Shown: positions 1 to 45,279 of the stretch, piece after piece
How the letters are laid out: each line of letters opens with the position of its first letter
How positions within the stretch are numbered: the stretch's first letter is position 1
DNA from: Patescibacteria group bacterium
GTDB lineage: Bacteria; Patescibacteriota; Patescibacteriia; Patescibacteriales; BM507
Direction of reading: 5' to 3'
Assembly: GCA_027858235.1 (NCBI GenBank)
Contig: JAQIDC010000031.1
Location: 1 to 45,279 of the forward strand
DNA length: 45,279 nt
Program-made: the position numbers and the translations under genes
Notes under the pieces: generated by a model
Seen by the model: the letters and a program-made list of their open reading frames with translations, nothing else
What the model was told of the DNA's origin: nothing
The model's database searches: none

Positions 1-914
1 AATATTATCTTCTCTTTAATAATGTAGGCCTGTTTTAAAACTGGATATCTCTCATACTTTTTAAATATCAACTCCAATCTACTTAATTCGTATTCATTTA
101 AACTATCTTTGTTGACCCAAAGTATTTTTTTCATATTCATTTTACTACCCACGCCTTCATCCTGAACTATGCTTCTAATTTCATCCAATGCTCTGCGAGC
201 TAGAACCTCAACATGAAATCTATCTGCAGTGTGCATTACATCTGAAAAACACTTGTTAATCACGGGTACAAAACTGGAACGTAGATCAGTACACACTTCA
301 TCAATTTTAGCCCTGTATTTATTGGGTATTGAGTTAATGAACTCTATCAAGTCTCTCTGGCTATCTCCCTTTAATATAGCTAACAATTTTTTGTTTGATA
401 GGTCAGTGATAGTAATGATCATCCTTTTGCCTCTAAAACTATGTTCATCAATTCCAAGTTTGGTCACATTTACCTTAGCCCAATCTATTTTAATATCACC
501 ATTCATCTCGAGCAGATATCTAACTAAAGTAGCTGGAGATATATTAAATTTTTGACCAATATAGCTGAAACTATTTCTAGTTAACCAATCCAACAATTGC
601 AATCTAAAATTTGGCGTTGTGCGACGTCTATCAACTCCGACGAATGGCTCTGTGAATACCAGACTACAATGTTTGCATTTTAATCTCCTGACCTGCAAAC
701 ATAGAATAACTACCCGATGGTCCAAGATGCTATGTTTAATTTTTCTATGACTTATTTGATGTACTTTTTTAGTTGTAAAAGAACAGCTAGGACATTTAAC
801 AAACTTGCCTGGGCCTCGAGCATGTATAATTATCTGTTTTTCTTCATCATTAAAATCTATTTTCCCAAGCAATAGTCCTTGTAAATTAAACAATTTATTG
901 GTATATTTTTTCAT
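1..914 (-). CDS. ISL3-family transposase, 3' part beyond window edge
   Basis: Open minus-strand frame from ATG at 914 to the left edge (304 codons, no stop). It would catalyse cut-and-paste movement of its own insertion sequence. The N-terminus has a zinc-finger-like region (CPSC, then CKHC about 40 residues later), followed by a helix-turn-helix region near residues 95-120. The catalytic core then has the ISL3 signature: LGIDEHSFRGKRM (first Asp), VCTDLRSSF (second Asp) and ADRFHV. The final catalytic Glu would lie beyond the edge. No frameshift or internal stop is seen, so the visible part looks intact. It has no visible SD. The family call rests on the order of these motifs; no database comparison was made. 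Confidence 0.85.
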   Translation of the reverse strand, partial: MKKYTNKLFNLQGLLLGKIDFNDEEKQIIIHARGPGKFVKCPSCSFTTKKVHQISHRKIKHSILDHRVVILCLQVRRLKCKHCSLVFTEPFVGVDRRRTTPNFRLQLLDWLTRNSFSYIGQKFNISPATLVRYLLEMNGDIKIDWAKVNVTKLGIDEHSFRGKRMIITITDLSNKKLLAILKGDSQRDLIEFINSIPNKYRAKIDEVCTDLRSSFVPVINKCFSDVMHTADRFHVEVLARRALDEIRSIVQDEGVGSKMNMKKILWVNKDSLNEYELSRLELIFKKYERYPVLKQAYIIKEKII

Positions 915-1015
915 AGAAGTAGTGGTTAATTTTAGTTATAGTTGTAAAACTAGTTTTCATAGCTAATCTTACCACTACTTTTTAGTTTTCCACCACAGTT
1001 AATATTGTACAGCCC
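915..1015. mobile_element. Probable right end of the ISL3-type element
   Basis: This non-coding stretch lies upstream of the transposase start. It holds a perfect 10-bp inverted repeat (917-926 and 971-980, AAGTAGTGGT and its complement) that could form a hairpin over the transposase promoter region. A candidate terminal repeat begins GGGCTGTACA when read leftwards from about 1015. The outer boundary cannot be fixed because the other end of the element is outside the window. Confidence 0.4.
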
Positions 1016-1096
1016 AAAAAACTTGCTAAATATGATTTTTTATTCTATCCTCAATTTAAACCCAATAAAAAACATACAAATAAAAGGAGAATACTA

Positions 1097-1399
1097 ATGC
1101 AAGAGGTATGGTCAGAAAAAACAAAAATAACATTTGGATCTTTCAAACTATCCATGATAGACACGCTTCCTAGCAAGGATTGGAATGCTACGATTAAAAA
1201 AACCGAGAAGACTCTTTTAGAATTAGAAAAGAATGTAGCCGAAAATAAAAACGATTTTGAAAATAATTTAATAAATAGCTTAATGAGCAAAATTAAAGAA
1301 TTCCTTAATCTTTGCTCATACAGAAGCAGCGGCCAAATGAGAGACTGCGAACATCTGTTTACTAAGATTGATAACTTTTTCCTTGACCATATAATCTGA
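1097..1399 (+). CDS. Small hypothetical protein
   Basis: A 100-residue protein that I do not recognise. It appears soluble and mainly helical, with a charged central stretch rich in Lys and Glu (about residues 35-60) and three cysteines near the C-terminus. The start is well supported: AAAAGGAGAA lies five bases before the ATG. A rho-independent terminator follows about 20 bases after the stop, so this is a self-contained transcription unit between the insertion sequence and rpmA. The same leader layout occurs at other mini-genes in this window. The opposite strand is also open over this region, but it lacks a leader of this kind and is rejected. Confidence 0.7.
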   Translation: MQEVWSEKTKITFGSFKLSMIDTLPSKDWNATIKKTEKTLLELEKNVAENKNDFENNLINSLMSKIKEFLNLCSYRSSGQMRDCEHLFTKIDNFFLDHII

Positions 1400-1420
1400 T
1401 TTATTTCTAAATCAAGCATT

Positions 1421-1451
1421 CGTCCAACTATTTACTGTTGGGCGTTTTTTT
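1421..1451 (+). terminator. Rho-independent terminator
   Basis: An 8-bp stem (CGTCCAAC at 1421-1428 with GTTGGGCG at 1437-1444, one G-U pair) is followed by seven T residues. It lies just downstream of the 100-residue hypothetical gene. Confidence 0.8.
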
Positions 1452-1523
1452 CTATTGACCAATATCAACTTTTCTGCTAATATTTAAACATAAATTTAAA
1501 AATAATTTAGATATCTATAATAA

Positions 1524-1550
1524 TTGCTTATTTTAGCTAAATATTATAGT
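1524..1550 (+). promoter_or_regulatory. Candidate rpmA promoter
   Basis: TTGCTT at 1524-1529 and TATAGT at 1545-1550 are 15 bases apart, slightly short. Initiation about seven bases downstream of the -10 would leave only a few untranslated bases before the rpmA ATG at 1564. That fits the absence of an SD there. Confidence 0.35.
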
Positions 1551-1563
1551 TTTTTATTGCTAT

Positions 1564-1845
1564 ATGGCTCATAAACTATCCGGTGGTTCAAGTAGAAACG
1601 GCCGAAAAACAGCTGGAAGACGTTTAGGCGTTAAATTGTTTGCTGGTGAAACTGCAAAGAGTGGTTCAATTATCATTAGACAAAGAGGTACTAAATTTCA
1701 TCCTGGTAAAAATGTAATGATTGGAAAAGATCATACTCTATTTTCTGTAGTAGAAGGTGTTGTTCAGTTTACAAAAAAGAAGATGAGAAAGTACAACAAT
1801 CAACTGAAAGAAACTACTTTTGTAAATGTCGTTACTCAAGAATAA
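1564..1845 (+). CDS. rpmA: Ribosomal protein bL27
   Basis: A 93-residue large-subunit ribosomal protein whose N-terminal tail reaches the peptidyl transferase centre. Family signatures are [14 protein letters not shown] at the N-terminus and [25 protein letters not shown] in two adjoining blocks (about residues 37-62). There is no cleavable N-terminal extension of the Firmicutes type. The usual partner rplU is not next to it, so the gene stands alone here. No SD is visible; the ATG sits just after a possible -10 element. A perfect palindromic terminator follows the stop. Confidence 0.97.
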
Positions 1846-1861
1846 TCTTTTTCTATAAAAG

Positions 1862-1889
1862 AAAACGCGATTCAATTGAATCGCGTTTT
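1862..1889. terminator. Bidirectional terminator between rpmA and the facing gene
   Basis: A perfect 28-bp palindrome (two 14-bp arms centred between 1875 and 1876, core CGCGATTCAATTGAATCGCG) starts with A and ends with T runs. It can serve rpmA on the plus strand and the convergent 65-residue gene on the minus strand. Confidence 0.85.
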
Positions 1890-1893
1890 TTGT

Positions 1894-2091
1894 TTAACAT
1901 AGAACTATTTTTTTTCCAGCTTCTGCTGTTTTTATGAGTCGTTCTCTTCTTTTTTCAAAAAATGCAGGGAACTCTGTCTCAAGTTCTTTCTTGCAGATTT
2001 CTATTCTTTTTTCCCAGTCAGCCAAAATTTCTGGGCTAACTTTTTTAAAGCTATCTAAATAATTTAAAGAATTGTTTCTACTTAGCAACAT
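1894..2091 (-). CDS. Small hypothetical protein
   Basis: A 65-residue, charged, probably helical protein of unknown function. It includes the stretch DWEKRIEICKKELETEFPAF and ends with a cysteine. The start is backed by AAAAGGAGAA five bases before the ATG, almost identical to the leader of the mini-gene at 1097. It is convergent with rpmA and shares the palindromic terminator. No known domain is recognised. Confidence 0.65.
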   Translation of the reverse strand: MLLSRNNSLNYLDSFKKVSPEILADWEKRIEICKKELETEFPAFFEKRRERLIKTAEAGKKIVLC

Positions 2092-2156
2092 TGAGGTTCT
2101 CCTTTTAAGGGTCGAAAGATTTGGAATATCAGGCTGATTATATTTTTTCCCTGTGA

Positions 2157-2378
2157 TTATTTACGGGTTTTTTTAAACTTATTTTTTATTTCTTGATAAT
2201 ATGAATCAACTGCTATTGCAACAATGAACCCTATGAATACAAGCAATATAAAAGCTCCGAAATAAATAAGCGTTTCTTCGCTGTAAACATCTCTGAACTC
2301 AGTCCAGCTGTTAAAATCAACCACACACCATGTTAGAGAACCTAATACCAGCAAAACATAAAAAAAATTTTCATACAT
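2157..2378 (-). CDS. Small two-helix membrane protein
   Basis: A 73-residue protein with two predicted membrane segments (about residues 5-21 and 37-57) and a basic C-terminal tail (KNKFKKTRK), which suggests a cytoplasmic C-terminus. The start is supported by AAAGGGG a few bases upstream of the ATG at 2378. It lies upstream of the 65-residue gene on the same strand. The function is unknown and the family is not recognised. Confidence 0.6.
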   Translation of the reverse strand: MYENFFYVLLVLGSLTWCVVDFNSWTEFRDVYSEETLIYFGAFILLVFIGFIVAIAVDSYYQEIKNKFKKTRK

Positions 2379-2453
2379 CCATCCCCTTTCATTGTTGATT
2401 TTATTTTATCAATGACCAAATTTATTGAATAATAACACCATTATACTAATTTG

Positions 2454-3665
2454 TCAAATACTCATGGTTTTTCGAAATCCTATTCTATCTCTTGCCACTC
2501 CATCCATATCAAACATTTGACCAGGGACTACTGTATATTCACCATATTTATCGTTAATTTTATCTAGGGCAAGGCTTAGATTTTTTTTTGAAAGATTATC
2601 TTCAAAAATATTCATTTGACTAGAGACGGGTGTTAATCTGGTGACAGAAACCGCCAAATTTTTTACTGGTAAAAAAATATTTTGGCAAACAAAAAAACTT
2701 TCTACATTGGAAAATATATCTTCTGTCCTAAACATTCTTTCTCTTGTTTTGAAGCTTTTGTGTATTGGCTTCCCATAAAAATATGTTATCCCGATACTTA
2801 TGCCTTCGGCTTCCATCCCGAGGTCACGCAATCTCCGTCCTGTTTTTTCACACAATTTATAAAAAACTTTTAATAAATATTCTCTATCTTTGTGCCCATC
2901 TTTCAGGGAATATGAATGACCAATAGATTTTGGTAGTTTTGAACCCTGGCTAACACTAGATATTTCAAGACCATTTAAATTCGCCCAGAGGTAATAGCCA
3001 TGTCGACCCATAGCTCTTCTTATTCTGTCTGGATTATAATTTTTTAATTCCAGTAAATTTTTTATTCCTAAAACTCTTAATTTCTCCTCAGTCTTTGTAT
3101 TTATTCCCCAAGCATCAGTAAGCTCTCTGTCTTTCAAAATACTATCTATATTGTTCCTATCTATAACTAATACAGATTTTTTTGGAGCAATATCCCCTGC
3201 AAATTTAGCTAAGAACTTTGTTGTTGATATCCCCACCGAAGAATGCATCCACTCGCCAACTTCATCTCGTATTCTTTCTTTAATAATAACTGCCAGAGTA
3301 CGTGCTTCTTCAATATTTTTTACCCAACCAGTCAAATCAAGAAAAGCTTCATCTATGCTATAGGGTTCCAAAGTGTCTGTATATTCACCCAAAATTTTAA
3401 ATATTTTCTCAGTTGTACTTCTATACTTTGCTGGTTCATTCTCCAGCAAAACAACGTTCGGATCAAGAATCCTAGCCTCCCGCACCTTACAACCAGTTTT
3501 TATCCCCTTGGCCTTAGCCTCCATTGAAGAAGCTATAATAGCCCCATTGTCAGAAAGATAAGCGCAAACCCCAAGAGACTTCCCGCGCAAAAAAGGATTC
3601 GCCTGTTGCTCAACAGAGGCAAAATAAGAGTTCATGTCTATATGGAGTATAATTCTATCCTTCAT
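2454..3665 (-). CDS. dinB: DNA polymerase IV (Y-family)
   Basis: An error-prone translesion DNA polymerase. The palm begins with LHIDMNSYFASVEQ (first catalytic Asp), the second acidic site is in EPYSIDEAFLDL, and SSVGISTTKFLAKFAGDIAP marks the conserved region before the helix-hairpin-helix at about residues 170-200. A little-finger domain follows. The frame extends 35 codons further upstream, but that extension is hydrophobic, unlike the family, and lies over the upstream gene. ATG at 3665 is therefore preferred (403 residues). That start overlaps the end of the DUF6504-like gene by 11 bases, which indicates translational coupling. Confidence 0.93.
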   Translation of the reverse strand: MKDRIILHIDMNSYFASVEQQANPFLRGKSLGVCAYLSDNGAIIASSMEAKAKGIKTGCKVREARILDPNVVLLENEPAKYRSTTEKIFKILGEYTDTLEPYSIDEAFLDLTGWVKNIEEARTLAVIIKERIRDEVGEWMHSSVGISTTKFLAKFAGDIAPKKSVLVIDRNNIDSILKDRELTDAWGINTKTEEKLRVLGIKNLLELKNYNPDRIRRAMGRHGYYLWANLNGLEISSVSQGSKLPKSIGHSYSLKDGHKDREYLLKVFYKLCEKTGRRLRDLGMEAEGISIGITYFYGKPIHKSFKTRERMFRTEDIFSNVESFFVCQNIFLPVKNLAVSVTRLTPVSSQMNIFEDNLSKKNLSLALDKINDKYGEYTVVPGQMFDMDGVARDRIGFRKTMSI

Positions 3666-3903
3666 AAAAAAGTTCTTCCAAAACCCATCCCATATCCCTG
3701 GTAAAAAATGCCAGACGGAAAAAATTGATATCATCTGACACAGAAAAATAATAAACTTTATCATTTCCATCTTTTTCCCTATGCACTAAATTAAGTTTTT
3801 CAACTTTGTAAGTTTTGGCTCGCCATTTAAAAAATGTTGGCATTACTTTTTCTCCACTGAATTTAACCAGGACTTCGATGGGTTCATTTATTTTTTCATG
3901 CAT
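3655..3903 (-). CDS. DUF6504-like protein linked to dinB
   Basis: An 82-residue protein starting with NEPIEVLVKF and followed by PTFFKWRAKTYKVEKL. This matches my recollection of DUF6504, a small family usually encoded beside DNA polymerase IV or similar lesion-bypass genes (EPIEV ... P..F.WR...Y.V). Its stop lies inside the start of dinB, so the two are probably co-translated. The biochemical role is not known; the context suggests an accessory factor for translesion synthesis. No SD is obvious. Confidence 0.7.
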   Translation of the reverse strand: MHEKINEPIEVLVKFSGEKVMPTFFKWRAKTYKVEKLNLVHREKDGNDKVYYFSVSDDINFFRLAFFTRDMGWVLEELFYEG

Positions 3904-3926
3904 AATTTTAAAATAATAAGAAAATT

Positions 3927-3932
3927 ATTATA
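3927..3932 (-). promoter_or_regulatory. Candidate -10 for the DUF6504-dinB pair
   Basis: TATAAT on the minus strand, 24 bases upstream of the ATG at 3903. No good -35 is seen at normal spacing; one arm of a long hairpin lies where it should be. I saw no convincing LexA box. Confidence 0.3.
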
Positions 3933-3933
3933 A

Positions 3934-4005
3934 TCCACTTTCAGTTCTTTTTGCGGCAAGCAAGGGTGAAAAGTCCCTCCTTGCCATGAAAAAACTGAAA
4001 GTGGA
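3934..4005. repeat. Long intergenic hairpin
   Basis: Perfect 13-bp outer arms (3934-3946 TCCACTTTCAGTT and 3993-4005) enclose a second imperfect stem: GGCAAG at 3955-3960 with CTTGCC at 3980-3985, then AGGG with CCCT. The 72-bp unit lies upstream of the dinB pair and downstream of glgC. It has the form of a palindromic repeat or small non-autonomous element. No T run follows it, so it is unlikely to be a simple terminator. Confidence 0.6.
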
Positions 4006-4103
4006 TAACTATATATAGTATACACGAACAAAAAGCGAAAGTCAAAGTATTAGCAAAAAGTGTCAAAACATGGTAATAAAAATTTAAATAACTCTCAAAC
4101 AAT

Positions 4104-4132
4104 AAAAAAAGAACGCAACATACTGCGTTCTT
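4104..4132 (-). terminator. glgC terminator
   Basis: A 9-bp stem (AAGAACGCA at 4109-4117 with TGCGTTCTT at 4124-4132) with a 6-base loop. On the minus strand it is followed by a T run (complement of 4104-4110). Confidence 0.85.
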
Positions 4133-4168
4133 ATTAAATTCAACATTTTGTTAAAAATATTTAAATAT

Positions 4169-5386
4169 TTACGGATGCCATCCTGTAGGAACAAGAGTTA
4201 TCCCATCTTCAACCCAAAAATCTCGTGCATTATCTTCTTCTTCAGAATAACCAATAGTTGTCCCGTCCGGGATGAATACATGTTTATCAATGATAGTATT
4301 CTTTATTTTGCAATCTCTACCAATTGATACACCCTGAAACAATATTGAATCATTTATGTAACTTTCTGTCTCAACGATAACTCCCGGACTTAAAACGGAA
4401 TGATAAATCAAGCACTCGTTGGTTATGCATCCGTTGCATATTATATTATTATAACTCCCTGCTTTAAGTCCTCCTTTTGCACCAGGGAAACCGCTCGAGA
4501 AAGACTTGATTGGCCAATGCTTATTGTAGAGGTCAATCTCGGGCATAATCATAGCCATATCAAGGCATGCATCATAATATGCCTTTAAAGTTCCGACGTC
4601 TTTCCAAAAGTTTTTGTCTTTACCTTTAATCTTATTGTCATCAAAATTATAAACAAAAACTTTAACTCCAGCATCTACCATATATGGGATTACATCTTTA
4701 CCAAAGTCGTGTTTTGAAGTTTCATCAAGACTATCGATTGCCAAGATTTCAGATAAACCTTCTATGTCAGCGATATAATTACCCATTGAAACTAAGCACA
4801 TTCCGGGCATACCAGGGATTTCCTTAACAAGATCAAGTGATTCTGGCTTTTCTGTAAAACCTGTTACACGAAAGTTTTCGTCAACTTCTACAACACCAAA
4901 TTGACCAACTGCACTTTCGCTAGTGTAAGGCATTGCTGAAATAGTAAAATCTGATTCTTTTTCTTCGTGATATTCGACCATCTGACTAACATCCATTGTA
5001 AAGATATGGTCTGAAGAAAATATTGCGGCCAATTTAAACTCGCCAGATTTAAACATAGTTATGTTTTGATTAACAGCATCAGCCGTACCTTCATACCACT
5101 TTTCTCCGTCTTTTTGCTGAGCAGGCACAGGTTCAATAAAATGACCTAAAAATCTGCTCATAACATAATTGTTTGTAATATGGCTAGCCACCGACTGAGA
5201 TCTAAATTGAGTTAAAACCCAAATATGATAGATTCCAGAATGCAGAAGATTCCACATTACAAAATCAATGATTCTTAGATTACCTGCGAATGGAACACCA
5301 GGCTTAGCTCGATGAGCCGTTAATGATCTTAATCGAGTTCCGTAGCCACCTGCCAGAACGATACCAAGAACTTCCTTCATATTCAT
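4169..5386 (-). CDS. glgC: Glucose-1-phosphate adenylyltransferase-like protein
   Basis: A 405-residue nucleotidyltransferase predicted to make ADP-glucose from ATP and glucose-1-phosphate, the first committed step of bacterial glycogen synthesis. The Rossmann core starts with GIVLAGGYGTRL (most relatives have GGRGTRL) and RAKPGVPFAGNLRIIDF. Further family blocks are WYEGTADAVNQN, FSSDHIFTMD, FTEKPE, KHDFGKDVIP and FWKDVGTL. A left-handed beta-helix follows (about residues 290-390). The first of two ATGs is chosen because AGGAGGT lies four bases before it. It has its own strong promoter and terminator, so it is monocistronic. No other glycogen gene is in the window, so the pathway is inferred from the family alone. 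Confidence 0.9.
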   Translation of the reverse strand: MNMKEVLGIVLAGGYGTRLRSLTAHRAKPGVPFAGNLRIIDFVMWNLLHSGIYHIWVLTQFRSQSVASHITNNYVMSRFLGHFIEPVPAQQKDGEKWYEGTADAVNQNITMFKSGEFKLAAIFSSDHIFTMDVSQMVEYHEEKESDFTISAMPYTSESAVGQFGVVEVDENFRVTGFTEKPESLDLVKEIPGMPGMCLVSMGNYIADIEGLSEILAIDSLDETSKHDFGKDVIPYMVDAGVKVFVYNFDDNKIKGKDKNFWKDVGTLKAYYDACLDMAMIMPEIDLYNKHWPIKSFSSGFPGAKGGLKAGSYNNIICNGCITNECLIYHSVLSPGVIVETESYINDSILFQGVSIGRDCKIKNTIIDKHVFIPDGTTIGYSEEEDNARDFWVEDGITLVPTGWHP

Positions 5387-5439
5387 AATTACCTCCTATG
5401 TTGATATGGTTAGTTTTAAAAAGATCAAAATGCTTGCAA

Positions 5440-5468
5440 ACTCTAACATCTTTATTTGCATTTGTCAA
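5440..5468 (-). promoter_or_regulatory. glgC promoter
   Basis: On the minus strand TTGACA (5468-5463), then 17 bases, then TAGAGT (5445-5440). Initiation near 5433 would give a leader of about 47 bases ending in the AGGAGGT ribosome-binding site. Confidence 0.7.
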
Positions 5469-5523
5469 AATATTCTTTACTTGTTCTAAAATGTAGAAAT
5501 AATTTTAACCATTTAAAATTATT

Positions 5524-5554
5524 AAAAAAAGCTGAATACAAAGATATTCAGCTT
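5524..5554 (-). terminator. Terminator of the 82-residue gene
   Basis: A 10-bp stem (AAGCTGAATA at 5529-5538 with TATTCAGCTT at 5545-5554). Read on the minus strand it is followed by T residues (complement of 5524-5530). It lies just after the stop of the gene ending at 5564. Confidence 0.85.
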
Positions 5555-5563
5555 TTAGATTTT

Positions 5564-5812
5564 CTAAATTTGCTCCTCTAAAAATTTAATTGTAAAAGGA
5601 ACATTACCTTTTGCAATTATCGCAATAGGCGGATAAAGATTTTGCATGGCTTTTTTAAAAGCATTAACAAGATCAATAGCCTCAGTTCTTTCGACACTGC
5701 AATTACGATAAATTTCCGCCAAGGTTAAAATGTGAGAATCTGGATTACTCTGAAGAAGATTAATTGCGACATCATGAGAGCTCAAAAATTCTTTTTTAAC
5801 AGCTGCGTCCAT
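5564..5812 (-). CDS. Small hypothetical protein
   Basis: An 82-residue protein that I do not recognise. It looks soluble and helical, with repeated Leu/Ile heptad-like spacing and a central NCSVERTEAIDLVNAFKKAM segment. AAAGGAGA lies five bases before the ATG, so the start is well supported. It has a candidate promoter, its own terminator, and lies between glgC and the pilin gene. The leader matches the other mini-genes in this window. Confidence 0.65.
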   Translation of the reverse strand: MDAAVKKEFLSSHDVAINLLQSNPDSHILTLAEIYRNCSVERTEAIDLVNAFKKAMQNLYPPIAIIAKGNVPFTIKFLEEQI

Positions 5813-5859
5813 TAGAATCTCCTTTCGGGAAGATTAATCAAGAGGAAAATCTTAAAAAA

Positions 5860-5887
5860 GATATATAATAACTCCGATGAATTACAA
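5860..5887 (-). promoter_or_regulatory. Candidate promoter of the 82-residue gene
   Basis: On the minus strand TTGTAA (5887-5882), 16 bases, then TATATC (5865-5860). The match to consensus is moderate and the position fits a leader of about 40 bases. Confidence 0.4.
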
Positions 5888-5978
5888 AAATTTATAAAAA
5901 TGAAATGATCGATAAAGCTTTTTTAAAAAAAATTTCTTACTGTTTTTAGATGGGCCAACTATATATATTGTTCTCTTG

Positions 5979-6278
5979 TCAAAGTGTTGAGCTAATTATT
6001 GCACCAGTTACGAATCTAGCAACAGAATAAGCGGACAAAATTATAATAAGGCCAATAATTGAATTTCTCAAAGTTTCTTTTGCCTTTAATATTTTTACTT
6101 CGTTCCCCCCAGAAGTCATCCAAAGAAAACCTCCATAAATAGTTAAGCACAAAAATATTATCCCAACAAAAGATAATACTATTCCGATTAAAGCTCCTAT
6201 TATTTCTGGGATTGATTTTGGATCTGGAAATCCAGCGGCCTTCGCCGTAATTTCTAAAAGTTCCATCATTGTATCCAT
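5979..6278 (-). CDS. T4SS-type pilin (TrbC/VirB2-like) membrane protein
   Basis: A 99-residue protein with two hydrophobic segments (about residues 26-50 and 73-95). Between them is the family-like turn TIYGGFLWMTSGGNEVKILKA. Small proteins with this pattern are common in Patescibacteria and are annotated as type IV secretion pilins. No clear cleavable signal peptide precedes the first helix. No secretion ATPase or other T4SS gene lies nearby, so a role in a pilus or channel is inferred from the family only. It is the last gene of the minus-strand run from the histidine kinase; its ATG is 10 bases after the NUDIX stop. Confidence 0.7.
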   Translation of the reverse strand: MDTMMELLEITAKAAGFPDPKSIPEIIGALIGIVLSFVGIIFLCLTIYGGFLWMTSGGNEVKILKAKETLRNSIIGLIIILSAYSVARFVTGAIISSTL

Positions 6279-6288
6279 GTGTTCTTGA

Positions 6289-6735
6289 CTATTTTTTAAA
6301 TAATTTTATCGCTTCCAATGATAATGCTACCACGTTTTCAGGTAAATCTGTTAATTTTTTGAGCTCCTCTTCTGGAAACCATCTAATATCACCACTTTCT
6401 CCATCTTCTGGTAGCAGCTCTGATGTCTTTGAGTTAGCGTAATAGATAAAATCAATATGTTGGTGAAATTTATTAATATTTTCAAGTAAAATATGTCTTG
6501 GTTTAGGAAGATCCAGGACATCCCCCATCTCCAATGGTTCTTCACCATTTAACAGCTCAACATCCAGGCCAGACTCTTCTTTTGCTTCGCGCAAAGCAGC
6601 CATATGTGGCAATTCATCTCTATCTATATGTCCCCCAACTGGCAACCAAAAACCAAGCTTCTTATGCATGTGTAAAAGAGCTTTATTGTTATGAACGACT
6701 ATTGTCGTAGCTGTAAAATGTCTAGTTACTTCCAT
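6289..6735 (-). CDS. NUDIX hydrolase
   Basis: A 148-residue hydrolase of a nucleoside diphosphate linked to another moiety; the substrate cannot be told from the sequence. The NUDIX box is complete at about residues 34-56: GGHIDRDELPHM, then AALREAKEESGL, with all catalytic Glu residues. The start ATG directly abuts the stop of the AbrB-like gene (TAAATG). That indicates coupled translation and suggests the small DNA-binding protein and this enzyme work or are regulated together. Confidence 0.88.
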   Translation of the reverse strand: MEVTRHFTATTIVVHNNKALLHMHKKLGFWLPVGGHIDRDELPHMAALREAKEESGLDVELLNGEEPLEMGDVLDLPKPRHILLENINKFHQHIDFIYYANSKTSELLPEDGESGDIRWFPEEELKKLTDLPENVVALSLEAIKLFKK

Positions 6736-6900
6736 TTATTTATTTCTCCAATCTCGAATTAATAATCTTCCTCTCCCCTGATCTTCAATTACTATTTTTT
6801 GTTTTTCTTTCCAGCCGTATTTTTGAATAATTTCTTTTGGAATATTCAAGGAATAACTATGGGTGGAGGCTCTTGTTAGCTTTCTAATAAATTGTAACAT
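6736..6900 (-). CDS. AbrB/MazE/SpoVT-like DNA-binding mini-protein
   Basis: A 54-residue swapped-hairpin-type protein (MLQFIRKLTRASTHSYSLNI, then PKEIIQKYGWKEKQKIVIED). The order of strand, PKEI helix and KxGW matches the AbrB/MazE fold of transition-state regulators and antitoxins. There is no toxin gene beside it; the next gene is a NUDIX hydrolase that starts at the base after its stop. A 35-bp CGTA-type repeat lies just upstream and is a natural candidate operator. It could be an antitoxin-like autoregulator or a structural DNA-binding protein. Confidence 0.75.
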   Translation of the reverse strand: MLQFIRKLTRASTHSYSLNIPKEIIQKYGWKEKQKIVIEDQGRGRLLIRDWRNK

Positions 6901-6907
6901 ATTCTTG

Positions 6908-6942
6908 ACGTACGTACGAACGTACTTACGTGCGTACGTACG
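6908..6942. repeat. CGTA tetranucleotide palindromic repeat
   Basis: A near-continuous run of CGTA/ACGT units with three interruptions. Both ends are the self-complementary decamer CGTACGTACG (6909-6918 and 6933-6942). It fills most of the 47-base gap between the NudB-like gene and the AbrB-like gene. It could be an operator for the AbrB-like protein, a transcript hairpin, or a length-variable tract. Confidence 0.75.
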
Positions 6943-6947
6943 ATTAA

Positions 6948-7502
6948 TTATTTTTTAGCTTCACTAATTTTATTATCCTTCTTCTCTGGTTTTATTGATG
7001 ACTTACCAAAACTTGAAGAAAAGCCCATTAAAACGGCAATAATCGCCTTATAAACACTAAGAAATACTCTTTTGAGAAAATTCTTTTTATTTAAAATAGA
7101 ATAAAGTTTTTTGAAAGAATCTTTATTACTCTCATATTTCAGCAAACTTAGAGCTTCTTTATATGAGCACCATTTTTGTTCAGAATGTTCATTAGAAATT
7201 ACTGCCTCTGTATTATCATCAACCTCAACTGCAAAAACATATTCTTTTATACGTCCATATTCTTCTGTATCAAACTCAAAATAATATACTTTTCTCAAAA
7301 ATTTAATATAGTCTTTTATTTTAGTCTCTTCAAAAAGTTCTCTCTTGGCTGCAACACTCAAATCCTCCCCCTCATTAACGCCCCCTGTAATAGCCTGCCA
7401 AAAACCACCTCGCTCAGGAACCCTTTTAAAAAGCAAAAATAGAGGTTCATTACGAACCATTTTATAAACAATTATTTGAACTTGAGCAACTCTTTTATTC
7501 AT
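6948..7502 (-). CDS. NudB-like NUDIX hydrolase with C-terminal extension
   Basis: A 184-residue protein. The stretch FWQAITGGVNEGEDLSVAAK with RELFEETKI gives a NUDIX box at about residues 39-61. The wording FWQ.(I/V)TG resembles dihydroneopterin triphosphate pyrophosphatase (NudB, folate pathway). The Gly near the end of the box is replaced by Lys (EETKI), which is unusual. Residues about 140-184 form a basic, partly hydrophobic tail ending in charged residues that is not part of a normal NUDIX domain. The gene follows the HIT gene by three bases. The NudB assignment is tentative. Confidence 0.8.
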   Translation of the reverse strand: MNKRVAQVQIIVYKMVRNEPLFLLFKRVPERGGFWQAITGGVNEGEDLSVAAKRELFEETKIKDYIKFLRKVYYFEFDTEEYGRIKEYVFAVEVDDNTEAVISNEHSEQKWCSYKEALSLLKYESNKDSFKKLYSILNKKNFLKRVFLSVYKAIIAVLMGFSSSFGKSSIKPEKKDNKISEAKK

Positions 7503-7505
7503 GCA

Positions 7506-8018
7506 TTAATTATTTTCATGATTTTTCCTTATTTTAATTGCCAATTTTTCAAGCTCCCCTAAATCTGCTTGTTTACTATCATTTGATGAAATATAGCCTT
7601 TATATTCCTCAAAATAAGTTTCTACTTCGCTGTGATGTTGTCTCCATTCACCTTTTTTTATATAACCCGTTCCATGCATTGGGAATAGCTTTATGTGAGC
7701 GTGGTCAATTCCGGTTCCTTCCATTATTAAGCCAACACGACCGACATCTTCAAAATAATTTTCTAAAATTTTAGCTACTTTTTTAGCCACCAAGACAAAC
7801 TCTGCTAATTCATTATCGGGCATACCGAGAACATCGCTAGAAAAATGCTTCTTTGGCATAATGGACGTAAAACCAAGAGTGTTTGGAAAAGGACTAAGCC
7901 AAGCCATGTACTTCTCATCTTCATAGATAGCTCCATTCCCCATCGGAGAAATATTGCCTTTTGCAATTTCACAAAGAATACAATCCCCTTTTTCTGTTTT
8001 TGATTTATAATCTGGCAT
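7506..8018 (-). CDS. HIT-family nucleotide-binding protein
   Basis: A 170-residue histidine-triad-type hydrolase or transferase acting on nucleotide conjugates. The N-terminal CILCEIAKGNISP is a typical HIT zinc-binding start. The active-site region GTGIDHAHIKLFPMHG keeps H-x-H, but the third triad His is Lys, as in some HIT relatives. The C-terminal 45 residues are an extension with repeated charged residues. It lies between the histidine kinase and the NudB-like gene, both closely spaced. A fragment resembling its N-terminus occurs again at about 10440. Confidence 0.82.
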   Translation of the reverse strand: MPDYKSKTEKGDCILCEIAKGNISPMGNGAIYEDEKYMAWLSPFPNTLGFTSIMPKKHFSSDVLGMPDNELAEFVLVAKKVAKILENYFEDVGRVGLIMEGTGIDHAHIKLFPMHGTGYIKKGEWRQHHSEVETYFEEYKGYISSNDSKQADLGELEKLAIKIRKNHENN

Positions 8019-8053
8019 AGATAAAAAACTTTATTTAAGTTAATACCCAATAA

Positions 8054-10162
8054 TTAATCATTCACAAGAGGAAGACTAATACTAAAAACAGAACCTTTGT
8101 CTACTGTTGTGCTTTCAAGTCTTAGCTCCCCATTGTTTGCTTCCATTATTTTTGAAGAAATATACAAACTTAGACCGCCACCGTCTGGATGATAGAGAGA
8201 TGCATCAGAACTTCTGTGAAATTTTTTAAATAGCCCAAGGCTTTTTTTATCTTTTATTCCAATCCCTGTGTCAGCAAACAAAACTTTCAAAAAAGGTTTT
8301 GTTTTTTTGTGAATCATTTTAAATGACACATTCACACCCCCCTTACTTGTATAATAAGTAGAATTTTCAAGTATATTTGCTATAACATGCTCAACAAATT
8401 TTTTATCTCCAATTACCAATTTATTATTTTCAAACTTTTCAACTTTGATTTTTAATTTTTTGTTCTTAAACACTTTCCAATTTTTTATTTTTTTGACCTC
8501 TTTTTCTACTATTTTTTTCAAATCTAGTTTCTCGAGATTCGTTTTTCTTCTCTTGCCTTCAAATTCGTAAGCATCCCAATATTCGAAGAGAAAATTTTCC
8601 ATCTGAGTAATGCCTTCAGCAATTGTTTTCATACTCTCTTTCCTTGGCATAATCTTGTTTTGAAGAGAATCGAAACCTATTTTAATTATTGATAATGGAG
8701 TGTTCATCTGGTGATTTATTATCCGTAAAAATTCACTCTTCATTGCCAATAATTCCTCAAGGTTCTTCGATTTTTCTTCTGTTTTTTTATAAAGATAGGC
8801 ATTAGAAAGAGATGTCGCTATTATAGATCCAGAAATATTTAATACATTTATATCATCATTGTTAAAATTATCTTTTGATTCTTTGTGTCCAATAGCCAGG
8901 ATACCGATAAGCTTGTCTTTCAAAAGGAGTGGAACTAAAGCGCAGATATTAAGTTTTTTATAAATGTCTAGAATACTTTTACTATACTCTATTCCATCAC
9001 GATACAATTCATCAAAAACAACAGTTTTTCCGTCCAAAATATACCGATGATGCAAGTTTTTATCTATAGCAATCTTTTTAATTTTCCCTTGTCGAATGTT
9101 TCTATTGTAACTAATCGTATAGGTCTCTTCTTCCTTGTCGTGGTCCAGAATAGCAATAGATTTTAGTTTTAGATTTGATGACAAGACCTTATAGATATGG
9201 TTATTTATTTCGTTTGTGTCTAGTGTTGAACTTAATCCCTTACTTAAGGATGAAACAAGTTGTCCTGGGTCATATAGAGAGGTGAAAAAATATTTATTAG
9301 CAATTTTATATGCATTATCTTTTAAGGGGATAAAGATTAATAACCCGACAACAAAGATAATTATATCAAAAATATTTAACGGAGAAGCAGCATTGTAAAA
9401 TACTGAGCGAAGTACGGCCATTATAAGAACTGTTAATGACAAAGAGAGGATATAGACAGAAGATTCTCTAAGAACAAGTTTTATGTTTAAAAAACGGTGA
9501 GCAATAATTGAGTAGGCAACCATTAAAATCCAGACCGTAACTAGAATAAAACCAAAAGGAGGAATATAATAGCCATACCAATAAAATAAAGAGGGAGCAA
9601 GCCCTATTAAACCTAGAATTATTCCCAAAGTAATAAATCTAGCCTGAGCTCTTTTGTGCCCAGTTGACCTAAAATAAAACTTCAGCAAAAGATAAAGGGG
9701 GAAGAGCAGAGAAAGAAAATAATAAAAGACAAAGAAGAGAAAACCTAGACCAGGCGTAGGCCACAAACCTACCCCAGAAATTTGTTGTACACCAGTAATA
9801 AAAAAAGGAGATAATATTGCCAAAAGTAAAAGGGCAGATACTATGTATGATGCTATTAAAAAATTTCTATATTCTTTAATTCTGTCAACGAATAAAAGGG
9901 AAAAGTGAGTGAAAAATACAAACAAGAATGGAGTCGGCAAGTGAAGAATTTGAAAATATAGGATAATCTTATCATCAGGGATGGTTAGATAGGCCATAGA
10001 CACAAGACTGTAAAGAGAAAGAAAAAACAAGTGATAAAAATAATATTTTCCTGATAATGAATATCTTCCCTTGAAATAAAACAAACCCGTAACAACGAGC
10101 ATTGTTGCAGTGTTTAGACTGGCAGTTATAGCGAGAAATGTCTCCATATAAAATTCTACCAC
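8054..10162 (-). CDS. Sensor histidine kinase with 7TM and GAF domains
   Basis: A 702-residue sensor kinase. Seven or eight hydrophobic segments fill residues about 5-285, in the style of the 7TM-type N-terminal sensor module. A GAF-like region follows (about 310-460), then a HisKA domain with phosphoacceptor His484 in INHQMNTPLSIIK. The ATPase domain has an N-box (VIANILENSTYY), G1 (FADTGIGIKD) and G2 (PDGGGLSLYI). No response regulator is encoded nearby, so its partner must be elsewhere. A stimulus cannot be assigned. The first of two in-frame ATGs (residue 1 or 6) is taken, without SD support. Confidence 0.9.
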   Translation of the reverse strand: MVEFYMETFLAITASLNTATMLVVTGLFYFKGRYSLSGKYYFYHLFFLSLYSLVSMAYLTIPDDKIILYFQILHLPTPFLFVFFTHFSLLFVDRIKEYRNFLIASYIVSALLLLAILSPFFITGVQQISGVGLWPTPGLGFLFFVFYYFLSLLFPLYLLLKFYFRSTGHKRAQARFITLGIILGLIGLAPSLFYWYGYYIPPFGFILVTVWILMVAYSIIAHRFLNIKLVLRESSVYILSLSLTVLIMAVLRSVFYNAASPLNIFDIIIFVVGLLIFIPLKDNAYKIANKYFFTSLYDPGQLVSSLSKGLSSTLDTNEINNHIYKVLSSNLKLKSIAILDHDKEEETYTISYNRNIRQGKIKKIAIDKNLHHRYILDGKTVVFDELYRDGIEYSKSILDIYKKLNICALVPLLLKDKLIGILAIGHKESKDNFNNDDINVLNISGSIIATSLSNAYLYKKTEEKSKNLEELLAMKSEFLRIINHQMNTPLSIIKIGFDSLQNKIMPRKESMKTIAEGITQMENFLFEYWDAYEFEGKRRKTNLEKLDLKKIVEKEVKKIKNWKVFKNKKLKIKVEKFENNKLVIGDKKFVEHVIANILENSTYYTSKGGVNVSFKMIHKKTKPFLKVLFADTGIGIKDKKSLGLFKKFHRSSDASLYHPDGGGLSLYISSKIMEANNGELRLESTTVDKGSVFSISLPLVND

Positions 10163-10250
10163 CCCGCGCCTAGTCGCTCAAGTGGATATTACTATTTCTT
10201 TTTAATATTATAACACATCTTCTTGTTTTTTTCATCAATTTTTAATATTT

Positions 10251-10276
10251 AAAAAAAGAGAGTATGTTCTACTCTC
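10251..10276 (-). terminator. Minus-strand terminator in the scar region
   Basis: A 7-bp stem (GAGAGTA at 10258-10264 with TACTCTC at 10270-10276) followed on the minus strand by seven T residues (complement of 10251-10257). It would end transcripts coming from the phosphotransferase gene through the gene remnants. Confidence 0.8.
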
Positions 10277-10315
10277 CTTTAAGACATCTCTTAAACACGC
10301 TGATGAGGCCGTAAC

Positions 10316-10434
10316 TTCTTACTTTTAACTTCCCCCTTTACTCTGAGTGAACCACAAACCTTAAAAAAACTCCACAAAAAGAGGATGTGGGGCCAGGGGT
10401 CTTGAGATGTACTCTGAGTGGAATTGAGTTCCGA
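10316..10434 (-). pseudogene. Remnant of the pyrG 3' end
   Basis: On the minus strand this reads GTQFHSEYISRPLAPHPLFV, then EFF and a stop. It matches the real PyrG C-terminus (GTQFHPEYISRPLDPHPLFV) encoded near 15400. After a one-base insertion the match continues through the last codons up to the KVKSKK-like end. The conserved FHPE has become FHSE. No start or upstream part remains, so this is a decayed duplicate or relic about 5 kb from the functional gene. Confidence 0.85.
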
Positions 10435-10436
10435 TA

Positions 10437-10470
10437 AAATATTGCCTTTTGCTATTTCACAAAAATACAT
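10437..10470 (-). pseudogene. Remnant of a HIT gene N-terminus
   Basis: The minus-strand sequence encodes FCEIAKGNI, nearly the same at base level as the start of the HIT gene at about 7950-7975 (ILCEIAKGNIS). It is joined directly to the pyrG remnant. Together they leave a 53-residue chimeric frame starting at 10470 that is probably not a gene. The rest of 10163-10564 holds a terminator and no other gene that I can support. Confidence 0.7.
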
Positions 10471-10564
10471 TTATTTTTTTTGTTTTAGCATCGTATTTTG
10501 CCATAAAAATTAAAATTATTTACTTTAAGATTTAGAGTGTTCTATGAAGTCATTCATTTTTTCC

Positions 10565-11512
10565 TTAAAGCTTTTTTGATAATTCGTCCAAGGCTTCTTT
10601 AAACTCTTTTATGTGGTGCTTATCACTTTTTGATTTTATCCTATAACAATTTGATTCCGCTCGGATAATTTGTTGGAAAATTATCCCATTTTTAAATAAT
10701 CTCCTAGCCCTTTCTATTGTTAGATTTTGCAGTAAATCTTCTTCTTTCATTTTTTTAAAATAGTGTTTGAGATATTTGTCTTTTTCTGTCTTCTTCAAAT
10801 GTACCAACAGATAGGCTAAATCATACCAGGGCTGAGCCTTCGACATTCCCAACCAATCAATAGTAAATATTTTTTTATTAGCCCCGAAAATAATATTGTT
10901 TGGCTTATAGTCACCGTGACCCAAGAAATAATTATCACCGCTAATTTTTAAGCTTTGGGTAATATTTGAAATATTAACATTTTTTAGAAAATTATCCCAC
11001 TTCGGATTTGAACTACCAACAATTTCTTTATAGCTTGGTATTCCAATTTTCTTTATTAGAACTATAGCCTCATTTAGTCTTCTCTCTAGTGGTTTTTCTT
11101 CAAATACTCTTGACACCTTACGTTTATCTTTTAAGTTGTTTTTTGAAGAATGGATAAGGACAAGATTTTCTACAGCCATTAAGTAGTGTTTGTGCAAATA
11201 CTTGGATGATAGTTTATCAACTAAGTTTTGAAAAAGAAGTCCATCAACATATTCTTGGATATAATGCTTCTTATACCTGCCGACATATTTTGGTTTATCA
11301 AAAACATCAATTAATTCTATATTAAAAAGATTTTTTGTTTCTTGATTTGTGTGTTTTTGGCTCTCATATGATTTAAGTAAATATTTTTCTTTACTGTTTT
11401 TTATAGTAAAAACCTTGGTTGAACTGCTCCCTGGGTGTTTTAATTCATATATTTTTTCAATTTGAATCTTTTTATGGAGAATTTTCTGTATTATTTCTTT
11501 GTTGCTTTCCAT
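10565..11512 (-). CDS. Aminoglycoside phosphotransferase-like kinase
   Basis: A 315-residue protein of the APH/choline-kinase fold. The catalytic loop is YFLGHGDYKPNNIIFG (about residues 193-208), followed by the metal-binding KIFTIDWLGM and the typical AQPWYDLAYLLVHL. The N-terminal lobe has the expected SSTKVFTIKNSKEKYLLKSY nucleotide-binding strand-lysine pattern. The natural substrate is unknown; most members outside resistance clusters phosphorylate small metabolites. Nothing here indicates drug resistance. Its start lies five bases after the DUF1653 gene, so both are likely one unit. Confidence 0.82.
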   Translation of the reverse strand: MESNKEIIQKILHKKIQIEKIYELKHPGSSSTKVFTIKNSKEKYLLKSYESQKHTNQETKNLFNIELIDVFDKPKYVGRYKKHYIQEYVDGLLFQNLVDKLSSKYLHKHYLMAVENLVLIHSSKNNLKDKRKVSRVFEEKPLERRLNEAIVLIKKIGIPSYKEIVGSSNPKWDNFLKNVNISNITQSLKISGDNYFLGHGDYKPNNIIFGANKKIFTIDWLGMSKAQPWYDLAYLLVHLKKTEKDKYLKHYFKKMKEEDLLQNLTIERARRLFKNGIIFQQIIRAESNCYRIKSKSDKHHIKEFKEALDELSKKL

Positions 11513-11517
11513 AATAT

Positions 11518-11739
11518 TTAATCACCTAAATACTTAAATCTCGAAACTTTTTTACCATCATCATCAACTTTCTCCATAAACATTTTTTTTGGTCTAACAA
11601 ATAAAGCATTATCTCCAAGTTCAGGGATATTATACAGAGCTCGATATACAACAAGCTCTTCTAAGGTTTCACTATGGTGAGCAACACCAATCACCTCATA
11701 AAATTTCCCTTTGTAATGTTTGTACTTTCCAAGTTCCAT
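11518..11739 (-). CDS. DUF1653-family protein
   Basis: A 73-residue protein with the pattern GKYKHYKGKFYEVIGVAHHS, then EELVVYRALYN and LFVRPKKMFMEKV, characteristic of DUF1653 (a small SH3-like fold of unknown function). Full family length. It lies between the ABC transporter ATPase and the phosphotransferase gene on the same strand, with 42 and five bases of spacing. No functional inference is made. Confidence 0.85.
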   Translation of the reverse strand: MELGKYKHYKGKFYEVIGVAHHSETLEELVVYRALYNIPELGDNALFVRPKKMFMEKVDDDGKKVSRFKYLGD

Positions 11740-11781
11740 AAAATATATTTTTTCTAAGACTTCATAACGCCGATAATTTCT

Positions 11782-12450
11782 TTACTCATCTTGTATAACC
11801 CCATCTTTTAACCATATCACTCTATCGACATATTTTTTATCGTCAGGTTCATGAGTTACCATTATAATGGTTTGACCGATTTTTTTATTAAGTTCTCTAA
11901 ATAATTTCAAGATTGCCATTGACGATTCGGTGTCTAGATTTGCTGTCGGTTCGTCGGCAAACAAAATTATCGGATCGTTTATTAATGCTCTGGCAATTGC
12001 TACTCTTTGTTGCTCCCCTCCTGACATTTCTTTAGGCAGGTGGTGTAGTCTATCACCAAGACCAACTTTATCTAGCATTTCAGAGGCTTTTTTTATATAA
12101 TCCTTTTTAGCCACATTGGAAAGCATTAAGGGCAGGTAAACTGATTCGAGTGCTGTTAATTCTGGAAGTAGAGCGTAGGATTGAAAAACATAACCCAGCT
12201 TTTCAAGACGGAAATCAGATTTTTGTTTTTCAGTAAATGACATAAGATTGATTCCGTCCATAATAACCTCTCCAGAACTTGGAATATCGAGTAAGCCAAG
12301 CTGATGCAAGAGTGTTGATTTCCCAGAACCACTACGACCCATAAGCGCTACGAATTCACCCTTTTTAACACCAAAATTGATATTCTTAAGCGCATGCGTA
12401 GGAACTTTACCTTCGTATGTTTTTTTTAAATTTTTTACTTCAATAATCAT
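11782..12450 (-). CDS. ABC transporter ATP-binding protein (LolD/MacB type)
   Basis: A 222-residue ATPase that would power the adjacent permease. Walker A is GRSGSGKST (about residues 38-46), the signature is MSGGEQQRVAIARAL and Walker B is IILFADEPTANLD. The H-loop is in IIMVTHEPDD. Length and motifs match the MacB/LolD/FtsE group, which export peptides or lipoproteins or act on envelope proteins. It starts 16 bases after the permease stop, forming a two-gene operon. Confidence 0.95.
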   Translation of the reverse strand: MIIEVKNLKKTYEGKVPTHALKNINFGVKKGEFVALMGRSGSGKSTLLHQLGLLDIPSSGEVIMDGINLMSFTEKQKSDFRLEKLGYVFQSYALLPELTALESVYLPLMLSNVAKKDYIKKASEMLDKVGLGDRLHHLPKEMSGGEQQRVAIARALINDPIILFADEPTANLDTESSMAILKLFRELNKKIGQTIIMVTHEPDDKKYVDRVIWLKDGVIQDE

Positions 12451-12466
12451 ATTTTAATGTTGAGTC

Positions 12467-13678
12467 CTACCCCCAAATTGATTTTAATATATCTTCTTTT
12501 GCACCACGATAAGCTGGGAAAAATCCACCTATTAACGCTGCAACTATTAAACTAATATTACTTATCCTAACAATATCAAATGTCACTTTCAATGACACCC
12601 AACCAACTGGAAAATCCAGCGGGTTTGATATAAAATACGGCCTCACAACAAACAAAATTAACGATGCACCAAAAATAACACCAATTACACCGTAAAATAA
12701 AGCCTGCATTACAAAATAGAGAACAATCGTGCTTTCTTTCATCCCAATTGCCTTCAATATTCCAATTTGTTTTCTTTTATTTACTACGCTGACAAATATA
12801 ATAATAAATATCGTAACTCCAGCAACTATTGTTCCAATCACTCCAAGAATAATACTAATCATTGTAAAACTTTTGCTAGCACTGGAAGTAAAGCCCATTA
12901 AATCACTCCATTTTTTTATATCTTCGCTTTGTAAACCCAACTTTCTTATTTCCCCTATATAAATATCCTCATTACCAATGTCCTCAATTTTCACTATTAT
13001 TTCTGAGGCCTGATTATGAACTTTTAGAACAGATTCCATTTCTTTTTCTGTCAAAAAAACTGTTTGATCGACTTGAGTACTTTTTGTACTAAAAATACCA
13101 CCTACTTTGTAAGTTCTTTTAATCCCATTACTAAAGCTAACATCTATTTTATCACCAACCGTAACACCAAGACTTAAATGCTCTAAACTTCCACCGTAGC
13201 CTCCTGCAACTTCTTTCCCTATCATTATTACATCTCTATCTGTTTCTTTTAGAAAAGAACCGTCAATCATTGATTCATGAATTTTCGTAACACTTTTTTC
13301 ATCTTCTGTATTTATAGACTTCAAAAGCCACCGACCACTTTTTATATCTTTGCCATCATTTTTTTCATCATATTTTATAATGGTGCTGTCGAGATAATGT
13401 TTCGAACTTCCAATAACCCCAGGAATAGTAGTAATTAATTCCATAGCACTGCTGTTGTTAATATATCTTTCATCGATTGCTGGCTCTATTACAATATTTC
13501 CGTATTGATTATCGATTGATTGTGTATTTATAGCCTCAACAATTCCTCCAAAAACAGAAGAAATAAAAACAAGATTAACATATGCCAATGTCATAATAAG
13601 AATAGTCATGGCCAATGTCCCCTTGTTCCCTCTTTTTATTGAAGTATATGCTAAAAAAAATGCTGTTTTTATATTCAT
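12467..13678 (-). CDS. ABC transporter permease (FtsX/MacB type)
   Basis: A 403-residue membrane protein with the FtsX/MacB topology. One N-terminal helix (about 18-45) is followed by a large extracytoplasmic domain (about 50-270). Three helices lie near 275-305, 320-350 and 370-395. The block KRKQIGILKAIGMKESTI is typical of the cytoplasmic loop before the third helix. It pairs with the ATPase downstream. There is no periplasmic adaptor gene nearby, consistent with a cell without an outer membrane. The substrate is unknown. Confidence 0.9.
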   Translation of the reverse strand: MNIKTAFFLAYTSIKRGNKGTLAMTILIMTLAYVNLVFISSVFGGIVEAINTQSIDNQYGNIVIEPAIDERYINNSSAMELITTIPGVIGSSKHYLDSTIIKYDEKNDGKDIKSGRWLLKSINTEDEKSVTKIHESMIDGSFLKETDRDVIMIGKEVAGGYGGSLEHLSLGVTVGDKIDVSFSNGIKRTYKVGGIFSTKSTQVDQTVFLTEKEMESVLKVHNQASEIIVKIEDIGNEDIYIGEIRKLGLQSEDIKKWSDLMGFTSSASKSFTMISIILGVIGTIVAGVTIFIIIFVSVVNKRKQIGILKAIGMKESTIVLYFVMQALFYGVIGVIFGASLILFVVRPYFISNPLDFPVGWVSLKVTFDIVRISNISLIVAALIGGFFPAYRGAKEDILKSIWG

Positions 13679-13725
13679 TTGGAATTTAATTTAAAATCTA
13701 ATAAGTTTTTATACTATTTTTTATA

Positions 13726-13734
13726 ATTATACCA
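13726..13734 (-). promoter_or_regulatory. Extended -10 promoter of the ABC operon
   Basis: On the minus strand TGGTATAAT, an extended -10 motif, lies 48 bases upstream of the permease ATG. No clear -35 is present, which extended -10 promoters tolerate. Confidence 0.5.
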
Positions 13735-13897
13735 GTTAATACTAACCACCACCACATTAGAGAAAGACAGAGAATATTTTGTTAATTGAGTAGTTCTATT
13801 ATCAGCGACTTTAGTTTTAGGAATTTTATAGCACTAAGAAAAATAACCAGAACTAGCAAAAAAAGAGATTGCTATCTGGGAAGTAGAATCAATAAAA

Positions 13898-14116
13898 TTA
13901 TATTTCATTTCTCATTTTCTTAATTCCTGCCCGTAAAAGAAAAGATAGAGCTACAACCAAAGCGATAGCAATTATAATTAAGGGAATAATCATCAAAAAT
14001 GACCCACCAGAGCTTATTCCAATAAAAGAAAATAAAGCAGCATAGGCGATTATCAGCACCATGAGAATTATAGACAAAGAAATCATTATAATTCCTAATA
14101 TTTTTGATTTTTGCAT
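13898..14116 (-). CDS. Small two-helix membrane protein
   Basis: A 72-residue protein, nearly all hydrophobic, with helices at about residues 7-32 and 40-62 and a short basic tail (RAGIKKMRNEI). No SD is visible before the ATG. The function and family are unknown. About 220 bases separate it from the ABC operon, and no terminator is evident in between. Confidence 0.5.
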   Translation of the reverse strand: MQKSKILGIIMISLSIILMVLIIAYAALFSFIGISSGGSFLMIIPLIIIAIALVVALSFLLRAGIKKMRNEI

Positions 14117-14149
14117 TAATCTAATTTATTTAATTACCTGATCATGTTA

Positions 14150-14351
14150 TTTAGTGACGGCTTGCAATATAACACCGGGTACAACCCGGAGCCAGCAAAT
14201 TATGGATACTAGATTGATCTTGGTTTAGCTATGAGCCAACAAGGAATTGTGGTTACAACCTAGAGACTAACCTTAAGTAAGCTTCCGTTATCAAAATCCC
14301 CAAAGACACTAGCATGCATTCCATATAGAAAGTCATCGACTTGCTGGCTCC
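14150..14351. other. Possible structured RNA or element-end region
   Basis: This 200-base non-coding stretch is richer in G and C than its surroundings and can fold. An 11-bp inverted repeat closes it (GGAGCCAGCAA at 14188-14198 with TTGCTGGCTCC at 14341-14351). Inside or beside it are CCGGG/CCCGG (14175-14179, 14185-14189) and a GGTTA/TAACC pair. I found no open frame of note. The right arm overlaps the hairpin bordering the REP-type transposase, so the two structures would compete. It resembles no RNA family that I can name. Confidence 0.4.
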
Positions 14352-14368
14352 ATACTGTGTGTGGAGTC
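14346..14368. repeat. Hairpin bordering the Y1 transposase, 3' side
   Basis: CTCCATAC pairs with GTGTGGAG across a 3-base loop, and two further base pairs extend the stem. It closely matches the hairpin on the other side of the transposase gene (14952-14974). Confidence 0.7.
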
Positions 14369-14383
14369 TTTTTGCTGAGCGTG

Positions 14384-14923
14384 TTAGTAGTCATCGAGAT
14401 TAATTATATTATTATCGTCCAATATCCTATTCCTTGCCGATGAATAAAACCAATTTTCTGGTAAGGCGACGAATTCTTTTCTTGTTGGATTTTTGTAAAT
14501 GTAATTTATCTTCTCAAGCAAAAACTTTTCACTCAAAACTGGTTCGGGATAATTTTCTCTTTGCCATAACTGATTTTCATAGCCCTTTTTTCTTGAAAAA
14601 CTATTCTTTACTAAATTTAAAATATATCTTCGATTATCTTTTTCTAATAGTTTGAAGATTTCTTTAGTTGTGTGTTTTTTAAAGTCACTGATTACCTGAG
14701 ATAAAATATTTCCGTCTTTTGCTTTCACTATCAGGTGAATATGGTTGGTCATAATTACATATTCAAATATTTTTAAACCCTTATTATTCTGACAGTATTT
14801 TAAACTTTCAATTATCACCTTGAAATATTCTGGCTTCGTAAATATGTCTATCCATTCAATTACAGTGATAGTAATAAAGTGCGGTATATTTTCATTTTCT
14901 TCGTTAATCCTTAGTGTTGGCAT
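14384..14923 (-). CDS. Y1 transposase of the REP-associated (RAYT) type
   Basis: A 179-residue single-strand DNA transposase of the IS200/REP group. The HUH pair is in YVIMTNHIHLIVKA (about residues 57-70). The REP-type C-terminal block is LWQRENYPEPVL followed by LLEKINYIYKNPTRKEFV; a tyrosine there is the likely nucleophile. The frame is intact. It begins four bases after a truncated NUDIX gene and is bordered on both sides by matching hairpins, as expected for elements whose transposase recognises subterminal hairpins. Palindromic REP-like repeats elsewhere in the window could be its substrates, but their sequence differs from these hairpins. Confidence 0.85.
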   Translation of the reverse strand: MPTLRINEENENIPHFITITVIEWIDIFTKPEYFKVIIESLKYCQNNKGLKIFEYVIMTNHIHLIVKAKDGNILSQVISDFKKHTTKEIFKLLEKDNRRYILNLVKNSFSRKKGYENQLWQRENYPEPVLSEKFLLEKINYIYKNPTRKEFVALPENWFYSSARNRILDDNNIINLDDY

Positions 14924-14927
14924 ATAG

Positions 14928-15224
14928 TTATATTGTCACGGTTTGCATTTTGGCTCCATACAGAGTATGGAGCCGTCTGGTTTTACCATTTGAGGCTGGT
15001 CTTTTGTAGATCGGTAATTTTTTGATAAACACTAAATTTTTAATACCAGCTTCTTCATAGATCTCTCTTTTGGAAGTATCATAAAAACTTTCATCATTTT
15101 CAACTCCACCTTTAGGAAAGTCCCATGTACCCATATCTGCCATATATATTATTGCTATTTGGTTTTTATCATTTATTACAATTCCACCTCCACAGTTTAT
15201 TATTTTGTAGTCTTTAATATCCAT
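14928..15224 (-). CDS. Truncated NUDIX hydrolase
   Basis: A 98-residue NUDIX protein with an intact box (FPKGGVENDESFYDTSKR, then EIYEEAGI; about residues 36-59). Only 37 residues follow the box, whereas the fold normally needs about 60-80 more. The last residues (LYGAKMQTVTI) are encoded by the hairpin and the sequence leading into the Y1 transposase. The simplest reading is that the transposable element removed the original 3' end. No matching C-terminal part was found beyond the element. Activity is doubtful. Confidence 0.75.
   Translation of the reverse strand: MDIKDYKIINCGGGIVINDKNQIAIIYMADMGTWDFPKGGVENDESFYDTSKREIYEEAGIKNLVFIKKLPIYKRPASNGKTRRLHTLYGAKMQTVTI
14952..14974. repeat. Hairpin bordering the Y1 transposase, 5' side
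   Basis: A perfect 9-bp stem, GGCTCCATA with TATGGAGCC, and a 5-base loop. It lies inside the end of the truncated NUDIX frame and mirrors the hairpin at 14346-14368. Confidence 0.75.
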
Positions 15225-15280
15225 AGAAATATATAAAATTTAAAATATTCATTCGAAATTTATTGAAATCACTTTTATTT

Positions 15281-15311
15281 TCTGGATTCCCAGTCAAGCT
15301 GAGAATGACAA
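15281..15311. repeat. REP-like palindrome, family A copy 1
   Basis: TCTGGATTCCCAG, then TCAAG, then CTGAGAATGACAA. This is the inverted orientation of the palindrome at 37411-37446 (same TGTCATTC and GAATCCAGA flanks and the same CTTGA loop). It lies just after pyrG. Confidence 0.75.
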
Positions 15312-15316
15312 GGGGC

Positions 15317-17005
15317 CTACTTTTTACTTTTTACTTTCATCTTTTCACTAAGCGAAGCGCACACCTTCACAAACTCCACAAAAAGAGGGTGTGGGTCCAG
15401 TGGTCTTGAAATGTATTCTGGGTGGAATTGGGTTCCCATAAAGAATGGGTGGTCGGTTATTTCTACTGCTTCCACTATTTTTCCATCGGGACTTGTTCCT
15501 GTTACTTTGAGTCCTGCTGTTTCTAGTTGTTCTCTGTAGGCGTTGTTATATTCATATCTATGTCTATGTCTCTCTGAAACAGTCATTGTTTTGCCAAATT
15601 TCTTAGCATAAGCTTTTGCCATATGAGTTCCTGGAGTAATCTTACATGGCCAACCACCAAGACGGATAGTTCCACCGTATTGTTTCTTAGCGAGTAGTTC
15701 TTTTTGTTCTGGCATAATATGAATAACTGGGTGTGGTGTTTTTGAATTTGCTTCTTCGGAATTTGCATCTTTTAATTTCAAAACATTCCTAGCATATTCA
15801 ATAATACACATTTGCATTCCATAACAAAGTCCAAAGTATGGAACTTTATTTTCTCGACAGTATTTAATTGTTCTTATTTTCCCTTCTGAACCACGACTTC
15901 CCCATCCTTGAGGAACAACAATTCCGTCTAAGCCCTTCAAGACTCTTATCCCATTTTTTTCTATTTCATCAGTTCCAATCCAAACTAGTTTAACTTTGGT
16001 TTTATTAGCAATACCTGCGTGTTTTAGAGCCTCAATAACTGAAATATATGAATCAGAAAAGGTAAAATCGCCTGTAGCGAAGTATTTACCAACAATTCCT
16101 ACTTTTACCTCCTTGGTCGCATTCTTTGAGATATTGACCATTTTGGTCCATTCTTTCAAGTCATTTTTTCTGGTTTTTAGTTTGAATTTTTCAAGAATTC
16201 TATTTCCTAAACCATCTTTTTCAAAATTGATTGGAACATCATAGATAGAGTCAATATCAGGAGCTGAAATAACATCCCCTGAATGGATGTTACAGTTGAT
16301 TGCAATTTTCTTTCTTCTGGGATCATCGACTGGTCTCTCTGAACGAGCAATAATAAAATCTGGCTGAATTCCTGCTGAATTTAGCGTCCGAATAGCATGT
16401 TGAGTCGGTTTTGTTTTCATCTCCCCCATTAAATGTGGAATTGGAAGATATGAAACCATAACAAATTGTACATCATCAGGATTATACAGCTTCATCATAC
16501 GAGCCGCTTCTAAGAAAAGCATATTTTGATATTCACCAACAGTCCCGCCAATTTCAATAATCATAATTTCTGCACCAGATTTCTCAACTGCAGCATAAAT
16601 TCTATCTCTGATTTCCATCGGAATATGTGGAACAACTTCGACACATTTTCCTTTATATTCTAAGTTTCTTTCTTTTTGGATGACGGTCTGATAAACACGA
16701 CCAGTGGTCATGTAGTTTTCTTTATAAATATTTGTATTCAAAAAACGCTCGTAATTTCCAACATCCTGATCTGTTTCATCACCATCTTCAGTTACAAAAA
16801 CTTCGCCATGTTCAACTGGATTCATTGTCCCAGCGTCTACGTTTATATAGGGGTCAATTTTTATCGCTGACACCCTGAAACCTTTTGATTTTAAAATAGT
16901 TCCGATTGAAGCTGTCGTTACACCTTTACCAACGCCAGACATCACACCACCAACAACAAAGATAAACTTTGTGTCATTCTTTTTCTCACTTAGTTTTGCA
17001 GTCAT
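15317..17005 (-). CDS. pyrG: CTP synthase
   Basis: A 562-residue enzyme making CTP from UTP, ATP and glutamine. The synthetase half begins with FVVGGVMSGVGKGVTTASIG (P-loop) and has IKIDPYINVDAGTMNPVEHG and GGTVGEYQ. The glutaminase half has the nucleophile Cys in FGLCYGMQM (about residue 393) and the triad His-Glu in GTQFHPEY near the C-terminus. Some blocks differ from the textbook enzyme (GVMSGVGKG instead of GVVSSLGKG, LCYGMQ instead of LCLGMQ). The essential residues remain. No SD is visible. A decayed copy of its 3' end lies near 10400. Confidence 0.97.
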   Translation of the reverse strand: MTAKLSEKKNDTKFIFVVGGVMSGVGKGVTTASIGTILKSKGFRVSAIKIDPYINVDAGTMNPVEHGEVFVTEDGDETDQDVGNYERFLNTNIYKENYMTTGRVYQTVIQKERNLEYKGKCVEVVPHIPMEIRDRIYAAVEKSGAEIMIIEIGGTVGEYQNMLFLEAARMMKLYNPDDVQFVMVSYLPIPHLMGEMKTKPTQHAIRTLNSAGIQPDFIIARSERPVDDPRRKKIAINCNIHSGDVISAPDIDSIYDVPINFEKDGLGNRILEKFKLKTRKNDLKEWTKMVNISKNATKEVKVGIVGKYFATGDFTFSDSYISVIEALKHAGIANKTKVKLVWIGTDEIEKNGIRVLKGLDGIVVPQGWGSRGSEGKIRTIKYCRENKVPYFGLCYGMQMCIIEYARNVLKLKDANSEEANSKTPHPVIHIMPEQKELLAKKQYGGTIRLGGWPCKITPGTHMAKAYAKKFGKTMTVSERHRHRYEYNNAYREQLETAGLKVTGTSPDGKIVEAVEITDHPFFMGTQFHPEYISRPLDPHPLFVEFVKVCASLSEKMKVKSKK

Positions 17006-17035
17006 ATTTTAATAAAAAAATAGCAAGATTTCTCA

Positions 17036-17473
17036 CTATTTATTAATTAATATTTTAATTTTTGGTTTAGTATTTCCTAATCTTAATTCTACTACGTACT
17101 CACCTATTTTTTTTATGGGGGAAGGCAAATTAACATCTTTTTCTAAAATGTCATATCCTCCTTTTTTAACTTTTTCTGCTATAAATTTGGAATTCAGTTT
17201 TGTATACAAAGTTCCTGTTTCGTCAGCTTTTAGATTGAATTTGAATGATTTTCCATTTATCTTGGAGGCTATCTTATCCTTGCTCTTCATCGCTGTTTTC
17301 TTCTTTTTTTCCTCTCTTTTCTTGTCATCTTGTATATTTTTAACCTTCCTATCGCTGACAATCTCTGCTAACTTTTGTGACAATAAAAAATTATTAGCAT
17401 ATCCTTCCTTAACGTCCTTTACATCCCCTCTAACACCTAGGCCTGGGACACTTTTTATAAGTATGACTTTCAT
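17036..17473 (-). CDS. rplI: Ribosomal protein bL9
   Basis: A 145-residue large-subunit protein. The N-terminal domain has the typical MKVILIKSVPGLGVRGDVKDV-type start and GYANNFLL. A lysine-rich connecting helix (about 55-75) leads to the C-terminal RNA-binding domain (FKFNLKADETGTLYTKLNSK onward). It starts one base after the stop of the S41 peptidase gene, so the two form an operon. In many bacteria rplI sits with rpsF/rpsR; that linkage is absent here. Confidence 0.95.
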   Translation of the reverse strand: MKVILIKSVPGLGVRGDVKDVKEGYANNFLLSQKLAEIVSDRKVKNIQDDKKREEKKKKTAMKSKDKIASKINGKSFKFNLKADETGTLYTKLNSKFIAEKVKKGGYDILEKDVNLPSPIKKIGEYVVELRLGNTKPKIKILINK

Positions 17474-17474
17474 A

Positions 17475-18827
17475 TTATTCTTCTATTATTTCTTCAGTAC
17501 TTGTTGCAAATATATCTTGAAACTTTTCATAATCAAACAATATTTCTACTGCTTTTTCAACTTGAGGGTCAGTATTGTTATTATAGTCTTCCAATGTTAG
17601 GTCAACCTGAATATCGGGAGCAATCCCCTCATCATTTATGCTTCTGCCTTTTGGTGTTAGCCATTTGGCTACAGTAATTTTTAATGAAGAACCATCACTG
17701 AGGGTCTCAAGTGTTTGAACTGAACCTTTACCAAATGTTTGCATACCAACAAGCTTTGCTTCATTTGTATCTTGCAGGGCACCTGCAACGATCTCAGAGG
17801 CTGAGGCTGATCCTTGATTGACTAAAACAACAGTATTATAATCCTTTAGCCTGGCGCGACCTCTAGCCAGGTAAGGATTTACTCTGTCTTCACTAAACTT
17901 TTCAATAACCACTGTTCCATCCTCTACCCATTCACTTGACATCTCTATCGCTGTATCGAGAAAACCTCCTGGATTATTTCTTAGATCAATAATAATACCA
18001 AGTGGTTCAGCTTTAATAATATCAGCGATAGCTATATCAAATTTTTGTTTAGTATCTTCATTGAAATTCGTAACTTTAATAACAAATATATTGTCATCTC
18101 GCAAAGTGGTTCTTACGCTAGAAACTAAAATCTTTCCTCTAATTATTTCTATTTCTTTTGGGACTTCGAAATCTTCACGGTATATAGTGAGCGTTACCGG
18201 AGTGTCTTTCTCTCCTCTAATTTTATTAACAGCTTCGTCAATACTAATTCCCATTGTCGTTTCTCCATTAATCGCAAAGACCTGATCACCTGCCAAAAGT
18301 CCTGATTTTTCTGCAGGCATATCTGGTAAAGGAGCAACGATTGTTAAAATATCATTTTTTATACCAATTTCAGCGCCTATCCCCTCAAAAGTTCCAGCCA
18401 AATCATCCTGAAAACTTTTAGATATAACTGGGTCCATAAAAACCGTATAAGGATCACCAACAGCTGAAGTAAGACCTTTCAGAGCACCATAAAAAAGCTT
18501 TTTCTCATTTATTTCACCTTGATCGACATATTTCTTCTCCAACTGGTCCCAGACTTCCCAAAATAAATCAAAATCAACATCCTGAGTGAGCAAGCCATCA
18601 TCTGTTTTATTGTATTTTCCCAGAACTTGTCCAACAAAAACAGTCTTTTCCTTGGCTATTTCTTCAATTGTGGTGTTTTTGCTAATCGAATAAATTCCTG
18701 CAAAAAAAGAACCACTCATTAATAAAAGCACCAAAACAAAGAAGAAAGATTTCTTTAAGAAACCTTTTTTTATATCAATTCCCATATCTTCAGTTTTATT
18801 TAATTTATCATTTTCCATTTCATTCAT
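17475..18827 (-). CDS. C-terminal processing peptidase (S41, PDZ)
   Basis: A 450-residue exported serine protease of the Ctp family, predicted to trim or degrade envelope proteins. One N-terminal membrane anchor lies at about 27-50. An N-terminal helical part follows, then a PDZ domain (about 130-215, with IGIKNDILTIVAPLPDMPAE), then the S41 core. The catalytic Ser is in NQGSASASEIVAGAL and the Lys is in TFGKGSVQTL. IIDLRNNPGGFLDTA is also conserved. The first ATG is chosen; a second lies three codons later. rplI follows at once. Confidence 0.93.
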   Translation of the reverse strand: MNEMENDKLNKTEDMGIDIKKGFLKKSFFFVLVLLLMSGSFFAGIYSISKNTTIEEIAKEKTVFVGQVLGKYNKTDDGLLTQDVDFDLFWEVWDQLEKKYVDQGEINEKKLFYGALKGLTSAVGDPYTVFMDPVISKSFQDDLAGTFEGIGAEIGIKNDILTIVAPLPDMPAEKSGLLAGDQVFAINGETTMGISIDEAVNKIRGEKDTPVTLTIYREDFEVPKEIEIIRGKILVSSVRTTLRDDNIFVIKVTNFNEDTKQKFDIAIADIIKAEPLGIIIDLRNNPGGFLDTAIEMSSEWVEDGTVVIEKFSEDRVNPYLARGRARLKDYNTVVLVNQGSASASEIVAGALQDTNEAKLVGMQTFGKGSVQTLETLSDGSSLKITVAKWLTPKGRSINDEGIAPDIQVDLTLEDYNNNTDPQVEKAVEILFDYEKFQDIFATSTEEIIEE

Positions 18828-18959
18828 TTTAACACATTAAAAAAAGATAGACAAATATAAAAATTGCATCAATTGTCTTAATTTCCCTTCAAGACAAAAC
18901 CATTTATTATATTTGCAATTTTACCAAATATTAGTTAAAATTCAATTAAACTAAACATT

Positions 18960-18970
18960 TATACTATAAT
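18960..18970 (+). promoter_or_regulatory. murA -10 region next to the start codon
   Basis: Overlapping TATACT (18960-18965) and TATAAT (18965-18970). The murA ATG begins only four bases after the second hexamer, so transcripts would have almost no leader. A clear -35 was not found. Confidence 0.45.
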
Positions 18971-18974
18971 TTAT

Positions 18975-20237
18975 ATGGAAAAATTCATTATTCAAGGTGG
19001 CAAAAAAATATCAGGCGAAATAGACGTGAAAGGGGCAAAAAATGCAGCGCTTAAAATTGTCCCTGCCTCAATTCTTTCTGAAGAAAAAATTACAATAACA
19101 AATCTACCTGAAATTGAGGATATCAAAAGGTCGATTGAAATGATGGAACACCTAGGAGCAGAAATCACTCTTTCCAAAAGTTCGTGTGAAATCCAACTTA
19201 AGGATATCAAAACAATTGAACTAAGTTCAGAGCTAGCAAACAAATTCCGAGCATCAATAATGTTTGTCGCACCCATCCTTGCTCGTTTCGGTGAAGTTAA
19301 GTTTCCCCATCCTGGAGGTTGTGTTATTGGAGCAGGCTCTAGACCTATTGATTTATTTTTAGAAGGTTTTTTAGCGCTTGGAGCTAAAATAGAACATAAG
19401 GATGGCTTCTATCATATCAAAGCATCAAAACTTAAAGCTTGTGATTACTTTTTTACTACTGTTAGTGTTACTGGAACTGAAAGTATAATGATGGCTGCTA
19501 CTCTGGCAGATGGGGTTAGTGTAATAAAAAACTGTGCTATGGAGCCTGAGATTACAGCCTTGGCTGAATATCTAAACACACAAGGAGCTAAAATAAGTGG
19601 TGCTGGAACCCCCATCATGTCTATTGAGGGGGTAGATAAACTATCAGCGGGAACTTTTGAGGTTATTCCTGATAGGATTGAAACTGGAACTTTTGCTATT
19701 TTGGCTGCCCTCACGAAAGCTGAATTAACTATCAAAAAATGCAATCCAAACCATATTGAAATTCTTTTAAATATATTTAATAAAATCGGTATTAGGTTTG
19801 ATGCGGGCATTGATTATCTAAGAATATTTCCCACTGAATCTTTTAAATCATATAGCATAAAAACTCATGAATATCCTGGTTTTCCTACTGATTTGCAATC
19901 CCCCTACACTCTACTAATGACACAAGCTCAAGGGTCATCCCTAATCCACGAAACAATTTATGACAGAAGACTCCTATTTACAGATCTTTTGGCTCAAATG
20001 GGAGCCAATTCTATAATGTGCGATCCACATAGAATAGTTGTCAATGGACCAACTCCACTTTTTGGTAAAAAACTTACATCTCCTGATCTAAGAGCTGGGA
20101 TCACTATGATATTGGCTGGTCTTATCGCTGAAGGAGAGACCACCATAGACAATATCTACCAGATTGATAGAGGCTATGAAAAGATTGACGAAAGACTAAG
20201 AACACTTGGTGCAGATATAAAAAGAGTTAAAGACTAA
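18975..20237 (+). CDS. murA: UDP-N-acetylglucosamine 1-carboxyvinyltransferase
   Basis: A 420-residue enzyme that adds enolpyruvate to UDP-GlcNAc, the first committed step of peptidoglycan synthesis. The active-site Lys is in GEIDVKGAKNAALKIV (about residue 22). The loop cysteine, Cys116, is in HPGGCVIG, so the classical Cys form is present. FPTDLQSPYTLL, DLRAGITMILAGLIAEGETT and IDRGYEKIDERL are further family blocks. There is no SD; a -10-like TATAAT ends four bases before the ATG. The PEGA gene begins directly after the stop and is co-transcribed. Confidence 0.97.
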   Translation: MEKFIIQGGKKISGEIDVKGAKNAALKIVPASILSEEKITITNLPEIEDIKRSIEMMEHLGAEITLSKSSCEIQLKDIKTIELSSELANKFRASIMFVAPILARFGEVKFPHPGGCVIGAGSRPIDLFLEGFLALGAKIEHKDGFYHIKASKLKACDYFFTTVSVTGTESIMMAATLADGVSVIKNCAMEPEITALAEYLNTQGAKISGAGTPIMSIEGVDKLSAGTFEVIPDRIETGTFAILAALTKAELTIKKCNPNHIEILLNIFNKIGIRFDAGIDYLRIFPTESFKSYSIKTHEYPGFPTDLQSPYTLLMTQAQGSSLIHETIYDRRLLFTDLLAQMGANSIMCDPHRIVVNGPTPLFGKKLTSPDLRAGITMILAGLIAEGETTIDNIYQIDRGYEKIDERLRTLGADIKRVKD

Positions 20238-20238
20238 T

Positions 20239-21606
20239 ATGAACAGTAAAACAAGAAAATATTTATTTTTATTTTTTATTTTGGCTTTTGTCACAATAAC
20301 TCCCCTTGTTAGTCTTTATGCAGCAGGATATAAATTTAGTTTTTCTGGTGACTTTCTACAAAAAACAGGAATGCTCATTATCGATTCAACGCCCAGCGGA
20401 GCGAAAATTATAATTAACGACGAACCTCAACAAAAATTTCTAAACAAACTTAGATCCAAAGCTCTCAACAGCACAAAGGATCAAAACATTTTAACGACCC
20501 CAGCCAAAATAAAAGGTCTTATTCCTGATGAATATACAGTAGAGCTCGAAAAAGATGGATATTGGTCATGGGAAAAAAAACTGGAAATAAACCCAGGCAG
20601 TTCAACATTTGCTGAAGATATTGTAATGTTCAAAAATAATCTACCTCAACCTGTAACTTCTTCTATAATAATAAATTCAAAACAATCTCTAAATAAAAAA
20701 TACATAGCCTATACCACTGAAAATACATACCAAATTTTCAACGATGATAACGAAGAAGTTATTAATTATCAAAAAAATGCCTCAAGTACTAACCAACTAA
20801 CAAATAGTATCATCTGGCTCGATAATAATCATATTTTATTTGATTATTTTTTATTTTCTCTTGATGACTGGAATAAACCAAAAGATTTATCTAGTTCACT
20901 CGTGAATATTAATCTTGAAAGTGTCACTTTTTCAAATAGCAGTCTAGTCTATATTCAAAACAACAATAGCCTTATTAAACTTGATTCCAAAAGCGTTGGG
21001 ATAGAAACTGTTCTAAATTCTGAAAAAATATTTGACTACCTAATAAAGGATAATTTAATCTACACGATTGAAGAGTTGAATAAAAATATTTACTTGATTG
21101 TTTATGATGATAAAAAAATAATTAGGCAAATAAACTTAAATTTTGATGATAGCTATGTTTTCGTTAATACAAATAATAGTTTAATCAATATATATAGCTC
21201 AAGGTTTAAAACACTTAATTTAGTTGATCCGCTAGATTATTTTGGCCCACTCAAGGAAACAATCAACAATGTAGGAGATAGTTTTTGGGTCGACAATGAA
21301 AAACTAGTTTACTATAATGATTTCGAAATATGGATTTATGAAAAAGATAATTTCAAAAAAACTATCCTAACTAGGATTAGTGATAAGATTAATTATGTTT
21401 TATGGCATCCAAGTAATAATTATATTATTTATTCAACAGCCGAATCACTGTTCACTATTGAGCTAGACAACAGAGAAAAACACAGTACGAACCACTTGAT
21501 AAAACTAAACAATATTGATTTCCTAGATATCAATAATGACGGTGACGTGCTATATTTCTATTCTGAGCTAGGCAATCAAAGGGGACTTTTTAAGTTAGCT
21601 ATATAA
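20239..21606 (+). CDS. Membrane-anchored PEGA-domain protein
   Basis: A 455-residue envelope protein. One N-terminal hydrophobic anchor or signal (about residues 8-30) precedes a PEGA domain (about 45-130: GMLIIDSTPSGAKIIIND ... EYTVELEKDGYWSWEKKLEI). The remaining 310 residues have repeated short beta-strand stretches such as NSIIWLDNNHILFDY and VLWHPSNNYIIYSTAESL, in the style of a beta-propeller. PEGA domains usually occur in surface or cell-wall-associated proteins, and co-transcription with murA suggests an envelope function. A terminator follows. No enzyme activity is evident. Confidence 0.82.
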   Translation: MNSKTRKYLFLFFILAFVTITPLVSLYAAGYKFSFSGDFLQKTGMLIIDSTPSGAKIIINDEPQQKFLNKLRSKALNSTKDQNILTTPAKIKGLIPDEYTVELEKDGYWSWEKKLEINPGSSTFAEDIVMFKNNLPQPVTSSIIINSKQSLNKKYIAYTTENTYQIFNDDNEEVINYQKNASSTNQLTNSIIWLDNNHILFDYFLFSLDDWNKPKDLSSSLVNINLESVTFSNSSLVYIQNNNSLIKLDSKSVGIETVLNSEKIFDYLIKDNLIYTIEELNKNIYLIVYDDKKIIRQINLNFDDSYVFVNTNNSLINIYSSRFKTLNLVDPLDYFGPLKETINNVGDSFWVDNEKLVYYNDFEIWIYEKDNFKKTILTRISDKINYVLWHPSNNYIIYSTAESLFTIELDNREKHSTNHLIKLNNIDFLDINNDGDVLYFYSELGNQRGLFKLAI

Positions 21607-21616
21607 ATTTGAGTAT

Positions 21617-21647
21617 CAAAAAAACACTTATTGCTAAGTGTTTTTTT
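21617..21647. terminator. Bidirectional terminator between the PEGA gene and parB
   Basis: A 9-bp stem (AAACACTTA at 21622-21630 with TAAGTGTTT at 21635-21643) and TTGC loop, with A residues before and T residues after. It can serve both convergent units. Confidence 0.88.
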
Positions 21648-21656
21648 GATGTATGA

Positions 21657-22535
21657 TTATCGCAATTTATTCATAAATTCCTCTAGCTCATCATCGCTAT
21701 AAAATTCTATAAGAATTTGTCCTCCTAAACCTTTTCTTTTAATTTCAGCCTTGGTGCCAAAATATTCTCTTATAACGAGTTCTCTGTCTTTATCTTGAAA
21801 ATTAACAGGTTTTTCTTTTTTTGTACTTGGGGTTTTTGTAATTTTTGATTCAAAAGAAGTATCAGATACAGACATATTGTCATGTAGTATTTTTCTAAAC
21901 AAAGCCATTTGCTGTACTTCATTTTCCATTCCAAGAATAATTTTTCCATGCCCCTCAGAAATTCTTCCTTCGCTTAAAGCATTTTGAATTTCTTCTGGCA
22001 AATTAAGAAGACGGAGTGAATTTGCAACTGAAGATCTTGACTTTGAGACTCTTCCCGCTAATTCTTCTTGTGTCAAATTAAATTCATCAACTAATTTTCT
22101 ATAGGATATTGCTGTTTCTATTGGGTTCAAATCTTCTCTTTGAATATTTTCAATCAAGGCAATTTCTAATTTTTCCTGTTTGTCTGCATCCCGAATAATT
22201 ACAGGGACAGTAGCTAGTCCAAGTTTTTTAGCAGACCGCCACCTTCGCTCACCAGCGATTAATTCATATCCACCTTCTTCTTTTTTGGTTACAATCAAAG
22301 GCTGAATTATACCGTATATTTTTATTGACTCAACCAACTCATCTATATGAGCATCTGAGAATCTTCTCCTGGGCTGATAAGGATTTACAGAGATATCCGC
22401 TGGACTAACTTGCATCACTGTATGTTGTTCGTCGGGGTGTGAAACGTTAACAACTGTGTCACCCGAACTTGAAGTTGTGATTTTATTTACTTTTTTTGGA
22501 ATCAAGGAGTCTAGCCCCCTACCTAAACCTACCAT
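21657..22535 (-). CDS. parB: Chromosome partitioning protein ParB
   Basis: A 292-residue parS-binding CTPase-type partition protein. The N-terminal GRGLDSLIPKK box is typical of chromosomal ParB. The CTP-binding/ParB motif is at about residues 50-130 (VNPYQPRRRF, LIAGERRWRSAKKLGLATVP and ENIQREDLNPIE). A helix-turn-helix follows (LTQEELAGRVSKSRSSVANS). The C-terminal dimerisation region ends the protein. It follows parA by 33 bases. I did not find a canonical parS in the part of the sequence I inspected. Confidence 0.95.
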   Translation of the reverse strand: MVGLGRGLDSLIPKKVNKITTSSSGDTVVNVSHPDEQHTVMQVSPADISVNPYQPRRRFSDAHIDELVESIKIYGIIQPLIVTKKEEGGYELIAGERRWRSAKKLGLATVPVIIRDADKQEKLEIALIENIQREDLNPIETAISYRKLVDEFNLTQEELAGRVSKSRSSVANSLRLLNLPEEIQNALSEGRISEGHGKIILGMENEVQQMALFRKILHDNMSVSDTSFESKITKTPSTKKEKPVNFQDKDRELVIREYFGTKAEIKRKGLGGQILIEFYSDDELEEFMNKLR

Positions 22536-22568
22536 AATATTTTTTATTAATAATTATTTATTTTCTAT

Positions 22569-23390
22569 TTATTCACCAAAATATGATCCAGGCTCATCGA
22601 GTTTTTTACCTTCTTTTTTTATATCAAAATTTTCTATATCAATAATTTCTTGTGCAAGCATTTCGTAAGCTCGACCGCCTCGAGAGTTCGTATCGTAATG
22701 CATTATGGTCTTACCATAACTTGGAGCCTCAGCCAATCTTACACTTCTAGGAATAACTGTACTAAAGACTCTATTTGGAAAATGGTTTTTTATTTCATCC
22801 AAAACAAGACCAGAAAGTTTGTTTCGTTTATCGAACATAGTTATAACAGCGCCCATTATATTTAAATCTGGTTTTAAATTTTCTTTAACCAAGGTAATCG
22901 TTTCCAATAGTTGACCAAGTCCTTCCAGTGCATAATATTCACTTTGTATTGGAATAATGATTTCATCAGCGGCAACCAGACTGTTTATAGTCATAAGACC
23001 AAGCGACGGTGGTCCATCAATAATAATATAGTCATAATCATCCCTAATCTCCTCTAATAAAGTTTGTAGGATAAATTCTCTATCATCCATTGAAACAAGC
23101 TCGATCCCCGCCCCCGCAAGGGCAGCTGTAGCTGGTGCAACAGTGAATTTATCAATGATAGTCCTTTTTAAAACATCCCTTATATTTTTATTACCTACTA
23201 ATGCTTCGTATATTCCATGATCGAGTTGTTTATGATCAATACCTATCCCAGATGTGGCATTTGCTTGTGGGTCAATATCAACGATTAAGACATGTTTTCC
23301 AAGTTGCGCTAAATAAGCCCCAACATTAACTGAGGTTGTTGTTTTGCCTACTCCTCCTTTTTGATTCACGACTGATATTATTTTTCCCAT
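22569..23390 (-). CDS. parA: Chromosome partitioning ATPase ParA (Soj)
   Basis: A 273-residue ParA/MinD-family ATPase that moves ParB-parS complexes. The deviant Walker A is QKGGVGKTTTSVN (about residues 9-21). Walker A' is in VDIDPQANATSGIG, and Walker B is in DYIIIDGPPSLGL. It has the length of chromosomal Soj proteins without an N-terminal extension. It is the first gene of the parAB operon, transcribed from a strong promoter that shares its -35 with the divergent tRNA-Leu promoter. Confidence 0.96.
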   Translation of the reverse strand: MGKIISVVNQKGGVGKTTTSVNVGAYLAQLGKHVLIVDIDPQANATSGIGIDHKQLDHGIYEALVGNKNIRDVLKRTIIDKFTVAPATAALAGAGIELVSMDDREFILQTLLEEIRDDYDYIIIDGPPSLGLMTINSLVAADEIIIPIQSEYYALEGLGQLLETITLVKENLKPDLNIMGAVITMFDKRNKLSGLVLDEIKNHFPNRVFSTVIPRSVRLAEAPSYGKTIMHYDTNSRGGRAYEMLAQEIIDIENFDIKKEGKKLDEPGSYFGE

Positions 23391-23412
23391 ATTGTATAAA
23401 TTATTACACTAA

Positions 23413-23441
23413 TTATACAACAATAAAAATGCTTTGACAAA
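23413..23441 (-). promoter_or_regulatory. parAB promoter
   Basis: On the minus strand TTGTCA (23441-23436), 17 bases, then TATAAT (23418-23413), which is 23 bases before the parA ATG. Confidence 0.75.
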
Positions 23442-23464
23442 CTCCTAAAAATTGATATAATAAA
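23435..23464 (+). promoter_or_regulatory. tRNA-Leu promoter
   Basis: TTGACA at 23435-23440, then TATATA at 16-base spacing or TATAAA at 18. Its -35 coincides with the -35 of the divergent parAB promoter. Confidence 0.65.
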
Positions 23465-23511
23465 ATCCGATAGCTAATAATGGCTATTTTTTATTGTAAT
23501 TGGATAAATAC

Positions 23512-23595
23512 GCCCAGGTGGTGGAACTGGTAGACACGCGAGACTCAAAATCTCGTTCTAGCAATAGAGTGAGGGTTCGATTCCCTCCCTGGGCA
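23512..23595 (+). tRNA. tRNA-Leu (anticodon CAA)
   Basis: The acceptor stem GCCCAGG pairs with CCTGGGC, with A as discriminator. The anticodon stem-loop is GAGA-CTCAAAA-TCTC (anticodon CAA), there is a long class II variable arm, and the T arm is GAGGGTTCGATTCCCTC. It reads UUG codons. The 3' CCA is not encoded. Promoter and terminator are both present. Confidence 0.95.
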
Positions 23596-23606
23596 CTATT
23601 AAAAAT

Positions 23607-23630
23607 ACTCTCCTTTTTGGAGAGTTTTTT
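23607..23630 (+). terminator. tRNA-Leu terminator
   Basis: A 7-bp stem ACTCTCC/GGAGAGT with a 5-base T loop and six T residues after it, 11 bases after the tRNA. Confidence 0.88.
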
Positions 23631-23649
23631 GATAGAGTTTTGTGGAAGG

Positions 23650-23853
23650 ATGAAAACCCTCAAGTGTGATAAATGTATGGAATTCAGAGAGCTTTGCTTG
23701 TCAGCAGAAATAACAGGAAATAATTCAAACATTTACGATTGGTTTGTTGGGGTTCACCCCGTTCGATTTTTACCCGTCCGTAGCTTTAGCGAAGGCGGGC
23801 CCTCCCTGGTCACAAACATAAAAACTCTTCTTCTTGAAGAGTTTTTATTTTGA
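23650..23853 (+). CDS. Doubtful small CxxC protein
   Basis: A possible 67-residue product starting MKTLKCDKCMEFRELCLSAE. The CxxC near the N-terminus looks protein-like, but the second half is encoded by a GC-rich repeat (about 23765-23800) and by a terminator hairpin. GGAAGG touches the ATG, too close for a normal ribosome-binding site. It may be a short gene whose end was overwritten by the repeat, or a chance frame. Confidence 0.25.
   Translation: MKTLKCDKCMEFRELCLSAEITGNNSNIYDWFVGVHPVRFLPVRSFSEGGPSLVTNIKTLLLEEFLF
23766..23797. repeat. GC-rich palindromic repeat
   Basis: CCCGTCCGTAGCTTTAGC followed by GAAGGCGGG. It is much richer in G and C than its surroundings and partly self-complementary (CCCG...CGGG ends). 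Only one copy is seen in this window. It is flanked by pieces similar to the 3' part of the upstream tRNA gene. Confidence 0.5.
23821..23850. terminator. Bidirectional terminator
   Basis: A perfect 10-bp stem (AAAACTCTTC at 23821-23830 with GAAGAGTTTT at 23836-23845) with T-rich sequence on both strands. It lies just after the minus-strand O-antigen-ligase gene and could also end plus-strand transcripts. Confidence 0.82.
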
Positions 23854-23875
23854 TCAATATCCATAACAATAAATT

Positions 23876-26026
23876 TTACTCAAACTCATTAATCTTTTGC
23901 ATCAACTCAAGATTCCCAGGATTTAAGTCTTGAGTTTTTTTATAGTAGAGAAAAGCTGATTCCTTATCCCCCATCCTGTCATAAGTGATAGCAAGACTGT
24001 ATAGGGCATTCGAATTATTTGAATCAAACAATAATGATTTTTGGAAATTTTCAATTGCAAGTCTATCATTATTCATATTAAAATATGCTCTTCCTAATTC
24101 AAAATAAATTTTAGAATTACTAAACTCATCTTTTTTAAGTTTTTCTAGAAGGTCTATTGCTTCCCTGTTGTTATTGTTAACTATCATAACTTTTGCGAGA
24201 CCAAGGCTAGCATCGCTATAATCACTCTTCAGAGAGTGAGCAATATTAAAATATTTTAAAGCATTCTCGTTGCACCCCAGGGCACCTTCTCTTGCTTCGC
24301 AATTCACCTTGTCACCTTGAAGTAAATATAGCTTTCCAATCTCTGTGGCAAGGACAGGATTTGTAGGCTCAAGCGAGAATGCTTTTACAAGCGGTCCTAT
24401 GGCAAAAACCTCCCCATTCGAAGAATAATTAGCGATGTCTCGATAAATGATACCCAATGTTTCGTATGAGATAACAGAATTAGGATTAATGGCGATAGCT
24501 TTTTCAGCCCACTTTTTCGCCTCGTCCACATCTCTCGCTATTGCTCCGTAATCTTTATTTGCATTTTTTAACTCAAGCTTTGCTCTTTCTAAATAAATTT
24601 TGGAAAGAGTAATGGGATATTCCTCAAAACTAGGATTAAAATATATTGCCTTCTGGATTGATTCTTCATTAATATTTTTTGAATAAACATCAGCAATCAA
24701 AAATTTGACGCTAAAAGCAATAATCAAAAACCACATAAAAACTGCTAAATAAAATAGTATTTGAAAAATATTATTAGTATTTCGTATAAGAAACCCACTG
24801 TTCTTGTAGTAACCTGAACTTAAAACATTATTTAAGAAAAGGGCCAGAAAAAACCAGAACAAAAGAAAACTCAAGAATGAGAAAATAGTTAAGAATGGCA
24901 AAAATACAACGAAGACAAAAGCGCCTAGACTGGAAATAAATTGATAATCATTGTCTTTCTTTTTATATAACACTGCAGATTTATATGAAATATATAGCAA
25001 GAATGCAAGAAAAAGAATAAAACTGACACTAGCCAAAAAACCGACAGTCGGTGGAAGATTGCAAACAAATGAATGAGAGTTTTTGAATCGTAGTTGCCAA
25101 TTGTCTTCATAATTTAGCTCATAAGGTCTATGGAGAGATAAATAATCAGAGTAAGAACCAAGGCCCACCCCAAACAAAAAATCAGTTTTTATTGAAGATA
25201 AAACAATTTTAAAAGAAGCACTTCTATTTAAGTTTTCCTCTCCTATTTTATAAACATTTTCTGAGCCGATTGAAAGGATAATTCCAAAAAAGAAGACGAT
25301 AACAATCAGCAGTGAAAATCTTTTCCTAAAAGAACTAAGAAGAATTTTTTTATCAATCAACATTCCTTGAATTAAAAAAGCAATTGCGAAAATAAAAAAT
25401 AAAGGTTTATGAAAAACGATGGTTATTAAGAAAAAAAGAAGTAGAAGAAAATACTTAACAAATTTATTCTGAGACTTTGAGAAAAAATTTCCAAAGAAAA
25501 GCGGAGCAAAAAGTAATATATTTAGAGAGGCAATAATAATCAAATCTTCAGTTGTGAATTTAAAAAAATTAAAAGCCGGAATAAAGGAAGTAACTATTTT
25601 GTATACAAACAATCCTATACTCGAATAAAGAAATACTTTCAAAAACTTATCTTTTAAAGAAAACAAATCTTTTGCTCGAGCTAATAAAAGAAACAAGACG
25701 ACTGAGAAAAAAATAGTTAAAAATGAGAAAAGATGATTATTGAAATCTCCAAAAAATGCTGAGAATTTATTTTGAGAAAGCATGCTAGAAAAAAAGGACA
25801 ATAGGACAAATAATACTATTAATTTTTCATATGTGTAGAATTTGAAATTATCTTTCAATGGATATTTTTTAAAATAAATTAACAAAAGAGTTAATGCTGG
25901 AAAAAATAAAACTAAAACAAAAAATTTAAAGAATTCGCTTCCAAAAGAAAACAATAAAAAAAACAAGGGAATCATATATAAAACCCCCTTCTTTAAAATA
26001 TTTTCAATATTTATTTTAGTGCTCAT
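23876..26026 (-). CDS. O-antigen ligase-like membrane protein with TPR domain
   Basis: A 716-residue protein. About a dozen membrane helices fill residues 10-435. In the large extracytoplasmic loop, FLFGVGLGSYSDYLSLHRPY and FKNSHSFVCNLPPTVGFLA match the Wzy_C/O-antigen-ligase pattern. The remainder (about 465-716) is a set of TPR repeats, for example SKIYFELGRAYFNMNNDRLA and NALYSLAITYDRMGDKESA. Relatives join or polymerise surface glycans on an acceptor; in Patescibacteria they are also suspected to glycosylate surface proteins. It follows the AI-2E gene by three bases. Confidence 0.85.
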   Translation of the reverse strand: MSTKINIENILKKGVLYMIPLFFLLFSFGSEFFKFFVLVLFFPALTLLLIYFKKYPLKDNFKFYTYEKLIVLFVLLSFFSSMLSQNKFSAFFGDFNNHLFSFLTIFFSVVLFLLLARAKDLFSLKDKFLKVFLYSSIGLFVYKIVTSFIPAFNFFKFTTEDLIIIASLNILLFAPLFFGNFFSKSQNKFVKYFLLLLFFLITIVFHKPLFFIFAIAFLIQGMLIDKKILLSSFRKRFSLLIVIVFFFGIILSIGSENVYKIGEENLNRSASFKIVLSSIKTDFLFGVGLGSYSDYLSLHRPYELNYEDNWQLRFKNSHSFVCNLPPTVGFLASVSFILFLAFLLYISYKSAVLYKKKDNDYQFISSLGAFVFVVFLPFLTIFSFLSFLLFWFFLALFLNNVLSSGYYKNSGFLIRNTNNIFQILFYLAVFMWFLIIAFSVKFLIADVYSKNINEESIQKAIYFNPSFEEYPITLSKIYLERAKLELKNANKDYGAIARDVDEAKKWAEKAIAINPNSVISYETLGIIYRDIANYSSNGEVFAIGPLVKAFSLEPTNPVLATEIGKLYLLQGDKVNCEAREGALGCNENALKYFNIAHSLKSDYSDASLGLAKVMIVNNNNREAIDLLEKLKKDEFSNSKIYFELGRAYFNMNNDRLAIENFQKSLLFDSNNSNALYSLAITYDRMGDKESAFLYYKKTQDLNPGNLELMQKINEFE

Positions 26027-26029
26027 ATT

Positions 26030-27073
26030 TTACTCACTTTTAAAAGCCTTTTTATCGATAATGTCCTTTATGAACACATTTATTGCAGTTGCGACCGGAA
26101 TAGACAGAACCATCCCTATAACACCAGCCAACTTAAAGCCAATCATTAAAACAGCCAAGGTTACTATTGGATTTAGCCCAACAACTTTTTGCATAAGTTT
26201 TGGAACTATAATATTGTTTTCTACTAACTGAATAATATAATACAAGATTCCAACGAAAGCCATGAAGATAGCTCCTCCTTGGGTGAATGCAAGGAACATA
26301 GCTGGAATTGCTGCTATCATTGGTCCTAAATATGGAATAAACTCTGTTAAGCCTGCAATTATAGCCAAAACAAGGGCATACTCGACCCCCAGAATACTAA
26401 GCCCAATATAGGTTAAAGTAAAGATTAATAAAGATAGTATAATCTGACCTCGCAACCAAAGACCTATTTTCTTTTGCATTCTTGAAATAAGCTGCATCAC
26501 ATAAACTTGATTTTTTGCAGGCGCAATTGACCAAATAACCTTTTTGACAGCGTCTTCCTCTACGACCATATAAAAAGTAACAACTATAACCAAAAAGAAA
26601 GTAAATATACCACCAAAAACATCAATAGCGCCTGTGATGATATTTTCAGCAGCTTTCGCAAACCCAGGGAAACTATTCTTACTACTCAAAATGTTTTCAA
26701 GGGGATTTGCTCCTAAAGAATATTCTTTAAGTAAGGTAAACCCGGAGGAGAGTTTTTCAGATATTTGTGGGTAATGGGAAGTAAGTTCTGTTATTTGAGA
26801 TGTAATCGGTGGAATAACGAGCAAAATAACTGAACCCACTATTCCAAACAATAAAAGATAAATAGTAATAATACCAACTCCACGTGGTATTTTTCTGTCT
26901 TGCATCCAATCAACCCAAGGGTCAAGTGCTGAAGCCAAAATCAATGATATAAACAAAACAGCCAAAATATCACGAACCACATATAAAACAAAAAACAAAA
27001 GAAGAGCAACTAAAATCTTCACGATAGTTAAAAAGGAAATATTAAAGTATTGGCTTTTCTTTTCATTTTCCAT
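26030..27073 (-). CDS. AI-2E family transporter-like membrane protein
   Basis: A 347-residue protein of the AI-2E/TqsA/PerM family with about eight membrane segments. An early block is LILASALDPWVDWMQDRKIP. The family core near residues 235-320 has GLTEFIPYLGPMIAAIPAMF and VENNIIVPKLMQKVVGLNP. Members have been linked to export of signals, sodium or other small solutes, so the substrate is open. It is upstream of and tightly spaced with the O-antigen-ligase gene, forming a two-gene unit. Confidence 0.9.
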   Translation of the reverse strand: MENEKKSQYFNISFLTIVKILVALLLFFVLYVVRDILAVLFISLILASALDPWVDWMQDRKIPRGVGIITIYLLLFGIVGSVILLVIPPITSQITELTSHYPQISEKLSSGFTLLKEYSLGANPLENILSSKNSFPGFAKAAENIITGAIDVFGGIFTFFLVIVVTFYMVVEEDAVKKVIWSIAPAKNQVYVMQLISRMQKKIGLWLRGQIILSLLIFTLTYIGLSILGVEYALVLAIIAGLTEFIPYLGPMIAAIPAMFLAFTQGGAIFMAFVGILYYIIQLVENNIIVPKLMQKVVGLNPIVTLAVLMIGFKLAGVIGMVLSIPVATAINVFIKDIIDKKAFKSE

Positions 27074-27130
27074 ATTTATTGTTTATTTTTATATTTCAAT
27101 TATACAATATTTTAAGACAATCAACAACGA

Positions 27131-27159
27131 TTGACAAAATGATAATTTAATGATATATT
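27131..27159 (+). promoter_or_regulatory. Strong promoter of the 134-residue gene
   Basis: TTGACA (27131-27136), 17 bases, TATATT (27154-27159). The leader to the ATG at 27297 would be about 130 bases and includes a perfect 7-bp hairpin (TCTATGA/TCATAGA near 27225-27242). Confidence 0.7.
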
Positions 27160-27296
27160 ATGATGTTCTTTGAAAAACTTTATTATTTAGTTTTCTTGGT
27201 CCAACAACTTTTGGACATATAAATCTATGAATTTTCATAGAAAATCTGTTATTTATATATAAAGAATATATAATTACAAAAAAAAGGAGAAACATC

Positions 27297-27701
27297 ATGA
27301 AGAAAAACGTAAAAAGGTTAGCTTTTGCAGGATTAGTTTTACTAACTCTTTCCTTTGTTTGTTTTGCTTTCATTCTTGAACTAAATAAATTTGGAAATAA
27401 TGTTGGGTTATTGGTAATAGCAGTTCTATTTGCATTATCGATTATTTTTTTCAGCATTTCAAGTAATCTTCACGGAAAGGGAAACTATCTTATTTTTAAT
27501 GACCTGGAACCAGGAGTACGGCACGTACTGGTCAAACAAATTTCAGGAAAGGATGACGTAAAATTTTCCCTTATTAGTTTCCCTGAATCAAATACTCACC
27601 TAACATTCTATGATGATGAAAGATTATCATTCCTAGAAAACGGCGACGAATTTATCAGGCCACTAGATAAAAAAAACATTATTTGCAAAATTGCTTCCTA
27701 A
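27297..27701 (+). CDS. Small membrane protein, unknown
   Basis: A 134-residue protein with two membrane helices (about residues 8-28 and 36-58) and a soluble C-terminal domain of about 75 residues. That domain has a beta-rich pattern (GNYLIFNDLEPGVRHVLVKQ). AAAAAGGAGAAA precedes the ATG by a few bases. It has its own promoter, a long leader and a terminator, so it is a single-gene unit convergent with groEL. No family is recognised. Confidence 0.7.
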   Translation: MKKNVKRLAFAGLVLLTLSFVCFAFILELNKFGNNVGLLVIAVLFALSIIFFSISSNLHGKGNYLIFNDLEPGVRHVLVKQISGKDDVKFSLISFPESNTHLTFYDDERLSFLENGDEFIRPLDKKNIICKIAS

Positions 27702-27706
27702 AAACA

Positions 27707-27742
27707 AAAAGGCGAGGTCTACAACAGACCCGCCTTTTTTCA
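27707..27742. terminator. Shared terminator of the 134-residue gene and groEL
   Basis: GGCGAGGTCT pairs with AGACCCGCC (one bulged A), flanked by A and T runs, so it works in both directions between convergent genes. Confidence 0.85.
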
Positions 27743-27782
27743 TATCTAAAATATATTTTCTACCTGTGGTGAGCCTGTCGAA

Positions 27783-29576
<1,794 letters not shown>

Positions 29577-29867
29577 TTAATTTATTATTGCGACGATATC
29601 GTTTTCTTTAATTACCAAATATTCTTCTCCTTCTACTGTAATTTCATCTGGAGAATATTTTTTGAAAACAACGTTGTCTCCTACTTTAACGCTCATTTTC
29701 TTTTTTTGACCATTCTCAAAAAAAAGACCATCCCCTACAGCTAGTACTTTGCCGTGAACTGGTTTTTCCTGCTCAGCGTTTCCTGGTAAAACTATACCGG
29801 ATTTAGTCATTTCTTCTTGTGCATCTGGCTTAACAATAACATTGTCATGTAGCGGTTTCAAGTTCAT
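29577..29867 (-). CDS. groES: Co-chaperonin GroES
   Basis: A 96-residue co-chaperonin capping GroEL. The start LKPLHDNVIVKPDAQEE, the mobile-loop region TKSGIVLPGNAEQEKPVHGK and the GDNVVFKKYSPDEI block are typical. It is the first gene of the groESL operon, under a sigma-70-like promoter with a CIRCE operator just downstream, so it is probably heat-regulated by HrcA. No hrcA gene lies in the window. Confidence 0.97.
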   Translation of the reverse strand: MNLKPLHDNVIVKPDAQEEMTKSGIVLPGNAEQEKPVHGKVLAVGDGLFFENGQKKKMSVKVGDNVVFKKYSPDEITVEGEEYLVIKENDIVAIIN

Positions 29868-29915
29868 AGGTATAACACAAATGCTTTAACATTTGATAAT
29901 TAATTAATAATAATT

Positions 29916-29942
29916 TTAGCACTCTCTAGCTTCAAGTGCTAA
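29916..29942. promoter_or_regulatory. CIRCE operator (HrcA-binding)
   Basis: TTAGCACTC, nine bases, AAGTGCTAA. This is the CIRCE consensus with one mismatch in the right arm. It lies immediately downstream of the predicted groES transcription start. Confidence 0.92.
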
Positions 29943-29951
29943 CTCTATAGT

Positions 29952-29979
29952 ATTTTATCACTTTCTATCTTTGTGTCAA
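29952..29979 (-). promoter_or_regulatory. groESL promoter
   Basis: On the minus strand TTGACA (29979-29974), 16 bases, TAAAAT (29957-29952). Initiation near 29945 places CIRCE at the very start of the transcript. Confidence 0.75.
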
Positions 29980-29996
29980 GAAAAAAAATTACTAAA

Positions 29997-30138
29997 TATA
30001 TAAAATAAAGTCGTACATACCTGCCCAAAATGCCATGAACGAATTGTATTAAATCAAAATTTTTATAAAGATAATTTCTCTTTATAAAGAAGCTGAATAA
30101 AAATAGAGGCAGGCGGGTGTACGACTTTATTTTATATA
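29997..30138. mobile_element. MITE-like palindromic element
   Basis: A 142-bp element with perfect 21-bp terminal inverted repeats (29997-30017 and 30118-30138, core AATAAAGTCGTACA). Just inside are related CTGCC/GGCAG stretches, and an inner 9-bp hairpin (TTTATAAAG/CTTTATAAA) lies near 30062-30089. It has no coding capacity. It sits between the end of the NhaD-like gene and the groESL promoter and may also act as a transcription terminator. Confidence 0.7.
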
Positions 30139-30157
30139 TATTTTTTTGAATTATATA

Positions 30158-31489
30158 CTACAAATATCTCATCCAAACATAGACAGTAGATATTAATATT
30201 GAAATAAACATTATAAGTAGCCCCATTTTCATAAAGTCCATGAAACCAATTTTGTATCCTGACTTTTCAGCCATTCCGGCTACCACCAGATTGGCGCTAG
30301 CTCCAACCAAAGTTCCATTTCCACCAAGGCAAGCACCAAGTGCTAGAGACCACCAAATAGTATTGATTTGTGCTGTCTCAGTAAAGGTAGTAACATGCAT
30401 TTCTTGAACTAGCGGAATCATTGTTGCAACGAATGGAATATTATCAACAAAAGCTGAGAATATTGCCCCTCCCCACAACATTGCCATAGCGGTTATAGCC
30501 AGACTTCCATTGGTTACTTCGATTAGCTTATCAGCAGCCCATCCAATAACGCCGACATGTTCAAGTCCACCAATTATTACAAAAAGTCCTATAAAGAAAA
30601 ATATTGTTATCCATTCTACTTCATGCAAGGCTTTTTCTGGGTTTTTATTGTCTAGAAGCAAGAGCAAGCCTGCGCCCATAATAGCAATTGTAGCCCCTTC
30701 CATATGTAACCATCCGTGTAGAAAGAAACCAATCACCACTAAAGCTAAAACGAATAATGATTTTTTAAGTAAAACTACATCTTGGATACCATCTCTTTCA
30801 TTTAATTTCATAATCTTGTCCATATTCTCTTGGCTGGTTTGTATTTGTTTCTTATAGAAAAATTTTATTACGGGGATCATAACTATAAAAATAATTATAG
30901 AAACGGGGGCTAGATTTAAAGCAAAATCAAGAAATGATAGATTTGCAGCAGAACCAATCAAAATATTTGGTGGGTCGCCAATAAGCGTTGCGGTCCCTCC
31001 GATATTACTCATAAATATTTCTACAAACAGAAAAGGAATTGGGTTTACTCTAAGATGGTCAGCAATAACCAATGTCATTGGAACCATTAACATAACTGTT
31101 GTTACATTATCAAGAAGAGCAGAAAAAACAGCTGTTATTATTGCAAACATTAACATTATCTTCCAAGGGTTTCCTTTAGCTAATTTTGCTGATTTAATTG
31201 CAACATATTGAAAAAGGCCTGTATCTTTCGTAATCCCAACAATAATCATCATTCCGATAAGCAAGCCGATTGTATTAAAATCAACTGCTCCAATAGCGGA
31301 GTCCTGACTATAAAAATCCATAAATATTCCAACAATTATCATCAGAGCTCCTCCAAAAATTGCAACAATTGTTCTATGAATTTTTTCTGAAATTATAGCA
31401 CCATAACTGGCTAAAAATATTAGTAAAGCAGCTGTAACTGCTCCACTGGTTATATGACTTGCGGCGACGCCGACTAATTCTTCATGCAT
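30158..31489 (-). CDS. NhaD/ArsB-type ion transporter
   Basis: A 443-residue membrane protein of the ion transporter superfamily (NhaD, ArsB, CitM). It has about 11-12 helices. Family blocks are AVFSALLDNVTTVMLMVPMT, SNIGGTATLIGDPPNILIG and the matching second-half SAFVDNIPFVATMIPL and GACLGGNGTLVGASANLV, which show the inverted-repeat fold. A Na+/H+ antiporter role is plausible next to a CBS-domain gene and near the ATP synthase operon, but the substrate cannot be read from the sequence. It begins 79 bases after the CBS gene, with a terminator-like hairpin between. Confidence 0.88.
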   Translation of the reverse strand: MHEELVGVAASHITSGAVTAALLIFLASYGAIISEKIHRTIVAIFGGALMIIVGIFMDFYSQDSAIGAVDFNTIGLLIGMMIIVGITKDTGLFQYVAIKSAKLAKGNPWKIMLMFAIITAVFSALLDNVTTVMLMVPMTLVIADHLRVNPIPFLFVEIFMSNIGGTATLIGDPPNILIGSAANLSFLDFALNLAPVSIIIFIVMIPVIKFFYKKQIQTSQENMDKIMKLNERDGIQDVVLLKKSLFVLALVVIGFFLHGWLHMEGATIAIMGAGLLLLLDNKNPEKALHEVEWITIFFFIGLFVIIGGLEHVGVIGWAADKLIEVTNGSLAITAMAMLWGGAIFSAFVDNIPFVATMIPLVQEMHVTTFTETAQINTIWWSLALGACLGGNGTLVGASANLVVAGMAEKSGYKIGFMDFMKMGLLIMFISILISTVYVWMRYL

Positions 31490-31504
31490 ACTAATTATCC
31501 AAAA

Positions 31505-31529
31505 AAAATAAAAAACTAAACTTTAGTTT
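31505..31529 (-). terminator. Weak terminator after the CBS gene
   Basis: AAACTAAA at 31513-31520 pairs with TTTAGTTT at 31522-31529, followed on the minus strand by a T run. The AT-only stem is probably leaky, so some transcription may continue into the transporter gene. Confidence 0.5.
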
Positions 31530-31568
31530 CTTATTTAAATGTTTATTATTTTTATATTAAAAAAATTA

Positions 31569-32054
31569 TTATTTATTACCACCGTTCCTTGCATCAATCT
31601 GATCTTTTTCAAACAATGCGTTGTATAAAGCATTTTTTATACATGTCCTTGTTATTACACCAACCATAGCGCCATCATCGCTAATAACTGGAAGGATTCT
31701 TCTTGTCCCTTTAGTGGCATATGAAGCTGCCTCAATCATAGCGTCATTTATGCTCAAAGCATGAAAATCTTTGTGCATTATAGCTTCAATCTTATTGTCT
31801 TTCATTTTCTCGGCGTATTTGTTGAATGTTCCCTCTGCTCCAAAATTTGAAAAAATTGGATCATCTTGCAAATACGGAGGAACCACTTCTTTTACTAAAG
31901 TGTACGAAGACAATGTTCCTATTGGATGATTATTTTCATCGATAACGATGAGACTGTTTGTTTTTTTCTCAACCATTAATTTTACTGCTTCAAGAATTGT
32001 CATATCCTTTTTAGCTGTGCAATATTCGGTTATCATGTAATCCTTTACCCACAT
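31569..32054 (-). CDS. CBS-domain pair protein
   Basis: A 161-residue protein made of two CBS motifs (about residues 5-60 and 88-150). The first includes TILEAVKLMVEKKTNSLIVI followed by GTLSSYTLVKEV; the second includes HALSINDAMIEAASYATKGT followed by GVITRTCI. Such Bateman modules bind adenine nucleotides and regulate enzymes or transporters. The gene lies upstream of the NhaD/ArsB-type transporter on the same strand, so it may sense energy charge for that transporter. This is an inference from position. Confidence 0.85.
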   Translation of the reverse strand: MWVKDYMITEYCTAKKDMTILEAVKLMVEKKTNSLIVIDENNHPIGTLSSYTLVKEVVPPYLQDDPIFSNFGAEGTFNKYAEKMKDNKIEAIMHKDFHALSINDAMIEAASYATKGTRRILPVISDDGAMVGVITRTCIKNALYNALFEKDQIDARNGGNK

Positions 32055-32118
32055 AATTTGTTAAAATAAATTATTTAATCTATGTCAATTGTAATACTAT
32101 TTAATACTTTGTCAATAC

Positions 32119-32148
32119 AAAAAAAAGTTACCTTAAAAGAAAGGTAAC
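32119..32148 (-). terminator. Terminator of the 57-residue membrane gene
   Basis: GTTACCTT (32127-32134) pairs with AAGGTAAC (32141-32148), followed on the minus strand by eight T residues. Confidence 0.88.
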
Positions 32149-32173
32149 AATTAAAGAAAGGATTTAAAAAAAA

Positions 32174-32347
32174 TCATGGTGAATCTTCGTAAGTTTTTTC
32201 TTTCACAACTTTGAAGTGAACGTATAGTGAGATAGTTGTGCTTAAAACGTAAATAAGGAAAAGAAGAGCGGGACTACAGGTAAACTGTAATGAAAAAAGA
32301 ATTGTAATCAATAACGGAATACCTAGCGAAATATAAAATACAAACAT
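32174..32347 (-). CDS. Small two-helix membrane protein
   Basis: A 57-residue protein (start MFVFYISLGIPLLITILFSL, end KTYEDSP) with two hydrophobic segments (about residues 3-21 and 27-44) and a charged tail. AAAGGAGA precedes the ATG by a few bases, and a strong terminator follows the TGA stop. It sits between the ATP synthase operon and the CBS gene as a separate unit. The family is unknown. Confidence 0.65.
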   Translation of the reverse strand: MFVFYISLGIPLLITILFSLQFTCSPALLFLIYVLSTTISLYVHFKVVKEKTYEDSP

Positions 32348-32483
32348 TTTGTCTCCTTTCTTTTATTATGATTTAATGAGCTGTTAATAATTATATTTTA
32401 TCAAAATTTCATTATTTTGTAAATAAAAATAACCAATCTTTAAATCGGTTATTTTTGTATATAGACTGAATTTTAAATATATA

Positions 32484-32912
32484 TTAGTTTCCTTTTAATT
32501 TTCTCCATCTCTTGGCTGCTTTCGATCTTGCTAATTCTTTTGCCATCTTAGCATTAATACTTGCAAATCTCTCTCTGTCAAAAGACCTAATATCTTTTTT
32601 GGCCTCTTCGGCTCTCGTTCTTGCTTCTTCAATTCTTGTTTCATCTAGTTCTTCAGCTCGTTCTGCTGTGTCAGCCAAAATAACAACTTTATCTGAAAGG
32701 ACCTCAATAAAACCACCGGAAACACTCATTACACTATTTTCCCCTTTTTCATTCTTTGTTTCAATAACACCAGCCTGTAGTGACGCTACTATTGGAATAT
32801 GGCCAGGTAGAACTGTTATCTCTCCTGCTTTTGTCGGTGCAACAATTTGCTGGACCATTTCCTGCATGACCATTCTTTCTGGGGTTACTATTTCAAATTT
32901 TATTAATTTCAT
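32484..32912 (-). CDS. atpC: ATP synthase epsilon subunit
   Basis: A 142-residue subunit of the F1 stalk that couples and restrains rotation. The N-terminal beta-sandwich has FEIVTPERMV, GEITVLPGHIPIV and SGGFIEV; the C-terminal helical hairpin (about 85-142) is rich in Ala, Arg and Glu. Last gene of the atp operon. It follows atpD after about 100 bases that contain AT-rich repeats (AATTATGAATTATGAATT type). No SD is seen. Confidence 0.95.
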   Translation of the reverse strand: MKLIKFEIVTPERMVMQEMVQQIVAPTKAGEITVLPGHIPIVASLQAGVIETKNEKGENSVMSVSGGFIEVLSDKVVILADTAERAEELDETRIEEARTRAEEAKKDIRSFDRERFASINAKMAKELARSKAAKRWRKLKGN

Positions 32913-33013
32913 AAGTTTTAGAATTATGAATCAAGAATTATGAATTATGAATTATTTTATTAACAAGAAAACAATTTTTCTTGTTTGTGATTCATTATTC
33001 ATGCTTCATGATT

Positions 33014-34456
<1,443 letters not shown>

Positions 34457-34603
34457 TCAATTATTCATTCTTCAATAATTAAATCTTTAAAACTAGAGAT
34501 TTACCGAGTGAAATCATTTTTCTATTTCACATAGTCGACAATTATTTATTGTTATGTTAATTATTGATAATCGTTTTGTTCATTCTAATCCATGGGATAA
34601 TTT

Positions 34604-34699
34604 ATGTTGATATTCATTGGAACTATTGCAATATTCGCAATTGGATGGATTTGCTATTCACTGCATATTTTTTGCGAAGACTTGAAACATTATTACTAA
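34604..34699 (+). CDS. 31-residue membrane peptide, antisense to the atp operon
   Basis: A short frame (start MLIFIGTIAIFAIGWICYSL, end CEDLKHYY) forming one membrane helix and a short charged tail. A weak GGGA lies about six bases before the ATG. A strong plus-strand terminator follows 17 bases after the stop. It lies in the gap between atpG and atpD and points against the operon. It may be a mini-gene, part of a regulatory RNA, or a toxin-like peptide; nothing decides between these. Confidence 0.4.
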   Translation: MLIFIGTIAIFAIGWICYSLHIFCEDLKHYY

Positions 34700-34716
34700 A
34701 TGTTTCCTCCATAATC

Positions 34717-34743
34717 GCCACCAGAAACTTGGTGGCTTTTTTA
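34717..34743 (+). terminator. Plus-strand terminator inside the atp operon
   Basis: GCCACCA (34717-34723) pairs with TGGTGGC (34730-34736), followed by T residues on the plus strand only. It therefore ends a plus-strand transcript and not the atp mRNA. Confidence 0.85.
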
Positions 34744-34759
34744 TTTAAAGAACATTTTT

Positions 34760-35719
34760 CTAACCCTGTAAAGAATTCGCTCCAGCTGATATTTCTGCTA
34801 TTTCATTCGTAATCTTTTCTTGTCTTGCTTTATTGTAACTCAAAGTCAACTCATCAATCATATCTGAGGCCGCATCAGTTGCTTGGTGCATTGCGGTCAT
34901 TCGAGCGGAATGTTCAGAAGCGTTTGATTCAAGTAATGCTTGAAACAACTGAACCTCGATCAATCTTGGTATCATTTCATCTAACACTTCCATAGGACTT
35001 GGTTCAAAAGTATAATCAAGCGCATACTTTTCACTACTTAAATGTTGTTCTGATTTCTCCCCAATCATTTCTTTCGTTGTTCCAACTCTCGTGTCGCTTC
35101 CTACTACACCCAAGTATTCATCCTCAGCACTAATATCAACTGGCAATAACTGTTTTACTCTTGGAATTTGTGTTGCAGCGTTTACATAATCAGTATATGC
35201 AACCATTACCTTATCATATTTGCCAGAAACATAATCATCGATGGCTAACTTTGCAATATCATAAATATCTTTTATCTCAGTGATAATATCTTCTTTTGGA
35301 AATTCTGCTACAACATCGTATCCGTAATATTTATTGGCTCCGATTCCCTTTTTACCAATTGTAACAAACTCAACTGCTTTACCATCCCAATGATGTTTTT
35401 TAATTGATTCGTGAGCCTTTGTTATAATATTTGTATTAAAACCAGCACAAAGACCTCTATTTGATGTTACAAGAATCATGCCTACTTTTTTAATTTCATC
35501 TCTCTTGGCAAGCATCTTATGAGCAGCAGCACTACCATTGGCAGCTTTTGAAATATGCAAAACAGTCTCCCAACTCAAGTTGGCATAAGTTCTAGTTTTC
35601 AATACTGATTCAATAGCCTTTCTCATCTTTGCAGCCGCAACCATTTCCATTGCCTTTGTGACTTTTTTGGTATTCTTAACTGATTTTATTCTACGTTGTA
35701 TGTCTTTTATGGAAGCCAT
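34760..35719 (-). CDS. atpG: ATP synthase gamma subunit
   Basis: A 319-residue central stalk subunit. The N-terminus is SIKDIQRRIKSVKNTKKVTK; LVTSNRGLCAGFNTNI is the conserved beta region; the C-terminal helix has ASEHSARMTAMHQATDAASD. It is about 30 residues longer than common forms because of an insert near residues 200-225 (GSDTRVGTTKEMIGEKSEQH). It lies between atpA and the plus-strand mini-unit. Confidence 0.95.
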   Translation of the reverse strand: MASIKDIQRRIKSVKNTKKVTKAMEMVAAAKMRKAIESVLKTRTYANLSWETVLHISKAANGSAAAHKMLAKRDEIKKVGMILVTSNRGLCAGFNTNIITKAHESIKKHHWDGKAVEFVTIGKKGIGANKYYGYDVVAEFPKEDIITEIKDIYDIAKLAIDDYVSGKYDKVMVAYTDYVNAATQIPRVKQLLPVDISAEDEYLGVVGSDTRVGTTKEMIGEKSEQHLSSEKYALDYTFEPSPMEVLDEMIPRLIEVQLFQALLESNASEHSARMTAMHQATDAASDMIDELTLSYNKARQEKITNEIAEISAGANSLQG

Positions 35720-35835
35720 AAATTAATAAACTCTAAATTCTAATATCTAAATTCTAAACTGTTTTGGATTTTTTATTTGGAAATTTGAATTTGTTTAGTA
35801 TTTGATGCTTAGGATTTAGGATTTAATTACTACTA
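35720..35835. repeat. AT-rich repeat spacer between atpG and atpA
   Basis: Contains CTCTAAATTCTAATATC, AAATTTGAATTTG and TTTAGTATTTGATGCTTAGG. These are variants of the units in the groES-groEL gap. No gene is seen. Confidence 0.55.
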
Positions 35836-37365
35836 TTACTCTTTTTTAATTAAATAATCCAGGGTGTCTTTAAAATCATTAACAGCTTTTTCTAAACTAG
35901 CGTTAATTTCATCTGAAAGTTCACCTTTCTCTGCAATCTTTTTATAAACATCAGAATTATTCTCAACATATTTATACATTCCCGCTTCAAACTCTAATAT
36001 TTTTTCAACTGGAACATTGTCCAGTAAACCATTGATTGCTGCGTAGAAAATAGAAACTTGTTTTTCCATTTCAATCGGAGCATATTGACCTTGTTTAAAT
36101 ATTTCAATAATTCTTTCACCTCTATTTAGTTTTGCTTTAGTTTCAGCATCGAGATCTGAACCAAAAGCAGCAAAAGCAGCGAGCTCTCTATATTGAGCAG
36201 CTTCCAAACGCATCTTTCCAGCAACTTTTTTCATAGCCTTGGTCTGCGCCGCTGATCCTACACGTGAAACTGAAAGTCCAGCATTTACAGCTGGTCTATT
36301 TCCTTGATTAAATAAATCTGTTTCTAAATATATTTGACCATCAGTAATAGAAATAACATTTGTAGGAATATAAGCGGAAACATCACCGGCCTGTGTTTCA
36401 ATAATTGGAAGAGCCGTAATAGAACCTCCTCCAAAATCATCGTTTAGTTTACATGATCTCTCAAGAAGTCTTGAATGAAGGTAAAAAACATCACCTGGAT
36501 AAGCCTCACGTCCCGGAGGTCTTTTGAGTAGTAGAGAAATTTCTCTGTACGCTACAGCATGTTTTGATAAATCATCATAAATAACCAATGCGTCTTCACC
36601 CTTATCAAGAAAATATTCGGCAATTGCTGTTCCTGAATAAGGGGCAATATATGAAAGCGAAGCAGGATCAGAAGCACCAGCCAAAACTACAGTAGTATAG
36701 GCCATTGCTCCATTTTCTTCTAACTTTGCTACAATATTTGCAATTTTTGATTCTTTTTGTCCAATAGCAACATAAACGCATTTCATGTTTTGACCTTTTT
36801 GATTGATAATTGTATCAACCGCAATGGCTGTTTTACCAATCTGTCTATCACCAATAATAAGCTCACGTTGACCACGTCCAACTGGAATCATTGAGTCGAT
36901 TGCTTTTATTCCGGTTTGCACAGGTTCAAATACAGATTTACGAGTAATAACACCTGGAGCAATTTTTTCTATTGGATAAAACTTCGCTTCATTAATTTCT
37001 CCCTTGCCATCAATCGGTTGACCAAGAGCATTAACGACTCTCCCAACAAGAGCTTCACCTACGGGAACTTCTAAAATTCTTTTAAGAGCCTTAACTTCAT
37101 CTCCTTCTTTAATCCCAGAATATTCACCAAGTAAAATAACTCCGACTGAATCTTCTTCCAAATTCAAAACCACACCATTAATAAGACCATCTTTAGTGCT
37201 AAATTCAAGCATCTCCGACATCATAACATCAGAAAGACCTGTGACACGAGCAATTCCATCACCAATTTCCGCCACACGACCAACTGTTTGTTCTTGGCTT
37301 TCAGCCTTGAAATCAGAAATTTGTTTTTTTAACTGCTCAACAATAAAATCTTTAGTTTTACTCAT
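35836..37365 (-). CDS. atpA: ATP synthase alpha subunit
   Basis: A 509-residue non-catalytic F1 subunit. The P-loop is [13 protein letters not shown] (about residues 170-182); [20 protein letters not shown]-type sequence and LTDGQIYLE-type sequence (ITDGQIYLE) are conserved. The start ATG at 37365 has no SD. A 17-base segment containing this start is duplicated 122 bases upstream, with a REP-like palindrome between the copies. Confidence 0.97.
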
Positions 37366-37369
37366 ATAT

Positions 37370-37491
37370 TTTATAAATTGTTATATTATTAAATGGTTAA
37401 ATTGTTCCTCATTGTCATTCCGGGCTTGACCCGGAATCCAGAAAAAGAGATAGCAATTTAACAATTCAACAAGCTAGTTTTACTCATATAT
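37370..37491. mobile_element. REP-containing insertion upstream of atpA
   Basis: The direct repeat TAGTTTTACTCATATAT (37353-37369 and 37475-37491) flanks about 105 bases holding a REP-like palindrome and an outer near-inverted repeat (GTTAAATTGTT/AACAATTCAAC). The second copy carries the atpA start, giving a decoy frame of nine codons (MSKTSLLNC, 37487-37458) ahead of atpA. The layout is that of an insertion with target duplication. Confidence 0.6.
37411..37446. repeat. REP-like palindrome, family A copy 2
   Basis: TGTCATTCCGGG, CTTGA loop, CCCGGAATCCAGAAAA. The 8-bp stem is perfect (37417-37424 with 37430-37437). It is the same family as 15281-15311, in the opposite orientation. Confidence 0.8.
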
Positions 37492-37513
37492 ATTGACTTA
37501 TGTAATTATTTAA

Positions 37514-37723
37514 ATTAATTGTTCTTTAACATTTACTAGCGGAGGTGAAAATCATAAATCAAATGTCTATGACCCACTTGGACAAAGACCAGATGTACCA
37601 TGTATACAATGTGCAGCAGAGAAACGACTTCATCTTCTTGATCTTCTCACAAGAGAACTTAACAATGACCAAGTAAGAATAGTCTGTGAATTCAGTTCTC
37701 TCTCAAACATTGTAATAAAATAA
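37514..37723 (+). pseudogene. CxxC mini-protein, copy 1, without a normal start
   Basis: An open plus-strand frame without ATG, GTG or TTG that encodes HKSNVYDPLGQRPDVPCIQC, then AAEKRLHLLDLLTREL, up to a TAA at 37721. It aligns with the next gene (HK.N.Y, then P, CxxC, Leu-rich helix, Arg, FSL-like end). GGAGGTG (37541-37547) is a good ribosome-binding site but leads into another frame (ATG at 37563, 37 codons). Either the start was lost by a one-base change, or a frameshift joins the frames. Confidence 0.5.
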
Positions 37724-37775
37724 ATTTCAATTTATCTTATTCAACCAATCACCCTTTTAGACGAGGAGAAATTCA

Positions 37776-38024
37776 ATGTAAGAATCATGCATGGACCACA
37801 AAGCAAATCCTTATATTGAAAACCCTGCAAAACCATCAGAAGATTGTCATGAATGTTCCCACCTACTGGCTATGAAACTTATGCAAGATCTAAAACACTT
37901 TACTCCACCAGAGCACAGAGAAACCCTTGCTCAAATTTTTAGCCTTCATTGCCAAACTAGACATCTTCTGTTGCAAGAGAAGGACATGGCAATACAGCTT
38001 TATAACTTATCGGCAACTAGGTAA
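37776..38024 (+). CDS. CxxC mini-protein, copy 2
   Basis: A 77-residue protein from ATG at 37791 (MDHKANPYIENPAKPSEDCH, CxxC near residue 19, His-rich middle, a third Cys later). It looks like a small zinc-ribbon or treble-clef-type protein. The SD GAGGAGA (37764-37770) is spaced for the ATG at 37776, but that codon is directly followed by TAA. The coding frame is the same frame after this stop, so the protein must start at 37791 by re-initiation, or the gene has a nonsense change in codon 2. It lies on the plus strand between atpH and atpA, against the operon. A strong terminator follows. Confidence 0.6.
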
Positions 38025-38042
38025 AATTTTACCTATCTCACA

Positions 38043-38069
38043 AAAGGTATCGTTACGGTACCTTTTTTT
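38043..38069 (+). terminator. Terminator of the CxxC mini-gene pair
   Basis: AAAGGTATCG (38043-38052) pairs with CGGTACCTTT (38056-38065, one G-U), followed by more T residues. It ends the plus-strand unit at the edge of atpH. Confidence 0.87.
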
Positions 38070-38469
38070 ATTTTTCCAAAGAACGTCCTAAACTCTCTAT
38101 CCTGCCCCTTAAGCTATTATCAACTATTTTATCTCCGTACTTCAAAACAACTCCACCCAGGATACTCTTATCAACTGTTTCCTTTAAATGAACATCGGTT
38201 GCTTTCGTTGCTTTTTTAATATATTCAATAATTGATTTTTTACTTATTCCATCCAAATCTCTTGCCAATGTCACAGTCGCTTCAACAATCCCATTTTCTT
38301 TATTCCAAATAGCAGAAAATTCTTTCAAAATGCTATCCAATTTAGACATAGCATTGTTTTTTCTAAGCATATCAGAAAATCCAACAAGAAGAACAGAGAT
38401 TTCTTTTTCTGTTTTTCCTTCCACTAGGTCATATAATGCAATTGCATATTGTTTTGGACTTATTTTCAT
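38068..38469 (-). CDS. atpH: ATP synthase delta subunit
   Basis: A peripheral-stalk subunit, 133 residues from MKISPKQYAIALYDLVEGKT. The C-terminal block SILGGVVLKYGDKIVDNSLR, ending RIESLGRSL, is the family signature. The frame can be extended 20 codons upstream to 38529, but those codons are read from a REP-like palindrome and are not part of the family, so the ATG at 38469 is used. Downstream comes the plus-strand mini-gene unit. Confidence 0.92.
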   Translation of the reverse strand: MKISPKQYAIALYDLVEGKTEKEISVLLVGFSDMLRKNNAMSKLDSILKEFSAIWNKENGIVEATVTLARDLDGISKKSIIEYIKKATKATDVHLKETVDKSILGGVVLKYGDKIVDNSLRGRIESLGRSLEK

Positions 38470-38476
38470 ATTTTTT

Positions 38477-38591
38477 GAATTCCCCTCTTGAGAGGGGTGG
38501 CAGCTTTGCTGACGGGGAGTGTTAAACATTATTTATCTCACCAATTATTACACACCTCCCCCTGACGGGTACTCCTCTCGAGAGGAGAATA
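38477..38591. repeat. Inverted pair of REP-like palindromes, family B
   Basis: Copy 1 (38477-38522) has CCCCTCTTGAGAGGGG and GACGGGGAGTGT. Copy 2 (38550-38591), in the opposite orientation, has ACACACCTCCCCCTGACGGG and CTCCTCTCGAGAGGAG. About 30 bases separate them. This is a mosaic-type pair between atpF and atpH and could form a long hairpin in the atp mRNA. Confidence 0.75.
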
Positions 38592-38595
38592 TTAT

Positions 38596-39084
38596 TTATT
38601 CTACTATCTTCTTAATTAATTCTTTATCAGTTTTATCATCTAAATTTTTATCTAAAACTTTTTCAAGAGATGAAACCACCATTTCAGCAACTTCTTTTTT
38701 TAATTCTTTCAAAACTTCTGCTTTTTCTGTTTGCATTTTGGCTTTTTCTTCATTAATAACAGCACCAATTTCCAATTTTGCTTTCTTAAGCATCTCTTCT
38801 TTTCTTTCTTCGGCCTGAGCATTAGTTTTTTCCATAATCAGATTTGCCTCTTTCTTTGCATTGCTCATAGCTTCTTTGTAGTCTGCGTTAGTTTTTTGTA
38901 ATTTCTCTTCAATACTTTTTGCCTCCTCAATGCTCTTTTCAATTTTCTTACTTCTTTCGTCCATCACTTTCATCAAAGGCTTTAGAGCAAAAAAATATAG
39001 GACAGAAATTACAATAGCAAAATTAATCATTTGTGCCACCAAAAGTCTTAAGTCAATGTGAAATGTTTCTATTAATGAATCCAT
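38596..39084 (-). CDS. atpF: ATP synthase b subunit
   Basis: A 162-residue peripheral stalk subunit. One membrane helix (about residues 11-32) is followed by MKVMDERSKKIEKSIEEAKS and a long charged coiled coil to about residue 140. Length and layout match the family. It follows atpE and is followed by the REP pair and atpH. Confidence 0.94.
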   Translation of the reverse strand: MDSLIETFHIDLRLLVAQMINFAIVISVLYFFALKPLMKVMDERSKKIEKSIEEAKSIEEKLQKTNADYKEAMSNAKKEANLIMEKTNAQAEERKEEMLKKAKLEIGAVINEEKAKMQTEKAEVLKELKKEVAEMVVSSLEKVLDKNLDDKTDKELIKKIVE

Positions 39085-39208
39085 ATGTTTTGAATTTCGA
39101 ATGAAGAATTTTGAATTTCGAATTAAATTGAAAAATTATTCTTAATCCTATTTTTAATAATCTTACTCCTGCCCCCTTTTAAACAAAAAGGAACAGTTAG
39201 CAATATTA

Positions 39209-39433
<225 letters not shown>

Positions 39434-39493
39434 TTATATATTAATTAAATACTTTATTATTTGTTACATGTTTCGTGTTACACGCTGTGTGGT

Positions 39494-40456
39494 CTAGTGT
39501 TCTTCAGCACTAGTACTCATTGATAAATATGACAATATTAGTATTGAGAAAATTAGAGCCTGAATCAATCCTACCAAAACTTCCATAAACATAAAAGGAA
39601 TTGGAAGACCGAAAGCAAGAATTGCTGACATCGATGCGAGCAATACCTCTCCTGCAAAAATATTTCCAAAAAGCCTAAAAGTCAAACTAGCAACCTTTGC
39701 TGCCTCACCAATGATTTCAATCAATCCAACAAAAGCCTTAATTGGGTTAACAATCAAAACTGTCCAATCTTCTTTTACTTTTTTAGGTATTTCTAAAAAT
39801 GTTTTTATATTTATGAATTTATTAAAATGTGCCCACAAACCTAATGTTAAAACTCCAAAAATATGACTAGCAACAACACCAATCAGAGCCAGAGCTAGAG
39901 TTGTATTTATATCGGCAGTAGCTCCACGCAAATAAGGTATAAACATGTTGTGACCATCATGAACTTGAACTTGACCAATAGACCCTGCGCCAGGAAGTAA
40001 ACCCATCCAGTTTGAAAGAAGTATTAAAATAAAGAATGAAAATACCAATGGGAAGAACTTCAAAGACATCTTTCGGCTACCTGTGACTGAATCAAAAATT
40101 CCTAAGAATCCTTCAATAACCATTTCAAACATATTTTGGATACCTTTCGGCACCATGTTTACTTTCCTTCTAATAGCCAATGAAAAAACAATTATAATTA
40201 AGATAACAACCCAAGAGTTAATAAGAGAATTTGTTATTGGAAAACCTCCTATGCTTCCAATAGGCTCTGCGAACAAAGTGTTCTCATGAACTAACTCATA
40301 ACTTCCTTCTTCTGCGTGTTCATCAACAAGATGCTCTGCTGCTTCATTCTGAGCTGCAGCCGCTGCAAACATTGCTTGATGCTCAGCATGCATCTCATCA
40401 GAATGACTATCAATCTTCTCGTGAGTCTCTGTATTGTTAATTTCTAAATTATCCAT
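39494..40456 (-). CDS. atpB: ATP synthase a subunit
   Basis: A 320-residue stator channel subunit. The essential Arg is in KVASLTFRLFGNIFAGEVLL, and the ENMFEMVIEGFLG-type region (QNMFEMVIEGFLGIFDSVTG) is conserved. An unusual hydrophilic N-terminus of about 75 residues rich in His, Glu and Ala (EKIDSHSDEMHAEHQAMFAA) precedes the first helix. It starts seven bases after the AtpZ/I-like gene stop. Confidence 0.95.
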   Translation of the reverse strand: MDNLEINNTETHEKIDSHSDEMHAEHQAMFAAAAAQNEAAEHLVDEHAEEGSYELVHENTLFAEPIGSIGGFPITNSLINSWVVILIIIVFSLAIRRKVNMVPKGIQNMFEMVIEGFLGIFDSVTGSRKMSLKFFPLVFSFFILILLSNWMGLLPGAGSIGQVQVHDGHNMFIPYLRGATADINTTLALALIGVVASHIFGVLTLGLWAHFNKFINIKTFLEIPKKVKEDWTVLIVNPIKAFVGLIEIIGEAAKVASLTFRLFGNIFAGEVLLASMSAILAFGLPIPFMFMEVLVGLIQALIFSILILSYLSMSTSAEEH

Positions 40457-40462
40457 ATTTAA

Positions 40463-40771
40463 TTATTTTTTACTTTTCTCTTCATTTTTTTCAATCTTAG
40501 TATATTCCTGCAAAACCATTTTTATTATTACAAACATTGAAAAGAAAAATGATAAACCCATTATTCCCAAAAATCCCCATGGCTCAGTCCCGTATGTCTT
40601 ATCAACCCACTTTCCGACAAAAACTGCAACTATTACTGGGGTCACTATCCAAACAGACATTCGTAAAAAAAGAGTCATGGCAGGTTGCCACCACGCTTTT
40701 GTGTCTTGCGTATTCTGGTCTAGATCAGCTTTTCTGACTTCAACATCCACTTTACCTGTATCTTTTTCCAT
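40463..40771 (-). CDS. AtpZ/AtpI-like protein
   Basis: A 102-residue protein with two membrane helices (about residues 36-55 and 66-88), a charged N-terminus and a basic tail. Position as first gene of the atp operon, length and the GKWVDKTYGTEPWGFLGIMG turn match the putative F1F0-ATPase gene 1 (AtpZ/AtpI) family, which assists assembly or magnesium/calcium transport. The distinction between AtpZ and AtpI is not certain. Confidence 0.85.
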   Translation of the reverse strand: MEKDTGKVDVEVRKADLDQNTQDTKAWWQPAMTLFLRMSVWIVTPVIVAVFVGKWVDKTYGTEPWGFLGIMGLSFFFSMFVIIKMVLQEYTKIEKNEEKSKK

Positions 40772-40785
40772 TTTACAAAATAAAT

Positions 40786-40812
40786 ATCAAGGTCCGGGAA
40801 GATCCTTGATAG
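40786..40812. repeat. Hairpin in the atp leader
   Basis: ATCAAGG and TCCTTGAT enclose a short loop containing TCCGGGAAGA. It would lie in the 5' leader of the atp mRNA if the promoter at 40854-40881 is used. A role in attenuation is possible but not shown. Confidence 0.4.
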
Positions 40813-40853
40813 TAAAGCTTTCCTAAAAATTGCTTATACACAACTATATATAC

Positions 40854-40881
40854 AATTTACCTAAAATAGCCAAAAAGTCAA
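40854..40881 (-). promoter_or_regulatory. Candidate atp operon promoter
   Basis: On the minus strand TTGACT (40881-40876), 16 bases, TAAATT (40859-40854). The -10 match is modest. The region 40772-40968 otherwise holds only AT-rich sequence and the leader hairpin. Confidence 0.4.
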
Positions 40882-40968
40882 GAGTTTTAATATTTTGAAC
40901 GATATCTAAGTGTGTTTTCTTAATAACCCAAATAATGTGTTTTGATTTTATTAAATTATCCTAGAAAT

Positions 40969-42151
<1,183 letters not shown>

Positions 42152-42667
42152 TTAAAATGAGATTGTCTCACCATCATTATTTTCATAAATCCAACCGGGC
42201 TTTAAGATTATTTTAAAATTCTTTGATACACTAGCAAATTCTCTTTCAGAATTAATATCAGAAAAATTAAAATTCAATTGACTTGCACCACTAACTAATG
42301 TTTTTTTGAAATCTTCTTCTAATTTGCCCTCACCAAGTGGATTGTACCCCTTATCTATTTCATCTTTATCGCTAAAACCATCACCATCCGTATCAGCTAG
42401 CTCAGGACTTGTTCCTAGAATAATTTCTTGATCATCATATAACCCATCACCATCAGTATCAACAAAAAGTTCTTCCCCATTGTTAACATCCGAAAGATTA
42501 AACCCACCTGGAAATGCATAACGATTAACAATGAATAGCAACAATGACAAACAAATAATTACGGAAATTACAATAACTCCACCAATTATTTTCTTTTTAT
42601 TTGAAGATTGGTTTATTTCAAAATCATCATCAAACTTAAAATTTTCATTATCTAATATTGATTTCAT
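42152..42667 (-). CDS. N-terminal anchor and Ca-binding-repeat part of the phase-variable surface protein
   Basis: 171 residues: a charged cytoplasmic start, one membrane helix (about residues 29-49), then an outside part with DTDGDGLYDDQEIILGT and DTDGDGFSDKDEIDKGYNP. These are two thrombospondin-3/EF-type calcium-binding repeats, common in surface proteins. The frame ends at TAA 42154-42152 in the middle of an apparently folded domain. It starts 90 bases after the TatD stop; the TatD terminator lies between. Confidence 0.75.
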   Translation of the reverse strand: MKSILDNENFKFDDDFEINQSSNKKKIIGGVIVISVIICLSLLLFIVNRYAFPGGFNLSDVNNGEELFVDTDGDGLYDDQEIILGTSPELADTDGDGFSDKDEIDKGYNPLGEGKLEEDFKKTLVSGASQLNFNFSDINSEREFASVSKNFKIILKPGWIYENNDGETISF

Positions 42668-42715
42668 AAATTACTTTTCTAATAATATTTTAATAATATT
42701 AGCAATTTAAGTAAA

Positions 42716-42738
42716 CAAAAAACACCACCAAGGTGTTT
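42716..42738 (-). terminator. tatD terminator
   Basis: AAACACC (42720-42726) pairs with GGTGTTT (42732-42738), followed on the minus strand by T residues. Confidence 0.85.
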
Positions 42739-42757
42739 ACTCTAAAAAATATCAAGA

Positions 42758-43609
42758 CTATATCTTAAATAATCTTCTAGCATTATTGGTAGATAATTCG
42801 GCTATTCTTTCGTAACTTAAATTCTTTATATCAGCTATTCTTTTAGCAACGTATGAAACCAAGACTGGTTCATTCCTTTTTCCCCTGTATGGTTCTGGTG
42901 TCATATACGGAGCATCTGTTTCTATCATAAACTTATCACTGGGCATTTTCCTGATTAAATCATCCCATTGTTTTGAAAATGTAATAAGACCAGTGAATGA
43001 AATAAAAAGGCCTAGGGAGAAATATTTCCATGCCAAATCTTCATCGCCAGAGAAACAGTGCATCACTCCCCATGGTCCAGACTCAGTAAAATCATCTTTG
43101 TACTCTTTTTTAAAATCTGTAAGAATATTTATCATGTCATCATGAGCTTGACGACAATGAATAATAGCAGGGAGTTTTATGTGACGTGACAATTTTAGCT
43201 GTTCCCAAAATACATCTTTTTGTTTCCTCTTTACTTCTTCAATGTTTTCATCTTTTGGAAGATGAAAATAATCAAGACCAATTTCACCGATTGCGACAGT
43301 TTTTTGAAACCGCGCAAGTTTCTCATAAGCATCATAATTGAATTCTTCATCCTTTGCTGAGAATTCATAATCATCTCCTTTAACATCTCCCCCGCTAACA
43401 TGAGTAGGATGGAGACCAATTGCCGCATAAACTCCTTTTTCGTATTTATTAGCATATTCTAGGGCACGTTTACTAGTTCTATACTCAGAGCCAACCAATA
43501 TCATCCATGTCTCATCAGAAAGAGACCGACGAATTACTTCATCGGCATCTTCCTTGAATACATTAAAATTGACATGCGTGTGCGTGTCTATTATTAACAT
43601 AGATAACAT
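42758..43609 (-). CDS. tatD: TatD-family hydrolase (metal-dependent DNase)
   Basis: A 283-residue TIM-barrel hydrolase. Metal ligands are visible: HxH in LIIDTHTHVNF, Glu in AIGEIGLDYF, His in PAIIHCRQ, His in GVMHCFSG and Asp in MIETDAPYMTPEP. Members remove nucleotides from DNA ends or act in RNA and D-amino-acid quality control. ATG at 43600 (MLIIDTHTH) is an equally possible start, three codons in. It is downstream of the small acidic gene. Confidence 0.93.
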   Translation of the reverse strand: MLSMLIIDTHTHVNFNVFKEDADEVIRRSLSDETWMILVGSEYRTSKRALEYANKYEKGVYAAIGLHPTHVSGGDVKGDDYEFSAKDEEFNYDAYEKLARFQKTVAIGEIGLDYFHLPKDENIEEVKRKQKDVFWEQLKLSRHIKLPAIIHCRQAHDDMINILTDFKKEYKDDFTESGPWGVMHCFSGDEDLAWKYFSLGLFISFTGLITFSKQWDDLIRKMPSDKFMIETDAPYMTPEPYRGKRNEPVLVSYVAKRIADIKNLSYERIAELSTNNARRLFKI

Positions 43610-43616
43610 GAGTTAT

Positions 43617-43790
43617 TTAATATGTTTTTACTTCTTCAGTCTCCTCACTTGAAGCATCTTTAGAAACATCTTCTTCTGATGGAGTTTCCACCACTTCTTC
43701 TTGTGCTGCCACTTCTTCAGCTGGAGCCTCTTGCACCTCATCTTTTTTTCCTCCTCCGAATAGTTTTTTGATCATGTCTAATAAAGCCAT
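43617..43790 (-). CDS. Small acidic protein
   Basis: A 57-residue protein (MALLDMIKKLFGGGKKDEVQ, then Glu/Ala/Val-rich, ending TEEVKTY). A short amphipathic N-terminal helix with GGGKK is followed by an acidic disordered tail. The helix could bind membranes or a partner. It lies seven bases before the tatD start and 25 bases after tsaC, so all three are probably co-transcribed. The family is unknown. Confidence 0.6.
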   Translation of the reverse strand: MALLDMIKKLFGGGKKDEVQEAPAEEVAAQEEVVETPSEEDVSKDASSEETEEVKTY

Positions 43791-43815
43791 AAATTTTTTT
43801 TATTTAATAAAATAA

Positions 43816-44451
43816 TTATCTAATTTTTTTTATGTTTTCAATATCTCTGATATCTATAATTTCTGAAGTTTTCGTCCTAGATATTTTCCCTGCATCAACC
43901 ACTAAATCCGGCAAACTTGTTTTCCTAAAATATGTTTCAATGTCATCAAGTGATGATAATGGTTTTTGGCCTGAAATATTTAAGCTGGTTGAAACTATAG
44001 GCAAATCTACTATCATTAGTATTTTACTAAGAAAATCATTTTTAGGCAAACGAAACGCAAGAGTTCCGTCTTTCAAAGCATTTTTAGGGAGCATATTCGG
44101 CCTAGCCTCAAGGATAACAGTGGTTGGTTTATTGGCATTTTTTTTGTTTATTTCTGGACCATTTGTCCTAGCGACCCAGACACTCCTCAAAAATTCATCC
44201 TGTTTCTTACTAACTTTAGCATATTTTTTAGTCATACAAAAACTTTTTGTTAATAATATATATGACTTCTGCTCGAATCTGTTTTTAATCTTTTCGATTT
44301 TTCTAATTGCTTTCTTGTCAGTTGCCAAACAGCCAAGACCATATACAGTATCAGTTGGGTAGACAATCACACTACCCTCCAAAAAAGCATTTGAAATAAA
44401 TTCAATATCATTTTTAGAAATACTATCTAAATCAATTTCTTTTCTTAACAT
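43816..44451 (-). CDS. tsaC: Threonylcarbamoyl-AMP synthase
   Basis: A 211-residue YrdC/Sua5-type protein making threonylcarbamoyl-AMP for the t6A modification of ANN-decoding tRNAs. Family blocks are GSVIVYPTDTVYGLGCLA (nucleotide pocket), KIKNRFEQKSYILLT, TLAFRLPKN and PIVSTSLNISGQKPL. It is the short form without the Sua5 C-terminal domain. It begins one base after the cvpA stop. Confidence 0.93.
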   Translation of the reverse strand: MLRKEIDLDSISKNDIEFISNAFLEGSVIVYPTDTVYGLGCLATDKKAIRKIEKIKNRFEQKSYILLTKSFCMTKKYAKVSKKQDEFLRSVWVARTNGPEINKKNANKPTTVILEARPNMLPKNALKDGTLAFRLPKNDFLSKILMIVDLPIVSTSLNISGQKPLSSLDDIETYFRKTSLPDLVVDAGKISRTKTSEIIDIRDIENIKKIR

Positions 44452-44452
44452 A

Positions 44453-44968
44453 CTATATTAGTGATTTCATTACTTTGAGAGCTTCTGGCAAGAGTGGTTC
44501 AACTAATTTAGCAAAGAATAAAAGTATCGGGGTAATTTGGGAATTAACCAAAGATGCACCAAGCAAGCTATCAATGATAAAATATTTAGAACCTAAATAT
44601 AGAACAAGACCAAGAATAACCCCCCCGAGGAAAAACCCAAGAATAGCACCTCCAAGTTTGTTGAATGATTTTAGGAAAGGAATAATTGTTAGCAGGTTAA
44701 ATATCTTCTCCGCAACAGCAAAACCAAAACTTACTAGCTTGCTTATTAGTCCGTAGAGAATTATGAATGAGGCAATTTTACCTAAACCTTCATAAGAACC
44801 AAATAAGAAATCAAATGATTCATAAAAATCAACATAAAATCTAGAAGCCAGAAAAATTCCGACGATCATTCCAATAAAATTTCCTATCATGCGAATAAAT
44901 CCAAAAAACAAACCATAGAAAACAAAGCCCGCCCAAGAAATCAATAGAATTGTATCAAATATTGACAT
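44453..44968 (-). CDS. CvpA-family membrane protein
   Basis: A 171-residue protein with four or five membrane segments, starting MSIFDTILLISWAGFVFYGL. GFIRMIGNFIGMIVGIFLAS and the late glycine-rich LGGAILGFFLGGVILGLVLY match CvpA (colicin V production) proteins, whose role in envelope homeostasis is poorly defined. It is the first intact gene of the cvpA-tsaC-small acidic-tatD run. Confidence 0.85.
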   Translation of the reverse strand: MSIFDTILLISWAGFVFYGLFFGFIRMIGNFIGMIVGIFLASRFYVDFYESFDFLFGSYEGLGKIASFIILYGLISKLVSFGFAVAEKIFNLLTIIPFLKSFNKLGGAILGFFLGGVILGLVLYLGSKYFIIDSLLGASLVNSQITPILLFFAKLVEPLLPEALKVMKSLI

Positions 44969-44976
44969 ATTTTTTA

Positions 44977-45003
44977 AATCGGAGGAGTTGAACTCCTCCG
45001 ATT
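44977..45003. terminator. Perfect hairpin upstream of cvpA
   Basis: Thirteen-bp arms (AATCGGAGGAGTT and its complement) around one G. On the minus strand it is followed by TTTAAAAAAT, so it may end a transcript from the remnant at 45012. The arms contain GGAGGAG, an SD-like string that would be hidden in the stem. Confidence 0.6.
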
Positions 45004-45011
45004 ATAATAGT

Positions 45012-45173
45012 TTATCTTTTAGCTCCTGAGTATGTTATTGCTTGCATAATGTTCCAGTCTTCAGTTGATTCTGGAACTCTTTGGTAAATTCCTCTGAAAA
45101 TATTTATTCCTGCTCGTTCAGAATCCAAGTTCCTGTTTTCTGCTTTTTGTCTTAGTCCATATGGGCATATTAG
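45012..45173 (-). pseudogene. C-terminal remnant of a patescibacterial-type protein
   Basis: The minus-strand frame encodes CPYGLRQKAENRNLDSERAG, then INIFRGIYQRVPESTEDWNI, ending QAITYSGAKR and TAA. It looks like the C-terminus of a larger protein. A TGA lies in frame just upstream (45176-45174) and there is no ATG, GTG or well-placed start. The rest of 45174-45279 shows no gene. I recall similar endings in Patescibacteria surface proteins, but cannot verify it here. Confidence 0.45.
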
Positions 45174-45279
45174 TCACAGATGTGTGCTATTTTGACTTTA
45201 AAACAAAAAACCACTTAAAATAATTTGCTCTTTTCTCAGGTTTTAGTCCGCGGTGATTTCGGTAATTTTGTTTAAGTCT

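Follow-up and report, generated by a model that had tools for sequence, protein, structure and literature searches.

The 702-base gap between atpH and atpA in the ATP synthase operon of this genome holds two plus-strand open frames, referred to as copies A and B, and a plus-strand intrinsic terminator, all directed against the host operon. We consider, with moderate confidence, that these are what is left of a self-contained opposite-strand unit which was already at the junction in the ancestor of the BM507-like genus, if not earlier, is decaying here, and should be read through in the manner of a noncontiguous operon.

Organization of the atp locus

The window, by which we mean the whole 45,279-nucleotide stretch of DNA analysed, is contig C31 of a 1.43-Mb genome in 72 contigs. 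The atp genes lie on its minus strand in the order B-E-F-H-A-G-D-C, from which we infer a single operon. The features discussed below are listed in Table 1.

Table 1. Coordinates of features in and around the atpH-atpA gap
Feature	Position	Strand	Basis
Possible second opposite-strand mini-ORF in the atpG-atpD gap, 31 aa, hydrophobic (MLIFIGTIAIFAIGWICYSLHIFCEDLKHYY)	34604..34699	+	
Intrinsic terminator 3' of the atpG-atpD mini-ORF, -11.9 kcal/mol	34717..34736	+	
atpA (alpha subunit), host operon	35836..37365	-	
Direct repeat copy 1, overlapping the atpA start; putative target-site duplication	37353..37372	.	Empty site in BM507
MITE-like insertion of about 100 bp with terminal inverted repeats and a GTCATTCCGGGCTTGACCCGGAATCC repeat	37373..37474	.	
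Direct repeat copy 2, 19/20 identical	37475..37494	.	
TTGACT, resembling a -35 element, from the ancestral plus-strand promoter	37493..37498	+	Comparison with BM507
Copy A, open frame, CxxC at 37601-37612; probable pseudogene	37514..37723	+	Homology to BM507
GGAGGTGA, Shine-Dalgarno-like site ahead of copy A	37541..37548	+	By eye
Start region of copy B: GAGGAG Shine-Dalgarno 37763-37768, ATG 37776-37778, TAA 37779-37781	37763..37781	+	
Copy B, open frame ESCMDHK...CHEC..., Cys of CxxH at 37788-37790, CxxC at 37845-37856	37782..38024	+	
Intrinsic terminator of the plus-strand unit, U-run 38067-38075 on the plus strand only	38042..38066	+	Fold
atpH (delta subunit), host operon	38068..38469	-	

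The first-pass annotation had described the pair as splitting an otherwise compact atp operon. The gap at the H-A junction is real, but the description as compact fits only in part, since a second gap of 342 bp separates atpG from atpD and has a plus-strand terminator of its own. Terminator scans found no minus-strand terminator in the atpH-atpA gap.

Two further observations concern the same stretch of DNA. The MITE-like element sits at the atpA start codon between the two copies of a 20-bp direct repeat; the empty site is seen in BM507, and partial copies of the GTCATTCCGGGCTTGACCCGGAATCC core are present elsewhere in the genome. Two minus-strand ORFs at 40969-41811 and 41738-42097 abut, with Ser-Leu dipeptide runs (SLSLSLSL) in their overlapping ends; the run is a simple DNA repeat, and one of the two genes may owe a frameshift to it.

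Two related frames with broken starts

Copies A and B, of 69 and 80 codons, share the motif H(K)xNxY...P...CxxC followed by a helix, and two frames of such length were obtained in 0.8% of dinucleotide shuffles. Compared directly, the copies show weak similarity (BLASTP E 0.006; pairwise shuffles z 3.6), while each is clearly related to the two domains, r1 and r2, of a protein in BM507 (z 14-15 for A and 5.5-5.7 for B), which bears out the earlier claim that they are related.

The same annotation took them to be two plus-strand genes for mini-proteins. Related CxxC frames do lie between the minus-strand atpH and atpA, but they are probably not a pair of normal, intact genes. Copy A has no in-frame ATG, GTG or TTG, its first codon (37514) being ATT, and its CxxH pair lacks the Cys, only the His and the CxxC being retained. 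The GGAGGTGA ahead of it is apparently the counterpart of the Shine-Dalgarno sequence of the first short gene in BM507. In copy B, GAGGAG is followed after 7 bases by an ATG, and the very next codon is TAA. The sequence continues GAA TCA TGC ATG GAC CAC AAA, in which the Cys of the CxxH pair precedes the next ATG; the first usable ATG of copy B, at 37791, is therefore 3' of this Cys, the first of the putative zinc ligands.

Given the broken starts, both copies are probably pseudogenes. The frames are still open despite these defects, which implies that the decay is recent, that the starts are assembly errors, or that copy B is re-initiated at 37791. Re-initiation there, nine bases past the TAA, could possibly yield a copy B protein. 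We read the broken starts as recent decay rather than sequencing error.

Homologues within the order

A search with copy A identified two stretches (E 6e-6 each) in BM507, a genome of the same genus (PKTH01000036, a Parcubacteria bin), also on the opposite strand between atpH and atpA. Here, a single gene with a good Shine-Dalgarno sequence encodes both domains as a fused protein of 144 residues, and a gene of 51 residues lies ahead of it and overlaps it. The Shine-Dalgarno sequences and starts are intact and the unit closes with a strong terminator.

We also searched 111 genomes of the order with a profile built from four domains. Beyond the window genome and BM507, the only further credible match was an 80-residue protein of Falkowbacteria S3_17 (VMTK01000051), again on the opposite strand between atpH and atpA. 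Its homology rests on a core of about 30 residues (E 0.002, one genome), and pairwise shuffles yielded z 5.8 against copy B and 4.4 against copy A. The frames thus do have relatives, in BM507 and, more weakly, in S3_17, whereas the first-pass annotation had listed a complete lack of homologues among the findings that would speak against it. The check that it suggested, whether the proteins recur inside Patescibacteria atp operons, has a positive outcome for the position, which is the same in all three genomes, but these are only 3 of the 111 genomes of the order. The family is lineage-restricted and is not a general atp-linked family. The frames represent genuine protein relics.

When 381 genomes sampled from the class were searched with the profile, the further matches, inspected one by one, were all due to chance, and a broad CxxC family across the class was rejected. 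Copy B alone as query had no convincing match outside its own genome (60 relatives and the genome contigs searched). There was no significant family match in Pfam, NCBIfam or PHROGs, in agreement with the earlier remark that no such family has been described, and the phage search returned a single match with an E value of 0.6. A literature search for reports of atp-operon inserts in Patescibacteria returned none. Separately, the atpD-atpC gap of another genome of the order contains an opposite-strand gene for a small CxxC-type protein (MASYTVAIFFTCPECGHNNKAHRK...CKKCGAEL...), the similarity of which to the A/B family is borderline (p about 0.004-0.02 with r1, r2 and A).

Predicted fold and putative zinc binding

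An AlphaFold model of the first BM507 domain, based on four sequences, reached a pLDDT of 86. The irregular N-terminal part bears the CxxH and CxxC pairs and is followed by helices at residues 23-37 and 43-63. Searches with this model gave no fold match in the PDB and no match below E 4 in BFVD. The full BM507 protein folded poorly on its own (pLDDT 54), making its structural matches meaningless, and this model was discarded.

The arrangement CxxH...CxxC is present in r1, r2 and copy B, where the first Cys is upstream of the ATG at 37791, whereas the S3_17 protein and copy A are without CxxH. Zinc binding is putative, as suggested by the motif, and the protein would most likely have been a small zinc-binding adaptor or regulator. 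The best E values to zinc-ribbon families were 0.17 (LysW, NCBIfam) and 0.025 (a Lar-like PHROG), with one member each and neither significant, and no Pfam zinc family scored above the cut-off. Like the small zinc-ribbon and zinc-knuckle proteins with CxxC...CxxC, such as LysW/ArgW and Lar-like proteins, the 65-residue domain carries Cys/His pairs (CxxH...CxxC); unlike in these, there is no profile or PDB match and the second Cys pair leads into a helical hairpin.

Promoter remnant and predicted one-way terminator

The unit in BM507 is preceded by the promoter TTGACT-17-TATATT (10/12 match). The window has TAATTG instead of TATATT at the corresponding position, such that the -10 element is lost, and the TTGACT site falls below the pass mark in the promoter scan.

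At the other end, the plus-strand terminator reported by the first-pass annotation was supported, with a folding energy of -10.4 kcal/mol (z -5.25). In the window, BM507 and S3_17 alike, the terminator stem carries a U-G pair, which turns into an A-C mismatch on the other strand, and has a U-run on one side only. The stem in S3_17, AAGGCATC....GGTGCCTT, is near-identical to that in BM507. Because of the U-G pair and the one-sided U-run, the plus-strand fold is predicted to be the better one and the three terminators should act mainly in the plus direction; with a directional terminator, transcription of the atp genes should continue across the unit.

Gaps in the atp operons of the order

We examined the atp operons of 80 further genomes of the order, some of which were cut by contig ends. 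Gaps of at least 300 bp were found mainly at H-A (12/81) and G-D (16/59). Many such gaps contained small ORFs on the opposite strand, some with strong Shine-Dalgarno sequences, that were unrelated in sequence and coded for CxxC proteins, small membrane proteins and others. Pairs of opposite-strand ORFs were conserved between genomes at A-G, D-C, G-D and H-A, while one conserved same-strand pair represents, in our reading, a DUF559-like endonuclease. In the atpG-atpD gaps of S3_17 and of a genome from another family of the order, segments of a small opposite-strand ORF have been kept, with 65% identity over 35 residues.

The orientation of these units was assessed from terminators, for which we required a hairpin with a folding energy of at most -9 kcal/mol and a U-run after it. 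Of the 38 atp gaps of 300-1100 bp, 19 had an opposite-strand terminator and 0 had one on the operon strand, the sampled genomes spanning several families but being related, so that these counts are not independent events. The shuffled gaps contained terminators in 2 (opposite strand) and 5 (operon strand) of 114. Outside the atp operon of this genome, in about 445 kb made up of 400 kb of other contigs and the window, 52 comparable co-directional gaps had terminators on the same strand only in 12 cases, on both strands in 10 and on the opposite strand only in 2, giving a same-strand terminator in 22 of 52. A codon-usage gene caller trained on atp genes yielded no bias in ORF orientation in the gaps (10 opposite, 11 same), and the claim about orientation therefore rests on terminators rather than on ORF calls. 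The order has a wider habit of small backward units in the ATP synthase operon.

Comparison with the noncontiguous operon

The term noncontiguous operon refers to menE-menC-MW1733-ytkD-MW1731 of Staphylococcus aureus, a member of the excludon class (PMC7154746). As in that operon, a gene on the opposite strand is located between genes of one operon (PMC7154746), here between atpH and atpA in the window, where it looks broken, and in BM507, where it is intact. The opposite-strand mRNA would likewise be antisense, over its full length, to an untranslated stretch inside the operon transcript. Unlike in S. aureus, the host operon is that of the ATP synthase, the host belongs to an uncultured order of Patescibacteria, and the cargo consists of lineage-specific small proteins of many kinds. 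The likeness is one of gene layout, co-transcription and mutual regulation being predictions here. In layout, the locus is of the noncontiguous operon kind, which recurs in ATP synthase operons with varied small proteins.

Origin and possible role of the unit

In the explanation that we favour, the ancestral unit would have comprised a promoter, one or two genes for tandem domains of about 65 residues with CxxH/CxxC and a helical hairpin, and a one-way terminator. The atp polymerase would pass through it and the arrangement would work like a noncontiguous operon. In the window genome, decay would have cost the unit its -10 element, left copy A without a start and interrupted copy B at codon 2. 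If the unit affects the atp mRNA, it would do so in cis, through antisense pairing or through colliding polymerases.

The most serious alternative, to which we give a nearly even chance, is that the unit is passive debris. Small self-contained genes would often enter operons, and only the reversed ones would survive because their terminator spares the downstream operon genes, with no role for the ATP synthase. The lack of same-strand terminators in the atp gaps is what selection against polarity predicts, the cargo proteins are many and unrelated, and the unit is decaying in the window; its persistence at the same junction in the genus, and perhaps in a second family, is less expected. This account is compatible with the favoured explanation and differs from it on function only, and the confidences given here do not sum to one. 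It explains the orientation as well as a regulatory account does, and with respect to function we rate it above a regulatory role.

Such a role, which we regard as unlikely, would make the unit a functional noncontiguous operon with the plus-strand mRNA as a cis antisense regulator, cutting or blocking the atp mRNA between the Fo part (atpBEF, with atpH) and the F1 part (atpAGDC) and thereby tuning their ratio. The protein may then be secondary, so that starts can go while the frames and terminator stay. The conservation of unit and terminator at one junction in three genomes, the repeated appearance, in atp gaps throughout the order, of opposite-strand units that are unrelated and the precedent in S. 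aureus (PMC7154746) are consistent with regulation, but the -10 element was not kept in the window and most genomes of the order are without a unit at H-A (69/81 gaps <300 bp). A broader version, in which the order's ATP synthase operon is widely noncontiguous, is more doubtful: small and fast-changing opposite-strand genes at atpH-atpA and atpG-atpD would set the dosage of ATP synthase parts in cis, and the cargo may change or decay while promoter and one-way terminator stay.

It is improbable that both genes are intact and expressed, with the missing starts being errors introduced when the metagenome bin was assembled or polished. A single changed base would account for the TAA of copy B, the frames are otherwise open with the domain motifs retained, and Shine-Dalgarno sequences are located at both copies. 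An assembly error at the second codon of B is possible but would leave the defect of A unexplained, and several errors would be needed for two independent defects, the lost first Cys of A and the lost -10 element. Finally, a chance origin of the frames as ORFs in intergenic DNA is refuted by the BM507 homologue and has a negligible probability, for although they are AT-rich, short and startless, and the shuffle frequency of two such frames is not vanishing, independent homologues were found at the same place by both the copy A search and the profile.

If functional, the unit would provide these small-genome, mostly uncultured bacteria with an unusually simple way to tune the ATP synthase. If passive, it would show a way for operons to gain genes and stay whole, in that the only units tolerated are reversed ones whose terminators act in one direction. 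Either way, copies A and B and their homologues represent a new family of small proteins without a known fold, and the atp gaps suggest a testable orientation rule for insertion into essential operons.
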